The notes below the pieces were generated by a model. It saw only the letters and a program-made list of their open reading frames with translations, did no database searches and had not been told where the DNA came from. Positions 1 through 64,000 of a stretch of DNA of 64,000 nucleotides are shown here, piece by piece. The DNA comes from Candidatus Obscuribacterales bacterium (GTDB lineage Bacteria; Cyanobacteriota; Vampirovibrionia; Obscuribacterales; Obscuribacteraceae). The stretch's first letter is position 1; each line of letters begins with the position of its first letter. Where the stretch lies: NCBI GenBank assembly GCA_021732025.1, contig JAKFVU010000077.1:1-64000 (forward strand). Direction: 5' to 3'. A program made the translations under genes and the position numbers.

Positions 1-488
1 CCAATCATCAACGGGGCAGAGCTTGGCTCTGCCTTGTGTCCTTGGGGATGGCTAATTATTTCTTTGGCAATGGCATCGACGATAACTTCTAGTGGTGCCT
101 TGCTGTGAAATTGTCGCTCTGACATGGCCGCATTTGACCACATGCCGTCCTCACCAAATCCGGTGGCATAGATTTTGATGTAGCGTGCCCCTTTATGAAT
201 GGTGAATAGCACTGCTTGCTTTTCGAAGGCTGCCCATGAGTTCAAGTGCAGAGCTTCTAAGATCTGCGAACCAGGCTCTAGGTCGCCGTCTGGGGTAGAG
301 ACAACCGCCATTTCGCGGTTCAAGGCTTTGTAAATTTGGCTCTTCCATTGGTCGACTTGGTGCAAGTCGTAAATCAATAGCGGTTCGCCTTCGACAAACA
401 CTCCAGCTTCGGTCTCTGCCACCGTGGGCAGTAGCACGCTCTTGCTTGTCCCAGCTGGGCCGTAGAGATAGACTTTGATCATATTCAT
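1..488 (-). CDS. hypothetical protein, 3' part truncated by window edge (MNMIKVYLYGPAGTSKSVLLPTVAETEAGVFVEGEPLLIYDLHQVDQWKSQIYKALNRE...)
   Basis: Open reading frame on the minus strand from ATG at 488 to the window edge without stop; starts 7 nt after the lysS stop, same strand; not in the ORF track because it is truncated. Confidence 0.6.
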   Translation of the reverse strand, partial: MNMIKVYLYGPAGTSKSVLLPTVAETEAGVFVEGEPLLIYDLHQVDQWKSQIYKALNREMAVVSTPDGDLEPGSQILEALHLNSWAAFEKQAVLFTIHKGARYIKIYATGFGEDGMWSNAAMSERQFHSKAPLEVIVDAIAKEIISHPQGHKAEPSSAPLMI

Positions 489-494
489 AATTTA

Positions 495-2105
495 CTAGCC
501 CTCCTGGCTTGCTGCCACAGCGGCATCTACTTTAGGTTTCGCTTCGGGCTTCGCTTCTGGTTTCCCTTCGGGTTTCCCTTCTGGTTTCATAGTCGGGAAA
601 GCAATGACATCGCGTATTGATGCCGAATCGGTGAGCAGCATGACCAAACGATCGATACCAATACCGATACCCATAGTAGGCGGCATGCCGTATTCCATGG
701 CCATTATAAAATCGAGGTCTAGCGGCATGGCTTCAACATCACCGGCGGCTTTCTTGCGGCCTTGTTCTTCTAGACGAGTTCTTTGATCGTGGGGATCAGT
801 TAACTCTGAATAGCCATTGGCTAATTCGCGACCAAAGACAAAGAGTTCGAAACGCTCTACTTCACCGGGGTTTTCTCTATGTGCTTTCGTTAGTGGTGAT
901 ATTTCTACTGGATAGTCAATGATAAAGGTCGGTTGCATCAAAGTATGCTCGGCCTTGTCTTCAAATATGGCGTTGATGACACCACCCCTGGTGTCTTGTT
1001 TGTCTAGCCTAACCCCGAGCTTAATAGCTGCAGCTTTGGCTTCTTCGAAATCTTTCAGTGTTGAAACATCAAGGCCAGTAGCTTCTTTGATAGCGTCATT
1101 CATGCGCAAACGACGGAATGGTTTGCTAAAGGAAATCGCCTCACCCTGATAGCTGAAGTCTGCTGTTTGTAGAACATTTTCAGCGATGTGGCGCAGCATT
1201 GACTCGGTGAAAGTCATAAGCTCATTGTAATCGCCGTAAGCACAGTACATTTCCATCATGGTGAATTCAGGATTGTGTCGAGTGCTCATGCCTTCATTGC
1301 GGAAGATGCGACCGATTTCATAGACTCTTTCCATGCCGCCAATGATCATGCGTTTTAGGTGAAGTTCAGTGGCTATGCGCAAATAAAGGTCGATGCCTAG
1401 AGTGTTGTGATGAGTGATGAAAGGCCGAGCATCAGCGCCACCGGCTTCGACTTGCAAAGTTGGTGTTTCAACTTCTAGATAGCCGTGGCTGTCAAGAAAA
1501 TTGCGCATATGACGAATCGTGAGGGAGCGCTTGCGCAGATTTTCGCGCACAGCTGGATTCATAATCATGTCGACGTAGCGGTGGCGGTAGCGCGCTTCTA
1601 CATCAGTAAAGCCTTCCCAGCTGTCGGGCAATGGCAAGAGTGATTTCGACAATATTTGCCAGTCGGTAACTTTGACTGAAAGTTCACCTTGCGAGGTGCG
1701 GCGAATGGTACCGGTAGCGCCAATATAGTCGCCTTTGTCAAGGAGCTTTAGTCGGGCCTGTTTTTCTTCACCAAGAAACTCTTTGTGGCAGAAAAGCTGA
1801 ATTTTACCTGAGTCATCGAAGACATCAACGAACATCCAGGTATTGCGGCTATTCATGATGCGGCCACAGACGTGGACAACGTCTTCGGTCTCTATGCCAA
1901 CGGCAAGGTCTTTATATTTTTCTTGTAGTTCGGCAGCCTTGTGGCTGCGCTCATATTTATACGGATATGGATTAATGCCCTGCTCTTTCAAGGCCGTCAA
2001 TTTGTTCAAGCGATCGGTTTTAAGTTTGCTGGCGGCTTCTGCTGCAGCGGCTGCTTTCTTGGCTTGTGCTGCTAGAGCTTTGGGTGACTCGTTATTGCCA
2101 GACAT
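495..2105 (-). CDS. lysS: lysyl-tRNA synthetase (class II) with Ala/Lys-rich N-terminus and PEGK/PEAK-repeat C-terminal tail
   Basis: Class II LysRS motifs (RYRHRYVDMI, FLEVETPTLQVEAGGADARPFITHHN, RIFRNEGMSTRHNPEFTMMEMY, GIGIGIDRLVMLLT). Confidence 0.96.
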   Translation of the reverse strand: MSGNNESPKALAAQAKKAAAAAEAASKLKTDRLNKLTALKEQGINPYPYKYERSHKAAELQEKYKDLAVGIETEDVVHVCGRIMNSRNTWMFVDVFDDSGKIQLFCHKEFLGEEKQARLKLLDKGDYIGATGTIRRTSQGELSVKVTDWQILSKSLLPLPDSWEGFTDVEARYRHRYVDMIMNPAVRENLRKRSLTIRHMRNFLDSHGYLEVETPTLQVEAGGADARPFITHHNTLGIDLYLRIATELHLKRMIIGGMERVYEIGRIFRNEGMSTRHNPEFTMMEMYCAYGDYNELMTFTESMLRHIAENVLQTADFSYQGEAISFSKPFRRLRMNDAIKEATGLDVSTLKDFEEAKAAAIKLGVRLDKQDTRGGVINAIFEDKAEHTLMQPTFIIDYPVEISPLTKAHRENPGEVERFELFVFGRELANGYSELTDPHDQRTRLEEQGRKKAAGDVEAMPLDLDFIMAMEYGMPPTMGIGIGIDRLVMLLTDSASIRDVIAFPTMKPEGKPEGKPEAKPEAKPKVDAAVAASQEG

Positions 2106-2364
2106 CTTGATTTCGTATCCCCGAGAAACTACATATATACGCTTGGTACACTCAGCTCCCTATTTTAGTATTAAGTCGGCCGAGTACCGCTGCAATACTC
2201 TCGAATAGCTCAAATTTGTTACTGAAAGGGGCATCATCAGCGAGCTTGAGCAGTGTTATAATTGGTCCCTGTCAAATTTATAGTGCAGTGATGAAGTGTC
2301 CAATTGCTTGGTATCTTTCTCCTGCGCCTGGCGCAAGGATTCTGTTTTCGTTAAGAGGTAGTTC

Positions 2365-4962
2365 GTGGTGGTTGATTCAACAGGCAATGCGGGCGGTTCT
2401 GGTAATAGTGGTCAGAGAATAGTCTCGGTCGAACTACGCGACGAGATGAAGAAGTCTTTCATTGACTATGCCATGTCGGTTATCGTCAGCCGAGCTATTC
2501 CTGACGTGCGAGACGGTCTAAAGCCAGTTCACAGACGCATTATTTTCGGTATGCACGAGCTCAATCTGGCGCCCAATGAGAAGTTCAAGAAATCGGCTCG
2601 TGTGGTCGGCGATGTTATGGGTAAGTATCACCCTCACGGCGACTCATCAATCTATGAAGCCTTGGTTCGCATGGCGCAACCTTCGGCCAGTAGATATGTT
2701 CTGGTTAATGGTCACGGAAACTTCGGTGACCTAGACAACCCACCGGCTGCCATGCGCTATACCGAGTGTAAGTTGGCTCCTCTTGCCATGGAAACTCTTG
2801 AAGATATCGATGCTGAAACCATTGATATGCGCCCCAACTTCGACGAATCTTTGAAAGAGCCGTCGGTGTTGCCATCACGTGTGCCAATCCTCTTATTGAA
2901 TGGATCTTCTGGTATTGCTGTGGGTATGGCCACCAATATTCCTCCTCATAACTTGACTGAAGTTGTAAACGGCACAATCGCCAAAATTGACAATCCTGAA
3001 CTTACTTCGCGCGAATTGATGCAATGGATCAAGGGCCCCGATTTTCCAGGCGGTGGTTCAATTCTTGGAACCGATGGCATTGTCGAAGCTTTCACTACTG
3101 GTCGCGGCTCAATTCCTACTCGTGGTACTGCCACAATTGAGCAGATTCCAGGCTCAGGTGGCCGTCAGTCGAAGATGGCCATTGTTGTCACTGCACTTCC
3201 TTATATGGTTGGCCCAGAAGCTTTCACCAAGCGTGTGGCTGAGTTGGTGCGCGACGAGAAGCTCACTGGCATTTCAGATGTGAACGATGAAACTGATAGA
3301 TCTGGTATGCGTGTAGTAATCGAGCTGAAGCGCGATGCCAATGCTCAAGTTGTTCTCAACAATGTCTACAAATACACTCAGTTGCAGAGCTCCTTCCCTG
3401 TCAATACCTTGGCTCTGGTTAAGGGCAAACCGGTCACCTTAGAGTTGGCGGCGATGATTCAAGAATTCATCGAACACCGCATCGATGTGATTACAAGACG
3501 AACACGTTACTTCTTGCGCAAAGCTGAAGACCGCGCCCATATTGTTGAAGGCTATCTAAAAGCAATCAAGAATATCGACGAAGTCATTCGTTTGATTCGC
3601 GCTTCTGAAACAACAGAAAGTGCTCGTGCCGAATTGATGGCTAAGTTCGATCTGACTGAGCCGCAAGCAAATGCCATTCTTGAAATGCAATTGCGTCGTC
3701 TAACCGGATTGGAACGCGGCAAGTTAGAAAAAGAACTAGCCGAGCTTTTGGCTAAAATTGCTGACTACAAAGATATTCTTGCTAACCGCAAACGTATTGA
3801 TGAAATCATCAAACAAGAGTTGAGCGAAATTCGCGACAACTTTAAAGATGCTAACGGTCACAAAGATGAGCGCCGCACCATCATCGAATCGAGTGGATCT
3901 GACACTGAAATCACAGCTAAAGATCTAACACCAAACGAACCGATGGCTGTGTTTATCACTAAGCAAGACTACATCAAGCGTATTTCGCTCGATAGCTTCC
4001 GCAGGCAGCGCCGCAATACCCGCGGTGTAACCGGCGTGAAGACTCGTGATGAAGATGACTTGCAGCACTTCTTTGCTGCCAACATGCACGATAGATTATT
4101 GGTCTTCACCAACCGTGGTCAAATATTCCCACTCGAAGTTATGGATCTTCCTGAAGGTGGTCGCACCGCTCGTGGTCTAGCTCTGGTCAACTTGTTGCAA
4201 TTGCGTCCTGAAGAAACGGTCACCACCGTTATTCCTGTATCGAGCTTTGATCCCGACAGCTACTTGATCATGCTCACTCATCAGGCCTACATCAAGAAAG
4301 TGCAAATGTCAGAATTTGCCAACATCAGAAAAACAGGCATCATTGCTATCACCCTAAATGATGGTGATGAACTTGGTTGGGTAAGACCATCGGCTGGTAA
4401 GAGCGACATTATCATCGGTACTGGTGATGGTATGTGTATTCGCTACAGTGAAGAAGAATTGAGACCACTAGGCCGCTCGGCTCGCGGTGTGCGCGCCATT
4501 ACCTTGCGTGAAGGCGATCGTATTGTCGGCTTCGATGCCCTAGAGACCTTCGATGATACTTACTTGTTAGTGGTCACGAATGACGGCTTCGGCAAACGCA
4601 TCAGGCTAGAAGAGTTCAGACAGCAAGGCCGCGGTGGTATTGGTTTGATTGGTACCAAGTTCAAGAATGCTAGCTCAAGACTAGCAAGCTTGCGTGTAGT
4701 CAGACCGGGCGATGAGATGATCATTGCCACTGCCAATGGTGTTGTTGTTAGACAGCAAGCCGATGCAATCAGCATTCAAGGCCGCATGGCTACTGGCGTT
4801 AAGATGCAACAAGTGGGTGAGGACGATATGGTAGTTTCTGTTACCCCAGTGGTGGCAGCGATTGAACCAGCTGGTGATTCTGGCAGCGACAACGGCAGTG
4901 ACAATGACGCTGATGATGCCGAGGATGATGGCAAAGCCGAGACCAAGCCAGAAACAAAATAG
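2365..4962 (+). CDS. gyrA: DNA gyrase subunit A
   Basis: [58 protein letters not shown], catalytic Tyr in AMRYTE, CTD beta-pinwheel repeats with GyrA-box-like RQRRNTRG. Confidence 0.96.
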
Positions 4963-4989
4963 TTCAAGATCAACAAGTCAGCTTAAGAA

Positions 4990-5026
4990 AAAAACGCTCA
5001 GAAGAAATTCTGAGCGTTTTGCTTTT
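4990..5026 (+). terminator. Rho-independent terminator of gyrA
   Basis: AAACGCTCAGAA-GAAA-TTCTGAGCGTTT perfect 12-bp stem followed by T-rich tract. Confidence 0.9.
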
Positions 5027-5044
5027 AGAGTTTGAATATTCAGA

Positions 5045-5329
5045 TCAAGACAGTAGATCTAGACATTGATCGACTGATTGACCGGTTTGCTTGCACTTCG
5101 ACAAACACCAGTTAATCGACATTTGCCGAGCTAGGGCCAGGGTGCCTTCTGAGGTAGCACGACCGCTAAAACATTTGCCGAGCAGTCTCTCTAGCTCTTG
5201 CTGATAGTCTTTAAGATTGGTTGGCAGACTCAAGACAAAGTTTCCGTCTTCAGCCACGGACAATAGTTCTTCTATGCCGTTTGAAGAAGCGGCAGAAAAA
5301 GAGGTGTAGCGGGTTTGCAATGTATTCAT
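5045..5329 (-). CDS. small hypothetical protein (about 94 aa)
   Basis: ORF track 5045..5374; internal ATG at 5329 preceded by AGGTG is the better start (MNTLQTRYTSFSAASSNG...). Confidence 0.5.
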   Translation of the reverse strand: MNTLQTRYTSFSAASSNGIEELLSVAEDGNFVLSLPTNLKDYQQELERLLGKCFSGRATSEGTLALARQMSINWCLSKCKQTGQSVDQCLDLLS

Positions 5330-5753
5330 GATGGTCACCTGGTCTTTACAATGGTTGGCGAAGCGAATCGCCATCGAGGTAATTCTTTCGGGCGTTTCCC
5401 TTAGACATACCTAAACTATATGCTAGTTATCATAACGTTACGACATGTTTTTTTACAAGCCGTAAAACCCGCAATATAGCGGCTTTTTTTCGGGCTTAAG
5501 TGGGACTTCCCCCTGAAAACCGGTCAAAAGAAGTCATATCCCCTAGTGTGATAGGGGAAAGCCTTATTTTCGCTGCAACTCCGTCACAATTGAAGCTGTA
5601 AATTGCCTTTACAAAACTATGCAATTTGCTTTTTCACTTTTGCCTGATGGTCGAAAGGCTAACCAGACTGGCCTTAAACCATATCTCTTGATGATTAAGA
5701 CCTCTTGACAACGGGTATGTATCTAGTTCATAGAGGCGTACGGAGCAGAATCA

Positions 5754-6245
5754 ATGCGGAAAGAGAAGCAATCGCTGATAACCAACCATGGAGCTGAAGC
5801 TAAGAGCGAGGCTGATGGCGAGATTTTGCAAGTGCGGCGGGTGGTGGCCGGCAATCCAAATACACCGAAGCAAGTATTAGAGCGCTTAGCTGAAGACAAA
5901 TCAGAAGCTATTCGTCGGGCCGTTGCCGAGAATCCTAGAACTCCAGTCGATATTCTCAAGAAGCTCGTTTTTGACACTGACTATGAAGTGCGTTTGGCTG
6001 TAGCAGAGAATGCTAATACCCCGGCCGACTGTCTTGCTCTCTTAGCCAGTGATGACAGTGCCGATGTTCGCTATGGTGTCGCTGAAAGCCCCCACATGCC
6101 TGAGCAAATACTGATTGATTTGGCTCATGACGACAACCCTTATATAAGGTGTCGAGCACTAAAGACACTGCAAATGATGGCTCCCGATTTACAAGCAAGG
6201 CTGAAGTTGCTGTTAACACCACCCGAACAGCAATTCGGAATTTGA
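5754..6245 (+). CDS. leucine-rich-repeat-variant (LRV) protein
   Basis: Four about 26-aa repeats: VAGNPNTPKQVLERLAEDKSEAIRRA / VAENPRTPVDILKKLVFDTDYEVRLA / VAENANTPADCLALLASDDSADVRYG / VAESPHMPEQILIDLAHDDNPYIRCRA. Confidence 0.8.
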   Translation: MRKEKQSLITNHGAEAKSEADGEILQVRRVVAGNPNTPKQVLERLAEDKSEAIRRAVAENPRTPVDILKKLVFDTDYEVRLAVAENANTPADCLALLASDDSADVRYGVAESPHMPEQILIDLAHDDNPYIRCRALKTLQMMAPDLQARLKLLLTPPEQQFGI

Positions 6246-6257
6246 GCTATAAGCAAC

Positions 6258-6290
6258 AAAAAAGACCGGTGATTGACCGGTCTTTTCTAT
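6258..6290. terminator. bidirectional terminator between LRV gene and response regulator
   Basis: AAAGACCGGT-GATTG-ACCGGTCTTT perfect 10-bp stem flanked by A and T tracts. Confidence 0.85.
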
Positions 6291-6317
6291 TACTGATTTT
6301 TTCGTATCTAGCGCTTA

Positions 6318-6992
6318 TTAGCGTGAAGGTTCTTCTTCTCTCAAGACGTAACCTTCGCCTCTTACGGTCTGAATTAGACGTTTAGATGTGGCGTCTTCTA
6401 ACTTAGAGCGCAAGTAACGGATATACACTTCAATAACGTTTGATTCGCCGATAAAGTCATAGCCCCAAACTTTGTCGAAAATAAATTCGCGGGAGAGAAC
6501 TTGTTCTGGATACTGCATGAACAGTCTCAATAGATCAAATTCTTTCGCTCTAAGATCAAGCTGGCGCTCGCCTCTCTTTACGACACGATTAAGCTGGTCC
6601 ATCCACAGATCGGCATATGTAAGAATGCCTTCTGCTGGTTTTCTCCGCATTACAGCTCTAATTCTGGCTAACAGCTCTTCGGTAGCAAACGGCTTAGTCA
6701 AATAGTCATCAGCGCCACTATCTAGGCCGCTAACGCGGTCTTGAACGCCATCTTTGGCGGTGAGCATAATCACTGGAACTTTCGACATAGCGCGTAAGCG
6801 CTTGCAAACTTCAATGCCATCGAGACCAGGCAACATCACGTCCAAAAGAACCAGTTCAGGCTGGTCTTTCTTGAAAAGATCAAGACCTTGATTGCCATCG
6901 TGAGCCACGGAAACTTGATAACCTTCATAGCCGAGCTCAAGTTCGATGAGACGCGCGATATTTACGTCGTCTTCAATGATCAGGATTTTCAA
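6318..6992 (-). CDS. OmpR-family DNA-binding response regulator (orphan in window)
   Basis: Receiver domain LKILIIEDD...LVLLDVMLPGLDGIEVC...VIMLTAKD...KPF plus winged helix (LDLRAKEFDLLRLFMQYPEQVLSREFIFDKVWGYD...VRGEGYVLR). TTG at 6992 preceded by GAGGT preferred over ATG at 7019. Confidence 0.92.
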   Translation of the reverse strand: MKILIIEDDVNIARLIELELGYEGYQVSVAHDGNQGLDLFKKDQPELVLLDVMLPGLDGIEVCKRLRAMSKVPVIMLTAKDGVQDRVSGLDSGADDYLTKPFATEELLARIRAVMRRKPAEGILTYADLWMDQLNRVVKRGERQLDLRAKEFDLLRLFMQYPEQVLSREFIFDKVWGYDFIGESNVIEVYIRYLRSKLEDATSKRLIQTVRGEGYVLREEEPSR

Positions 6993-7034
6993 AGGACATA
7001 CCTCGCATGCATTCGTCACGGTTAATATTAACCC

Positions 7035-8684
7035 TTGTTCAATATGTCATGGTCTAATGTTTTTGTCCAACTTTTTAGATTCGTTACATGCAACGTTCAA
7101 AGCCAAGCAGGGTCTGACATAGACAGCACGAAGCCAACTCTTTATCCCTTTGATTCTCAAGCGCTGACACAACTGGCGGTGGGTTCGTCTGTATTTATTG
7201 CCTTTGTATTGGCAATCACAGATGTCATTCCTCTTATACCGAATGCAACTTCAGTTATCGGTCTGGTTTTGCGCGTGGTGGGCGACTGGATTATTGTGGC
7301 CGTCATATGGTTTTTGGGATTTTTGGCCATTACCCAAACGCTCAAATTTATCAGCCGTGGCGTATGGATAAGCGAAAAAGGCATCAAACTTTCGCGCTTT
7401 GACCGGGTGGTGCCATGGACATCGATAAGGGCCGTGGCCGTCGAGCCCAATTTTTTCTTCACTAAGTTGTTTGGGCTCAAGCACACAGCTAGACGTCTTA
7501 CTATTCTTTTTCATTTTGAAGTTAAGAACAAACTACTTTCTAGTTTGCTTTTTCCTAATTACATCCCATCCTTTTTCTTTAGCAAAGCAACTTTCGATCA
7601 ACTGGTGAAAGATGTCTTTGCCAAAAGTGGTGCCCTACCCAATAGAACATTGCCAGATGATTTGCCATATGAGTACGCAGTTGTCGCAGCTGCTGCTTCT
7701 GCAGATGCATTTGAAATTGAAAATTGGAAGCATTTGCGCAAAACCTACGGCTGGTTGAACAAGCAAAAAATTCTTGTCACTGGCGTAATTTTAGTTAGCC
7801 TAGTCGTCTTTCTCGGTCGTAAGGCTATGGTTTACTATTGCTTTAACAGTGCAGGGAAAGCGGCAGCTGAAGCCAATTTTGAATTGGCTCGCGATTATTA
7901 TCAGTGGTCAGTCAAATTAGAACCAATGTTCGCTGCTGGCTGGAATGGCCTGGGGCAAGCCGAGTTTAGATTGGCAGAACAACGACGAGCCGACTTTAGT
8001 ACAGCTGTGCGCGATTGGCGCCGGGCAATATTTCTCAAGCTAGATTATGTTGAACCCCGGCTAAATATCGTGCGCGTTTGTCTCTATCGACGTGATTATG
8101 CCGAGGCTAGTCGCTTATTAGAGCACGCCCTCAAATTGGCACCATATGATGGTTTAGCCTTGTTGGAAAAAGCAGAATTAGATTTGGCTTTAGGTCAGTA
8201 CAGCCAAGCACAGAAAGATGCCAGGCTGCTGCTCAGCCAAGGTGTAAATGCAAGTCAAAATCCTGAATATGTCTTCAAAGCTAGATGTCTTCTAGCTCAG
8301 GCCAAATTAGCCCAAGGCGATGCTCTTGCTGCCCAGAAAGAAATTGAACAGTATTCATCAGAGCCGCAGTCATTCACTAAAGGTGAAGACGTCACTTATT
8401 TACTTATGACACGGGCGCAGATTCTTTTGGCTCTAAATCAATTAGAAGCGGCTGAGAGTCATATTCGCTTAGCTGTTCGTCGTCAACCATACAATCAAGA
8501 AGTGTTAGTGCAAGCTGCTTTGATCAGCCTTGCGCGCCATCAATTAGCCGATTGCAAATTTTTCTTAGAACGCGCCAAAGTCGTTAATTCAGCCCAGGCC
8601 GCCAACTCAAATACTAACCCCTGGTTGGCCACCATTGCTAGTCGCTTGGCGGCGGCGCAAGTAAAAGATGAGAAAGCTAGGTAA
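7035..8684 (+). CDS. membrane protein with N-terminal TM/PH-like region and C-terminal TPR domain
   Basis: N-terminal hydrophobic segments, GVWISEKGIKLSRFDRVVPWTSIRAVAVEP (bacterial PH-like appearance), third TM (KILVTGVILVSLVVFLG), then TPR-like repeats. Alternative ATG at 7044. Confidence 0.65.
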   Translation: MFNMSWSNVFVQLFRFVTCNVQSQAGSDIDSTKPTLYPFDSQALTQLAVGSSVFIAFVLAITDVIPLIPNATSVIGLVLRVVGDWIIVAVIWFLGFLAITQTLKFISRGVWISEKGIKLSRFDRVVPWTSIRAVAVEPNFFFTKLFGLKHTARRLTILFHFEVKNKLLSSLLFPNYIPSFFFSKATFDQLVKDVFAKSGALPNRTLPDDLPYEYAVVAAAASADAFEIENWKHLRKTYGWLNKQKILVTGVILVSLVVFLGRKAMVYYCFNSAGKAAAEANFELARDYYQWSVKLEPMFAAGWNGLGQAEFRLAEQRRADFSTAVRDWRRAIFLKLDYVEPRLNIVRVCLYRRDYAEASRLLEHALKLAPYDGLALLEKAELDLALGQYSQAQKDARLLLSQGVNASQNPEYVFKARCLLAQAKLAQGDALAAQKEIEQYSSEPQSFTKGEDVTYLLMTRAQILLALNQLEAAESHIRLAVRRQPYNQEVLVQAALISLARHQLADCKFFLERAKVVNSAQAANSNTNPWLATIASRLAAAQVKDEKAR

Positions 8685-8697
8685 GAAGGAGTGATCG

Positions 8698-9093
8698 ATG
8701 TCTAGGACCTTAACCATTGGCGAAGAAGCTCCCGGTGGCGGTGCTAAGCGCTCGAGCCAAGTGCTCTTGCCCGAGCGGCTAACTGTGCGGCAATTGATAG
8801 GTGCATATGTCGATGCTCAGATTGCTCAGCAGCAATCTGCAGAGTTGGTGCATCAATCATTCTTTATTCCGACAGAAGACGAACTAATTCTCAATCAAAA
8901 GTCTCATTCAGTGCCAAAAAGTAAACCGCTCGACCGAGAGAAATTGCAGACTCGTGCTCTTTTGGCCTTTGAACAAAATCGATACTTTATCCTGATAGAC
9001 AATAACCAGGCCGAGAATCTAGATCAAGAGATTGTACTTACTTCTCAGTCGCAAGTGACATTCTTGAGATTGACACCGCTAGTTGGAGGATAG
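8698..9093 (+). CDS. putative ubiquitin/MoaD-like beta-grasp protein ending in Gly-Gly
   Basis: 131 aa; QVLLPERLTVRQLIGAYVDAQI...LQTRALLAFEQNRYFILIDNNQAENLDQEIVLTSQSQVTFLRLTPLVGG; strong SD (AAGAAGGAG); terminal -VGG. Confidence 0.6.
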   Translation: MSRTLTIGEEAPGGGAKRSSQVLLPERLTVRQLIGAYVDAQIAQQQSAELVHQSFFIPTEDELILNQKSHSVPKSKPLDREKLQTRALLAFEQNRYFILIDNNQAENLDQEIVLTSQSQVTFLRLTPLVGG

Positions 9094-9097
9094 TTCC

Positions 9098-11539
9098 GTG
9101 GAGCTACCACAAGAGCATTCAGAACTTCGCAAGCAAGCGCAAACAATCATAGAAGAATTAGCGACAATGGGTTTTCATTCGCCTAATTGGAATTGCAATC
9201 CGGCTTTGACAGAGCGAACCTTGGAGGTAATGAAGAGCGATAGGGCCTTGTTGGTGGAAATTTTGTTTGAGTGTTTAGAAGAGCTTGATTTTAATCGGCC
9301 GAGAGTTAGTAAGATGGCTCCTGCCTCGCTAGAAAGTTTGGCAGTCGAGCTACTGAGGCGGAACCTCGAATTTGATTCGACCCAGATCGCCACTTTGATC
9401 AGCCTTGCCCATAAAGCACCGTCCTTTAGGCGAACCCGCTCTGCGCGAATAGTCGATGTGGTTGAGAAGTTTGTGAAAAAACACGGGCTGACTGAGCCTA
9501 TTCGGCTCAACCTCGAGAAGTTTGCTCGAATGATTGCAATCAATATAGATGAGAGGGAAACCAATAGGATTGTAAACCGAGCGTTCTCTATTTGCACAGG
9601 CTGCCGGCCCCAGGATGTTCCGGTTCTGCTTGAGCCTGGTGAAGCGGCAGGCGATCAGATTATTGCTGATTGCAAGCTGATGACGCCAGCTGACAGTCAG
9701 CTTTGGAATCGAGTTTTGAATCATGCAGTCAGTTTGACTGCCGTGAAGCCTTCAATTAAGTGGCAGTCTGAAGCGCAAAAACTTCTAGCGCAAGTCGGTC
9801 GCGAGAATTACTCTAAATATGCTTCGCGCTGGCTATCTCTAATTGGTGTTCGCGGCACACGAGACGTCCCACCAGATCATTGGTCTGACTCGAACGAGTT
9901 AATTTGTGCTACCAATGCTGAAGTTTTAAAAGGTATTGTCTGGTTTCTTGTTAGCTATAGCGATGACGAGACGGCGCGATTGCTTGGTGCCACAGCTGAC
10001 ACTTGTTTTAGGAAAGTGAAGAATCACGGTGCCCGCAGTCCGAAGATTGCTAATGCTTGCGTCGGCGCACTATCTATGATGCCTTTTAAGGAAGCGATCT
10101 CTCAACTATCTAGATTGGCTGCTAAGGCGAAGAGTCCGTCTGCTCGTAAGACCATTGACAAGGGCCTAGGGAGCGCTGCCGAGCGCTCTGGTATGACAGT
10201 GGAGGATCTTCAGGAAGTCAGTGTTCCTGATTTTGGTTTCAGCAAATTTGGAGTCTACCGAAAACAGTTTGCTCAATTTGAAGTTGAGATTGTCATTGCT
10301 GGCGTTCATTCGTTAGTAGTTAATTGGAGTGTGGATGGTAAACCTTTGAAGGCGCCATCTACGGCGATGAAACGTGATTTTCCGCTAGAGCTTAAAGCAA
10401 TAAAAAAGACGGTAATTGAGCTGGAGAAACTATTGCCTTCAATTCGTGACCGCATTGAAATGAGCTTGTTGCAACAACGCAATTGGCCGTTCTCAGTTTG
10501 GCGCGAGCGCTATTTGAATCACCCCGTCTGTGGCGTTCTCGCCCGGCGACTGCTCTGGACTTTTAACGGTAAAACTGGACTTTGTCTAGATGGAAAGATT
10601 TGTGATTTAGCCGGCGCTGAAATTGCAGTATTAGATAACACTTTAGTTGAGTTGTGGCATCCAATCGCTTCCTCGGCTTCTGATGTATTAGCCTGGCGTA
10701 CGAAGTTGCAAGAACGCGGTATTACTCAACCTTTTAAGCAAGTCTATCGCGAAATTTATTTGCTCACCGACGCGGAGCGAAAGACGGCAACCTACTCTAA
10801 TCGATTTGCTGCACACATGTTGCGGCAACATCAATTTGCCGAATTGTGTAAGCAACGGGGCTGGCATTACACTCTCCAGGGCCAGTGGGATTCGTTAAAC
10901 TCACCAATCTTGAAGCTGCCTAAATGGAATTTGGAAGTTGAATTCTTGGTTGTTCCAGCTACTGAGGATGCTTCGTCGCCAGCCGGAATATATTTGCATG
11001 TGGCCACTGACCAAGTGCGTTTTCGCCGCATCAATTCTCCTGAAGCCATTGAACTCTCTGAAATTATGCCAATAGTTTTTACTGAAGTAATGCGTGACGT
11101 AGATCTATTTGTTGGAGTATGTAGTATAGGCAATGATCCTAACTGGCAGGATGGAGGTACGTTGGGGACCTACTGGCAGTCTTATTCGTTCGGTGATCTT
11201 GGTTCGTCGGCTCAGACTAGACTGGCAGTTTTAAAAACTATCATTCCGCGCTTGAAGATAGCTGCCCGCTGTTCATTCTCTGACAAGTTCTTGATAGTTC
11301 GTGGCGATTTGCGCACTTATCGAATTCATGTCGGTAGTGGCAATATATTGATGGAACCTAACGCACAATACCTTTGTATTGTGCCCTCTCGTGGTCTCGC
11401 AAAGTCTGATATTGGCAAAGTATATCTGCCCTTCGAGGGCGATTCGCTTCTCTCTGTAATACTGAGTAAGTGCTTCCTTCTGGCCGAAGACAGTAAGATT
11501 ACAGATTCTAGTATCGTTAATCAAATCCATCAGAAGTAA
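9098..11539 (+). CDS. alpha-helical-repeat protein with DUF4132-like C-terminal region
   Basis: C-terminal signature RRLLWTF...LWHPI...WRTKLQERGITQPFKQVYREIYLLTDAERKTATYSNRFAAHMLRQHQFAELCKQRGW resembles DUF4132 (MolR/YehI family). Track start TTG 9083; GTG 9098 with GGAGGA SD at 9085-9090 preferred. Confidence 0.7.
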   Translation: MELPQEHSELRKQAQTIIEELATMGFHSPNWNCNPALTERTLEVMKSDRALLVEILFECLEELDFNRPRVSKMAPASLESLAVELLRRNLEFDSTQIATLISLAHKAPSFRRTRSARIVDVVEKFVKKHGLTEPIRLNLEKFARMIAINIDERETNRIVNRAFSICTGCRPQDVPVLLEPGEAAGDQIIADCKLMTPADSQLWNRVLNHAVSLTAVKPSIKWQSEAQKLLAQVGRENYSKYASRWLSLIGVRGTRDVPPDHWSDSNELICATNAEVLKGIVWFLVSYSDDETARLLGATADTCFRKVKNHGARSPKIANACVGALSMMPFKEAISQLSRLAAKAKSPSARKTIDKGLGSAAERSGMTVEDLQEVSVPDFGFSKFGVYRKQFAQFEVEIVIAGVHSLVVNWSVDGKPLKAPSTAMKRDFPLELKAIKKTVIELEKLLPSIRDRIEMSLLQQRNWPFSVWRERYLNHPVCGVLARRLLWTFNGKTGLCLDGKICDLAGAEIAVLDNTLVELWHPIASSASDVLAWRTKLQERGITQPFKQVYREIYLLTDAERKTATYSNRFAAHMLRQHQFAELCKQRGWHYTLQGQWDSLNSPILKLPKWNLEVEFLVVPATEDASSPAGIYLHVATDQVRFRRINSPEAIELSEIMPIVFTEVMRDVDLFVGVCSIGNDPNWQDGGTLGTYWQSYSFGDLGSSAQTRLAVLKTIIPRLKIAARCSFSDKFLIVRGDLRTYRIHVGSGNILMEPNAQYLCIVPSRGLAKSDIGKVYLPFEGDSLLSVILSKCFLLAEDSKITDSSIVNQIHQK

Positions 11540-11555
11540 GATTATTTCTCTCAGA

Positions 11556-13337
11556 TCACTGGGCCATGGCTGCTAGATTTCTTAAAAATACAGTCCATTG
11601 ATCTTGCGCTGTGGGCGAGATTTCTGAGGCCAAGGCTCTTGTCGTGTTTTCTTGGGCACGGTCGAGGGCAACAGAGTTAACAAGCTGACCAGCGGCCGAC
11701 TGATCAAATTGCTTGGCGTTTTCTGCCAATAGATCAAGAGCGCTGCTGTATTGGTTTTGAGTGGTGGCATTGCTTATTGCCGCTTTGGCTTCAACTAATG
11801 GTGCTACTACAAGTTCGGTACCAAACTGTCTTTCTATGGTTTCGATTTCGCGGCTTAAGCTATTCAGTAGTGACTTCTGATCTTCTAAGTTATTTAGTCG
11901 CTCGTCGCTAGCTAAACCAACAATCGATTGAACTGGATTAATCTCATCAGCCCGAGCCTGCAAGTCTAGGTAAGGGCGTCCCGGTAAGAACGTGCTTAGT
12001 CCGCCTTGGTCGTCATAACCGCCTTTCTCTTCACCGTGGTAGCTAGATATCATTTCACTTTGCCCGCGCAGTAATGCTTCTGCTGCACGTTCAATGTTGC
12101 CACCAAAATCATCTAGAGAGCCACTTTCAATTGAGCTCAATAAATTGTTGGCGAAAGTTTTGACGTCGTGAAGTTCTGCTCTGGGTGTGCCAGATATTCG
12201 GTTGCCGCCAGCTTGCGAAGCTAGAGGGCTAGCGTCTATGGCGCTGAGAATAGCCTGGCGGCCGGGTTCTGTTTGTAGTGCTTGGCTCAAACTTGCGCCA
12301 AGATTCTCTAAGCTTTGGTTGAAGCTTTCTATCTCGGAAGCATTGTAGTGGGCCAAAGTATTTGTTCCTGCATCTTGCTTGTCATCACCTAGTGCCGCTT
12401 CTCCGCCATTGGCCCCTTGAGCTGCTAAGGCAACTATTGTCTCTCCTAGATCTTCTGGGCTCATAGCCGGCCGCTCTAAAACTTCATTGACTATGGCTGT
12501 AACGTTTTGGCCATCGACATTGAGTCCGCCTGCTGACTCTACTTCGGCTGAGGCAATAATATGATCAGCGGCTTCACTCATTGCCGCTATTACTGTGCTG
12601 TTTCCCATTGAGCACGAATCAAAATCGAGTAGATCGAGGCGGTCGCGGCCTATGTTTTCGAGACCACTTTTAATAGCTGCGTCGACTTCTTCCAGGCTGG
12701 CAGAGCCGGTATCACCAGAAATGCCTTGGGGGCCACCACCGTGGCCCTGGGCAAAGAGGGCTAGATGCTCTGATGGTGCCTGCTCACCGGCTGTTGTGAT
12801 TAGGGCTTCCATATCGGCTGCCACGCCCTCTGAAGGGCGAGTTTCTAACTCTTGAATTTCGCCGTCATGAATGACATAGGTGTGAATGAGCATGCCGCCG
12901 TTTGTGCTAGAGGATTGGCTTAGCGAAACGTGAGCTTGGCCATCCACAATTTTGCTGGCATTTTTGTTAGTTGGCTTGGTGTCATTGTTCTCTTGTGGCT
13001 GGGCGTTCTGCACCACCAAAGTGATTGGCTTGTCTACGGTGCTGGCAGCTAGTGCCAGTAGCTCTGCAGCTTTGTTGCGGGCTCCGCTGTAAACCCGTTC
13101 ATCGCTGTTTAGAGGGGATTGATGCTCTTGGGTGGTAGTAAGGTTGAAGGCTAATGTCCACTCTGCATAGGGGCTAGTAAATTCAAGAGAGCCAGTGGAC
13201 AGATCTTGGCCGGCGGGTGGCGAACAAGTTTTGCCGCTGGCCAGGCAATCAAAATATTGGTCGCGCAGACCAGAGGCAGTGTCTGGCTGTTCGCTTGTTT
13301 GGGTCGGTGCATCAGTACTGGTAAATCGTGGAGCCAT
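11556..13337 (-). CDS. C11 (clostripain-like) cysteine peptidase, no obvious signal peptide
   Basis: ALFAQGHGGGPQGISGD (catalytic His) and LDLLDFDSCSMGNSTVIAAMSEAADHIIASAEVESAGG (catalytic Cys); clan CD pattern. Confidence 0.75.
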   Translation of the reverse strand: MAPRFTSTDAPTQTSEQPDTASGLRDQYFDCLASGKTCSPPAGQDLSTGSLEFTSPYAEWTLAFNLTTTQEHQSPLNSDERVYSGARNKAAELLALAASTVDKPITLVVQNAQPQENNDTKPTNKNASKIVDGQAHVSLSQSSSTNGGMLIHTYVIHDGEIQELETRPSEGVAADMEALITTAGEQAPSEHLALFAQGHGGGPQGISGDTGSASLEEVDAAIKSGLENIGRDRLDLLDFDSCSMGNSTVIAAMSEAADHIIASAEVESAGGLNVDGQNVTAIVNEVLERPAMSPEDLGETIVALAAQGANGGEAALGDDKQDAGTNTLAHYNASEIESFNQSLENLGASLSQALQTEPGRQAILSAIDASPLASQAGGNRISGTPRAELHDVKTFANNLLSSIESGSLDDFGGNIERAAEALLRGQSEMISSYHGEEKGGYDDQGGLSTFLPGRPYLDLQARADEINPVQSIVGLASDERLNNLEDQKSLLNSLSREIETIERQFGTELVVAPLVEAKAAISNATTQNQYSSALDLLAENAKQFDQSAAGQLVNSVALDRAQENTTRALASEISPTAQDQWTVFLRNLAAMAQ

Positions 13338-13429
13338 AATTGTTAACCTCAGTTTTGAGAGAATAACGTGCCCAGTTGGACACCAATTGGACAGTGCTCA
13401 AAATGGCAAATATTGGGTAAAACAAGGCT

Positions 13430-13909
13430 ATGAAGTGTAAAGCTGTTCACAGTCTTGTTGCTTGTCTTTGTTTGTTGTCGTTTGCGGCAGCGGCAACTGT
13501 TAACGAGCAGGCTGCGGCTAAGAAGGCGTCTAAGTCTAAAGTAGTCAAAAGCAAAACACCGCCCAAAACATTTCAAAAGGGCTGGCAAGAATTTCAGAGC
13601 AAACGTTTTGGCCCAGCCGCTGAGCAGTTCGAACTAGCCGACCGTTCTGGCTTTTGTAATGACATGACCCATTATTATTTGGGTCTTTGTTATCACAACC
13701 TCAATCAAACTCAGCGGGCCATTGACCACTATTCTTGGGTTGTGTCCTACAGTAAGAATCCAATTTTGCGCTATCAGGCTCAGTCTGGCTATGCTCAAGT
13801 GGCAAAATATGCAGGTAGTCGCACTTACGCTGGCAACGGCAACGTTTTCACCGGCTTTAGCTACCGCGGAGGCGGTGGCGGCTCTTCTATGAGTTCTGGT
13901 GGTGGCTGA
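13430..13909 (+). CDS. secreted small TPR-like protein with Gly/Ser-rich C-terminus
   Basis: Signal peptide (MKCKAVHSLVACLCLLSFAAAA), TPR-like FGPAAEQFELADRSGFCNDMTHYYLGLCYHNLNQTQRAIDHYSWV, C-terminal GGGGGSSMSSGGG. Confidence 0.6.
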   Translation: MKCKAVHSLVACLCLLSFAAAATVNEQAAAKKASKSKVVKSKTPPKTFQKGWQEFQSKRFGPAAEQFELADRSGFCNDMTHYYLGLCYHNLNQTQRAIDHYSWVVSYSKNPILRYQAQSGYAQVAKYAGSRTYAGNGNVFTGFSYRGGGGGSSMSSGGG

Positions 13910-13920
13910 CGATGAGTATT

Positions 13921-13950
13921 GGGGGTGCTAGTTTAGTACCCGATTTTTTT
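13921..13950 (+). terminator. probable Rho-independent terminator
   Basis: GGGTgCTA-gtt-TAGtACCC imperfect stem followed by GATTTTTTT. Confidence 0.6.
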
Positions 13951-13955
13951 AATTC

Positions 13956-15350
13956 TTAGTGCGGCAAGCCAAAGACAAAGTAGAGCATGCACATAAAGGC
14001 TAAAACCCAAGCCCCGGCGGAGACTTCTTTCATCCTTCCAGACAAAGTTTTGATGACGGCATAGAGCACGAGCCCGGCGGTTAGGCCGTTGGCTATGCTG
14101 TAGGTGAAAATCATCATGGCAATGGTGGCAAATGAGGGAAAGGCTTCGGTTAAATCATCCACATCGATTTTGCGCAACGAATTGAGCATTAGTAGGCCGA
14201 CACAAATCAAGGCTGGTCCATAGGCATATTTTAGATGCTGTAATGGTGCCAGAAGGGGAATGCAAAACAAGGCAGCAAAGAAACATAGAGCTGTGACTAC
14301 TGATGCTAAGCCAGTTCTAGCCCCTTCTCTTATGCCGGCGGCCGACTCGATGAAAGCACCACTGGTAGAAGAGCCAATTAGAGCAGAGAAGATGCATGAA
14401 CAGGCATCAACAATCATGGGCTTTTCAATGTCGGTTAGATTGCCATCTTCGTCGACCATGCCACAGTTGGCACCGACACCGACTATGGTGCTAAGTGTAT
14501 CCAGAAAACTCATGAGAAAGAGAGTGAGTAAAATCGGTAAGAAGCTGAGTTTAAGTGTAGAGGCAATATCCAACTTGAGAAATATTGGCTCTAAACTAAG
14601 GTCGCCTTGAAACGGCACTGAAAATATTGCTTTGGGCAACTCGCCGACGTTGAAGGCAAAACCAAGGGCTGCTGTGGCTATGATGCCAATTAATATTGCC
14701 CCTTTGGCTTTGCGGGCAAGCAGTGTAGCTGTGATTACTGTGCCCACTATCGCTAGTATCACTTTTATCTCGTGTAGATTGCCGAGCTTAAGTGGCACAG
14801 GTGGTGCACCAAGGGTGATACCGTCGGGAGAGAGCAAGATTTTTGCCGGCATACCTTGTACGGCACTTTCGATAATGCCCGTTTCGTAGAGGCCGATAAG
14901 GGTTAAAAATAAGCCAATGCCAGCAGCAAAGCTGTGCTTCATACTGTTTGAAGTTGAATTGGCTAGCCATGGTCTGATTTTTAACAGAGACATGGCAAGA
15001 AAAGCAAAGCCACTTACAAAGACTGCGCCGAGGCGAAGTTGCCAGCTGATGCCTAAGGAGGCAAGACCGAAAGCAATAAAAGCATTTTCGCCCATATAGG
15101 GTGCCACTGCCAGTGGTCTATTAGCAAAAAGACCCATAGCCAGACAGCCAAACACTGCTGTCAAAATGGTGGCAACCGTCGACGGCCCTTGCGGTATTCC
15201 AGCGAAAGCCAGAATAGCTGGGTTAACCACAATAATATAAGCCATGGTCAAGAAGGTGGTGAGGCCGCCTAAAAACTCGCTGCGAATCGACGAGTGGCGC
15301 TCAGTAATTTTGAAATATTTGTCTAGATTAGTTTGTTTGCTGTTGCCCAA
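13956..15350 (-). CDS. NCS2/AzgA-family purine permease
   Basis: LDKYFKITERHSSIRSEFLGGLTTFLTMAYIIVVNPAILAFAGIP; multiple TM; AGIREGARTGLASV motif. Confidence 0.9.
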   Translation of the reverse strand: MGNSKQTNLDKYFKITERHSSIRSEFLGGLTTFLTMAYIIVVNPAILAFAGIPQGPSTVATILTAVFGCLAMGLFANRPLAVAPYMGENAFIAFGLASLGISWQLRLGAVFVSGFAFLAMSLLKIRPWLANSTSNSMKHSFAAGIGLFLTLIGLYETGIIESAVQGMPAKILLSPDGITLGAPPVPLKLGNLHEIKVILAIVGTVITATLLARKAKGAILIGIIATAALGFAFNVGELPKAIFSVPFQGDLSLEPIFLKLDIASTLKLSFLPILLTLFLMSFLDTLSTIVGVGANCGMVDEDGNLTDIEKPMIVDACSCIFSALIGSSTSGAFIESAAGIREGARTGLASVVTALCFFAALFCIPLLAPLQHLKYAYGPALICVGLLMLNSLRKIDVDDLTEAFPSFATIAMMIFTYSIANGLTAGLVLYAVIKTLSGRMKEVSAGAWVLAFMCMLYFVFGLPH

Positions 15351-16339
15351 TCGACTTCGGCCTTAATTGCAGATTGAAGATTTGTGGCAGGGGCAAAACC
15401 AGTACTGGCAACGAGGCTGTCTGTGGCCAAAGTTGTTTCAGTTGCAAGTTTTTCAACCTGTTCAGGAGTGACATTTATTTTTCCAGGCATGAATGCTTGA
15501 GCAGCTTTCAAGCCCATCTTTAACAAGCCTTCAGGAACAGAACTAAATTTCTTGGTGATGTTCATTGTGGCGGCAATGTTCTCAGCTAGATCTTTCATCG
15601 ATACTGCTGATGGATTGGCCACATTGAATACATGATAACCATTGGGCACACGTTGTAGGCAGAGATGTACAGCTGCTGCCAAGTCTTTGGAGTAGATCAA
15701 GCTTTTGGGGGTGGCACCACTGCCGATGTGGACATATTTTTCTTCTTTGATTTGACGAATCAATGAAAGCATGTTGCCACGATCACCTTCGCCAAATACC
15801 ATTGATGGTCTGAGCACAATGATTCTTGGAATTTTTTCGACCAGAGTCTGCAGGTAATTTTCGCTAGTCATTTTCGAAACGGCATACGGAGTTTTCGCCG
15901 AGTAAGGTCCGGCTTCGGTTATACCTTTGAAGGGGCCTTTGCCATAAACCGCTGAAGTGCTCAAGAAAACCAGGGTGTGCACACCGTTTGCTACGCAAGC
16001 TTCAGCTAGTTGCTGCGTTGCCCGCACATTTACTACTTCGTATTCTTGATAAGAGGCTGCTTCTTGATGTACCAAGCCAGCTGCGTGTACGACAAACTCG
16101 ATGTCTTTAGTGAGAGCGCGCATCTCTTGATCGCCCACGCGGGTGAAATCAGCTGCTTGCAAATCGACTACAGATAGATCGACGCCATTAGCCATTTTTG
16201 AACGGGCATCGAGGCGGTCGCGTACTTGTGCTCTGACTAAACACTGGTTGCTTGAAACCAGTCTAGAAATAATGGCGCGGCCGATCATGCCGCTTCCACC
16301 CGTGACCAATATCTTTTTTAGGCCAGCCTTTTGAACCAT
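15323..16339 (-). CDS. NAD(P)-dependent epimerase/dehydratase (extended SDR)
   Basis: KILVTGGSGMIGRAI Rossmann motif, YAVSKMTSE active site, RPSMVFGEGDRGN. ATG 16339 preceded by AGGA preferred; overlaps permease start. Confidence 0.85.
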   Translation of the reverse strand: MVQKAGLKKILVTGGSGMIGRAIISRLVSSNQCLVRAQVRDRLDARSKMANGVDLSVVDLQAADFTRVGDQEMRALTKDIEFVVHAAGLVHQEAASYQEYEVVNVRATQQLAEACVANGVHTLVFLSTSAVYGKGPFKGITEAGPYSAKTPYAVSKMTSENYLQTLVEKIPRIIVLRPSMVFGEGDRGNMLSLIRQIKEEKYVHIGSGATPKSLIYSKDLAAAVHLCLQRVPNGYHVFNVANPSAVSMKDLAENIAATMNITKKFSSVPEGLLKMGLKAAQAFMPGKINVTPEQVEKLATETTLATDSLVASTGFAPATNLQSAIKAEVDWATANKLI

Positions 16340-16604
16340 GCTTCCTAGATACCTTTTTTTAGCAACCAATAAAAGTGCTCAGCCCTTGCCGTCAACTTCT
16401 TGACAGGGCTGCTGGATTGACATCGTCAACAAGCAACGCGCCATTCCAGGATGCAGCATACACCAGCAGATTAGCTACCTGCCAGTAGTTTTTCGCCAAT
16501 TATTTGCCAACTGCCTCTGACCTGCGCCAGAGCCAGTCTAAATCTCCATCAAAGATGAAGATGTCTTCATCGATATAAAAATATTGCCGCTTGGCTACCG
16601 CGCT

Positions 16605-18164
16605 CTAAATTGTCACCATCGGCCTAAATTTGCCAAACGATTTTTTTAGAGTGCCGCTGATCTCGCCTACGGTGGCATAGCACTCAACGGCCTGGCAAAT
16701 AAGTGGAATGAGATTGTCAGTCGAATTTGCTGCTGCATGCAGGTTAGCTAAGGCAGCGGCTACTTTCTCTTGGTCACGGCTCTCTTTGAGGGCTTGCAGG
16801 GCAGACACTTGACGGCCTTCAAGAGCTGGGTCGATGCGTTGTACGTTTATTTCGTCTTCGTGCTCATCTATAAATGAATTGACTCCCACCACTAATTTGG
16901 CCTTGCGCTCGATGTCTTGGTGGTCTTCGTAGGCAGAATCTTGGATTTCTTTTTGAATGTAGCCACTTTCCACGGCTTTGATGGCGCCACCCATTTCTTC
17001 GATACGGCGCAAATATTCTTCTACTTCGGCTTCGATTTTATTGGTGAGGTCTTCGATGTAATACGAGCCGCCTAGGGGGTCGGCCACATTGGTAACTCCA
17101 GTTTCGAAGGCGATGATTTGTTGAGTGCGCAGTGCTGTCAAAGCTGAAGCCTCAGTGGGTAGGGCGATGGCTTCATCTTTCGAGTTTGTGTGCAGTGATT
17201 GGCAGCCCCCGAGGGCCGCTGCTAATGCCTCTAATGTGGTTCGCACTATGTTGTTGTCTGGTTGCTGCAAGGTCAGACTCGAGCCAGCTGTTTGCACATG
17301 AAAACGAAGGGTCTGTGACTTAGGGCTCTTGGCGCCAAACTGGTCGCGCATGATTTTGGCCCAAATGCGTCGTGCTGCTCTAAACTTGGCTACTTCTTCG
17401 AAGAAATTCATCTGGGCAACAAAGAAGAATGACAGTTGACCAGCAAAGCTATCGACCTCTAGGCCCGAAGATTGCGCTGCCCGCACATACTCAATGGCAT
17501 TGGCGAAGGTGAAAGCTAACTCTTGAACGGCTGTGGCTCCGGCTTCACGAATGTGATAACCCGAAATCGAGATAGTATTCCATTTAGGCATGTCGCTGGC
17601 ACAGAACTGAAAAATGTCTGTGATTAGGCGCATAGAGCCTTTGGGTGGAAAAATATAGGTGTTGCGTGCTTCGTACTCTTTGAGAATGTCGTTTTGAATA
17701 GTGCCTGACAAATTGGCAGCGCTAACACCTTGCTTCACTCCCACTGCTCGGTACATTGCCAACAGAATGGCGCTCGTGGCATTGATAGTCATAGAAGTAG
17801 AGACCTTGCCAAGATCAATTTGATCAAAGAGGCGCTCCATGTCTTTGAGGGTGTCAATAGGCACGCCGGTGCGGCCAACTTCGCCCAGGGCCATGGGGTC
17901 GTCTGAGTCGAGACCCATCTGCGTTGGCAGGTCAAAAGCAACAGAAAGACCAGTTTGGCCGTTACCTAAGAGATATCTAAATCTTTTATTCGTCTCTTCG
18001 GCATTACCGAAACCCGCATACTGACGCATTGTCCATTTGCGCGATCGGTACATATCTGGGTAGATTCCGCGGGTGAAGGGGTAGGCTCCAGGCGCCCCGA
18101 GCTCCTTTTTCCAATCAAAATCTGATAGATCTTCAGGTTTGAAGCAGTCTTTGTTGTCTGTCAT
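16605..18164 (-). CDS. methylmalonyl-CoA mutase family, catalytic (large) subunit without B12-binding domain
   Basis: YPFTRGIYPDMYRSRKWTMRQYAGFGNAEETNKRFRYLLGNGQTGLSVAFDLPTQMGLDSDDPMALGEVGRTGVPID; ends at ...LKKSFGKFRPMVTI with no DxHxxG domain. ATG at 18164 (track start 18476 is too long). Confidence 0.93.
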   Translation of the reverse strand: MTDNKDCFKPEDLSDFDWKKELGAPGAYPFTRGIYPDMYRSRKWTMRQYAGFGNAEETNKRFRYLLGNGQTGLSVAFDLPTQMGLDSDDPMALGEVGRTGVPIDTLKDMERLFDQIDLGKVSTSMTINATSAILLAMYRAVGVKQGVSAANLSGTIQNDILKEYEARNTYIFPPKGSMRLITDIFQFCASDMPKWNTISISGYHIREAGATAVQELAFTFANAIEYVRAAQSSGLEVDSFAGQLSFFFVAQMNFFEEVAKFRAARRIWAKIMRDQFGAKSPKSQTLRFHVQTAGSSLTLQQPDNNIVRTTLEALAAALGGCQSLHTNSKDEAIALPTEASALTALRTQQIIAFETGVTNVADPLGGSYYIEDLTNKIEAEVEEYLRRIEEMGGAIKAVESGYIQKEIQDSAYEDHQDIERKAKLVVGVNSFIDEHEDEINVQRIDPALEGRQVSALQALKESRDQEKVAAALANLHAAANSTDNLIPLICQAVECYATVGEISGTLKKSFGKFRPMVTI

Positions 18165-18219
18165 CGCCGTATAATTAAACCTATTCTTTCTCATACATAT
18201 TGTAATGGAGGACTTCCTT

Positions 18220-19632
18220 GTGAAGTACTGCGAGAACATCCTGGAAACTATTGGCCAAACTCCTCTTGTTAAGCTTAACAAGGTGACTCTGGGCTTGAAG
18301 CCAACTATTTTGGCTAAGCTTGAAGTTTTTAATCCGGGAGGATCGATCAAGGATAGGCCCTCTTTGAAAATGATTGAGGAGGCTGAAAAGGCTGGCTTGC
18401 TCAAACCGGGCGGCACGATTATCGAGCCAACCTCCGGCAATACCGGTACCGGATTAGCGCAAATTGCAGCTGTCAAAGGCTACAAGTGCATTTTGATCTG
18501 TCCTGATAAGGTCGCTCCTGAAAAGATCAATTTGCTCAAAGCATATGGTGCTGAAGTAGTAATGGTTCCTTCAACTGTTTCTGCCAGTTCGCCAGAGAGT
18601 TATTATTCTGTCGCCAACAGATTGACCATGGAAATTCCTGGTTCCTTCCAGCCCAACCAATTTGCTAATCCTAATAATCCTGATGCTCACTACGAGACCA
18701 CAGGCCCAGAAATTTGGGAGCAAACCTCAGGCAAAATTACTTGCTTGGTGGCAGGAGCTGGTACTGGCGGCACCATTTCTGGTACTGCTAGATATTTGAA
18801 AGAAAAGAATCCGAATATCAAAATAATTGGCGCCGACCCAGAGGGTTCAATCTATTCAGGTGATACCCCAGGCTCTTACAAAGTTGAAGGTATTGGTGAA
18901 GACTTTATTCCACGCAATGCTGATTTGAAGATTGTTGATCACTTCGAACGTGTTTCAGACAAAGAATCCTTCCTCATGGCCCGTCGCTTAGTGCGAGAAG
19001 AAGGTCTGCTCATCGGTGGTTCGTGCGGAACAGCTACTGTCGCTGCTCTGCGAGTGGCTGCCACCATGACCGAAAAAGATGTGATTGTAGTAATTCTGCC
19101 CGATGGCGGCAGAGGCTATTTGAGCAAAATTTATTCTGATGATTGGATGCGCGAATTTGGTTATTTGCAAGCTGAAGGTCTGAGTTTCTTTGCCAAAGAT
19201 TTGCTTGCTGGCAAGACCAGCTCAGGCAAAGTACCAGCCATGATTACAATCAAGCCTGATGATACTGTGCAGATGGCTATCGAAATTATGCAAAAGTATG
19301 AAATCGATCAACTTCCGGTGGTCACTGCTGCCGGTCAAAACGTTGGCCACATCAATGATTTGATCACTATGCAAATTGTTTATGAGCGCAAACATCCAGA
19401 GTCAACTACTGTTTCATCGGTAATGGGTCGCCCCTTCCCTCAGCTTGATGTCGATAGCGAAATCGATAGAGTCTATAAGCAATTCAAGCTGGGTAGCAAT
19501 ATGGTTATTCTCACTAAAGAGGGTAAGGCCTGCGCTGTGTTGACCAAGTTTGACATTGTTTCGCACCTGAAAGCATCGAGTCATATCGAAGCCCCAGAGG
19601 TCAAAGCCAAAGGCACCAAAATTACTGTTTAG
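18220..19632 (+). CDS. cystathionine beta-synthase / cysteine-synthase family protein with C-terminal tandem CBS domains
   Basis: NILETIGQTPLVKLNK, NPGGSIKDRPSLKMI (PLP Lys), EPTSGNTGTGLA, then CBS-domain pair (MITIKPDDTVQMAIEIMQKYEIDQLPVV...). GTG 18220 with GGAGGA SD preferred over ATG 18205. Confidence 0.92.
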   Translation: MKYCENILETIGQTPLVKLNKVTLGLKPTILAKLEVFNPGGSIKDRPSLKMIEEAEKAGLLKPGGTIIEPTSGNTGTGLAQIAAVKGYKCILICPDKVAPEKINLLKAYGAEVVMVPSTVSASSPESYYSVANRLTMEIPGSFQPNQFANPNNPDAHYETTGPEIWEQTSGKITCLVAGAGTGGTISGTARYLKEKNPNIKIIGADPEGSIYSGDTPGSYKVEGIGEDFIPRNADLKIVDHFERVSDKESFLMARRLVREEGLLIGGSCGTATVAALRVAATMTEKDVIVVILPDGGRGYLSKIYSDDWMREFGYLQAEGLSFFAKDLLAGKTSSGKVPAMITIKPDDTVQMAIEIMQKYEIDQLPVVTAAGQNVGHINDLITMQIVYERKHPESTTVSSVMGRPFPQLDVDSEIDRVYKQFKLGSNMVILTKEGKACAVLTKFDIVSHLKASSHIEAPEVKAKGTKITV

Positions 19633-19673
19633 GCATAAACCTAGGCATAAAAAAATATCAGAGGAGATTATCG

Positions 19674-20840
19674 ATGAAGTTCTCGACCAAGGCCATCCAT
19701 GCAGGCCAGGAGCCAGATCCAACTACTGGAGCCATTATTCCACCGGTTTATCAAACTTCTACATATGTGCAAGAGGGCTTGAATCAGCATAAGGGCTTTG
19801 AGTATGCTCGTACTCAGAACCCCACTCGCTTTGCCTTAGAAGAATGTTTAGCCGCTTTAGAAGGCGCCAAGTATGGTCTGTGCTTTGGTTCTGGATTAGC
19901 TGCGGAAGGCAACATCATGAATCTGCTTTCGAGCGGTGATCATGTAATTTGTGGCGATGATGTTTATGGTGGCACTTACCGTTTATTTGAAAAAGTATGG
20001 AAGCGTTACGGCATTACTTTTACTTATGTAGATGCTAGTGATGCTACTAAGGTAAAAGCAGCGATTCAGCCCAACACCAAAATGATCTGGATTGAAACGC
20101 CCACCAACCCATTGCTCAGGCTCTGCGACATTAAGGCTATTGCTGAAGTGGCTAAGGCCGGTAAGCAAATAACAGTTGTTGATAATACTTTTGCTAGCCC
20201 TTATTTGCAGAATCCCATTGCTTTGGGTGCTGATATTGTGGTGCACTCAGTGACTAAATATATCGGTGGCCACAGTGATGTGATTGGTGGAGCTGTTCTT
20301 ACATCGCGCGACGATCTCTATGAAACTCTGAAATTCCACCAGAATGCTGTTGGTGCTGTACCAGGCCCATGGGACTGCTGGCTAGTTTTGCGCGGAGTGA
20401 AGACATTAGCAGTGCGTATGGAAGCGCACCAGAAGAATGCTATGACAATTGCTCAGTATCTCGAGAAGCATCCAGCTGTTGAAAAAGTTATGTATCCAGG
20501 CCTGGCTAGCCATCCTCAACATGCTCTAGCTAAGGCGCAAATGAATGGCTTTGGTGGCATGGTTTCGTTTGTACTTAAAGGTGGCGAAGAAAGCGCTCGC
20601 CAATTCTTGGGTTCAACAAAACTGTTTTCGTTAGCTGAAAGTCTTGGTGGTGTCGAGTCTCTCGTCTGCCATCCAGTATCAATGACCCACGGCTCTATTC
20701 CTAAAGCCGAACGTGATGCTCGTGGTGTGGTTGATGCACTGGTGAGACTTTCAGTCGGCATCGAAGACATTGACGATTTAGTCAAAGACCTTGAAGCTGG
20801 TTTAGCTAAAGTAACTGTCTTAGCTGGTGCTGCTAAGTAA
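19674..20840 (+). CDS. Cys/Met metabolism PLP enzyme, cystathionine gamma-lyase/gamma-synthase family
   Basis: TKAIHAGQEPDPTTGAIIPPVYQTSTY, SVTKYIGGHSDVIGG (PLP Lys), SLGGVESLVCHP; directly follows CBS gene. Confidence 0.94.
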   Translation: MKFSTKAIHAGQEPDPTTGAIIPPVYQTSTYVQEGLNQHKGFEYARTQNPTRFALEECLAALEGAKYGLCFGSGLAAEGNIMNLLSSGDHVICGDDVYGGTYRLFEKVWKRYGITFTYVDASDATKVKAAIQPNTKMIWIETPTNPLLRLCDIKAIAEVAKAGKQITVVDNTFASPYLQNPIALGADIVVHSVTKYIGGHSDVIGGAVLTSRDDLYETLKFHQNAVGAVPGPWDCWLVLRGVKTLAVRMEAHQKNAMTIAQYLEKHPAVEKVMYPGLASHPQHALAKAQMNGFGGMVSFVLKGGEESARQFLGSTKLFSLAESLGGVESLVCHPVSMTHGSIPKAERDARGVVDALVRLSVGIEDIDDLVKDLEAGLAKVTVLAGAAK

Positions 20841-20850
20841 TTCAGCTGAT

Positions 20851-23001
20851 TTATTCAATATCAGGATGATAGTCGAGCTTAACTTTCTTGAGCGCGGCTA
20901 CTTCTTGGCGCAGCGCTATAGCTTCGGCTTCTTTGCCTACCTGGCCCTTATAATCAGCCATAGCATTTAAACTTTCGATTAAGAGTTTGTAGGCGCGTAC
21001 TGAGTTATTGTTGCTCTTGTCTAGCTTGTTATATTTGCGCAGCTTTTTAAGGGCAGTCTCTAATTCTCTTTCGGCTTGGGTAAATTGGCTGCGGTCGCGG
21101 TCAAACTGACCTAATCTCAGCCAAGACTCGGCCTCATCAATCGGGCTAGTTTCAGATTTGCTGCGCTCGTTGACTTTAGTCTTAATAGCTAAGGCTTCTG
21201 CCAACAAAGGGCGCACCTGGCTCACTTCATCTTGTTGCCAATGTGAGTAAGCTAGTTCTGTTTTTAGATCAGCTAATTGCGGGTCATCATCACCGGCTAG
21301 TTGTGAGTAAAGTAGCGACGCTTGAGTAAGTAAATCTTCTTGATCGTCAAAGGCCTGCACCGAACCTAATCGTCTAGATACGCCAATGATAGCTTCGATT
21401 TTTGTGCCCATCTGCAGAGCTAATTCGTAAACAAAAGTGCGGCTGTCTCCTTGCGAATTCTTTGCCATAGCGCCTTGGCGCAAAGCGGCTATACGGGTTA
21501 TTTCTTGGCGAGCCAGCTCGCAGTCAGCGAGGGCTCGGTCGCGATTTATTTGCCCCATGCTGCGCAGAATCTGCTCGGTTTCTTTGGGACGATTGGTGGC
21601 ATTGGCTAATTTAAGACGGGCTCTCAATACGTTTAATTTTCGCCCGAAATTGTCGCCAAATTTAGTAGCCACCTCTTCTGCTTTGAGAAAAGAAGAACCT
21701 GCTTCATCAAAGCGATTTTGCTTGGCTAGCTCTTCACCGCGGGCTATCCAAAAGGTATATGACCAGCGGTTTATCAGCGTGCCCCGGTCATTTTCAGGCC
21801 CGGGCCAGACAAATACTGTCCAGTAAATAGCAGATGAGATAAGTAGCCCGCAGACAGCAAATGCCACTACCACTGGTAGCAAGCGTTCTTTGTCGCGAGC
21901 GGTTAGATAGAGCCCTGAGCGGTCGGTAATTTCGTCAGCTCTTTTGGTTGAGGCTGCGGTGACAGAATTGGCCGAGTTGATTGGGAGGGGAATTACAATT
22001 TGCGAATCGGTACCAGTGGCCGTGTGAGCCAGCGGTACTTTCGGTAGTGGTTCGCCATAAATTTCTTGATAAAGCTCAGCCACGCTGCTGCAACGATCAT
22101 CGGCCCGTTTAGACAGACATTTCATCACTGATTCTTCGAGCTGAGGCGATAACTCAAGCTTGGGAGCTGCCTGCTTTAGCGTTAGGGGCACATCTTTAAG
22201 GTGCATGTGCATTGTTTCTAATGCCGACTCCCCTACCAATGGTCGTCTGCCACTCAAGGCTTCGTACATCAAACAACCAATTGAGTAAATGTCTGAGCGA
22301 GCATCGAGCGACTTACCGGCACACTGCTCTGGGCTCATGTACAAAGGCGATCCGAACACTTCGCCGGTGCGAGTGAGGTTTTGTCCCATGTTGCTTGAAT
22401 CGGTAATTTTGGCGATACCAAAGTCGACTAGTTTGACGAGAACACTGCCGTCTGTTTGGGGTATCAAAAATAGATTGCTTGGTTTTAGATCGCGGTGAAT
22501 CACGCCTTTTGAATGTGCATGATCGAGACCGGCCAACGCTTGTCTGAAAATTTCGCGAGCCTGTGGTTCAGTTAAGAAAACATCTCTTTCTAGTACGGTT
22601 GAAAGATCTTCCCCTTCGAGATAATCCATGACTAGGTAGGCCTTACCTTCATTGGTGATACCAAAATCATGCATAGTGACGATGTTAGGGTGTGACAGAT
22701 TGCTGGCAGCCTTGGCTTCATACTGAAAGCGCTGAAACATTGAAGAGTCAGAAAGAAGAAATGGATGCAGCAATTTCACTGCACAGATTCTTTCCATATA
22801 TTTGTGGCGGGCTTTGTAGATGACACTCATGCCGCCAGAGCCAAGCACTGAAAGAATCTCGTACTTGTCGGCAAAGACGGTGCCAACTAGAGCATCTTTA
22901 GCCAGAGGGGCCAATTGTGAGCCATCGTCGGGGCAGACCATGACCTCGTTGCTATATTCTTTTTTGCAAGTCAGGCAGACTTTGCTAAAACTTTCCATCA
23001 T
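20851..23001 (-). CDS. Ser/Thr protein kinase (PknB-like) with N-terminal zinc ribbon, single TM and C-terminal TPR-like region
   Basis: CLTCKKEYSNEVMVCPDDG; YEILSVLGSGGMSVIYKARHKYM; GVIHRDLKPSNLFL; VDFGIAKI; APE-like SPEQ; TM YPVVVAFAVCGLLISSAIYWTVF-like segment. Confidence 0.93.
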   Translation of the reverse strand: MMESFSKVCLTCKKEYSNEVMVCPDDGSQLAPLAKDALVGTVFADKYEILSVLGSGGMSVIYKARHKYMERICAVKLLHPFLLSDSSMFQRFQYEAKAASNLSHPNIVTMHDFGITNEGKAYLVMDYLEGEDLSTVLERDVFLTEPQAREIFRQALAGLDHAHSKGVIHRDLKPSNLFLIPQTDGSVLVKLVDFGIAKITDSSNMGQNLTRTGEVFGSPLYMSPEQCAGKSLDARSDIYSIGCLMYEALSGRRPLVGESALETMHMHLKDVPLTLKQAAPKLELSPQLEESVMKCLSKRADDRCSSVAELYQEIYGEPLPKVPLAHTATGTDSQIVIPLPINSANSVTAASTKRADEITDRSGLYLTARDKERLLPVVVAFAVCGLLISSAIYWTVFVWPGPENDRGTLINRWSYTFWIARGEELAKQNRFDEAGSSFLKAEEVATKFGDNFGRKLNVLRARLKLANATNRPKETEQILRSMGQINRDRALADCELARQEITRIAALRQGAMAKNSQGDSRTFVYELALQMGTKIEAIIGVSRRLGSVQAFDDQEDLLTQASLLYSQLAGDDDPQLADLKTELAYSHWQQDEVSQVRPLLAEALAIKTKVNERSKSETSPIDEAESWLRLGQFDRDRSQFTQAERELETALKKLRKYNKLDKSNNNSVRAYKLLIESLNAMADYKGQVGKEAEAIALRQEVAALKKVKLDYHPDIE

Positions 23002-23068
23002 GCTCTTTCTGAGTAGATCTAAAGATTACCCGATTTTGACGCTTGGCATGCCGTTAGAATAACCCATA

Positions 23069-23614
23069 TTAGTTCTTGCGGATAAAGGGCATTAGTGATC
23101 CGACTAGAAAAATAGCGATACAAATAACTTCTCCGCTTAAGGCATTGGGGTCGCCGCCGTCTTCCAGAGACAAATTCGACACTTGTATGCTTGTCAAAAG
23201 CATATCTCGGCTGGGACCGATGGCTAGACCAATTATCAGAGCAATCAGTGCCACAGTGGTTACTTTGGGGCCGAGCTTGTAGGAGGCCGCTCTGTGCAAG
23301 GCTTTGCCTAAAAAGACTGCGGCAAAAAACTGTATAAAGTAGCCGTACATGCCCATTATCTCAAGGTGTGGCTGGACAAAACCCCAGGCCACTCCTAAAA
23401 GAATACCGGCCACGCTTAGCTTTACTAAGACTTTGGGGCTGGTTAAAAGTACATGTGAGGTGAAGCGACTGGCGCATTTTTTGCAACGATTGCCGACTTC
23501 ACATTGAACGAAACATTTGGGGCAAACTTGGCCATTGCAGTCGACACACTTTAAAGCCGAGTCTCGGCAAGAGTGCGACCCTTTGAGTTTTTGTAGTGCA
23601 GGATTTTCTGACAT
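23069..23614 (-). CDS. zinc-finger (B-box-like) membrane protein
   Basis: CX2C arrays (CVDCNGQVCPKCFVQCEVGNRCKKC) followed by about four TM segments. Confidence 0.6.
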   Translation of the reverse strand: MSENPALQKLKGSHSCRDSALKCVDCNGQVCPKCFVQCEVGNRCKKCASRFTSHVLLTSPKVLVKLSVAGILLGVAWGFVQPHLEIMGMYGYFIQFFAAVFLGKALHRAASYKLGPKVTTVALIALIIGLAIGPSRDMLLTSIQVSNLSLEDGGDPNALSGEVICIAIFLVGSLMPFIRKN

Positions 23615-23760
23615 TGTTCTAAATTCTGAAACAAATTCTAATTCTAAAGTAAAAGATTAAAAAAGTTCTTGCTGTCAACTGGAGTTTAATGGACTGAAGC
23701 CGGTAATCTCTATTCAATGTTACTGAGTCAACTTAGCTCGATCAGGTTTTAGGAGACGTC

Positions 23761-24759
23761 GTGTCTGAAAATGCAAAGGCTGCTTTGACCAAGAGCGTAA
23801 GTTTTCTTGGTATGGGAATCATGGGAGCCGCAATGGCTGCCAATTTAGCGCCAGCTATCGCCCGCAGCGGTGGTCGCCTCAAGGTCTGGAACCGCTCCAC
23901 TGGCAAAGCCGGAATTGAGCTAGCCAAAGCGGCTGGGGCGGAAGATTTTGCCCACTTGAAAGACTGTTTGGCTGGAAGTGAGATTGTCTTTAGTTGCCTG
24001 GGTGATGAACGTGACGTTGGTTCGGTTTTAACCGGACCCGGTGGAGTATCTGAATTTGCGGCCCCAGGATGCGTGGTTGTTGACTTCAGTACTATTGGCC
24101 CCAAGGCGGCCCGATCTATTGCAAAATCTTTGGCTAGCGCCGATATGCAGTTTCTTGATGCACCAGTTACTGGCGGCGATAGCGGAGCCAAGCAAGGCAC
24201 TCTCACTATCATGGTTGGGGGCGACTTGGCTGCATTTCAGGCGCTGATGCCCTATTTAGAAACCATGGGCAAGACTATTCGCCATTGCGGCAAATCTGGT
24301 AATGGCCAAGCCTTGAAGTTGGCAAACCAGACTCTATGTGCTCTCAATTTAATTGGTGTTTGCGAAGCTGTTTCAATGGCTGAAGAGCTAGGCTTAGACA
24401 AGAAACTTGTGGTTGATGTGCTCGAGAACGGAGCCGGTGGTTCTTGGTCATTGAGCAATCTTGGACGGCGAATTCTGGCTGATGATATGGCTCCAGGCTT
24501 CGCTACTAACCATATGCTTAAAGACCTGCGCTTGGCCTTTGAGAATCTCGACCCGGCTGGTCGTTTACCGGGCACTCGTTTGGCTTTTGAATTGTTCGAA
24601 GAAGCCATGGCCACAGTTGGTAAAGATGCAAGCCAAGAACTTGGCACCCAAGCCATGATCAAAGCCTATCAAGAGAGAAAGGCTTACCAGGAGAAAGAGC
24701 TTGCGCCTGGTCGGGCCGGCGACCGCATCACACTTGAATGGCAACTCGACACCGAGTAG
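23761..24759 (+). CDS. NAD-binding beta-hydroxyacid dehydrogenase (3-hydroxyisobutyrate dehydrogenase family)
   Basis: SFLGMGIMGAAMAANL; FLDAPVTGGDSGAKQGTLTIMVGG; GKSGNGQALKLANQ. Confidence 0.9.
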   Translation: MSENAKAALTKSVSFLGMGIMGAAMAANLAPAIARSGGRLKVWNRSTGKAGIELAKAAGAEDFAHLKDCLAGSEIVFSCLGDERDVGSVLTGPGGVSEFAAPGCVVVDFSTIGPKAARSIAKSLASADMQFLDAPVTGGDSGAKQGTLTIMVGGDLAAFQALMPYLETMGKTIRHCGKSGNGQALKLANQTLCALNLIGVCEAVSMAEELGLDKKLVVDVLENGAGGSWSLSNLGRRILADDMAPGFATNHMLKDLRLAFENLDPAGRLPGTRLAFELFEEAMATVGKDASQELGTQAMIKAYQERKAYQEKELAPGRAGDRITLEWQLDTE

Positions 24760-24897
24760 CCACTATGTGAAAAAACAGAATATCGCCTAGATATACCTGT
24801 ATCGTTTTGAAAGAATTTAAACAAAAAGCGCTACACAAGCCCTCTCTGGTGGAGTAGCATTGGCGATTACTGACGTAAAAACAAGTAGGGGAACGTA

Positions 24898-25110
24898 ATG
24901 TCGCAAACAGCCACAGCTACAGAGAGAGAATCAGTTATGGACACTGCTTTATTAGACGAAGTAGTGCACTGGGTAAAGACTTTGACTTCGGTTGGCGTCT
25001 CACCTGACTGCGCCGCTACACTTACAACCGAAATTCTCCTAGCCACCAGCGAATCAGCTGATGAGTTCGGCGAGTACGGCGAAGACATGGAAGAATTCGA
25101 CGAAGAATAA
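24898..25110 (+). CDS. small acidic protein (70 aa)
   Basis: Standalone ORF with acidic tail SADEFGEYGEDMEEFDEE, followed by strong terminator. Confidence 0.55.
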   Translation: MSQTATATERESVMDTALLDEVVHWVKTLTSVGVSPDCAATLTTEILLATSESADEFGEYGEDMEEFDEE

Positions 25111-25136
25111 TTGTTCCATTTGTAGTATCGAATATT

Positions 25137-25172
25137 AAAACTCCCTCCATAGCCATGGGGGGAGTTTTTTGC
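25137..25172 (+). terminator. Rho-independent terminator
   Basis: AAACTCCCTCCAT-AGCC-ATGGGGGGAGTTTTTT. Confidence 0.85.
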
Positions 25173-25235
25173 TTTAGCGGGCAAATAGTTGGAAGCACCT
25201 TGCTACAGCATTTCTAAAGCGTCCATAGCCTGTTT

Positions 25236-26744
25236 ATGCCAATAGAGCCAGTTACCCAACTTACACAACCTAGCAGTGAGCAACTTCCTTCAGTTTCTAC
25301 TCAGCCAATTGAGCTGAGATATAGAGCTGGCTTCACTGCTTTGGCTTTTCTCTTGGCCCTCTCTCCGATTTGGTTTTGCTGGTCGATACTTGCGGCCTTC
25401 AGTTTGGCTGCCCAGGCTTGGGCTAACATCAGCACTGGAGTGAGCGGATCGGAAATTACCATTGCCTCAATATTGTTTTATTTGCTTCTCGTTTTCTTGG
25501 GTTGTGTTGCCGTCAGTGTCTGTGCCGACACCAAATTGATTGTTAGTAAAGAGTCGTTGCGTCTTCCTTGGCAATATCTTTTCGACTCTAAGTTTTGCAT
25601 TGCTAGATCTTGGACAACTTTGATAGAAGTAGAATTTGCCTTCAACGATAGAGTAAGTCTTCTTGAGCGCATGCATCCGCAACGAATGATCTTGCATTTT
25701 GCCGATGGTGCAAAGGTTACATTGTTGCTGAATGGTCTATCTAAGGCTGATCTCAAAGAGTTTATTTTGGCCGTTCAAGCCTATGCGCTTCAAGCAAAAT
25801 TCAAACCCGCTCTTAATACGCTCGATCTCAATCTTGGGGCTATTGGTCCAAGGCAAAGTGTTCATGCCTCATTTACCCAAATGTGGGAAGAGGAATTAGA
25901 GAATCGTTTTGGTTCCACAATTTTCGTTCCTTTAGAACCCGGTCAGGTAATAGACTATCAATCGACAGGTGGCAGTCGCTCGTTAAAAATTGAAGGACAG
26001 TTGTCGTTTGGCGGACTCTCTGCCGTGTATCTAGTCAGTCGCCCGGAGGCTTCTGCTGCGGAGCAAAGTCGGCTCTATGTATTGAAAGAGGCCGTCATGC
26101 CTTTAAGCACGGATGATGCTTTGAAAGCAAAAGCTTTAGAGATGTTTGAGCGTGAGTCGATGCTGCTGAGCGCCCTTAACCATGACCGCATAGCGCGGGT
26201 GCTTGATTATTTTGTCAGTGCTGGTCGAAATTATATTTTGCTTGAGCATATTGAAGGCGTTGACTTGCGCTGCTTTATTGCCGAGCAAGGTGCTCAGCCA
26301 CCGGCAGTGGTGGTACGTTGGCTTTTGGAGGCAGCCAAAATTTTGCAGTTTTTACATGGCCAAAACCCTCCCATTATCCATCGTGATGTCACTCCCGATA
26401 ATTTAGTTTTGGCTCGTGACGGTTGTTTATCTCTAATAGATTTTGGTGCGGCCAATGCGCTTTTGGGCACAGCCACAGGCACTTTGGTTGGTAAGCAGTC
26501 TTATATTGCTCCTGAGCAATTTCGCGGTAAGGCAGGGCTTAGTTCTGACATCTATTCATTAGGCGCCACCATTTACTTTTCTGTCACTGGCATAGAGCCA
26601 GAACCATTGACTGAATTGCGTGCGGGAAAAGTTGTAGCACTGCCTTCTGGTCTGGATCAGCTCATTTTCGACTGCACTCGACAAGATGTCAGCGAGCGCA
26701 TCAAAACTGCCGATGAGCTAATTGATCGAGTGCACAAGCTATGA
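25236..26744 (+). CDS. membrane-anchored Ser/Thr protein kinase with N-terminal TM/PH-like region
   Basis: Two N-terminal TMs; SFGGLSAVYLV; YVLKEAVMP; PPIIHRDVTPDNLVL; LIDFGAA; YIAPEQFRG; DIYSLGATIYFSVTG. Confidence 0.87.
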   Translation: MPIEPVTQLTQPSSEQLPSVSTQPIELRYRAGFTALAFLLALSPIWFCWSILAAFSLAAQAWANISTGVSGSEITIASILFYLLLVFLGCVAVSVCADTKLIVSKESLRLPWQYLFDSKFCIARSWTTLIEVEFAFNDRVSLLERMHPQRMILHFADGAKVTLLLNGLSKADLKEFILAVQAYALQAKFKPALNTLDLNLGAIGPRQSVHASFTQMWEEELENRFGSTIFVPLEPGQVIDYQSTGGSRSLKIEGQLSFGGLSAVYLVSRPEASAAEQSRLYVLKEAVMPLSTDDALKAKALEMFERESMLLSALNHDRIARVLDYFVSAGRNYILLEHIEGVDLRCFIAEQGAQPPAVVVRWLLEAAKILQFLHGQNPPIIHRDVTPDNLVLARDGCLSLIDFGAANALLGTATGTLVGKQSYIAPEQFRGKAGLSSDIYSLGATIYFSVTGIEPEPLTELRAGKVVALPSGLDQLIFDCTRQDVSERIKTADELIDRVHKL

Positions 26745-28300
26745 CCAATAACTCTAAGGCAAAGCGAGTGATGGCAGAGGTTGGTTCGTTTGTTACTTAT
26801 GCTCGTGGCACCGAGATCTCGTCGTTTGCAGGCGGTGCTAATGCTGAAATTTGCTTACGCTTAGCAGCCTTGCGTATCTACCGAAAGTTAGACCAGCGGT
26901 CAGTATTTTTCGGTACTTTTCTCAAGACTAATTTGGCATTTTTGGCGATTCTGGTATTTTACTGCACCTATCATATCTGTTCGTCACCAGATCGTATGCA
27001 TGCGTCTTGGTTAGGTCCAATAATATTGGGTGCTTGCTTACCGGCAGTAATTGCAATAACCGCTCTGCTTGTAGCTGTTACGCTTGGTCTGTGGGTTTTA
27101 GAAAAGCCTAAGCGCCTCAAAATTCTGCCATCAATGATGGTGCTGCGCATGGAGCTAACTGATGAGCTATTCGCTGAGATTGTTATTCCTTGGTCATCCA
27201 TCGACAAGGTCGAGTTAAAGCATCTCAATCGTTTTACGCCCGACAAAGAATTGCATCTAGTGATTAAAACAGCCCTAGGAGTCAGTTATACGATACGTTA
27301 TGACGATTTGTTGATCGATAATTCACAAGCTTCATTGCTGAATGCCGTGCAGACTTGGGCGCCCCATGCTTACTGCCAGCTTGCGCCACAGCCAGATTCT
27401 GAAAATAATGGCAGCCAAGATGGCGGCGACAGTCAGTTTACAGAGCTCTGGCTACATCAATTTTCTACTGCAAACATTCGCCAGCGCGATAGCCTACTCA
27501 CTCAAGGCACAAGTCTAAAGGGCAGTGCCTATACTGTCGTTGGGGTTCTGGGCGGCGGTGGTCAGGGCAATGCTTATCTCGCCTGTGTCAGTAGTGCCAG
27601 CGAGGGCGATGCCAAAGTTGGTTCTGATGTCGTTTTGAAAGAATATATTATGCCTGTTTATCAGGGCAGTTCAGTGCTAGAGCGACTGTCAGCTAAGCTC
27701 AAGCACGAGTCTGACATACTCACTCGATTAGATCATCCTGGTGTGGTCAAGCTGCTTGATTGTTTTGTGGAAGACTATCGCGGTTATCTAGTGTTGGAGT
27801 TTGTCGAGGGCCGCTCGCTGAAAGAGCTTGTGCAAAGCGAAGGAGCACAATCTGAGAATTTCGTTCGATCCGTAGGTGCAAAGCTATGCCAGGTTTTGAT
27901 TTACCTTCATGATTGCTATCCAGCGGTAATACACCGAGATCTCACTCCCGACAATATCATGCTCAATTTAGCTGGGGAGATCAAAGTGGTCGATTTTAAT
28001 GTGGCCAGACAGCTCGAGAATGCCACTGGCGCCACTGTCGTGGGTAAGCATGCTTATATTCCCCCAGAGCAGTTTCGCGGTAAACCCTGCTCCCAGAGCG
28101 ACATATACGCCCTTGGCGCCACCCTTTTCTATCTGCTTACTGCCTGTGAACCAGAGGCCCTAACTTCATCTCGCCCCAGTGAAATAGTCAAAGTCTCGCC
28201 CTCCCTCGACGCGGCGATAGTGCGCGCCACGGCTCTCAATCTAGATCAGCGCTATAGCTCAGCCCGTGAGCTTTTGGCCGATTTGACCGGGCCTCATTAG
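26741..28300 (+). CDS. membrane-anchored Ser/Thr protein kinase with N-terminal TM/PH-like region (paralogue of preceding gene)
   Basis: VLGGGGQGNAYLA; VVLKEYIMP; AVIHRDLTPDNIML; VVDFNVAR; YIPPEQFRG; ATGA overlap with upstream stop. Confidence 0.87.
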   Translation: MTNNSKAKRVMAEVGSFVTYARGTEISSFAGGANAEICLRLAALRIYRKLDQRSVFFGTFLKTNLAFLAILVFYCTYHICSSPDRMHASWLGPIILGACLPAVIAITALLVAVTLGLWVLEKPKRLKILPSMMVLRMELTDELFAEIVIPWSSIDKVELKHLNRFTPDKELHLVIKTALGVSYTIRYDDLLIDNSQASLLNAVQTWAPHAYCQLAPQPDSENNGSQDGGDSQFTELWLHQFSTANIRQRDSLLTQGTSLKGSAYTVVGVLGGGGQGNAYLACVSSASEGDAKVGSDVVLKEYIMPVYQGSSVLERLSAKLKHESDILTRLDHPGVVKLLDCFVEDYRGYLVLEFVEGRSLKELVQSEGAQSENFVRSVGAKLCQVLIYLHDCYPAVIHRDLTPDNIMLNLAGEIKVVDFNVARQLENATGATVVGKHAYIPPEQFRGKPCSQSDIYALGATLFYLLTACEPEALTSSRPSEIVKVSPSLDAAIVRATALNLDQRYSSARELLADLTGPH

Positions 28301-28405
28301 AGAGAAGTCACCTAGAAAGGTAAACATTGCACGCTTTCCCCTACTATATGAGCCTTCTAGGGCTGAAAATAGAGCCTGAGAAATCCGCACTGGACGGAGC
28401 GATGT

Positions 28406-29299
28406 ATGAAAAGTATTAACTGGCATCCCCGTAAACTAATACTCGACAAGATCCTCGCTGCAGCTTGCGGCGTAAGTTTTGTCCTAGCTGGCTGTAGCTC
28501 TGCGCCTCCTACTGCTCCGCGAGACACTTCGTCTATCGTCGTTCAGGGTTCTGATACGATGGAAGGTTTGATGCAGATGTGGGCTAACGATTACATGGCT
28601 ACCAAGCCAGGTCTTCAGATTGCCGTGAAGCAAGGCGATACCGGCAGTGGTATCGATGATTTGCTCTCTGGCAAAATTGATCTAGCTGCCGCCTCCCGCG
28701 AAATTTCTGAAACTGAAAATAAGACTGCACATAGCAAAGGTGTACACCTCAAGCGCCTAATGGTGGCTCGTGATGCCATTGCCATTGTGGTTAATCCGCA
28801 AAACAAGTTAGACGAGATTGACCTGGGTGACTTGGCCAAGATTTATCTCGGTGAAACTTCAACCTGGAAGCAAATTCGCAAAGATTTAGCAGCAGAGCCA
28901 ATTAGAGCTTTTGGCAGAGAGTCTACCAGCGGTACTTCTGATTATTTTCAAGAACATGTGCTTTCTGGTAAAGCTGTAGCGCCCATTGTCAAAGTTATGC
29001 CTTCTTCTGAGGCGCTCATCGGTGCTGTTATGGGCAATCGTTTAGCCATTGGCTTTGTTGGCATGGCCCAAGCCACGAGCACAGACAAAGTCAAAGTTTT
29101 AAAACTAAAGTTGACCGAGAAATCGCCCGATTCAAACCAAGGTGGTGCTCTGTCTGGTAGCGATTATCCACTTTCACGCCCACTTTACGTCTATTACAAT
29201 CAGGCCAACGAAGAGAGAGTTGGTAAGTTTGTGGGCTTCTGCCTCAGCGATGACGGGCAAAAGAGTGTTAAGGCATTAGGCTTTATGCCCGCTCACTAA
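28406..29299 (+). CDS. PstS-like phosphate/substrate-binding lipoprotein
   Basis: Lipobox VLAGC; IVVQGSDTMEGLMQMWANDYMATKPGLQIAVKQGDTGSGIDDLLSGKIDLAAASREIS; GRESTSGTSDYFQEHVL. Confidence 0.87.
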   Translation: MKSINWHPRKLILDKILAAACGVSFVLAGCSSAPPTAPRDTSSIVVQGSDTMEGLMQMWANDYMATKPGLQIAVKQGDTGSGIDDLLSGKIDLAAASREISETENKTAHSKGVHLKRLMVARDAIAIVVNPQNKLDEIDLGDLAKIYLGETSTWKQIRKDLAAEPIRAFGRESTSGTSDYFQEHVLSGKAVAPIVKVMPSSEALIGAVMGNRLAIGFVGMAQATSTDKVKVLKLKLTEKSPDSNQGGALSGSDYPLSRPLYVYYNQANEERVGKFVGFCLSDDGQKSVKALGFMPAH

Positions 29300-29316
29300 A
29301 TACTTGAGGTGTCCTA

Positions 29317-32300
29317 TTGGATTTTTTGCAGGCTCTGAAGGAAAAAGTTTTGATCTTCGATGGTGCCATGGGTACATCGGTTCATACTTATGACCTGACG
29401 CTTGATGATTACGATAACTGCGAAAATTGTCCAGAAATCTTGGTTGTTAGTCGTCCAGACGTTATCTCTGAGATCCACGAATCGTTTTTCAAAGTCGGCT
29501 GTGATGTTGTTGAGACCTGCACCTTTGGTGGTTCAACTATCGTGTTAGCTGAGTTTGGCTTGGCCGAACGCACCTATGAACTTAATAAGAAAGCGGCCAG
29601 CCTCGCCAAAGAAGTGGCACGGGCTTACAGTCAAGATAAGCCGCGATTCGTCTCCGGTTCTATTGGTCCCACCACTAAAATTCCATCATTAGGACACATT
29701 ACCTTTGAGCAAATGCGTGCTTCTTATTTTGAGCAGGTGCGTGGCTTAGTTGACGGTGGAGTTGATGTCTTGCAGTTTGAGACTGGCCAAGACTTGTTGC
29801 AAGCTAAAGCTGCCATCATTGCCATTGAAGACTATTTGCGACAGCTTGGCCGACGCGTGCCCATCATCACGCAAGTAACTTTAGAAGCACCGCCTCTGGG
29901 TACCATGTTGGTTGGTACTGATATTTCTGCAGCCCTAACAACTCTACTCAGCTATCCTGTCGATGTCATTGGTATCAACTGTGCCACTGGTCCGCGCGAG
30001 ATGATTGATCCCGTGCAATACCTTTGTCAAAACGCACCGCGGGCAGTTTCTGTTTTGCCCAATGCCGGTTTGCCAGAGAATGTCGATGGTCAAACAGTCT
30101 ACAAGCTCACACCTGAGCAGCTGGCCGATTCGTTGTACAACTTTGTCCATGACCAGGGAGTCAACATAGTTGGTGGCTGCTGTGGTACTACTCCGGCTCA
30201 CCTTGAAGCGGTGGTGCAAAAGATAGGAACCGTCGCCCCCAAGAAGCGCGATGCAATGTTTGTTCCTTCAGCGGCTAGTATTTACACTTCAGTCGCCTTT
30301 GACCTCGATCAGCCGCCATTGATTGTTGGTGAGCGAACCAATACCAATGGCAGCAAGAAATTCAAAGATCTGCTGCAAGCAGATCAGATTGACGGCATGG
30401 TGGCCATGGCCCGAGAGCAAGAGCGCGAAGGGGCTCATATTCTTGATGTTTGTACCGCCTATGTTGGTCGGGATGAAATAGCTGACATGAGTCGCTTCAT
30501 CAAACGATTGAACACTGAGTTGCAAATTCCAATAATGATCGACAGCACTGAGTATGGCGTGCTCGAGGCATCATTGGCTTTGGTGGCTGGTAAGCCCATC
30601 GTCAATTCTATTAATTTAGAAGACGGTGAGGCGAAAATGCTAGAAAAAGTAGCATTGATCAAACGCTATGGTGCAGCTGCTGTTGCTCTGACTATTGATG
30701 AAGCGGGCATGGCTAAGACTGCCGACAAGAAGCTCGAAATTGCTAAGCGAATTTATGACTTGGCTGTTGGCCAAGGCTTAGCGCCCTATGATTTGATATT
30801 TGATGCTCTCACATTTACGCTTTCTACCGGTAACGAAGACGACCGCAAACTGGGCTTAGAGACTCTTGAGGGTATCAAGCTTATCAAAGAGAATTTGCCA
30901 GGCGTCAAGACTATTTTGGGCGTGAGCAATATCAGTTTTGGTATGGATCCGCGCATCAGGCGTATTCTCAATTCGGTCTTCTTACACCATGCGGTGCAGT
31001 ACGGCCTTGATATGGCCATTGTAAATGCTCAGAAGATCTTGCCCCTTTATAAAATTGATGAAACCGAGCGTGAGTATCATAACAAGCTCATTTTCGATCA
31101 ACGCACACCAGACTATGACCCACTTTTTGTCTTGCTCGACTTTTATAAAGACAAAGGTAAAGATGGTGCCACTGCCAAAGCTGAACGCAAGAGCGACGCA
31201 CCGATAGAAGAGATTCTAAAGCAGCGCATTATTGACGGTGATCGAGTTGATTTAGAAGTTGATTTGGCCAAGGCCATGGAGAGCTATAAGCCTCTTGAGA
31301 TAATCAATACAATTTTGCTAGATGGCATGAAGGTTGTCGGTGACTTATTTGGTTCGGGCAAGATGCAGCTGCCGTTTGTGCTGCAGTCTGCAGAGACCAT
31401 GAAAGCAGCTGTTTCGTACCTTGAGCCTTTTATGGATAAAGTTGAAGGCTCTACCCGCGGTACCATGGTGTTGGCTACAGTTAAGGGTGATGTGCATGAC
31501 ATCGGAAAAAACCTTGTAGACATCATTCTCACAAATAACGGCTACCGAGTAATTAACCTTGGTATCAAGCAGCCCATCGAAAATATTATTTCAGCTGCTG
31601 AACAGAACCAGGCCGATTGTATTGGCATGAGTGGGCTGCTTGTAAAATCAACAGTGATCATGAAAGAGAATCTCGCCATTCTCAACCAGCGCGGCATCAA
31701 TATACCGGTAATTTTAGGCGGAGCCGCACTAACTAGACGCTATGTTGAAGAAGACTGTCGCAAAGTTTATAAAGGAACTCTCTATTATGGCCAGGATGCT
31801 TTCGATGATTTGAAAATCATGGAAGTTATAGCCACTGGTGATCAATCACTGTTGCCGCAGCCTCCTGCTGTTGAATGTGAAGACCTTGATGATGATGACA
31901 TCGAAGAAATTCGCTTTGGCAAAGAACCTGAAGTAGTAGAAACTGAAATAGCAGAGCGTTCTAGTATCGTTCCGGAGACACCGGCCCATCCACCTTTTTG
32001 GGGCTCCAAGGCCGTCAGCGATTTTGACATGAGCGAAGTCTTTTCGTACTTAAACGAGAATGCTTTGATTCGAGGACAGTTCCGTGTTCGTCAAGGTGAC
32101 ACTACCAACGAACAGTATCAAGCTATGGTAGCTGAGAAAATTACGCCAATGCTGACTGCTTTAAAGCAGCGCTGCATTGATCAAAAATTACTTGAGCCCA
32201 AAGCCGTCTATGGCTATTTCCCTTGTCGAGCTGCTGGCAATCAATTGATTGTCTACAAACCACCGGGTATCAATGCTGATAGCGATTTTGTTGAAGGTGT

Positions 32301-32847
32301 TGATCTTAGTCAATTGAACAGTCTGGAAGAGTGGTTGCGCTTTGACTTCCCGCGACAGCAGTTTGGTCGCCATTTTTGTATTTCTGATTTCTTCTCAGAT
32401 AGTGTTATTGGCTATGATGTCCTACCCGCCCAAATTGTCACTATGGGCGAGCGGGCTACTGAGTATGCTCAAACACTATTTGCTGCCAATCAATATTCTG
32501 ACTATTTATATTTTCACGGTCTAGCCGTCGAATCGGCAGAAGCCTTAGCTGAACTAGTACACAAACGAGTACGCGCTGAGTTGGGCTTTGCTCATTTAGA
32601 TGCAAGCGATCCGAAAAAATTCTTCCAACAAGGTTACCGCGGCACTCGTTATAGCTTTGGTTATCCAGCCTGTCCCAACCTAGAGGATCAGGCACAGCTC
32701 TTTACCCTACTCAAACCTGAGCGCATTGATGTCAGCCTCTCTGAAGAGTATCAATTAGTGCCAGAGCAGAGTACTTCCGCTGTAGTTGTCGTGCATCCTG
32801 AAGCTAAGTATTTCAATATTGAGCGCAAGAAAGTGGCTAGCACTTAA
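29317..32847 (+). CDS. metH: cobalamin-dependent methionine synthase (full length incl. activation domain)
   Basis: Hcy domain with GGCCGTTPAHL; pterin domain (GERTNTNGSKKFKDLL); B12 domain VKGDVHDIGKNLVDIILTNNGY; C-terminal activation domain; TTG start. Confidence 0.96.
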   Translation: MDFLQALKEKVLIFDGAMGTSVHTYDLTLDDYDNCENCPEILVVSRPDVISEIHESFFKVGCDVVETCTFGGSTIVLAEFGLAERTYELNKKAASLAKEVARAYSQDKPRFVSGSIGPTTKIPSLGHITFEQMRASYFEQVRGLVDGGVDVLQFETGQDLLQAKAAIIAIEDYLRQLGRRVPIITQVTLEAPPLGTMLVGTDISAALTTLLSYPVDVIGINCATGPREMIDPVQYLCQNAPRAVSVLPNAGLPENVDGQTVYKLTPEQLADSLYNFVHDQGVNIVGGCCGTTPAHLEAVVQKIGTVAPKKRDAMFVPSAASIYTSVAFDLDQPPLIVGERTNTNGSKKFKDLLQADQIDGMVAMAREQEREGAHILDVCTAYVGRDEIADMSRFIKRLNTELQIPIMIDSTEYGVLEASLALVAGKPIVNSINLEDGEAKMLEKVALIKRYGAAAVALTIDEAGMAKTADKKLEIAKRIYDLAVGQGLAPYDLIFDALTFTLSTGNEDDRKLGLETLEGIKLIKENLPGVKTILGVSNISFGMDPRIRRILNSVFLHHAVQYGLDMAIVNAQKILPLYKIDETEREYHNKLIFDQRTPDYDPLFVLLDFYKDKGKDGATAKAERKSDAPIEEILKQRIIDGDRVDLEVDLAKAMESYKPLEIINTILLDGMKVVGDLFGSGKMQLPFVLQSAETMKAAVSYLEPFMDKVEGSTRGTMVLATVKGDVHDIGKNLVDIILTNNGYRVINLGIKQPIENIISAAEQNQADCIGMSGLLVKSTVIMKENLAILNQRGINIPVILGGAALTRRYVEEDCRKVYKGTLYYGQDAFDDLKIMEVIATGDQSLLPQPPAVECEDLDDDDIEEIRFGKEPEVVETEIAERSSIVPETPAHPPFWGSKAVSDFDMSEVFSYLNENALIRGQFRVRQGDTTNEQYQAMVAEKITPMLTALKQRCIDQKLLEPKAVYGYFPCRAAGNQLIVYKPPGINADSDFVEGVDLSQLNSLEEWLRFDFPRQQFGRHFCISDFFSDSVIGYDVLPAQIVTMGERATEYAQTLFAANQYSDYLYFHGLAVESAEALAELVHKRVRAELGFAHLDASDPKKFFQQGYRGTRYSFGYPACPNLEDQAQLFTLLKPERIDVSLSEEYQLVPEQSTSAVVVVHPEAKYFNIERKKVAST

Positions 32848-32958
32848 AGTCTAGTTTTGTGATGTTCACGTCTTTGCCACTATTTTGCCACACATCTAGG
32901 CATATCATGACCCCATGCTAATCGAACGAATTTGCCCCAGATTCGATATGGAGTCACC

Positions 32959-33516
32959 GTGATCTATTCTAATTTGCCTAGTTCAGCTGTGCTTACACTA
33001 CTAGGACTCACAGCTCTTACCTGTACCGCCGCAGCACCCATCGCTCAAGCTGAGACTGCCACAGCGATCGCTTATGTCTTGCCCGGAGCCAGTGCCGCTA
33101 GTCAGCTAGAGCGCCTGCGCCAGCAAGCGCAACAGGCCTATCAAAGCAGCCAGTTTGATCAGTCGCTACCGATCTATCAACGACTCTCTAGTTCTGGAAA
33201 CGCCAATGCTAACGATTTATATTGGTTGGGCGAGAGCTATTTTCAAATAGGGCAATTTGCTAGCGCTGCTCAAGCATTTGAAGATTCAATAAAACTAGAT
33301 GCGAGCAACGATCTATTGAAAGTTCGTCTGGCCGAATCATATTTATCTGCGCGTCAGCTGCAACAAGCCAAGGCTGCCTGTGAAAAAGGCATGAATACAG
33401 CCAGTGACCCACGTGTTCGTCAGCAGCTTTCGGTTTTACTCAAGGTCTGCCTCAAGCCTATGCCTGAAGTGCAAAAAGGTAAATTCGCTTCAGCTCAAGG
33501 TCATACGGAACGCTAA
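32959..33516 (+). CDS. secreted TPR protein
   Basis: Signal peptide MIYSNLPSSAVLTLLGLTALTCTAAAPIAQA; TPR repeats (YLGESYFQIGQFASAAQAFEDSIKLDASN-type). GTG 32959 preceded by GGAG. Confidence 0.65.
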   Translation: MIYSNLPSSAVLTLLGLTALTCTAAAPIAQAETATAIAYVLPGASAASQLERLRQQAQQAYQSSQFDQSLPIYQRLSSSGNANANDLYWLGESYFQIGQFASAAQAFEDSIKLDASNDLLKVRLAESYLSARQLQQAKAACEKGMNTASDPRVRQQLSVLLKVCLKPMPEVQKGKFASAQGHTER

Positions 33517-33517
33517 T

Positions 33518-34060
33518 ATGGAAGCCAGAATTAAGTCTAAGAAAAGTTTTTTGAGACGGCCTAGAGCAGCAATGCTGGCCGAATTGCCCATGATTTTATG
33601 GGTCCTACTTATGGTGGTTGCTTTTCCGATTATAGACCTAACTACAGTCTTCTTCCGTATTACCTTTTTGTATGCCGGTATTCACTTCGCAAGTATCTCG
33701 GCTGCCAGAGCCAATACTTTTGCAGTTCCTATAGATGGAAAGCCCTCAGCAAAGTCTGAAGTAACTAGCAAAATCAATCAAATACAAAAATGCTTTACTG
33801 GTCTGGCTGTGACAAACATTGATACTGCCATTTTGATCACAAAGAATGACACTCTTGCACAAAGCTCTCAGTCAGCACCGCTGGCGGTTGCAGCCGATCA
33901 GAGTGTGAACAGCTATCAAATTGAGGTATCAGCAGATTGCTCTGCCCAGCCGCTGATACCGATACCGATTCCAGTCAGAATTGAGGGCCTTAATGCCCCG
34001 ATTACAGTGCATCTTTCGGCAAAGCAGTATTGCGAAAATCCCCAGGGTCTAACCATTTAA
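33518..34060 (+). CDS. TadE-like pseudopilin-type protein
   Basis: N-terminal RRPRAAMLAELPMILWVLLMVVAFPIIDLTTVFF, start ATG 33518 immediately after upstream stop (track start 33404 is too early). Confidence 0.6.
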   Translation: MEARIKSKKSFLRRPRAAMLAELPMILWVLLMVVAFPIIDLTTVFFRITFLYAGIHFASISAARANTFAVPIDGKPSAKSEVTSKINQIQKCFTGLAVTNIDTAILITKNDTLAQSSQSAPLAVAADQSVNSYQIEVSADCSAQPLIPIPIPVRIEGLNAPITVHLSAKQYCENPQGLTI

Positions 34061-34069
34061 GAGTTTCTT

Positions 34070-35860
34070 ATGAATAAAGTCTCGTCCAAGCAAAGAAATT
34101 CGTGGCGCCGCAGTGAGCGTGGCCAGAGTCTTTTGCTCTTAATGACCCTAATTTTCTTAGTGATTGTGCCTCTTTTGGCGACGATTACTTTTGAAGCATC
34201 CCGTCTTTATCTGGCCAAGCAAGAGCTTCAGAACGCAAGCGATGCCGCAGTTTTAGCTGGTACAGCTACGCTGGCTAGCTCAGACAATGTTGATCCGCTC
34301 CAAGCTCATAACGATGCCATTGCTGCTGCTATAAAGATCTTCAAAGCCAATACTGTACTTGGTCAAGCTCTTAGCAATACTAACCTAGCCTCCTCCACAA
34401 GCAATTTGAGCTGCGATCTGGGTGAAGCGCGAGTGTTCTTTGAATTTATAAACCCTATTACCGCTGCAGTGGAACCACTGACTAGCCCCAATGGTAAGGT
34501 TGTGCGCATTAGTAGTAGCACCACTAGCCGCTTAGCCTTTGGTGACTTTGTCGGTATCAAAACCCTTTCGGTCAACGCCGTATCAACTGGTGCTGTGCCT
34601 AAACTCGATATGGTCATTTGCTTCGATGTATCTGGTTCTATGGATGATCAAACACCAGTCACTTTCGTTAAGAGAAAGTGGGATGCCACTTTGGGTGGTG
34701 GCAAGAATGTCTATAGTCTTGTCACCGGCGCCAATGGTCTAATGCGCGGTAAGATTTTCGACATTCTTAAGCCTGCCGTTACCGGAAGTAGTTTAAACGC
34801 CTGTTATCCTCAGATTCTTACTGAGGCATATTGGGAGGCTAAGGCTTACTCGTCAGAGTATCTCGCGCAATATTATGGGGTGCCTGGTTTGCGTTCAGGA
34901 GGGATTTATCCCGAGGCAGGCAAGCCACCAGGAAATTGCCCGCCCGGTACTGCACCAACTTTTGATGGCATGACTGTCTTTACTGATGTAGTGGTCAATA
35001 TTGATGGCCAGCCCAGCTTTGGTGGTACTAGTTACGGTGGCTTTTCTTTTCCTGATATAGCAACTTTAACCGAAGCCGCTCGAGGCAATCTAGAGTCAGA
35101 TAGCGTCTATCGAAGCAGCAGGGCAAACACTGCAGTATTTGTTGCACCGCGTGCTGGCTACCAGAAAGCCTATTTTGAAGCTGCCGCAAAACAGGTCAAG
35201 CCTATGAAAGATGCTCAAACAGCCCTTAACACCATGACTCAGATTTTGAATACTGACGCTGATGTACATTTCGGCTTTGTTGCCTTTGATTCTTCTGTTG
35301 GCACCGATGCCACCAGTACAGAAACTTGGTACGACATCGATGATTATGCACCCTATGGTGCCAAAAAAGGCTATCCCATTCCTCATGTGCACATCGATGC
35401 TACTGCTGGCAAGACTGCGTACACTGAGGTCAATAACGCCATTGATAGTTGTGTGCCCATGGGTGCTACCAATATAGGCGGGGCAGTTCATGCTGCTGTA
35501 GAAGATCTTAAGGGCCACTCGCGTTTAGGTAGTACTAAAGCAATTGTTCTATTCACCGATGGCGAGCCCACTGTGCCCAGTGGTCCCCTCAGTAATGACC
35601 CTAAAGCCAATGCTCGCATGGCTGCAGTTGAAGCACGAGATGCCGGTGTAGCACTTTATACAGTTGGTTTGGCGCAAAACCCTGCGATTATTCCTGATCA
35701 AACAGAGATTTTGAACGATAAAGTGAGCGATCCAACCACGGGCGGAATGGCTGGTATTGCCGGTCATGGTGGCACATTTAGTCTGGTTACTGACAGTTCA
35801 CAATTGAGGCAGACCTTCGCTAAGATTGCTCGCCGTTTGGTCAAACTGGTTTCTAATTGA
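34070..35860 (+). CDS. TadG-like protein with von Willebrand factor A domain
   Basis: RRSERGQSLLLLMTLIFLVIVPLLATITFEASRLYLAKQELQNASDAAVLAGTATLA (TadG); MIDAS DVSGSMDD; ATNIGGAV; FTDGEPTVP. Confidence 0.8.
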   Translation: MNKVSSKQRNSWRRSERGQSLLLLMTLIFLVIVPLLATITFEASRLYLAKQELQNASDAAVLAGTATLASSDNVDPLQAHNDAIAAAIKIFKANTVLGQALSNTNLASSTSNLSCDLGEARVFFEFINPITAAVEPLTSPNGKVVRISSSTTSRLAFGDFVGIKTLSVNAVSTGAVPKLDMVICFDVSGSMDDQTPVTFVKRKWDATLGGGKNVYSLVTGANGLMRGKIFDILKPAVTGSSLNACYPQILTEAYWEAKAYSSEYLAQYYGVPGLRSGGIYPEAGKPPGNCPPGTAPTFDGMTVFTDVVVNIDGQPSFGGTSYGGFSFPDIATLTEAARGNLESDSVYRSSRANTAVFVAPRAGYQKAYFEAAAKQVKPMKDAQTALNTMTQILNTDADVHFGFVAFDSSVGTDATSTETWYDIDDYAPYGAKKGYPIPHVHIDATAGKTAYTEVNNAIDSCVPMGATNIGGAVHAAVEDLKGHSRLGSTKAIVLFTDGEPTVPSGPLSNDPKANARMAAVEARDAGVALYTVGLAQNPAIIPDQTEILNDKVSDPTTGGMAGIAGHGGTFSLVTDSSQLRQTFAKIARRLVKLVSN

Positions 35861-35869
35861 GGAATTAAA

Positions 35870-36325
35870 ATGGCGATTACTGTAAGAAAAAGAGCACGAG
35901 CATCCGGGTCTTTGGCCGTTGAATTTGTCTGCGGCAGTTTGCTCGCTACAGTTTTCGTTGCCCTTGCTTTGCACTTAGGGATTGCCATTTTTGGCGCTTA
36001 TGCCAATGACCGTGCTTGCCGTGATGCTTGTCGCAATGCCGCTCAAGGTCAAGATTTGACTGAGGCGACAAAGTTAGCCAAAGTAATTTTGAAGGGCTAT
36101 CAATCTTCTAGCTTTCTCTCAGCGCCGACAATTTCAGCCCCCATCGTCTATGAAGATTTTGCCGGCCGCAATTTGCCCCAAACATCCCCTTACGTTCAGG
36201 TAAGCACATCAACAGATGTTTTTATGCCCCTGGGCACGTTGGGATTTTTCAGTGCTGACACTCTCAAAGACAGCAAATTGTCTTTTGCTAAGACCTACAC
36301 CTTTCCAATCGTGCGCGTCAAGTAG
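35870..36325 (+). CDS. TadE-like pseudopilin-type protein
   Basis: ASGSLAVEFVCGSLLATVFVALALHLGIAIFGAYANDRACRDACRNAAQG. Confidence 0.6.
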   Translation: MAITVRKRARASGSLAVEFVCGSLLATVFVALALHLGIAIFGAYANDRACRDACRNAAQGQDLTEATKLAKVILKGYQSSSFLSAPTISAPIVYEDFAGRNLPQTSPYVQVSTSTDVFMPLGTLGFFSADTLKDSKLSFAKTYTFPIVRVK

Positions 36326-36462
36326 AACTCTCACCCTAGAATTTTGACTTTCACGTAATTGACACGTAGTACCACCTACACTGGTTCTATTGTTTGGTTC
36401 GCGCCCTATTTACTAACTTACTAACTCTTACTTTTACTAACTATTTTGGGGATAAATCTCCT

Positions 36463-37263
36463 ATGGCAAATTCTAGGAATATAAAAGAACGCTCTGTTTT
36501 AGAGAAGAGCCGCAATATTGTCGATTTAGACTGCGCCATTGGCCAGCTTGATGATGCTCGTTTCTTTCTTCAATGTTTGTCCATTGGCTTGACTGCGGCA
36601 TTAATCTTGAGCCTGATCTTTTTTGTTCCGATTGCCTTGGCTTTTCCATTGGCCCTCGTCACTGGTCATTCTTCCACCCCGGCCGATCTTCGCTTGATCG
36701 GTTCATGGATTGTCTCTAGCGTTATCTGCGGCTCTATTGGAGCTGGAGTACTGGTTTGTTTTCTTAGCTTTGTGCATACCTGGCAAGTGGGCCAGTTCGG
36801 CAAACCTTACCAACGCCGCTCAATTCAATTGCCGCAGAACTTTAATCAGGCTTGTGAACTTGTTGGTTTCGCCTTGGCCGAACTTGAAGGCTATGAGATT
36901 TTGGTGGCTGACGTCGCTGCTGGTCATTTGTTATTAGAGGTGCAGCAGACTAGTTCAGCAATTAACTATTTGACTGTCAATCTCTGCACCCTGACCAATG
37001 GGGGCACACTGGTAAACATCACCGGCGCGCCAGCCCTGATGGGACGGGCCAAACTGTTTAGTGCTTTCTACTGCGATCGCGGTGTTAATGCTGATAATGT
37101 TGAGTGTTTGATTGACTTTCTCAAGCCTTTTGCCCGCTTAGAAGACCTCAACCTTAAGCCTAAAGTAGTTAAGGCAAAGATCGGCTATGACCCACAGGTA
37201 CGGGATCGCTACGCGCCACCCAGCAGCATCGCTGGGCAAAAACTGGCTTATCCCAATAGCTGA
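36463..37263 (+). CDS. hypothetical two-TM membrane protein
   Basis: ORF with two TM hairpins; ATG at 36463 (MANSRNIKERSVLEKSRNIVDLD). Confidence 0.55.
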   Translation: MANSRNIKERSVLEKSRNIVDLDCAIGQLDDARFFLQCLSIGLTAALILSLIFFVPIALAFPLALVTGHSSTPADLRLIGSWIVSSVICGSIGAGVLVCFLSFVHTWQVGQFGKPYQRRSIQLPQNFNQACELVGFALAELEGYEILVADVAAGHLLLEVQQTSSAINYLTVNLCTLTNGGTLVNITGAPALMGRAKLFSAFYCDRGVNADNVECLIDFLKPFARLEDLNLKPKVVKAKIGYDPQVRDRYAPPSSIAGQKLAYPNS

Positions 37264-37305
37264 TTCCGCATGGTTGATTTTAAATCAGCGTTATAATTCC
37301 ACTAT

Positions 37306-37842
37306 ATGTTGATCATTCGCAAGGCGCGGGAAGAAGATACGGACACCTCTGACATTAGGGGTATTCTCGACGTGCATTATGCCGCGGTTCATGGAGAGCC
37401 CGTTGATTACTACGATGAAGAGGTCTTAGACGACTGGTCGCCCGATGTAACTGACAGTCGCATAGAGAATTTCATTAATCGCCCCCAGCGTTCTGACGAA
37501 GTTGTGCGTGTGGCTGAAATGGACAATGCCGTAGTGGGTTTTGGCATACTTGTACCGCGTCTAAGTGAGATTCGCGCTTGCTATGTCCATCCTCGTCTTT
37601 CTCGGCAAGGGATTGGCGTGGCCCTTTTAAACGAATTAGAGCGCTTAGCTGGGCAATCTGGCCTTGATTGGCTCAATCTTAATGCGGCTTTGAATGCTGA
37701 GCCGTTTTATCTTGCTAATGGTTATGTCGCCGATGGGCTTGGTAAGCAACTCTTGCCGGGTGGTCGGGAGATGAGCTGTGTGCGCATGTACAAGTTTTTA
37801 GTGAGCGAAACTTCAAAATGGAGTCGCGGGCTAATTCCTTAA
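37306..37842 (+). CDS. GNAT-family N-acetyltransferase
   Basis: IRKAREEDTDTSDIRGI...IRACYVHPRLSRQGIGVALLNELERLA. Confidence 0.87.
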   Translation: MLIIRKAREEDTDTSDIRGILDVHYAAVHGEPVDYYDEEVLDDWSPDVTDSRIENFINRPQRSDEVVRVAEMDNAVVGFGILVPRLSEIRACYVHPRLSRQGIGVALLNELERLAGQSGLDWLNLNAALNAEPFYLANGYVADGLGKQLLPGGREMSCVRMYKFLVSETSKWSRGLIP

Positions 37843-37931
37843 CAGGACCCTTAAGTGCGACTTGTCATGAAGAAGTTGCTACGTTTTTTCTGCAAATTTT
37901 TGATTTAAGTCTGAGGCAGGCGTAAAATAGT

Positions 37932-37974
37932 TCGGTCACAAAGTAATCGTCACAAAGTGTTCGTCACAAAGTAG
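37932..37974. repeat. three tandem 14-15 nt direct repeats TCG(G)TCACAAAGTNN upstream of aminotransferase gene
   Basis: tcggtcacaaagtaa / tcgtcacaaagtgt / tcgtcacaaagtag read directly. Confidence 0.85.
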
Positions 37975-38017
37975 TGCCTTGTTTTTTGAGGCTGCTAAAA
38001 ACGTGGGAGTAAAAAAA

Positions 38018-39373
38018 ATGGCTCAAGATCTGGAGACAGCTCAGGCAAAATCCAGGGAGGTACTGGAGCTTATCGGAAAGAAAAAGCTCACCCAAGAGGA
38101 GCGCGACAAAGTTATTGCTGATTCAGTTCGGTATTGGACAGATCACGTTAATGCTGGCTTCTTGAAGTATCGAAAATCAGTCAGTACAGACTATACGGCT
38201 GTTGAATGGGAAGATAACGGAGCAGTTTTTCGTGATATTAACGGCAAAGAATTCATAGATATGTTGGGTGGTTATGGCGTTTATAACGTTGGTCACCGTC
38301 ACCCACGAGTCTTGAAAGCTGTAACCGAACAGCTAGAGCGACAAGCAATTCACTCACAAGAGCTGATAGATCCACTAAGAACCTATTTGGCGTATTTGGT
38401 TTCATTGATTACCCCTGGTGATCTCAATTATTCATTCTTCTCCAATTCAGGTACTGAATCTGTAGAAGGTTGTATGAAAATGGCCATGTTGGCCACTGGA
38501 CGCAAGCACTTTGTGGGAACAGTGGGCGCATTTCACGGCAAAACTCTAGGCGCTCTTGGCGGTACATCCAAAGCGATGTTCCGTGAGCCCTTCATGCCTT
38601 TGTTGAACTGGAGTCACATACCATTTGGTGACATCAAGGCTTTAGAAACCACACTAAGTTGTGCTGATTTTAGCGGTGATAGAGTGGCAGCCTTTGTCGT
38701 CGAGCCCATTCAAGGCGAAGGCGGTATTAACGTTGCCCCTCCTGGTTATCTGGCAGCAGCACGCGAACTGTGCGACAAATATGGAGCCATGCTTGTCTTC
38801 GATGAAGTGCAAAGTGGAATGGGCCGTACCGGCAAAATGTTCTACTGCGATTATGAAGGTGTTGTGCCTGACTTGATGGCTCTAGGAAAGGCCTTCGGCG
38901 GTGGTGTTATGCCGATTGGCGCAGTTGTTGGCAATGAGAAAGTATGGGCTAAGTATGTAGAGAATCCCTTCTTGCATACCACTACTTTTGGTGGCAATCC
39001 TGTAGCGTGTGCCGCAGCGATTGCGACAATTTCAATTTTGCTTGATGAAGATTTGCCAAAACAAGCGCGCGAGAAAGGTGATTATCTAATTGATAAAGTG
39101 ACGCAACTGGCAAAGCAATTCCCGGATGTTCTCTCGAAGATTCGCGGCGTGGGCTTGATGTTGGGGATGGAATTTACTGGCAATGACACTGGCTATGCTG
39201 TGGCAAAGGAACTCTTCAGCCGCAATATTCTCATCTCTGGTACTTATATTAATTCGCGCGTTTTAAGAGTTGAGCCACCATTGGTGATTTCATACGAGCA
39301 AATTGATATGTTCCTCAAAGCCTTAGAAGAATCTTTGGCAGCAGTATCGAAGCTGGCACCAGCTCTTAAATAG
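38018..39373 (+). CDS. patA: class III aminotransferase, putrescine aminotransferase (PatA)-like
   Basis: DHVNAGFLKYRKSVSTDYTAVEWEDN...FIDMLGGYGVYNVGHRHPRV...HSQELIDPLRTYLA...FHGKTLGALGGTSKAMFREPFMPLL; LVFDEVQSGMGRTG; ALGKAFGGG PLP Lys. ATG 38018 with GGGAG SD. Confidence 0.82.
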   Translation: MAQDLETAQAKSREVLELIGKKKLTQEERDKVIADSVRYWTDHVNAGFLKYRKSVSTDYTAVEWEDNGAVFRDINGKEFIDMLGGYGVYNVGHRHPRVLKAVTEQLERQAIHSQELIDPLRTYLAYLVSLITPGDLNYSFFSNSGTESVEGCMKMAMLATGRKHFVGTVGAFHGKTLGALGGTSKAMFREPFMPLLNWSHIPFGDIKALETTLSCADFSGDRVAAFVVEPIQGEGGINVAPPGYLAAARELCDKYGAMLVFDEVQSGMGRTGKMFYCDYEGVVPDLMALGKAFGGGVMPIGAVVGNEKVWAKYVENPFLHTTTFGGNPVACAAAIATISILLDEDLPKQAREKGDYLIDKVTQLAKQFPDVLSKIRGVGLMLGMEFTGNDTGYAVAKELFSRNILISGTYINSRVLRVEPPLVISYEQIDMFLKALEESLAAVSKLAPALK

Positions 39374-39393
39374 GCATCTCTAGCATGCAAATG

Positions 39394-39430
39394 CAAAAAA
39401 AGTAGTTTCCATGGAAACTACTTTTTTTTG
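39394..39430. terminator. bidirectional terminator between convergent genes
   Basis: AAAAAAAGTAGTTTCC-ATGG-... perfect palindrome AAAAAGTAGTTTCCATGGAAACTACTTTTT. Confidence 0.9.
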
Positions 39431-39435
39431 TATTT

Positions 39436-40995
39436 TTAGATCAAACCTTCGGTTCTGTAGCTGCCCGAGCGCTCTTGGGCCAATGAGTTTTGAATGCGCT
39501 TGAGCTGGTTCTTAGCTTCATAGCCAACATAAGGGTCTTGATCGTCTTTTAGCAATTCCAACACTTCGTGGGGGCAATTGCTATTGTCGATCACCCGCAG
39601 CTTAACCTGTGCCTGCTGATCTTTAGCGAGCAGGGCAAAAGCTTCAGCGGGAGTGTTGATGTTTTCGGCTACTGCGGCGCGAATTTCGATGCTCTCATTT
39701 GCCGCTAACTCAGTCAATTTAGAAGGCGGAGTGCTAAGGCGTGTGGCAATCATTTTGAGGAATGCTATTTTTTCTTGGGGGGAAGCATTTTCAGGTGGGC
39801 TGTCGAAAGCAGAGTGAGGCCGCAATTCTTTGGCTATGTCGCGAGGACCGTTGGGGTTAGAGACACTGGGATTGAACTTAAGGTCTTTGACTGTGTCTTT
39901 TTGCTGTTTGTATGCCTTTTGGGCACCATCTGAATTGAGTGATTGCCACTCACTATCGGCTTTGCTGCCATCATTGATGCCATCCGGCATGACAGCATCT
40001 AGGCTGGTGTAAGAAGCAACTAGGTGATTGGAAGTTGGATTGAAACGATTGTTGGTCAGTAGGTTATGGCTCTTACGTTCAGCTTCAACCACATCACCGC
40101 GCGCGCACAAGGCAGATTGTGCTTCTGAGGCTGTCAGTTTGCTGATGTCACGAACTAGATTCCTAAGTACGTCGGAAGGTGTATTGGGGTTTGTTGCTAC
40201 CGATAGGCGGACAGTGTTGTCCACGTCGTTAGCCAGTTTACGCAGGGTTTCCGGTGGTGTTTTTAGGTTAGCTGCCACTGAGGCGCGCACTTCTGGTGAG
40301 ACCAGCGAGGAGAGCCAAGCCAGTGTAGCCGGTGAGGTGGAGACATTTTCGGCGGCACGGTTGAATGATTCTTCGGTGGGAGAAGAGTTGCTTCCTATTA
40401 GTGTATCGTCGGGAGTGCATTGCCATTGAGCGGCCAACAAGCTTGGCTCTTCTTCGGAAGAACCAGAGTACAACCGGGTTTGGCTATCTGATTTGTCAGG
40501 GTTGGAGAAATCAAATTCTTTGCTGCGTTTGGTCTCGTTTTTCTTAGCTTTTGCCTTGGCTGCTTCATTCTTATCGACTTCAGCTTTGATAGCATCAATA
40601 TGGTGCCACGATGAGTCTAGCTGGGCACGCGCGAATGAGGGGTCAACCAAGCTTGCGGCGTCGCGCATCGTCGAAGGTGGTAGCGGCATAGCGTCTGGCT
40701 GTCCAGCGGAGAGAAACCGAGTTGATAGGTTGTCTTTGCCTTGATGAAGCAAGCTGTGGATGGTCGCGATATCTTCGGTATCGTTGCTAGATTGGGGCGC
40801 AACCGCTTCGACTACGGGCGTTACTGCGGCTTCTTCACTGGCTGCGGGCTTCTCATCTATAGATGCGTCTGCGCTGGCGGCGGAACTTGCTGCCTGGCGC
40901 GCGAGGGCTTTCTGCGCCTCGACATCTTTCTCTCGCTCGGCTTCTTCGACAATGTTTTTCAACAGTCGAATAATCCTATCTTTAAAGGATCCCAT
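39436..40995 (-). CDS. LRV-repeat protein with two separated repeat blocks
   Basis: VAANLKTPPETLRKLANDVDNTVRLS / VATNPNTPSDVLRNLVRD ... VAENINTPAEAFALLAKDQQAQVKLR / VIDNSNCPHEVLELLKDDQDPYVGYEA. Confidence 0.75.
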   Translation of the reverse strand: MGSFKDRIIRLLKNIVEEAEREKDVEAQKALARQAASSAASADASIDEKPAASEEAAVTPVVEAVAPQSSNDTEDIATIHSLLHQGKDNLSTRFLSAGQPDAMPLPPSTMRDAASLVDPSFARAQLDSSWHHIDAIKAEVDKNEAAKAKAKKNETKRSKEFDFSNPDKSDSQTRLYSGSSEEEPSLLAAQWQCTPDDTLIGSNSSPTEESFNRAAENVSTSPATLAWLSSLVSPEVRASVAANLKTPPETLRKLANDVDNTVRLSVATNPNTPSDVLRNLVRDISKLTASEAQSALCARGDVVEAERKSHNLLTNNRFNPTSNHLVASYTSLDAVMPDGINDGSKADSEWQSLNSDGAQKAYKQQKDTVKDLKFNPSVSNPNGPRDIAKELRPHSAFDSPPENASPQEKIAFLKMIATRLSTPPSKLTELAANESIEIRAAVAENINTPAEAFALLAKDQQAQVKLRVIDNSNCPHEVLELLKDDQDPYVGYEAKNQLKRIQNSLAQERSGSYRTEGLI

Positions 40996-41136
40996 CCCCC
41001 GCTAACCCCACTTTCTACATCTATTTAACTGTCTATCTATCTATAGCTGTAACTGCCGCCTACCATACACCTATACTGATGCTATCTCAGTGCCCTAGCG
41101 GCCGGGTATAGGTTCTACCGTATTGTTGTGGTGGTT

Positions 41137-41191
41137 AACCTATAGGTTCTCTTTCTCTATACTAATCCCGTACAAAGTTATAGGGTACGGG
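41137..41191. promoter_or_regulatory. palindrome-rich intergenic region between divergent LRV and TPR genes
   Basis: AACCTATAGGTT perfect palindrome (41137-41148) and CCCGTAC-N11-GTACGGG inverted repeat (41167-41191). Confidence 0.5.
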
Positions 41192-41284
41192 TCTAGCCGC
41201 CGCTTACTATCTGGGTAAGAATATAGACGAGAGCTAATATTCGATAGCTTTCGGGAAGCCGTTCTAATTAGTAGTCTGAATTGT

Positions 41285-42184
41285 TTGGTCTCCCAAAAAC
41301 AAAAAAACGTTTTTACTTCGAGCGAAGTTGAACCGCTAATCTTAGATTCTATTTTTGAGGCAGTTATGAAGTGTGAAACGATCCCTGAACTAGAGAGATT
41401 CCTAACTATTCAGGAACAGGCCTTGGGGCAAGACAGCCCAGAGGTAGCGGCAACAGTTTCAAAGCTGGCCGATCTATATTTCAATAAAGGTATGCTTGAG
41501 AATGCAGAAGCTCTTTATAGAAGGGCTTTAGAAATCATGGAAAGAACTCTCGGACCATATCGCGCTGAAGTAGCTGATACAAAGAAATGTCTAGAGAAGG
41601 TGTTGACTGTGCGCAAGAAGAGCGCACCAACAGCTGTTTATGCTCGTCCTTCTAGTGACTGGAAGCACTCGATGACTGATTCGTCTACATCATTAGATGC
41701 CATTCCCCAATCGATGGCTCTGGGATGGCCGACCGGTTTTCCTGATGACCACGAAAAAGAAGCTGAGCTAGAAGTAGCTTCGGTGCGCCAGATGATGGGT
41801 AAAGATCATCCTCATGTAGCCGATATGCTGACCAAGTTGGCTGACCATTATTGCCGCAGACGTCTCTATCGCGAGATGGAACCCATACTTCTAGAAGCTT
41901 TGCAGATACGCGAAAAGTCGCTTGGCGGCGAGCATCCCTTGGTCTCAACCTCGCTAAAAAATCTCGCTCGTCTCTATTATTTCCAAACTCGTTTTGAATT
42001 ATCCGAGCCATTGTTCAAGCGTGCACTCGCCATCAGGCAGAAAGTTTATAGCAAGGATCATCCTCGCTTTGCCGATGTAGAAGAGCAGTATGCCAAGCTT
42101 TTGCGTAAAACCAATAGAGTGGCTCAAGCGCAAGAAATGGAAAACCATGTACGTGCTGTGCGCGGACAATTCGCGCCTAACTAA
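41285..42184 (+). CDS. TPR protein (kinesin-light-chain type repeats)
   Basis: SPEVAATVSKLADLYFNKGMLENAEALYRRALEIMERTLGP; HPLVSTSLKNLARLYYFQTRFELSEPLFKRALAIRQKV. Confidence 0.8.
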   Translation: MVSQKQKNVFTSSEVEPLILDSIFEAVMKCETIPELERFLTIQEQALGQDSPEVAATVSKLADLYFNKGMLENAEALYRRALEIMERTLGPYRAEVADTKKCLEKVLTVRKKSAPTAVYARPSSDWKHSMTDSSTSLDAIPQSMALGWPTGFPDDHEKEAELEVASVRQMMGKDHPHVADMLTKLADHYCRRRLYREMEPILLEALQIREKSLGGEHPLVSTSLKNLARLYYFQTRFELSEPLFKRALAIRQKVYSKDHPRFADVEEQYAKLLRKTNRVAQAQEMENHVRAVRGQFAPN

Positions 42185-44130
42185 TCATTTTTGCTCTTAA
42201 GTCGTTTGACCAGAGCCGCCATATCGTCATATCTGCCAAACGAAGGCACGAGGTAAGTACCTTGGCAGAACTGGCGCACCTCTGCTAAAAGTTCTTCGGC
42301 AAGCTCTAGACCTTTCTGAGAACCACTCTCGCCGGCCTCCTCCATTGCTTTGCGAATTTTGGCAGGTATAGAAATTCCCGGTACTTCGTTATGCAAATAT
42401 TCGGCGTGCTTGCTTGAATGTAAGGGCATGATGCCGACTAAAAGCGGCAAAGGAAGGTCGCCGAATTGTTCCAAGAAGTCAGTTAGATCGCTCACTTGAT
42501 AAATTGGTTGAGTCATAACAAAATGAGCGCCAGCCTCAATTTTTCTTCTGAATCTCTCCAGCTCCATGGCTCGGTTTTGAGCAGTAGGGTTAAGAGCACA
42601 ACCGATAGAAAGATTGAGTGGGGTACCAATGGTATTACCGGCGATGTCTTGCCCAGCATTTAATTGCGAAATTATGCGAATTAAGCCAATTGAATCTACA
42701 TCGTATACTGCTGTGGCGTGAGCGTAATTGCCCAAGGCGGGTGGGTCTCCAGTAAGAGCAAGAATATTTTTTAAGCCCAAAGCCTGACAGCCTAATAGAT
42801 CTGCTTGCATACCCATTAAGTTGCGATCGCGCGTGGTGAAGTGGATGATGGTATCAACTCCAACTTTTTGGCTGATCAATTGGCAAGTTGCTAATGAAGA
42901 CATGCGTACTCTGGCCATGGGGCTGTCACCAACATTTATGGCATCGGCACCGGCTTTGAAGAGTAAATCGGCTGCTGCCAAAATCTTTTTAGTACCAGCT
43001 CCTTTTGGTGGGTCAAGCTCAACTGAGATATAAAAATCTTGTTTGCTTTTGCCCTCTTTGATATTTTTTAGATGGGCACTCAACGATAGAGTTTCTTTGC
43101 TTTTGTCATCGACAGTTTCAAGTGAATCAGGATGAAACAGTACGGTTTCTTGTGCGCTTAACGAGCCACTAACAGCGCTAACATTATTCGTTTGAGTTGC
43201 TTTTGCTAAATAGCTGTCGACACTCTTTCTCATTTCTTTAATGTGCTCAGGAGTTGTCCCACAGCAGCCGCCGACAATTCTTGCTCCCGCTCTCAAATAG
43301 GGTTCGATATATGAGGCGCAATAGTGTGGCTTGCTCATAAACACGGGGCGACCGCCGATAAGGCTTGGCTGGCCGGCGTTTGGTAAACATGAAAATGTCA
43401 GCTTACCGGGTTCTAAATTGAGCGTGCGAATTGCTGCTGTTAGGCGAATTAACGAATCGAAAACTGGGCCTGGTCCGGCACCGCAATTGATACCAATGAC
43501 ATCGGGGGCCTCGTCGCCTAGATCGCGAATTAAACGAGCGACATCTTCTGGTGTAGCTCCAAGAAGGGTGTGACCTTCTACTGAAAAGGAAATCTGTGCC
43601 ACTACCGGTAGTTTAGAGAGATTGCGAGCGGCGCGCACGGCAATTGCCGTTTCTTCTAGGCTCGACATTGTCTCGATCATAAAGAGGTCGACGCCGCCAG
43701 CCAGCAAGGCCTCCATTTGTTCTTTGAAGGCATAGTCGAGTTCGTCAAGAGCTGTATCGCCCAGCGGTGGTAAAAGTTTGCCAGTAGGGCCGACTGAACC
43801 GGCTACAAAAGTTGGCTGACCAGCGATCTCGCGCGCATTTCTGGCAATCTTGGCTGCCCAGACATTGATTTTCCAGACATCGTTTTCTAGTCCACTATTG
43901 GCAAGTTTGATGCGGTTACCAGAGAAAGAATTTGTTTCAATAATTTCAGCTCCGGCGTTGATGTAGTCAACGTGAAGTTGTTGAATTGTTTCTTGCTTGG
44001 TCAAATTTAAGTGCTCAAAGCATGCCTCAGTTGAAGCGCCCCTTGAGTACAAGAGTGTACCGATACCTCCGTCGGCCAATAATGGCCGCTGTTTCAGGGT
44101 TTCTAAAAATGAGTTAGATGTGTTTGACAT
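42181..44130 (-). CDS. bifunctional homocysteine S-methyltransferase / 5,10-methylenetetrahydrofolate reductase
   Basis: N-terminal Hcy methyltransferase (LADGGIGTLLYSRG, IGINCGAGP, GGCCGTTPEHI) fused to MTHFR-like domain (VELDPPKGAGTKKILAAADLLFKAGADAINVGDSP...LALTGDPP). Confidence 0.92.
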   Translation of the reverse strand: MSNTSNSFLETLKQRPLLADGGIGTLLYSRGASTEACFEHLNLTKQETIQQLHVDYINAGAEIIETNSFSGNRIKLANSGLENDVWKINVWAAKIARNAREIAGQPTFVAGSVGPTGKLLPPLGDTALDELDYAFKEQMEALLAGGVDLFMIETMSSLEETAIAVRAARNLSKLPVVAQISFSVEGHTLLGATPEDVARLIRDLGDEAPDVIGINCGAGPGPVFDSLIRLTAAIRTLNLEPGKLTFSCLPNAGQPSLIGGRPVFMSKPHYCASYIEPYLRAGARIVGGCCGTTPEHIKEMRKSVDSYLAKATQTNNVSAVSGSLSAQETVLFHPDSLETVDDKSKETLSLSAHLKNIKEGKSKQDFYISVELDPPKGAGTKKILAAADLLFKAGADAINVGDSPMARVRMSSLATCQLISQKVGVDTIIHFTTRDRNLMGMQADLLGCQALGLKNILALTGDPPALGNYAHATAVYDVDSIGLIRIISQLNAGQDIAGNTIGTPLNLSIGCALNPTAQNRAMELERFRRKIEAGAHFVMTQPIYQVSDLTDFLEQFGDLPLPLLVGIMPLHSSKHAEYLHNEVPGISIPAKIRKAMEEAGESGSQKGLELAEELLAEVRQFCQGTYLVPSFGRYDDMAALVKRLKSKND

Positions 44131-44304
44131 TTGCTAGCTTTGGGCGCCTGCGTGAAGTGTAGTTGTTATTATTAGCGATCTCGCTTGGTCTTCCTGCTAA
44201 TATACCTTGCATAAAGAATTTGGGTCAGATTGCAAAGGTTGTGGCTAGCAATAGCCAATCTTGCGGCCTTGTTCTCGGATATCCACGTCATTAAAGGGTT
44301 CTCA

Positions 44305-46104
44305 GTGACCGACCCCAAGTTAATCAGAAATTTCTCCATTATTGCCCATATCGACCACGGCAAGTCTACCTTGGCCGACCGCTTGTTGGAGATGACCAAT
44401 ACCATCGCCAAGCGACATATGCAGGCGCAAGTGCTTGACTCGATGGACATCGAACGTGAGCGCGGTATCACAATTAAGGCCCAAGCGGCGCGCATGGACT
44501 ATATTGCCGATGACGGCCAGACTTATATTCTCAATTTAATTGATACCCCCGGCCACGTCGACTTTGGCTATGAAGTTTCGCGTAGTTTGGCTGCCTGTGA
44601 AGGCGCCCTGCTTATTGTTGACGCCACTCAAGGGGTCGAGGCTCAGACATTAGCAAACGTGCACTTGGCCTCAGAGAACAACCTTGAAATTGTCGTAGTA
44701 ATTAACAAGATTGACCTGCCCAGCGCCGAGCCTGAGCGTATTCGCGCCGAGATTGAAGATGTGATCGGTATACCGGCCGATGAAGCTATTCTTGCTAGCG
44801 CTAAAAACAATATTGGCGTCAAAGATGTGCTAGAAGCTATCGTCAAATTTGTGCCAGCTCCTAGAAATACTGTTAATGAGCCACTGCGTGCACTTATATT
44901 CGATAGCTATTTCGACAGTTATCGCGGCATCATTGTTTACTTTAGAGTCAAAGACGGTGAAGTAAAAGTGGGCGATAAAATTCGCTTCATGGCCAATGAC
45001 AAAACTTTTGATATCGCCGAATTGGGTGTTTTGCGCCCAGCTCAAGTAAAAGTTGATCGATTGGGCCCTGGTGAAGTAGGTTATCTTGCCGCTCAAATCA
45101 AAGACGTTGAGACACTGGTGGGCGACACCATTACTTTGGTTTCTAATCCGGCCGTTGAGCCATTGCCTGGTTATCGTCCAGCTAAGCCCATGGTTTACGC
45201 CGGTATCTATCCAGTAGACAACGATCAATATCCTGATCTGCGTGAAGCTTTAGACAAGCTCAAGCTCAATGATTCATCTTTATTTTTTGAACCTGAAACA
45301 TCTGATGCATTAGGTTTTGGCTTCCGCTGCGGATTCCTTGGTTTGCTCCACATGGAGATCATTCAAGAGAGATTGGAGCGTGAGTACAACCTCAATTTAA
45401 TTACTACAGCACCATCAGTGGTTTATCGAGTAACTAAAACTGATAACACTGTAGTTATGGTTGAAAACCCAGCCTTGCTGCCCGATCCGACCTATCGTCT
45501 TTTTATCGAAGAACCGTTTGTTACTGCCAATATCATTACGCCGACTGAGTATGTTGGTACCTTGATGGAACTCAGTCAGCAGAGACGTGGTGTCTATGTA
45601 GACATGAAGCACTTAGACCCTAGGCGGGCCATGCTGGTTTACGAACTACCCCTAGCTGAAATCATCACTGACTTTTTCGACCAATTGAAAAGCCGCTCTA
45701 GGGGCTACGCCAGCCTTGATTATCTCTTCAAAGAGTTCAGAGAAGAGCGCTTAGTCAAAATTGATATTCTCATCGGTGGCGACAAAGTTGATGCCCTTTC
45801 GGCGATTGTTCACTATGACCGGGCCCACTCTGCGGGGCGAGCAATCTCTGAGAAGTTGAAAAAACTTATCCCTAGACAAATGTTTGAAGTGCCTATTCAG
45901 GCTGCTATTGGTGGCAAGATTGTCGCCCGTGAAACCATCTCAGCTGTGCGTAAGAACGTGCTAGCGAAGTGTTATGGCGGTGACATTAGCCGTAAGCGCA
46001 AACTTCTCGATAAGCAGAAAGAAGGCAAAAAACGCATGAAGTCTGTTGGGCGGGTGGAGATTCCACAAGAGGCCTTCATGGCCTTGCTCAAGATTGATGA
46101 ATAG
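44305..46104 (+). CDS. lepA: elongation factor 4 (LepA)
   Basis: [38 protein letters not shown]-terminal [34 protein letters not shown] 44305 start after AAAGGG. Confidence 0.97.
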
Positions 46105-46145
46105 TTTGCTTGAGACTTAAATGATCACCTCTTTTGGTAAAGACC

Positions 46146-47006
46146 ATGGGCAAGAAAAAAGACGATCGCATAGGTAAGGAAGATCCAGAGTTCGAAAGAG
46201 AAAGTGAGCTTTCCAGGCGCAAGCTTCTACAGCAAGCCTGGGTAGCTAGAAATGCTCTTTATTTAGAACTCTTTGGCGAACCAACTTCGGTATCACCAGC
46301 CAACTATGGTCCGCCAGTTTTTAAAGATGAACCTTTAGGCAAAAAGACCAAAACCCGTTTAGACAGCAGCGATACATCGCGGCCATCTGATGCTTCAATT
46401 GAAGGCGATCAACAGCTGGCTGTGCTTGCCTACGGGCCAGATCCTTTTAAGCCCTACTGGACTTACGTCACCGCTGGCATTTCTAGCCCCTGGGTGCAGA
46501 CTGAGGCTCAAGAGGTATCTGGTTTCGGTTGTGAATTGATGATCAAAAGTCCTACGAACAGTGCCTGGGCACCACAGCTTTTGCGCACAATGGCATTTTA
46601 TATTTTCAATCATGCCGGTACTTTGAGCCCAGGCAAGCGCATCAATCTTGGTGCACCAATTGCTCCAAATTCTGATTCTCAGTTGCGTAGTGCCATTATT
46701 TGGTATGCCGATGAAGCTCCTGATGCTTGGTATCAACTGCCATCTGGTGGCTTCGGATTGTTCTTAGCCGTTGGTGTTACCGAGGCTGAGTGCGCCTTTG
46801 CTGAATCTACTGAAAATTATGGCACCTGGTGTATTGAGCAATTACTGCGTCGAAAAGGTCACGGTCAGGTAACTAATCCTGATCGCAAAGATATGATGAG
46901 TGAGAATGATACTCCTGCTCTTCTTGAATCAATAAAGCAATTTGCCGATACTTTCCGTCAGTTCGATGTTGAAGCCGACGTCATGGCCAGTCAGGAAGAA
47001 CAGTAA
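46146..47006 (+). CDS. suppressor-of-fused (SUFU)-domain-like protein
   Basis: LAVLAYGPDPFKPYWTYVTAGISSPW...EVSGFGCELMIKSP...APQLLRTMAFYIFNHAGTLSPGKRINLGAPI matches SUFU family pattern. Confidence 0.7.
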   Translation: MGKKKDDRIGKEDPEFERESELSRRKLLQQAWVARNALYLELFGEPTSVSPANYGPPVFKDEPLGKKTKTRLDSSDTSRPSDASIEGDQQLAVLAYGPDPFKPYWTYVTAGISSPWVQTEAQEVSGFGCELMIKSPTNSAWAPQLLRTMAFYIFNHAGTLSPGKRINLGAPIAPNSDSQLRSAIIWYADEAPDAWYQLPSGGFGLFLAVGVTEAECAFAESTENYGTWCIEQLLRRKGHGQVTNPDRKDMMSENDTPALLESIKQFADTFRQFDVEADVMASQEEQ

Positions 47007-47023
47007 CAAGTTACAAGAACGAA

Positions 47024-48124
47024 TTAGAGTTCAGTAGCCTCAGTGCCACCGGCTATCGTTGCCAGTTGTTCGATTTTTGCAGTGCTTGCAAAATCGAGTT
47101 TCTTTAAGTCAATTTTGCGCAAATTCAAATTGTCATAAGAGCGGAAGTAGAGAAATGAGTTGGTCATATCTTTCACGACAATCCACTGGGTGTAATCACT
47201 GTGGTCAATTTGCTTATCTGCTGGCCGAACATCTCCTAGTGGAATGTCTACAGCATTGAGTATGTGCAGAGCCAGGTTCACTCCCGCCTTAGCTTCTGTT
47301 ACTGGTTTAGCAAAGCCGAGCATGGCGCAAGTGCGTACAAACCTTGATGGCGGTGTCCAGTCACCAGGAATTCCCAGAAAACCTCCGCCTTGACCGGGTG
47401 GTGCTAACACAGAATTGCGAATTTGAATCGGCTGGGCGTTGTTGGCCGAGAGGTTTACGTAGTTGCTGATGTTGGTTCGGTGCCAGTCAAAAGTCGGCGC
47501 ATTGGTGAGTACACTGGCTTTGTTATCGTAGAATTTTTGCTCACCACCGATAAACTCAATAACAGCACTAGCACCGGTGGCATCGTGAATTGCTAAGTGT
47601 GCGGTAGGGATGCCTCCCCATTCAGCCATTTGTGGTGCCCATACTTTGACTTTGGCCATAGCTTCTTTTACTTCAGCCACGGTAGAGTAGTTGCCCATGA
47701 GCCAGTGGTCGAGGTCGAGCAGGTTAATTACTTCGGCCGCTGGTGTATTTGAGACATCTTGATAAACAGTCCCGGGCATCCAGAGCATGCCCACCGATAA
47801 ACCTTTTTCGTTGAGGCCATCAATTGCTAGAGGCATGTTGTTGGCGTCGAGAGCGACGTATCCGAATTTGCTGGTCCAGCTCAAGGCTGGCTTACCTGAC
47901 GGTGTGTCTGAGCTTCGCACTTGCCCGCGTGGGTACTTGCTCACGCGGGATTTAAGATCTACTCCCCATTCCATGGAGCGTCCGACAATCTTAGCACCGT
48001 CTTTGGTGCTTACTAGAAAATCGGTGCAGGCAATTGCAGGCAAGATTGAGGCGCCCAAGCTGCCGAATAGCGCCAACCCAGCCGCTAAGAATCTGAAACA
48101 CGAACTAGATTTCAATGCCATCAC
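47024..48124 (-). CDS. secreted choloylglycine hydrolase / linear amide C-N hydrolase (Ntn) family
   Basis: Signal peptide then CTDFLVSTKDGAKIVGRSMEW with nucleophile Cys at probable mature N-terminus; NVLTNAPTFDWH-type motif (VLTNAPTFDWHRTNI). Confidence 0.88.
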   Translation of the reverse strand: MMALKSSSCFRFLAAGLALFGSLGASILPAIACTDFLVSTKDGAKIVGRSMEWGVDLKSRVSKYPRGQVRSSDTPSGKPALSWTSKFGYVALDANNMPLAIDGLNEKGLSVGMLWMPGTVYQDVSNTPAAEVINLLDLDHWLMGNYSTVAEVKEAMAKVKVWAPQMAEWGGIPTAHLAIHDATGASAVIEFIGGEQKFYDNKASVLTNAPTFDWHRTNISNYVNLSANNAQPIQIRNSVLAPPGQGGGFLGIPGDWTPPSRFVRTCAMLGFAKPVTEAKAGVNLALHILNAVDIPLGDVRPADKQIDHSDYTQWIVVKDMTNSFLYFRSYDNLNLRKIDLKKLDFASTAKIEQLATIAGGTEATEL

Positions 48125-48141
48125 CCCTCAATTGCAGTAGT

Positions 48142-48645
48142 TTAGGCTTTATTTTCAGAACCGCTTTTAACGTGCTTGGTTCGAGCCAATGTATGAATCA
48201 TGTAAGCGCAGTCTATTTCTTGATTGTCGCGAATTACAGACACAGTAGCTTCGGCAATAACAAGAGTTTTTCCTACTTTTATAATTCCACCTCTGCCAAT
48301 CAGCTTAGTGCCGTTGGCTGGATAGAGAAAATTGACTTTGAACTCTGCCGATAAACACTCTTCATCAGGCGGAAGTACTGTATAGGTTGTGAAGCCAGAT
48401 GCTGTGTCTGCAAGCATTGCCACAATGCCGCCGTGAAAGAATCCGTGCTGCTGCTGAGTTGCTTTGGAGAACGGTAGATGAACTTCGACATAGCCCAAGC
48501 TAATTTCTTCGATGGTGCCACCAAGGGCATGCATAACTCCTTGATGCTCGAAGCTTTTTCTGATCTTTTCTGCGAAGTTCTCGTCTTGGACAGTCAGTGG
48601 TCCGCGAATACTTCTGCGAATGTTAGTGCTGCTTTTAGTTTGCAT
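48142..48645 (-). CDS. PaaI-like hotdog-fold thioesterase
   Basis: HGGIVAMLADTASGFTTYTVLPPDEECLSAEFKVNFLYPANGTKLIGRG. Confidence 0.85.
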   Translation of the reverse strand: MQTKSSTNIRRSIRGPLTVQDENFAEKIRKSFEHQGVMHALGGTIEEISLGYVEVHLPFSKATQQQHGFFHGGIVAMLADTASGFTTYTVLPPDEECLSAEFKVNFLYPANGTKLIGRGGIIKVGKTLVIAEATVSVIRDNQEIDCAYMIHTLARTKHVKSGSENKA

Positions 48646-48666
48646 GATTGTGTTACCTGATTGAAG

Positions 48667-49848
48667 CTATTTTGTCGAACCAGCTACTATTTTTTCTGCG
48701 CTTTCAGTGACGCGGCGATAGATGCAGCCGTCTTTAACAGCTAGCTCTGTTGCAAGAACAGCGCCACCAGCAGCACCGAGAATGGCATTGTGAGCAAGGG
48801 CGGTGAACCTCACCCAGTTGTCGTCAGAGACCACTAGTTGGCCTATGGTTACAGCCATTCCATTTTCAGTCATAACATCAAGTTTTGGCTGCGGTCTATC
48901 CGGGGCATCGATAAAGTGAATTTGCTGTTGGGCAGCTGATGGCAAACCGCGTACTCCGGCAAAATCATGCCATTTTGCCAAAATAGTTTCTTTATCAATT
49001 GCCTTTTCAAATTGCACATTTACGTAAGCTGTATGGCCATCGCTAACTGCAACACGGACACACTTTGCTTGAATCTTGGGTGTGCTGGCGTGCTCGATAC
49101 CAGAATCAGTGAGCTTGCCCCAGACTTTAAGGGGTTCTTGTTCTGACTTCTGTTCTTCTCCGCCAATGTAAGGAATAACGTTCTCGACCATCTCAGGCCA
49201 AGTCTGGAAAGTCTTGCCCGCCCCTGAAAGAGCTTGTTCGCTATGGACAAAGATTTGCTTTATACCAAACTCTTGCAGCGGCGTAAGGGCAATGACATAG
49301 CTCTGGATGGAGCAATTGCTCTTAACCATGATTGCACCAGTTGTATAGCCCCGCTGCTTTCGTTGGGCCTTAATTACATTGAGGTGATCAGCGTTAGCCG
49401 CTGGTATCATCATTGGTACCAGTTTATCCATGCGGTACGCAGAGTTACACGAGGTGACGAAGACTCCTCGTTTGGCTAAATCATCTTCTAGTTTGAGAAC
49501 CGCGGCTTTATCGATGCTCACTGCGCAGAATACGATATCGACGCCATCCACCACTTGGTCTAGATTGTCGGCGTCAACAACTGCCAGTTTGCCGATAGCT
49601 GCAGGGAGAGGGAAATCCATAAACCAGCGGCCAGCTACAGACTGTTCGTAGGTCTTGCCTGCAGAAGAGGCAGAAGCTGCAAGCTTTGTTACTTCAAACC
49701 AAGGGTGGTCTTTGAGCATGCGGATCAGTTGCTGTCCTACCATACCTGTTGCGCCAACAATTCCTACCTTGAGGGGCTTGCCATTCAGTTTAAATTTTGG
49801 CTCGCCACTACTTGCTGTTACTGTTGCTAACTCGGCTATTTCTGACAT
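48667..49848 (-). CDS. asd: aspartate-semialdehyde dehydrogenase
   Basis: KVGIVGATGMVGQQLIRMLKDHPWFEV; VKSNCSIQSYVIALTPL (catalytic Cys); SEQALSGAGKTF. Confidence 0.9.
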   Translation of the reverse strand: MSEIAELATVTASSGEPKFKLNGKPLKVGIVGATGMVGQQLIRMLKDHPWFEVTKLAASASSAGKTYEQSVAGRWFMDFPLPAAIGKLAVVDADNLDQVVDGVDIVFCAVSIDKAAVLKLEDDLAKRGVFVTSCNSAYRMDKLVPMMIPAANADHLNVIKAQRKQRGYTTGAIMVKSNCSIQSYVIALTPLQEFGIKQIFVHSEQALSGAGKTFQTWPEMVENVIPYIGGEEQKSEQEPLKVWGKLTDSGIEHASTPKIQAKCVRVAVSDGHTAYVNVQFEKAIDKETILAKWHDFAGVRGLPSAAQQQIHFIDAPDRPQPKLDVMTENGMAVTIGQLVVSDDNWVRFTALAHNAILGAAGGAVLATELAVKDGCIYRRVTESAEKIVAGSTK

Positions 49849-49995
49849 GTCTGATACTCGCTTGTTTGTGAAAATATATTGGAGGCTCGTTTGTAGCTCT
49901 TCAAATACAATTCAAATGAGTATAACAGCCGCTTTGCCGCTGAGAAGCTGACTGTGAAGGGATTTTGCCGAGATAAATGGAAATCGCCTTGTGCT

Positions 49996-50352
49996 TCAGC
50001 CGTTAACCGCTCTGGGGACGGACAGAAAATCGGCTGGTCTGCGCTTAGCCGATTCGGAGGCAATCTGTAGACTTGTGCGACGTAAGTTTTCGGCGCGATA
50101 GCTCTTGCCTTGAAGGGCTAGTGCCAATGACAGGTTATTTAAAGCCATCGCCAAACTGAGCTCGTCTATGTGGCGAAAGTCTCGCAACATAGCCAATTCT
50201 TCGATAAAGATTTTTTCTGCCTTGGCAAACGATCTAGAGCGCAACGCTTCCAACCCTTGCTTCTCTAATCGTTGCACTCTTTCGTTGGAAGTCAAAACCA
50301 TTTTTGCCCACGTCCATATTTGGTGTGTCGCCTTATTGGCAGTGTAGCCCAT
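49996..50352 (-). CDS. short TPR-like helical protein
   Basis: KQGLEALRSRSFAKAEKIFIEELAMLRDFRHIDELSLAMALNNLSLALALQGKSYRAENLRR. Confidence 0.5.
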   Translation of the reverse strand: MGYTANKATHQIWTWAKMVLTSNERVQRLEKQGLEALRSRSFAKAEKIFIEELAMLRDFRHIDELSLAMALNNLSLALALQGKSYRAENLRRTSLQIASESAKRRPADFLSVPRAVNG

Positions 50353-50705
50353 GTCTGTATGGGTGGGATGACATATCTCGGGAATAAGCTCTAAATAATC
50401 TTCGAAAGCCTCAGCTGTAGCCGGTTTGATACTGATATTTGCGATTAGGAGAAGCTCAGCTCTTTCACTTTCTTTTCCAGTTAGGCTGACATTAAAGCCA
50501 TTTGTTCGTCAGCGCTTTAATCGAAGAATCCGAAGAATTTGGCTTTGCATGGGAGAAACCACAGTTTCAAGTCTCAACTCTTGAGTTAATCTGCTATGGT
50601 GATTAAAGAGGGTACGCAAAGAGTTCGCAAAGAACGTTTAATCTGTCAAAGCAGAAGCTGTAGAGCTTAAGCGAGCAGTCGCTAGTTGGCTGAGAGGGGG
50701 CATTG

Positions 50706-50852
50706 ATGAAACCGTCAATCTTGCAACGGTCATTCTGGCAAGAATTGTGGGACACCGTGAGTTCGTGGCTGCTTGGCCCTGAAGCTCGTCCAGTTGTAAT
50801 TCCAATCAAAGTTAGTGAACACGATAAACATGCTCGGCGCACCCAGCGCTAG
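50706..50852 (+). CDS. small ORF, 48 aa (MKPSILQRSFWQELWDTVSSWLLGPEARPVVIPIKVSEHDKHARRTQR)
   Basis: ATG preceded by GAGAGGGGG; below the 60-aa track cutoff; amphipathic N-terminal region. Confidence 0.4.
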   Translation: MKPSILQRSFWQELWDTVSSWLLGPEARPVVIPIKVSEHDKHARRTQR

Positions 50853-50864
50853 AAGTTAATCTTT

Positions 50865-51803
50865 CTATTTGGCGGCTAATTTGTGACTGCGCAGGTAGCG
50901 GGCAGCGCCGTCGGAGAGGAAATCGCGATGCATACGCCAACGGTCATTGAAGAAATTTTGGCCTACTTTTTGATCGAGCATGTGAGTACTGAGTAGATTG
51001 AGTGCATCTTTCTCGTCTGCTGGGCCTTCGCTATAGACAATTTTGTCTCCTTCACGCTTCACGCCTAAGACTTTGGCGAAATATTGAAAAGATGAGTGCT
51101 GTTCTCTGGGCATGTGGCCGCTGACTATGACGACCTTGAGGTCTTTCCATGAAGGTCCGAGGTCTTTTTTCCATTGAGCTACCTTCTCGTCTTGGTTCTT
51201 AATTTGTGAACTGACGGCCTCATAAGCGTTTTCCAAAATTTGAGGGTGCAGGCCCTCTACAAAGTCGTTGAGGGACTTGGTGCTGACCTGGCCTGCCACA
51301 AGGACAGAATCAATGAACTTGATGCTCCTGTCGATGATGATGTTTTGGCGCGCCAAGGTCTCTGCTGGATAGTTTTGTTTAAGCAACTCTGGACGGGCTT
51401 TGAGGGTTAGCTCTTTTACCTCTTGCAGGTCGGCTTTTGCTTTATCAATTAATGGCTTGTCGGTGTTGTCTTGCAACAAGCAGAATATCGATAAAGGAAT
51501 GTGGTCGACAATTTTTAGAGATGTATAAGTAGATGGAATAAAGGAAAATTGCTCTCGTTTTTCGCCAAAGATTAGCTGCATATGGTCGCCGTAGCAGATT
51601 ATTACCGGAGTGACCTTGGTGCTAAGCACTGAATCTTTGGCCTCATGGTACAAACCGCGAAATTTGTCATTGAGTTTCGTTAGCGCGGCCATATTGTCTG
51701 CCTGCTCTGGCGCCTTTTCGGCCTCTTTTGCAGCAATAGGCGAAGCACATAGCAAAATAAGTGCAGTTAGAGCGCTGGCCAGTATCGATCGCTGTTGTTT
51801 CAA
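50865..51803 (-). CDS. secreted hypothetical protein (about 312 aa)
   Basis: TTG at 51803 preceded by GGAG gives signal peptide MKQQRSILASALTALILLCASPIAA; longer track start (51989) would run through a divergent promoter. Confidence 0.65.
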   Translation of the reverse strand: MKQQRSILASALTALILLCASPIAAKEAEKAPEQADNMAALTKLNDKFRGLYHEAKDSVLSTKVTPVIICYGDHMQLIFGEKREQFSFIPSTYTSLKIVDHIPLSIFCLLQDNTDKPLIDKAKADLQEVKELTLKARPELLKQNYPAETLARQNIIIDRSIKFIDSVLVAGQVSTKSLNDFVEGLHPQILENAYEAVSSQIKNQDEKVAQWKKDLGPSWKDLKVVIVSGHMPREQHSSFQYFAKVLGVKREGDKIVYSEGPADEKDALNLLSTHMLDQKVGQNFFNDRWRMHRDFLSDGAARYLRSHKLAAK

Positions 51804-51873
51804 GATATTCTCCGCGGGGGTAAGCACGCTAGCCTTTCGTTTGCAGTCATAATTGTCGCATTTTTGGGGTGAC

Positions 51874-51902
51874 TTGACGATACTAGACGACTGGTCTATT
51901 AT
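51874..51902 (+). promoter_or_regulatory. sigma70-like promoter with TAGAC-N5-GTCTA palindrome in the spacer (putative TetR operator)
   Basis: TTGACG (51874-51879), 17-nt spacer, TATTAT (51897-51902); TAGACGACTGGTCTA at 51884-51898. Confidence 0.65.
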
Positions 51903-52084
51903 GTTGGTATGGTCTTCGAACGACAAAATTTGTTGATTTGCCAAGGCCGATGCGAAAAATTGAATTTCAGAACAAATTGTAAGTGTCACTGCCGGTGGTG
52001 CCGTCGGCAGCAGCGTGGCAAAAATTTGAGAAGGGAAAAGGCATCAAAATTGAAGAGAAGATTTGCATCTTCAAGGAGTTCAAA

Positions 52085-52309
52085 ATGTACAGTAATTTTC
52101 TCAACCACTATTACTTATCGAACGTCCATCATGCTGCTGCTGTCGAGCAGACAAGACAACATTTGAGTAACATTTTCTTTGGCAAAGAAGAAAAAAATGA
52201 AGCTGCTAACGAAACACATTTAGAAAATGCCACTCTCGTGGAACTTGATAGGGTCTGGCTTCGTCAGTTAAGTCTAAGTGATGAATCGAACGAGAAGCTA
52301 AACAACTAA
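52085..52309 (+). CDS. small hypothetical protein (74 aa)
   Basis: ATG 52085 preceded by AAGGAG: MYSNFLNHYYLSNVHHAAAVEQTRQHLSNIFFGKEEKNEAANETHLENATLVELDRVWLRQLSLSDESNEKLNN. Confidence 0.55.
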   Translation: MYSNFLNHYYLSNVHHAAAVEQTRQHLSNIFFGKEEKNEAANETHLENATLVELDRVWLRQLSLSDESNEKLNN

Positions 52310-52322
52310 CATAATGGAATAA

Positions 52323-52922
52323 ATGATCATGGCTAAAGTAGTACAAAAAGAAGGGACCAAGCAAGAATTGCTTGAGGCTGGCACCAGATTGATGCTAGAG
52401 AAAGGCTATAGTAACTGCGGCTTGCAAGAAGTCTTAGAGTCGGTCGGAGTGCCTAAAGGCAGCTTCTATTATTACTTTGACAGCAAAGAAGAATTTGCCC
52501 TACAGATCATTCGCCATTTTGACAAAGAGTATACCGATCGAATTCTTTGTTCTCTTCGAGACGAGTCGTTGTCACCATTAGGCCGACTAAAGGTCTATTG
52601 TCAAAAAAACAAACAGAATATTGAAGAAAGAAAATGCACCCGCGGATGTCTGATTGGTAATCTCAGCCAAGAGATGGCCAGTCAAAGTGAAGTGTTGCGA
52701 GAAGAGCTAGAAAAGGTTTTTCAACGATGGACTGATGTCTTCGCTGCTTGCATCGAAGCCGGACAAAAGTCGGGTGAAATTCGGCGAGATTTTGAAGCGC
52801 TCTCCTTGGCTGATTTCTTTCTTAGTGGCTGGGAAGGTGCTGTGCTTAGGGCTAAGTCGACCCGCACGACCAAGCCAATAGATAATTTTATCGAGTTGAC
52901 CTTTGCCTTTATGGCATTGTGA
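52323..52922 (+). CDS. TetR/AcrR-family transcriptional regulator (NemR/AcuR-like C-terminal motif GCLIGNLSQEM)
   Basis: HTH KQELLEAGTRLMLEKGYSNCGLQEVLESVGVPKGSFYYYFDSKEEFA; CTRGCLIGNLSQEMASQSEVLR. Confidence 0.9.
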   Translation: MIMAKVVQKEGTKQELLEAGTRLMLEKGYSNCGLQEVLESVGVPKGSFYYYFDSKEEFALQIIRHFDKEYTDRILCSLRDESLSPLGRLKVYCQKNKQNIEERKCTRGCLIGNLSQEMASQSEVLREELEKVFQRWTDVFAACIEAGQKSGEIRRDFEALSLADFFLSGWEGAVLRAKSTRTTKPIDNFIELTFAFMAL

Positions 52923-53031
52923 ACTCAAAGGTTTTACTTGTCACCAGCGCCTTTGTGCGCCCATACCTGCCTTCTATGTAGAAAGGCTTACACATAAACA
53001 GTACAAAAATACTCAAGCATTGGAGAAAATC

Positions 53032-53202
53032 ATGTCAGCAATTGAAACAGAAAAGAAAGAAGACCTCAAAGTAACGGTTGAAGGTTCCACTTGTTCGACT
53101 AAAACAGCCGAGGAGAAAGCCGCAGAAGCTAAAGCAAATACTTGCTCTACCGATGCTTCGGCTAAGCCTAAAGAAGAAAAGAAAGGCTCGTGCTGCGGTT
53201 AA
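53032..53202 (+). CDS. Cys-rich small protein, 56 aa, ending GSCCG
   Basis: MSAIETEKKEDLKVTVEGSTCSTKTAEEKAAEAKANTCSTDASAKPKEEKKGSCCG; SD-like TTGGAGAAAATC; followed by terminator. Confidence 0.6.
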   Translation: MSAIETEKKEDLKVTVEGSTCSTKTAEEKAAEAKANTCSTDASAKPKEEKKGSCCG

Positions 53203-53246
53203 AGCCGCAAACTCAACGAGATTGAATTGAGATCCAGAAAATCGAA

Positions 53247-53286
53247 AAGAAGGGGTAGCCGAACTTGTGCTGCCCCTTCTTCTTTG
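53247..53286 (+). terminator. Rho-independent terminator
   Basis: AAGAAGGGGTAGC-N9-GCTGCCCCTTCTT followed by CTTT. Confidence 0.75.
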
Positions 53287-53432
53287 GTCAGATAATTTTT
53301 GAAGTAAAAGAGTGGTTGATTTTTGCTAAAAATTGGGAATGTCAAGAATGTTACGTGCGGTATCCTGCAAATCTAAGGGTTTATACTGGACAACTGGGTC
53401 CAATAATATTGCCAAGCTTAAATGGGTAGAGA

Positions 53433-54071
53433 ATGGAAAAAATTGCAAAAATCGGTGTGAAAGCCCCTACACGTGATGCCGAAGCCACACGTAACAGCAT
53501 TCTCGATGCAGCAGAGCAAGAGTTCGCCAAGGTTGGTCTTTGGGGCGCGCGAACCGAATCTATTGCAGCCAGAACTGGCGTTACCAAGGCCATGATTCAC
53601 TATTATTTTGAGAACAAAGAGAACCTTTACCGGGCGGTAATGGAGCGGTTAATTACTCGGCGGACAGCCGAATTGAACTCCCTTCACGTCACTGATCTTC
53701 CTCCTGGCGAGGCTGTAGCAGCTATTCTTCGCAATATCTTAGATCATGCATCAGAGAATCCGAATGTTGTCAGTCTTCTTGTTCTAGAGGCGCTGCAAAA
53801 TGAAGGTAGATATTACTGCGAGACATCCTTGGGAAGCCTTTATGGTCCATTGCTTGAGAGTTTAAAGCGGGGCATGGATAGCGGAGAATTTTCTCCCGCA
53901 GATCCTCTGCATGTTGCTGCCAACCTAGTGGGCATGTGCGTTTTCTATACCGTGTCTAGAGATAATTTGAAAAATCTCTGGCCAGAAGGCACTGATTTGC
54001 TCTCAGCCGAAATGCGCGAAGAGCACTGCAGTATCACGCTGAAAATGTGTATGGCCGCCATTAAGCGTTAG
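53433..54071 (+). CDS. TetR-family transcriptional regulator
   Basis: TRNSILDAAEQEFAKVGLWGARTESIAARTGVTKAMIHYYFENKENLYRAV. Confidence 0.9.
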   Translation: MEKIAKIGVKAPTRDAEATRNSILDAAEQEFAKVGLWGARTESIAARTGVTKAMIHYYFENKENLYRAVMERLITRRTAELNSLHVTDLPPGEAVAAILRNILDHASENPNVVSLLVLEALQNEGRYYCETSLGSLYGPLLESLKRGMDSGEFSPADPLHVAANLVGMCVFYTVSRDNLKNLWPEGTDLLSAEMREEHCSITLKMCMAAIKR

Positions 54072-54077
54072 TTTCGG

Positions 54078-55553
54078 CTAAAACTGGAAATAGACGAAGC
54101 TAGGTGTACCATCCGGTGCAAATAGCAACAGCAGTATGGCGATAGCAGCCAAATATGCTGGTCTAAAGACTTGCAGTTGCTTGGGCAATGGCAATATTCC
54201 AGGTACGCTCTTGCCGCGAAGCTGGTTAGCGATTAGGTGGCCAATGACAATGCTAATTAGAATTACTGGAAACAGAGCAAAGTTTGCCGGTCCTTCTATT
54301 GATGGAATCGTCATGGATAGTGGGTTGATGCTGGCGCTAGTTGCGGTATGGGGCGTGAGCATAAATAGCTTTTGGAAGTAGCGACCTGATAGTTCCATAT
54401 TAGGCAGTCTGAATGTCACCAAAGTAATGGCCAGACAATTAAAGGTAAGTAGCACGCCGAAGCAATGGAACAGCTTTGTTTCAGTCAGCTTTAGGAGTAG
54501 TGGACTTTTGTCGACGACCAGTCGCCAAACTCTATTGCAGTTCAACCAGAAGCCGTGCATCGCTCCAAATATGATGTAGTTCAAACCGGCGCCGTGCCAT
54601 AAGCCAGCTAGGGTAAAAGTAATCATGACGTTGCGAATGGTAGCGAGGGTGCCATGTTTGCTGCCGCCCAGCGGGAAGAACAAATAGTCACGCAACCAAA
54701 GCGACAATGAAATGTGCCAACGCCGCCAATACTCTGTAATTGATCCAGCCAGGAAGGGCAGATCAAAGTTAATTGGCACTTTGAAGCCTAATAAGGCAGC
54801 TGAGCCCCGGGCGATATCTGTATAGCCAGAGAAGTCAAAATAGACCTGGATAGCAAAGGCCCAAAGCAATGACCAGCAGTCGAAAGTGCTCAGCATCTCA
54901 GGATGCGGCATGCATTTGTCGATAACTACTGCCACACTATCGGCCACAATTACTTTTTTAAATAGGCCCCACAAAATTAGCTCTACGCCTTCGTCAAAAT
55001 CTTTCAAATTGATTTTGGCTGGTTTGTGCAACTGTGGCACAAAATCTTGAAAGCGCTTAATTGGTCCGGCAATTTGCGTAGGGAAGAAACTCGGGAAAAG
55101 GGCAAACTCTAAAGGCGCTTTGACAGCGGGGCTACCTTTATAGACATCGACCAAGTAATGGATGAATTCGAAAACGAAGAACGATATGCCTAGGGGCAGA
55201 ATAATTTCTTGCAACGGGTAAGAGATTTTTCTACCAGCAATTGCCAGTACGCTATTGGTGGCATCGATGGCAAAATAAGCATATTTGAAATAGGCAAGCG
55301 TTAGTATGTTGGCTACCAGGGCGCCTATCAGTGCTAATTTGCGATGTTGCTTTTGCTTTTCGATGGCAATGCCCGCAAAATAGTTGAACGCTGTCAGAAC
55401 AACAATTAGCACAAGATAAATTGGCTTCCAGGTCATGTAGAAAACATAGCTGGAGAAGAGCAAGAAGGCTGTGCGATAGCGAAAAGGCATGAACCAATAA
55501 ATGGCTACGACGATTGGCAAAAATACTAGATAGGCGGCGCTGTTGAATAACAC
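54078..55553 (-). CDS. MBOAT-family O-acyltransferase (AlgI-like)
   Basis: MLFNSAAYLVFLPIVVAIYWFMPFRYR...LPLGISFFVFEFIHYLVDVYKG...FPTQIAGPIKRFQDF...YFDFSGYTDIARGSAALLGF...EYWRRWHISLSLWLRDYLFFPLGG...GLWHGAGLNYIIFG; GTG start. Confidence 0.94.
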   Translation of the reverse strand: MLFNSAAYLVFLPIVVAIYWFMPFRYRTAFLLFSSYVFYMTWKPIYLVLIVVLTAFNYFAGIAIEKQKQHRKLALIGALVANILTLAYFKYAYFAIDATNSVLAIAGRKISYPLQEIILPLGISFFVFEFIHYLVDVYKGSPAVKAPLEFALFPSFFPTQIAGPIKRFQDFVPQLHKPAKINLKDFDEGVELILWGLFKKVIVADSVAVVIDKCMPHPEMLSTFDCWSLLWAFAIQVYFDFSGYTDIARGSAALLGFKVPINFDLPFLAGSITEYWRRWHISLSLWLRDYLFFPLGGSKHGTLATIRNVMITFTLAGLWHGAGLNYIIFGAMHGFWLNCNRVWRLVVDKSPLLLKLTETKLFHCFGVLLTFNCLAITLVTFRLPNMELSGRYFQKLFMLTPHTATSASINPLSMTIPSIEGPANFALFPVILISIVIGHLIANQLRGKSVPGILPLPKQLQVFRPAYLAAIAILLLLFAPDGTPSFVYFQF

Positions 55554-56872
55554 TAGTTGCTACCTCCTTCAGCTTGAACTTGAGAGGTTTGCAATGCCGC
55601 CTTCGTACGAGGATCATTGGCTAGGCTGCGACCGACTATGTCGACAATTTTTCTTCCGCCACTAGCATCCATGTGACCGTAGTCAGAAAAGTCTTTCATA
55701 TCGAACTGACCTTCTTTCATGGTGTCAACATAAAGGCAGTCATACTTAGAAGACATTTCTATCAAAGTATCCACGTGTCGCTTATAGACTTTTGGCGGTA
55801 TGAATTTTATTCCTAGCTCTGAAACCGGCATGTTTACTATTACCGGTGTTATTCCTTTAGCCTTTGCTTCGGTCAGACATTTGTTCAACCAGATTTTTTG
55901 ATTGTCGAACATTTCGTCGTTAGAGTTTTTGAAACGCTTTTTCCAGTCTTTGCCGTTGTCATAAAAAGAATCTGTTTGTGCATTGGGCTTGGCTATGAAT
56001 ACGCCTTTCTCTACTTCTGAGCGATAGAAGGCAAACTGTTTGTCGAAGTCAGTTTTGATATTGAAAGCACTTGGTGCCGCCACTTTTTGGAAGACTGGAT
56101 TGAGAGTAGTCTTCGCCTGTTCGCCTAGAACACTTTGTGAGTGGTACTTTTTATCGACGAAATAAATGTACTCGCGAAGCATGAAGTTTATTTTGGGCCA
56201 CGCACTTGTGTAAGCAATATCGAGCAGGTCTTTGGTGTCAGTAAAACGCTCTAAATATTTGAAGGCAGTGGTGGCACCGGCACAGCTAAAGCTTGTGTCC
56301 ATCAAATCTCTCGGGCCGAGACACAGCACCATAACTTTTGGGGTGTGATCTTTATCAAATAGTGTGCGAGCAATCATGTAGTCATCTGAGACCATGCTGC
56401 CAGGTAGGCCGAAATTGAAGCACGTACCTTCATAGCCTTTCATGTATTTGCTAATGACAGACTCTAAATATTTAGTTCGGCGGTTTACTACGATGTCGAC
56501 ATTCTTTTGCAAGTGCTCTGCTTCTTGCATCCATACTGAGTTCATCAATAGAGAAGAACCGAGCAGCACCACTTTGGGATTAACTTCTTGCTTATAGTCT
56601 TGAGTGGTCCAGAAAACCCAAGATTTCATGGTCGGTAAACTATCTGGGTCGACACCCTTAAAAGGATTGGTCACGACTAAAAGCAGATTGGCTAGTACAA
56701 CAAGGGCTGCGGCCTGAAATACTTTGCTTTTGCCTATGACACTGAGTTTGCTGCCGGGCCTATCGCTACCCGCAAGATTGCTGCGAGCGCCCAGGCCTTG
56801 CTCGGAGCCAATGGCTCTCTTGGTGGCGCTGTCGACTTTTGTCGTCAGAGGTGGCGGCGGTGAGCTAGGCAT
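55553..56872 (-). CDS. SGNH-hydrolase-like membrane-anchored protein, MBOAT partner
   Basis: TM anchor, VVLLGSSLLMNSVW (block I), CFNFGLPGSMVS, LCLGPRDLMD, DYGHMDASGG; 1-nt stop/start overlap (TAGTG) with MBOAT gene. Confidence 0.65.
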   Translation of the reverse strand: MPSSPPPPLTTKVDSATKRAIGSEQGLGARSNLAGSDRPGSKLSVIGKSKVFQAAALVVLANLLLVVTNPFKGVDPDSLPTMKSWVFWTTQDYKQEVNPKVVLLGSSLLMNSVWMQEAEHLQKNVDIVVNRRTKYLESVISKYMKGYEGTCFNFGLPGSMVSDDYMIARTLFDKDHTPKVMVLCLGPRDLMDTSFSCAGATTAFKYLERFTDTKDLLDIAYTSAWPKINFMLREYIYFVDKKYHSQSVLGEQAKTTLNPVFQKVAAPSAFNIKTDFDKQFAFYRSEVEKGVFIAKPNAQTDSFYDNGKDWKKRFKNSNDEMFDNQKIWLNKCLTEAKAKGITPVIVNMPVSELGIKFIPPKVYKRHVDTLIEMSSKYDCLYVDTMKEGQFDMKDFSDYGHMDASGGRKIVDIVGRSLANDPRTKAALQTSQVQAEGGSN

Positions 56873-57032
56873 TTGCTTCCAGTATTAGTGGTTCAATAAT
56901 GTGCAAGCCGGAAGCTTGACAAGCGAAAATTATAGCAACATGCTCCCTTACTGAAAGGCTGAAGAGCCTCATTCGCCAACACCGTATCGTTATTAAAGAC
57001 TAATACTCTGCTTGACCCTACTCTCGTTTGGT

Positions 57033-57293
57033 CTAATCTTGCCGGGTTTTCGGTCTGGCTAAGTTGACAGACATTTCTCTTCCGGCTAAGGCGCGACCAT
57101 GCAGGGCCTTGATTGCCTGCTCTGCGTCTTCTGCCGAAGCCATTTCAACAAAACCAAAGCCGCGCTTTTTGCCCGTATATTTGTCGGTAGGAATAGCTAC
57201 TGAGATTACAGATCCTGTTTGCGAAAATACCTCTTGTAGTTCAGCTTCTTCCACTTTAAAGGAAAGATTTCCTACGAATAACTTATTGTTCAT
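57033..57293 (-). CDS. RRM-type RNA-binding protein (86 aa)
   Basis: RNP2 KLFVGNL and RNP1 KRGFGFVEM. Confidence 0.94.
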   Translation of the reverse strand: MNNKLFVGNLSFKVEEAELQEVFSQTGSVISVAIPTDKYTGKKRGFGFVEMASAEDAEQAIKALHGRALAGREMSVNLARPKTRQD

Positions 57294-57418
57294 CTCTTCT
57301 TATCTCAAGGTATTTCTGGCTTAAGTATCTCAGAAAAACAAATCACTTCCAAGTAGTACTACTATTTAGGAGGAGAGCCTGTTTGTGCACTCTGTCTCAT
57401 TGAAAGGAATAATTGTGC

Positions 57419-57856
57419 ATGCTCAAAGTTGTGCCGGTTTCTCTTCTTCTTCTTCTTCTTCTGACTTTAGCGTTCTCAGCCTCGGCGTCGGCCTCGGGAT
57501 CATTCGCTCGACCTACCGTTAAGGTTGAGAACCTCACTAATATTGCTAGGGAAAACGACGAAGTAAGTGCTGCTTATCGAGGTAGTCGCCTTCTAGTAAT
57601 AATTCGCCATCGTCGTGGCATCGGCCATGCGAAGCTTATTCTCGATAACCTAAGAAGGAAAAGCATCAGGTTAGATGTGAGATTTCTTGATTTTGCCATG
57701 CTTGAGGGTTTCACCATCGGCAGTGGCAGCAAGCAAATTTTTGAACTGTCAGATTCTCGTTCAGAAAGACGAAAGTTCACCCTGCCAATTGTTCTTTCTT
57801 CTTCTTCTGAGAAATCTGCAAGTGTTGATCTGTCTTGGGTTGATGCATATCGATAG
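57419..57856 (+). CDS. secreted hypothetical protein
   Basis: Leu-rich signal peptide MLKVVPVSLLLLLLLTLAFSASASA encoded by a (CTT)n tract. Confidence 0.5.
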   Translation: MLKVVPVSLLLLLLLTLAFSASASASGSFARPTVKVENLTNIARENDEVSAAYRGSRLLVIIRHRRGIGHAKLILDNLRRKSIRLDVRFLDFAMLEGFTIGSGSKQIFELSDSRSERRKFTLPIVLSSSSEKSASVDLSWVDAYR

Positions 57857-57857
57857 A

Positions 57858-58250
57858 CTAAATGACGGCGTCGGCCTCTATCTCAACAAGCATCTCTGGT
57901 GATATCAGGCGAGCTACTTCAACCATGCTCGTGGCCGGTCTGATTTCAGAAAAGAATTCTCCGTGGGCTTTACCCACTAACTCCCAATTCTTTATGTCGG
58001 TGACGAAAATACGAGTGCGCACTACATGCTGAAGGCCAGCCCGTGTTTGTTTCAAGGCAGCTTCAATATTCTTGATGGCCTGTATTGTTTGGGCATAGGC
58101 ATCACCTACGCCAATAATCGTTCCATCTTCGCCTGTTGCGGTGGTGCCTGAGACAGCAATGAAATTGCCCACTTTTACAGCGCGAGAGTAACCCACCACT
58201 GATTCCCATGGCGTTCCGCTGGCGATATTGACCCGTGTGCCTTCGTTCAC
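57858..58250 (-). CDS. RidA/YjgF family protein
   Basis: [49 protein letters not shown]...[11 protein letters not shown]...[25 protein letters not shown]. Confidence 0.92.
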
Positions 58251-58310
58251 TGTGGTTGTCCTTACAAAAGTTACCGTCAGTGTAGTTGATTTGCAGTCAC
58301 TAATTCGCTT

Positions 58311-59375
58311 TTAGGCTTTAGTGGTGGCAGCTTCTTTTGTTGCTTCGCTGCTGGCTGGAAGGCCCGCTGGATTTTTCGACCAGTAGAACTCGCGATTCTT
58401 GCGATAGTAGTCGCAGGTTTTGGCCAAGCCTTGCTCAAGAGTAGTGGTTGGACTCCAGCCTACGATCTCTTTCATTTTGGTTATATCTGAATAGAAATCG
58501 CCCGGTTCTTGCGCTTTTCTTTCAGCGGAGAATTCGGCATATTGCCATTTTCCGGCTTTGGCTACATCAACAATAGTTTTCACTAACTCAAGGAAGCTCA
58601 CTGGAATGTCGGAGCCGACGTTGAAGATTTCACCGTAAGCTTTAGGCGTGATGGCCGACTTGATGATGGCTTCAACAGTGTCATCGACGTAGCAGAAGTC
58701 TCTTAAGATACTGCCGTCGCCGTAAACTTGAATGGTGTCATTATCTAAGGCAAGGCGCACAAACCAGTTGCAGACGCCGAAGCGTGAGTGCATCATTTGT
58801 GAACGTGGGCCATAGATATTGCTCAATCTCAGCAAGACCGAGCGAATACCGTGCACATCGTTATATACCTTGATGATTTTTTCAGCTGTGAGATTGGAGA
58901 TCTCATAGATTCCCTTAGGGTTTGTTGGTGCTTCTTCGTTTACAGGAAGCGATACCGAAGAGCCGTACTGGCCGCGGGTTCCGGTGTACACACAGATGGC
59001 ATTGGGGTTGTGTTTGCGCAATGCTTCCATTAACACCGCTGTGCCCGTGATGTTAATTTGAATATCTGGAAATGGATTGGACAAACTCATCAAATGGCAG
59101 ACCTGGCCAGCCAGATGAAATACATAATCTTGTCCGCGCACTAGATAATCGAGGGCTGATTCATCGCGAATGTCGCAGTAGTTTATGCGCACTCTGTCTT
59201 TGACGGGGGCGAGGTTGAACTCATTGCCGCCGTAGTCAGGAATCATTGAATCAAGAACAGTAACCTTGGCGCCGAGGTTGGCGAGACGAATCGCCAGATT
59301 GGAACCGATGAAGCCCATGCCACCGGTGATCAATGCTGTTTTGCCCTTGAAGGCGGTTTCCACTGTCTGGCTCAT
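58311..59375 (-). CDS. NAD-dependent sugar-nucleotide epimerase/dehydratase
   Basis: ALITGGMGFIGSNLAIRLANLGAKVTVLDSM; YEISNLTAEK; LRLSNIYGPRSQM; NVGSDIPVSFLEL. Confidence 0.9.
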   Translation of the reverse strand: MSQTVETAFKGKTALITGGMGFIGSNLAIRLANLGAKVTVLDSMIPDYGGNEFNLAPVKDRVRINYCDIRDESALDYLVRGQDYVFHLAGQVCHLMSLSNPFPDIQINITGTAVLMEALRKHNPNAICVYTGTRGQYGSSVSLPVNEEAPTNPKGIYEISNLTAEKIIKVYNDVHGIRSVLLRLSNIYGPRSQMMHSRFGVCNWFVRLALDNDTIQVYGDGSILRDFCYVDDTVEAIIKSAITPKAYGEIFNVGSDIPVSFLELVKTIVDVAKAGKWQYAEFSAERKAQEPGDFYSDITKMKEIVGWSPTTTLEQGLAKTCDYYRKNREFYWSKNPAGLPASSEATKEAATTKA

Positions 59376-59660
59376 AATCTTAATTTCCGCTCACAATGCT
59401 CGTTCGAATCGAGCAGGTAACCTGTGAGAAAACTCATCAATAATTTGAACGGGTCTCACTTAATTGGGATTCTAACACGGTGTAACGCTAGAACACGCTC
59501 TCAGACCCTCTCTCTTTAGAATTGTTGAATTGGGCTGAGGCCCAGTGCCAGAGGACATGGCCGTTTTATTGGTTGTCAATTAAACAAGGCTTAATTCCAA
59601 TTGGTCTCTTTTCTACTAGAATTGGCGGGTTAGAGTTTTTGGTTATATCGAGGGAAAGCG

Positions 59661-60818
59661 TTGAACGTTCCATTCGGCAATATGCAGGTTCATTATCAGG
59701 CCTACAAAGAGCAGATTGATGCGGCTGTGGCCCGCGTACTTGCTAGCGGCTATTACATACTTGGCCCCGAGTTAGAGAAATTCGAAGCAGAATTCGCTCA
59801 GTTCTTAGGCGTGAAATATGCAGTTGGGTGTGCATCTGGTACTGAAGCGATATATCTCGCCTTGGCTGCTGAAGATGTTGGCCCTGGAGATGAAGTTCTT
59901 GTTGTCGCCCACACAGCTGTGCCGACAATCTCCGCCATTTCAATGACTGGCGCCACCCCTGTATTCGTCGATATCAAGGCTTCTACTTACGTAATGCGTG
60001 AGACTGAGCTTGAGGCCAAAATTACACCTCGTACAAAAATGATTATCCCAGTGCACCTCTATGGCCACATGGCAGAGATGGAAGCAATCATGAAGATTGC
60101 AACGAAGCACAAGATCAAAGTTATGGAAGATGTTGCTCAAGCAACGGGCGCAATGTACAAAGGTTCCATTGCCGGAAGTATCGGTGACTACGGCGCTTTC
60201 AGCTTCTATCCAAGCAAGAACCTAGGTGCTTTTGGTGATGGTGGAGCCGTTTCTACCAATGACGAAGAGAAGTACAAGAAGCTCAAAATGCTTCGCAACT
60301 ACGGGCAATCAAAGCGCTATTATCACGACACACTCGGTATCAACAGTCGCTTAGATGAGATTCAGTGCGCCATTCTTTCTGCTCAATTGCCTTATGTACA
60401 TGAGTGGAACGACAAGCGTAGTGAGATTGCCGCTAAGTATACCGAAGGCCTAAAAGACCTTGTGGTTACACCTGTTGAAGCGCCGGGCTTCAAGCATGTC
60501 TATCATCTATATGTAATTCAAACAGCTTATCGCGATGAGCTTCAAGCTTATCTATTAGAGCGCGGTGTGCAATGTTTGATTCACTATCCTATTCCCGCTC
60601 ACCTGCAACAAGCCTATCAATTCTTGGGCTACAAAGCCGGAAGTTTGCCTACTACCGAACACATCGTCAATCGCATTTTGAGTTTGCCGATGTTCCCTGA
60701 AATGACTGATGATCAAATCGAGCAAGTAATTGATGGTATCAAGTCGTTCTACAAAGAACGCTCCTTGAGTTCAGATGTGCTGCTTGCCACTGCCTGTGCT
60801 GAAGGCCAACCAGCCTAA
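59661..60818 (+). CDS. DegT/DnrJ/EryC1/StrS-family sugar aminotransferase
   Basis: AVGCASGTEAIYLALAAEDVGPGDEVLVVAHTAVPTISAI; GDYGAFSFYPSKNLGAFGDGGAVST; NSRLDEIQCAIL. Confidence 0.94.
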   Translation: MNVPFGNMQVHYQAYKEQIDAAVARVLASGYYILGPELEKFEAEFAQFLGVKYAVGCASGTEAIYLALAAEDVGPGDEVLVVAHTAVPTISAISMTGATPVFVDIKASTYVMRETELEAKITPRTKMIIPVHLYGHMAEMEAIMKIATKHKIKVMEDVAQATGAMYKGSIAGSIGDYGAFSFYPSKNLGAFGDGGAVSTNDEEKYKKLKMLRNYGQSKRYYHDTLGINSRLDEIQCAILSAQLPYVHEWNDKRSEIAAKYTEGLKDLVVTPVEAPGFKHVYHLYVIQTAYRDELQAYLLERGVQCLIHYPIPAHLQQAYQFLGYKAGSLPTTEHIVNRILSLPMFPEMTDDQIEQVIDGIKSFYKERSLSSDVLLATACAEGQPA

Positions 60819-60868
60819 GGTCAATTAACCCTAAATATCGTTTCGGACAATAGCGTTTCGGACTAACA

Positions 60869-61603
60869 ATGAATAACACCCAACCAAGAATGCGTTCAAA
60901 TTCCACAGAGCCAAAAGACCTCCTAACCTCAGTAACTCTGATTATTCCTGCCTACAATGATGAAGAAACGGTGGGTCGTCTTATCGATGATTCTGACACT
61001 CTTCTAGCTAGTGTTTGCAGTGACTATGAAATCGTTGTAGTTAATGACGGCAGCAAAGATCGCACTCTGTCTGTAATCGAAGGTCGTTGTCAGACCAATC
61101 CACATGTGCGTTTGATCAATCACCCAGTCAACAAAGGATTTGGCTACACCATTCGTGAACTTTACGAATGCGGCAGCAAAGATTTGGTTTTCTCTCTACC
61201 CGGTGACTATCAGTACGCTCCTAAAGAGCTAGTACAGATGGCTCAGGGCTTGAAAGATCATGACTTTGTTATTGGTCTCAGAGTCAATCGCAACGACCCA
61301 CCTCGTCGCAAAATGCAGTCGAAGGTGTACAACTTAATGCTTCGCACCTTCTATGGCCACAAGCATAAAGATGTAAATTCAATCAAGCTATTCAGACGGG
61401 CCATTTTTGACAAAGTGAAACTGCAATCGCAGTCACCTTTCGTTGACGCAGAACTTTGCATTCGTGCTGAGCGTGCTGGCTTCAAGGTCATTGAAATTCC
61501 AATCGAGCATTTGCCCCGCACCACCCAAGGTGCCTCTGGTGGTAAGTTCTCAGTGATTTGGGATACGTTCTCTGACCTCGTAAAGATGCGCTCTACTTTT
61601 TAG
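60869..61603 (+). CDS. family 2 glycosyltransferase
   Basis: SVTLIIPAYNDEETVGRLIDD...YEIVVVNDGSKDRT...NHPVNKGFGYTIRELYECGSKDLVFSLPGDYQYAPKEL. Confidence 0.92.
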   Translation: MNNTQPRMRSNSTEPKDLLTSVTLIIPAYNDEETVGRLIDDSDTLLASVCSDYEIVVVNDGSKDRTLSVIEGRCQTNPHVRLINHPVNKGFGYTIRELYECGSKDLVFSLPGDYQYAPKELVQMAQGLKDHDFVIGLRVNRNDPPRRKMQSKVYNLMLRTFYGHKHKDVNSIKLFRRAIFDKVKLQSQSPFVDAELCIRAERAGFKVIEIPIEHLPRTTQGASGGKFSVIWDTFSDLVKMRSTF

Positions 61604-61610
61604 GGCCGTA

Positions 61611-62510
61611 ATGAAAACACAAAATGGCGCAAGCAAACCTTCTGTTTTTAAGGTTATGGTTGCGCCTTCTGTCATGTTGTTATTGCCAATATTGCAACCC
61701 CTAGTTTCGCTGTTTACTCTCAGGCGCAAGCTCACTGCCGCTGAAAGGTTGGCTAAGTTTTGTTTGGGTGTCAGTCAAAGTCGTGGCGACAGTTCTCTTG
61801 ATGCTGCTTGGTCGCTTGCACTATTGGCGGAAGTACTAAGGTGTCAGGGGCGCTTCGCTGAAGCAGAAGCCACTGCTCGTGAGGCAATTGATATGTATCA
61901 GCACTGCGAGAAAGAGTTAGCTCAGGCTGCCACTGAGAAGGCTGAGCAGAGGGCTTTGACCTATGAGCTGTTAGGCACCATTCTAAGAGACCTTAGCCGT
62001 TATTCAGAAGCTCTCAAAGTTGGCAAGAAATCTTGCGAGTTGGTCGAACAAATTCAGAATGAATCTGCCACCACAAACAGCCCGTTGATTTTGGCAGATT
62101 GTTACTATGAAATTTCACGCACTCTCAACCATACTGGGCAACCTGAAGATGCCATAACCCTTTTGCATAAGGCTCTAGACTTGCGCGGTGGTGTGAGTGA
62201 AGGAGCTGATAGATACAAAGCCAATATTCTTGCCGAGTTGTCGCGATCTTATTTGATGTCTGGTGAGTTTAAAGAAGCGCAGTGTGCCGCTGATTCGGCT
62301 ATGGCAAATCTGGTTGTTGGTGAGCATGCAGAAGATCAGCTCACGCGTGCTCGAGTGATTTTAGCGGTGGCTGATGTATTGAAGCAAAGTCCTGAAATAA
62401 CCCCTGAGGAGCGCAGCAAGGCTACTGCAATTCGTGCGGAAGCTCTGGCTATAAGAAAGAAATGGCTTAGTGCAAAAGACCCCGAGCTGCTTGATATTGG
62501 TGGCGGGTAG
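61611..62510 (+). CDS. TPR protein
   Basis: Repeats such as LALLAEVLRCQGRFAEAEATAREAIDMY and LADCYYEISRTLNHTGQPEDAITLLHKALDLR. Confidence 0.65.
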   Translation: MKTQNGASKPSVFKVMVAPSVMLLLPILQPLVSLFTLRRKLTAAERLAKFCLGVSQSRGDSSLDAAWSLALLAEVLRCQGRFAEAEATAREAIDMYQHCEKELAQAATEKAEQRALTYELLGTILRDLSRYSEALKVGKKSCELVEQIQNESATTNSPLILADCYYEISRTLNHTGQPEDAITLLHKALDLRGGVSEGADRYKANILAELSRSYLMSGEFKEAQCAADSAMANLVVGEHAEDQLTRARVILAVADVLKQSPEITPEERSKATAIRAEALAIRKKWLSAKDPELLDIGGG

Positions 62511-62545
62511 GTCTAGTGGTGTGGCTGGCTATGACAGGTGAACCT

Positions 62546-63157
62546 ATGCTCCTTCACGAGAAAATTTCAAGAGTTGGGAAGCTATTAATTCCTTTTGTTG
62601 TTTGCATCCCATTCTTCTTTCTGTCTCAGGCTCGGGCGTTGGGAGATGAGTTAACAGAAAATACCAGCTCACAGACAACGATGCCTAGAGTCATACTCAG
62701 TTCAAAGAAAACAATCTGTGCCATTTTTTGTGCTAAAGATAAGCCGAAAGGCTCGGTGATTGAGCCAGAAGATCTTACGCGTGATGAGATTTCAGTAGAA
62801 AAATTTCCCCTGGATGCAATTAATAGTGAAGACATCGCCTATGGAAGAATGGTCCACATTGAGTTAGAAAAGGGCAGTCTCATAAGACTTGAAGATCTTG
62901 GTATTACAGTGCTTCCTAACTGCCCAGCTCATATCCCCTGCGACAGTCATCTTCCAATTGATCTAGTTTATGCGGCGAGAAAAATTCGCAAGGGGAGTAC
63001 AGTTAGCTATGAAGACCTTGATCATCGGCTGGTTCCCCAAAATAAGATACCTGCTCACTCTCTTGTGAGCCCTTATGCTGCCGTTGACAGGATAGCAGTT
63101 CGTAATATCAAAAAAGGAAGTATTCTATACGTTTTCGACTTTGGCATTCCCTACTGA
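62546..63157 (+). CDS. secreted protein with two SAF-like domains (CpaB/FlgA/antifreeze type)
   Basis: AKDKPKGSVIEPEDLTRDEISVEKFPLDAINSEDIAYGRMVHIELEKGSLIRLEDLG and AARKIRKGSTVSYEDLDHRLVPQNKIPAHSLVSPYAAVDRIAVRNIKKGSIL; signal peptide. Track start 62516. Confidence 0.65.
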   Translation: MLLHEKISRVGKLLIPFVVCIPFFFLSQARALGDELTENTSSQTTMPRVILSSKKTICAIFCAKDKPKGSVIEPEDLTRDEISVEKFPLDAINSEDIAYGRMVHIELEKGSLIRLEDLGITVLPNCPAHIPCDSHLPIDLVYAARKIRKGSTVSYEDLDHRLVPQNKIPAHSLVSPYAAVDRIAVRNIKKGSILYVFDFGIPY

Positions 63158-63208
63158 TGCTTCGAGTACACAGAGAACCCCAGAATTGAGAATGGGTTGT
63201 TTCTGGAC

Positions 63209-64000
63209 TTATTCTGGAACCTTCCTTTCGATGGCTTGGGCTCTGTCAAAGCACTTCTGAGCCTCTTGTTGCTCTTTTAATTCAAGGTGAATTTGGCCCA
63301 AATGGTTTAGGTAAATTGCAATGGCTGGGTGGTTGGCACCTAAGCGCGATTGGTCAAGAGCAAGTGATTGTTCGTGGAGTGGCTTTGCCCTTTTAAAGTC
63401 GCCCTGCAAGAAGTAGAGCCCGGCCAGGTTGTTCAAATCGCGTGCCATGTTGGGGTAGTTACTCCCCTCCAGTTTTTTCTTCATTCGCAGCACTTGCTCA
63501 AATTTCGCTGCTGCTTTGCTGAGTTCTCCTTGATTTCGACAAGCTCCTGCAAGTTCAGTGAGGTCTGCCAATACTGTTTGTTCTGCAAGTTCTGGTGTTG
63601 TGCCTCGCTGCAAATGTCCAGTTTGTAGTTCCAGTAATTGTTGGTAGTAGTTTTCTGCTTCTATAAAACGGCAGTGGCAATAGCAAAGCTCGGCAAGTTT
63701 GCGCAAGCAATTTTCAGTATCTTTGGAATTTTTGAGTTTTGCAACTTTGTCCAAGTCGCATAGGCCCTGTCTGTGCGCAACATCGAAATCTTGATACGGC
63801 ATTTCTATATGTTGTCCCGACTGTTTCCAATAAGTAAGAGTGTGGCGTGATTCTTCACCATCCTTAGCTAGAGCCAGTTCATTGAGGGCAATCGATATTA
63901 GTAGTTTTTGGCATTCTTGAATATAATTGTGCTCAAAATGTAGCGCAATTCCAAGACAGTCTTTGTCTACTTCCGTTTTTGAGTGCGGCCGATCGGACTG
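63209..64000 (-). CDS. TPR protein (kinesin-light-chain type), 5' part beyond window
   Basis: Frame remains open on the minus strand from 63802 to the window edge (no stop); repeats MARDLNNLAGLYFLQGDFKRAKPLHEQSLALDQSRLGANHPAIAIYLNHLGQIHLELKEQQEAQKCFDRAQAIE. Confidence 0.75.
   Translation of the reverse strand, partial: QSDRPHSKTEVDKDCLGIALHFEHNYIQECQKLLISIALNELALAKDGEESRHTLTYWKQSGQHIEMPYQDFDVAHRQGLCDLDKVAKLKNSKDTENCLRKLAELCYCHCRFIEAENYYQQLLELQTGHLQRGTTPELAEQTVLADLTELAGACRNQGELSKAAAKFEQVLRMKKKLEGSNYPNMARDLNNLAGLYFLQGDFKRAKPLHEQSLALDQSRLGANHPAIAIYLNHLGQIHLELKEQQEAQKCFDRAQAIERKVPE

Follow-up and report, generated by a model that had tools for sequence, protein, structure and literature searches.

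Three intact genes lie in close succession on the + strand of the window, the 64,000-nucleotide stretch of DNA analysed here, and encode a membrane TPR protein, a small ubiquitin-like protein (Ubl) and a DUF4132-DUF7737 protein (Table 1), an arrangement already recognised in an earlier sequence-only reading of this DNA.

Table 1. Coordinates of the genes and features of the locus within the window.
Feature	Position	Strand	Basis
Membrane TPR protein	7044..8684	+	TPR models, hydrophobic segments
Ubl, ubiquitin-like beta-grasp protein, 131 aa, Gly-Gly then stop	8698..9093	+	AlphaFold2, Foldseek, homologous loci
Ubl VGG codons and stop (GTT GGA GGA TAG)	9082..9093	+	Sequence; codon usage in 85 homologues
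DUF4132-DUF7737 protein, starting at GTG 9098 (about 813 aa)	9098..11539	+	PF13569, PF24879
DUF7737 domain	11210..11527	+	PF24879 match
Cys760 codon, motif YLCIV (residue 1 at GTG 9098), proposed to accept the C-terminal end of Ubl	11375..11377	+	

The open reading frame of the TPR gene (7035-8684) opens with TTG; ATG 7044 is preferable as its start codon. Because a Shine-Dalgarno-like GGAGG (9085-9089), formed by the Gly-Gly codons of Ubl itself, sits just 5' of GTG 9098, the DUF4132 gene is better started there than at TTG 9083, the codon assigned previously. The intergenic gaps are short (13 nt between the TPR and Ubl genes, 4 nt between the Ubl and DUF4132 genes), neither junction holds a terminator-like site, and at this locus the TPR gene is probably co-transcribed with the other two. 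The TPR protein had also been put forward as a partner in the system; no homologue of it occurs near any other copy of the Ubl gene, and we rejected it as a conserved component.

Fold and C-terminus of the small protein

Ubl ends in ...VTFLRLTPLVGG followed directly by the stop codon. Its AlphaFold2 model (pLDDT 83) has a strand-strand-helix order and a disordered C-terminal tail, and its best Foldseek matches are mostly ubiquitin-fold proteins of the PDB, including the MoaD-type MOCS2A (TMt 0.57, E 3e-3), Urm1, MoaD and SUMO-3, in agreement with the beta-grasp fold that had been suspected. A scan of the genome collection with the single Ubl of the window returned no matches, and a five-sequence alignment was needed to find the family, which, together with its DUF4132 partner, is distributed across at least ten bacterial phyla. 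At 101 distinct homologous loci Ubl ends exactly in Gly-Gly and stop, and the motif VSFLKLVPLVGG, which the sequence-only reading had cited, proved to be the family signature.

The window's own Gly-Gly codons do make a GGAGG upstream of GTG 9098, so the two glycines might have arisen merely from the Shine-Dalgarno sequence of the next gene; codon usage refutes this, since GGT, GGA, GGG and GGC all occur at both terminal positions among 85 distinct family members (each with Gly-Gly directly before the stop), GGAGG is found in only 20 of them, and Gly-Gly is kept both where no DUF4132 gene follows (L014, L026, L046, L081) and at L018, whose DUF4132 gene is preceded by a separate GGAGG of its own, further downstream. 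The incidence of Gly-Gly is far beyond chance, and the sequences indicate selection at the level of the protein. By its predicted structure and its alignment, Ubl has the beta-grasp fold and the conserved, flexible C-terminal Gly-Gly by which ubiquitin-like modifiers and carriers are recognised. A single clade of four has lost the Gly-Gly; its members retain the pairing with DUF4132 and have a conserved ending of their own, G-x-[YL]-W.

The DUF4132-DUF7737 partner and the E1 genes

In accordance with the association of such proteins with DUF4132 suggested earlier, the DUF4132 gene lies directly after the Ubl gene in 75 of 81 loci, and the co-occurrence of Ubl with DUF7737 is seen in three genome samples (Fisher p 2e-23 in Bacteroidia). 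Neither of the two outcomes that the sequence-only reading had named as refuting its proposal, a predicted structure other than a beta-grasp, or homologues with neither a conserved Gly-Gly nor a DUF4132 association, was observed. The protein encoded in the window matches both PF13569 (DUF4132; 7.5e-45, 153.5 bits, curated cut-off 27) and PF24879 (DUF7737; 6e-38, 129.4 bits, cut-off 27; 134 bits for the domain at 11210..11527). In its AlphaFold2 model (pLDDT 84), the N-terminal half consists of helical repeats (HEAT/ARM-like); for the C-terminal fold, Foldseek matched only helical repeats, and a sequence search gave no relative in the PDB.

The DUF7737 cysteine, C760 in the window, is present in all 72 DUF4132 proteins that adjoin Gly-Gly-bearing Ubls and is replaced (Ser, Ser, Ser and Ala) in the only clade whose Ubl lacks Gly-Gly. 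The nearby His744 is invariant and, unlike the cysteine, is retained in that clade. Because the Gly-Gly-less pairs form one clade, the correlation represents one coupled change on the tree: The pattern fits an E2/E3-like thioester acceptor, but is based on that single coupled loss.

The earlier statement that the window contains no E1 gene is correct for the window but does not extend to its relatives: Seven loci of Bacteroidia form operons in the order Ubl-DUF4132-E1, the genes lying -4 to +6 nt apart and the third one encoding a dedicated ThiF/MoeB-type E1. These operonic E1s (234-240 aa, without a rhodanese domain) group in a clade of their own and align end to end with MoeB/ThiF; the GxGGLG, Asp, Arg, Lys and DxxDN residues of MoeB/ThiF are invariant in the six aligned, and a cysteine occupies the position of ThiF Cys184. 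In the seven operons such genetic linkage ties Ubl to a ThiF-type E1 that may adenylate its C-terminus. The system is a two-gene core, Ubl and the DUF4132-DUF7737 protein, sometimes joined by a dedicated E1. Most Ubl loci have no adjoining E1 gene, and the E1 beside Ubl at L014 was rejected as a dedicated partner: It clusters with a relative's MoeB-rhodanese-type E1, so its convergence is weak evidence. The window's own genome (G000, 84% complete) gave no PF00899 ThiF-domain match; several of its relatives have 3-6. E1s of MoeB-rhodanese length are present in many Ubl genomes, and the host genomes have separate ThiS/MoaD proteins.

Within about 10 kb of the Ubl loci, no sulfur-metabolism, cofactor, rhodanese, JAB, E2 or cGAS-like family recurs. 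We considered and rejected membership of a known defence system (the defence-system library gave no match apart from generic E1 similarity), an origin in phages or viruses (no Ubl relative was confirmed in viral contigs, and phage records held no DUF4132 match) and a link to molybdate through MolR, which is a matter of historical naming only.

The same pair occurs in Deinococcus radiodurans as DRA0165-DRA0166. DRA0165 (SEP068184) ends in ALAGG and lies 2 nt upstream of DRA0166, whose product carries the DUF7737 cysteine. The two genes were published as a DdrO-repressed operon in which mitomycin C induces DRA0166 (PMC8533742), and SEP068184 was reported as a Deinococcus-specific small protein without an RDRM, having a MoaD-like predicted structure, with which many proteins co-precipitate, tags at the N- and the C-terminus of Ubl giving an identical list (PMC9650054). 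In its published descriptions, DRA0165 is neither identified as a Gly-Gly-bearing Ubl nor linked to DUF4132, to an E1 or to a wide family.

Candidate mechanisms and relation to known systems

To account for these patterns, the best explanation, to which we assign a probability of slightly less than one half, is that an E1-activated Ubl is transferred, in a ligase-like manner, into a thioester with the DUF7737 cysteine. An E1 would adenylate the C-terminal glycine of Ubl; in some Bacteroidia this would be the enzyme encoded in the operon itself, and elsewhere probably a resident one of MoeB/ThiF type. The activated C-terminus would then move to C760, giving a Ubl~S-DUF7737 thioester. Next, the helical repeats in the N-terminal half of the DUF4132 protein would pick the recipient of Ubl, so that this one polypeptide would act like an E2 and an E3 together; in Deinococcus the pair is turned on by DNA damage. 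Counted in favour are the Gly-Gly at 101 loci, the adjacency of the two genes, the seven E1 operons, the C760/Gly-Gly pattern, the lack of recurring sulfur-metabolism, rhodanese, JAB or E2 neighbours, and the stress induction and numerous co-precipitating proteins of the Deinococcus homologue (PMC8533742, PMC9650054). Against it count the single coupled loss, the scarcity of adjoining E1 genes, the lack of an E1 match in the window's genome, and the identical lists from N- and C-tagged Ubl, though a C-terminal tag should block conjugation (PMC9650054).

A sulfur carrier is a less probable, though serious, alternative: The E1 would make a Ubl thiocarboxylate, and the DUF4132-DUF7737 protein would be an acceptor enzyme using the sulfur to thiolate a metabolite, RNA or cofactor, with C760 as an acyl-disulfide or persulfide site, by analogy with ThiS-ThiG, MoaD-MoaE and CysO-CysM. 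The nearest folds of Ubl (MoaD/MOCS2A and Urm1), the MoeB/ThiF type of the operonic E1s with their Cys184 equivalent, and the MoeB-rhodanese-length E1s of many Ubl genomes all suit this model, whereas the missing rhodanese domain in the operonic E1s, the lack of recurring sulfur or cofactor genes and the separate ThiS/MoaD proteins of the hosts do not. ThiS/MoaD carriers (PF02597) do share with Ubl the beta-grasp fold, the C-terminal Gly-Gly and ThiF/MoeB-type E1s, but Ubl is longer (131 aa as against about 80), with a helical insert that spans about 50 residues, and has no cofactor genes nearby and no significant profile similarity: The best Pfam ThiS E-value was 0.11, in one of 46 Ubl members, and hhalign of the family against 14 ThiS/MoaD proteins was not significant.

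It is distinctly improbable that Ubl is a non-covalent structural or regulatory subunit, never activated, whose Gly-Gly tail docks in a DUF7737 pocket, the occasional E1 having been added later. The retention of the pair and of a conserved G-x-[YL]-W end in the Gly-Gly-less clade, the window genome without an E1 match and the co-precipitation by C-tagged Ubl (PMC9650054) would be compatible with docking, which alone leaves unexplained two invariant stop-adjacent glycines in at least ten phyla, the dedicated E1 in seven operons and the joint loss of Cys and Gly-Gly. Even less credible is a DUF7737 cysteine peptidase or deconjugase: The invariant Cys has the invariant His744 nearby, but Ubl already terminates in Gly-Gly and needs no processing, the Gly-Gly-less clade keeps His744 and not the Cys, and it would be strange to find a deconjugase with no partner that conjugates.

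Among other known systems, Urm1 and the archaeal SAMPs also combine a MoaD-type Ubl with a ThiF/Uba4-type E1, and they are documented both to transfer sulfur and to modify proteins under stress; they differ from the present system, which has a large dedicated DUF4132-DUF7737 partner with a conserved cysteine and, in its operons, an E1 without rhodanese. Bil, type II CBASS and E1-E2-JAB systems likewise place a bacterial Ubl and an E1 in one operon, but Ubl-DUF4132 loci have no recurring E2, JAB or cGAS-like gene, and their E1 is of the minimal MoeB/ThiF type. E. coli YehI, a MolR-type protein, shares the DUF4132 domain; our E. coli control gave no DUF7737 match, and the neighbours of YehI are MoxR, VWA and SWIM genes, with no annotated Ubl adjoining. 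Iyer et al. 2006 described operons of ThiS/MoaD-like proteins and E1s outside cofactor synthesis (PMC1779556); in the portions of that survey dealing with them, these carry rhodanese, JAB or sulfur genes, and DUF4132 is not a partner. The Ubl-DUF4132-E1 operons, the DUF7737 Cys/Gly-Gly pattern and the recognition of DRA0165-DRA0166 as this pair are new.

Taken together, the evidence points to an overlooked bacterial ubiquitin-like system, in which two domains of unknown function (DUF4132 and DUF7737) and a nameless family of small proteins are tied to ubiquitin-like chemistry. More tentatively, and with the odds against it, the system might form a minimal bacterial E1-Ubl-ligase cascade, DNA-damage-inducible in Deinococcus, in which DUF7737, fused to helical repeats that select the substrate, would be a cysteine-dependent Ubl transferase of a new class, distinct from E2, HECT and RBR enzymes. 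The system occurs in tractable organisms (Streptomyces, Hymenobacter, Deinococcus); the model predicts one cysteine and one C-terminus for mutation and offers a dedicated E1 for reconstitution. It also provides a framework for the stress induction of DRA0165/0166 and the broad co-precipitation list; and if the ligase-like reading is true, DUF7737 would represent a new cysteine-based route for the transfer of a ubiquitin-like protein.

The ubiquitin-like protein and its terminal diglycine

The three-gene layout proposed by the sequence-only reading, in which genes for a membrane TPR protein, a 131-aa protein (Ubl) and a large DUF4132 protein follow one another, is present in the window, where the Ubl has no significant sequence match in Pfam, NCBIfam or the PDB. 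Nothing ties the C11 peptidase gene listed below to the Ubl system.

Features of the window around the Ubl gene
Feature	Position	Strand	Description
LRV/HEAT-repeat gene	5754-6245	+	small protein (PF01816, 9e-23), upstream of the TPR-Ubl-DUF4132 genes with an opposite-strand response regulator in between
Ubl gene	8698-9093	+	131 aa, C-terminus VTFLRLTPLVGG, stop codon immediately after
DUF4132 gene	best start GTG 9098	+	profile matches to DUF4132 and, at the C-terminus, DUF7737
C11 peptidase gene	11556-13337	-	clostripain family (PF03415, 7e-13), convergent to the DUF4132 gene

The AlphaFold2 model of the Ubl (pLDDT 83; 46 sequences as input) predicts a strand-strand-helix-(helical insert)-strand-strand-strand topology with a disordered Gly-Gly (GG) tail. 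Its top PDB matches were human MOCS2A (MoaD type), a ubiquitin-like domain, chains of PI3K p110alpha (which include a Ras-binding domain of the same fold), Urm1, MoaD and SUMO-3; the helical insert probably accounts for the modest E-values (3e-3). Like matches (5MPO, 1WGK, SAMP1) have been published for a distant Deinococcus homologue (PMC9650054). Profile comparison with 14 genuine ThiS/MoaD proteins was negative, and the kinship is therefore one of fold, but not of demonstrable sequence family. The ubiquitin-like reading of this protein is well supported.

By translated search, 5 of 53 genomes of the order carry the Ubl (the window's own counted), and the five-sequence alignment led to 145 loci in GTDB contigs, of which 80 were kept, from Actinomycetota, Bacteroidota, Planctomycetota, Cyanobacteriota, Melainabacteria, Pseudomonadota, Chloroflexota, Calditrichota, Nitrospirota and Acidobacteriota; an additional locus is labelled SAR324, and Deinococcus members were recovered later. 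Although the search pattern stopped at PL[VI], short of the glycines, all 80 kept loci end in GG, as do 85 of 85 distinct loci (GG-stop) and 16 more recovered without a C-terminal pattern, so that the diglycine proved conserved across homologues. It is retained without a downstream DUF4132 gene in L014, L026, L046 and L081. The suspicion that a Shine-Dalgarno sequence imposes these residues was reasonable, the window's GG codons making GGAGG before GTG 9098, but across the 85 distinct loci both positions use GGT, GGA, GGG and GGC, and only 20 contain GGAGG.

The DUF4132-DUF7737 partner and its cysteine

The suggested conserved pair was borne out: of 81 distinct loci, 75 have a same-strand DUF4132 protein adjoining the Ubl, usually immediately downstream, and contig ends truncate two of the six exceptions. 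Among sampled genomes, which are phylogenetically non-independent, Ubl and DUF7737 occupied an identical set of five in the order (Fisher p 3e-7), co-occurred in 6 in the phylum (Ubl in 6, DUF7737 in 7; p 2e-12), and in 13 in Bacteroidia (14 and 13; p 2e-23). The sole Bacteroidia genome with a Ubl but without DUF7737 carries a decayed copy (L174:55-642) whose C-terminus stops short of GG. No other neighbour is conserved across phyla, and the membrane TPR protein, offered as a partner, is not supported as one, no homologue having been found near any other Ubl copy. Some genomes hold two DUF4132 proteins: at L020:10393-15577 they lie in tandem behind a single Ubl, and in Nonomuraea one copy with the cysteine described below (L244:6835-10140) has no adjoining Ubl, a second copy elsewhere in the record having one.

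All 72 DUF4132 proteins beside GG-ending Ubls carry Cys760 (numbered from GTG 9098; YLCIV, in DUF7737), and it is also present in the divergent long-form proteins of Cyanobacteria and Deinococcus, where the Ubl likewise has a terminal GG. Four long-form Bacteroidia pairs (L175, L176, L177, L239) have GG-less Ubls, ending in GSYW, GSYW, GTYW and GRLW, and their partners have Ser, Ser, Ser and Ala at this position; two DUF4132 proteins without a nearby Ubl have Asp and Phe. The GG set has 53 conserved columns, of which only Cys760 and one with a Leu-to-Phe change track GG loss. Because the four GG-less pairs form a single clade (100/100), this represents one correlated change, not four. Partners in this clade are about 1,670 aa, and its Ubls share the end G-x-[YL]-W.

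Predicted activating enzymes and the Deinococcus pair

Seven Bacteroidia loci (L053, L166, L167, L168, L172, L173, L179) continue directly into a ThiF-domain gene (234-240 aa). A profile of six of these operonic E1s matches MoeB (2e-61), ThiF (1.5e-59) and also Uba4 over the full length; nucleotide-binding and adenylation residues are invariant, and a cysteine occupies the position of E. coli ThiF Cys184, the residue that links to ThiS. They form one clade (80/93), distinct from the MoeB-like E1s encoded in their own or in other genomes. ThiF-type E1s occurred in 12 of 12 other Ubl genomes searched. The window's genome encodes a ThiS/MoaD-family protein (C29:13874-14098 and elsewhere).

Judged by sequence, DRA0165-DRA0166 of D. 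radiodurans is a Ubl-DUF4132 pair. DdrO depletion is reported to cause strong derepression, and DRA0166 to be induced by mitomycin-C in an IrrE-dependent manner (PMC8533742). The DRA0165 protein, SEP068184, is induced by peroxide and gamma rays and co-precipitates 157 proteins, and its deletion mutant has higher peroxide resistance (PMC9650054). That study called it Deinococcus-specific and without an RDRM; the sequences contradict both labels. The DdrO operator GGTTATGCTATTTACATAAC, given at -83 of DRA0165 (PMC8533742), lies at precisely that site in L240 (4722-4741), contrary to PMC9650054, and two further Deinococcus species have similar motifs upstream of the pair. In the literature searched (preprints and most subscription papers lay outside), we found no description of the Ubl-DUF4132 pairing and no mention of DUF7737, and DUF4132 was named in three papers only.

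A proposed route of activation

Most likely, the Ubl tail would be adenylated by an E1, after which its activated C-terminus would meet the DUF7737 cysteine; the favoured version is a Ubl~cysteine thioester for transfer onto targets, the alternative a delivery of sulfur. It is possible instead that the Ubl is a purely non-covalent subunit: the pair persists in the GG-less clade, proteins still co-precipitated with C-tagged Ubl, and no ThiF/MoeB-domain protein was found in the window's genome, whose incompleteness (84% complete) may or may not explain the absence (several relatives have 3-6). With E1 activation as the preferred reading, the comparative evidence suggests that the Ubl-DUF4132 system is a form of bacterial Ubl activation, and the DUF7737 cysteine may represent a new class of cysteine acceptor.
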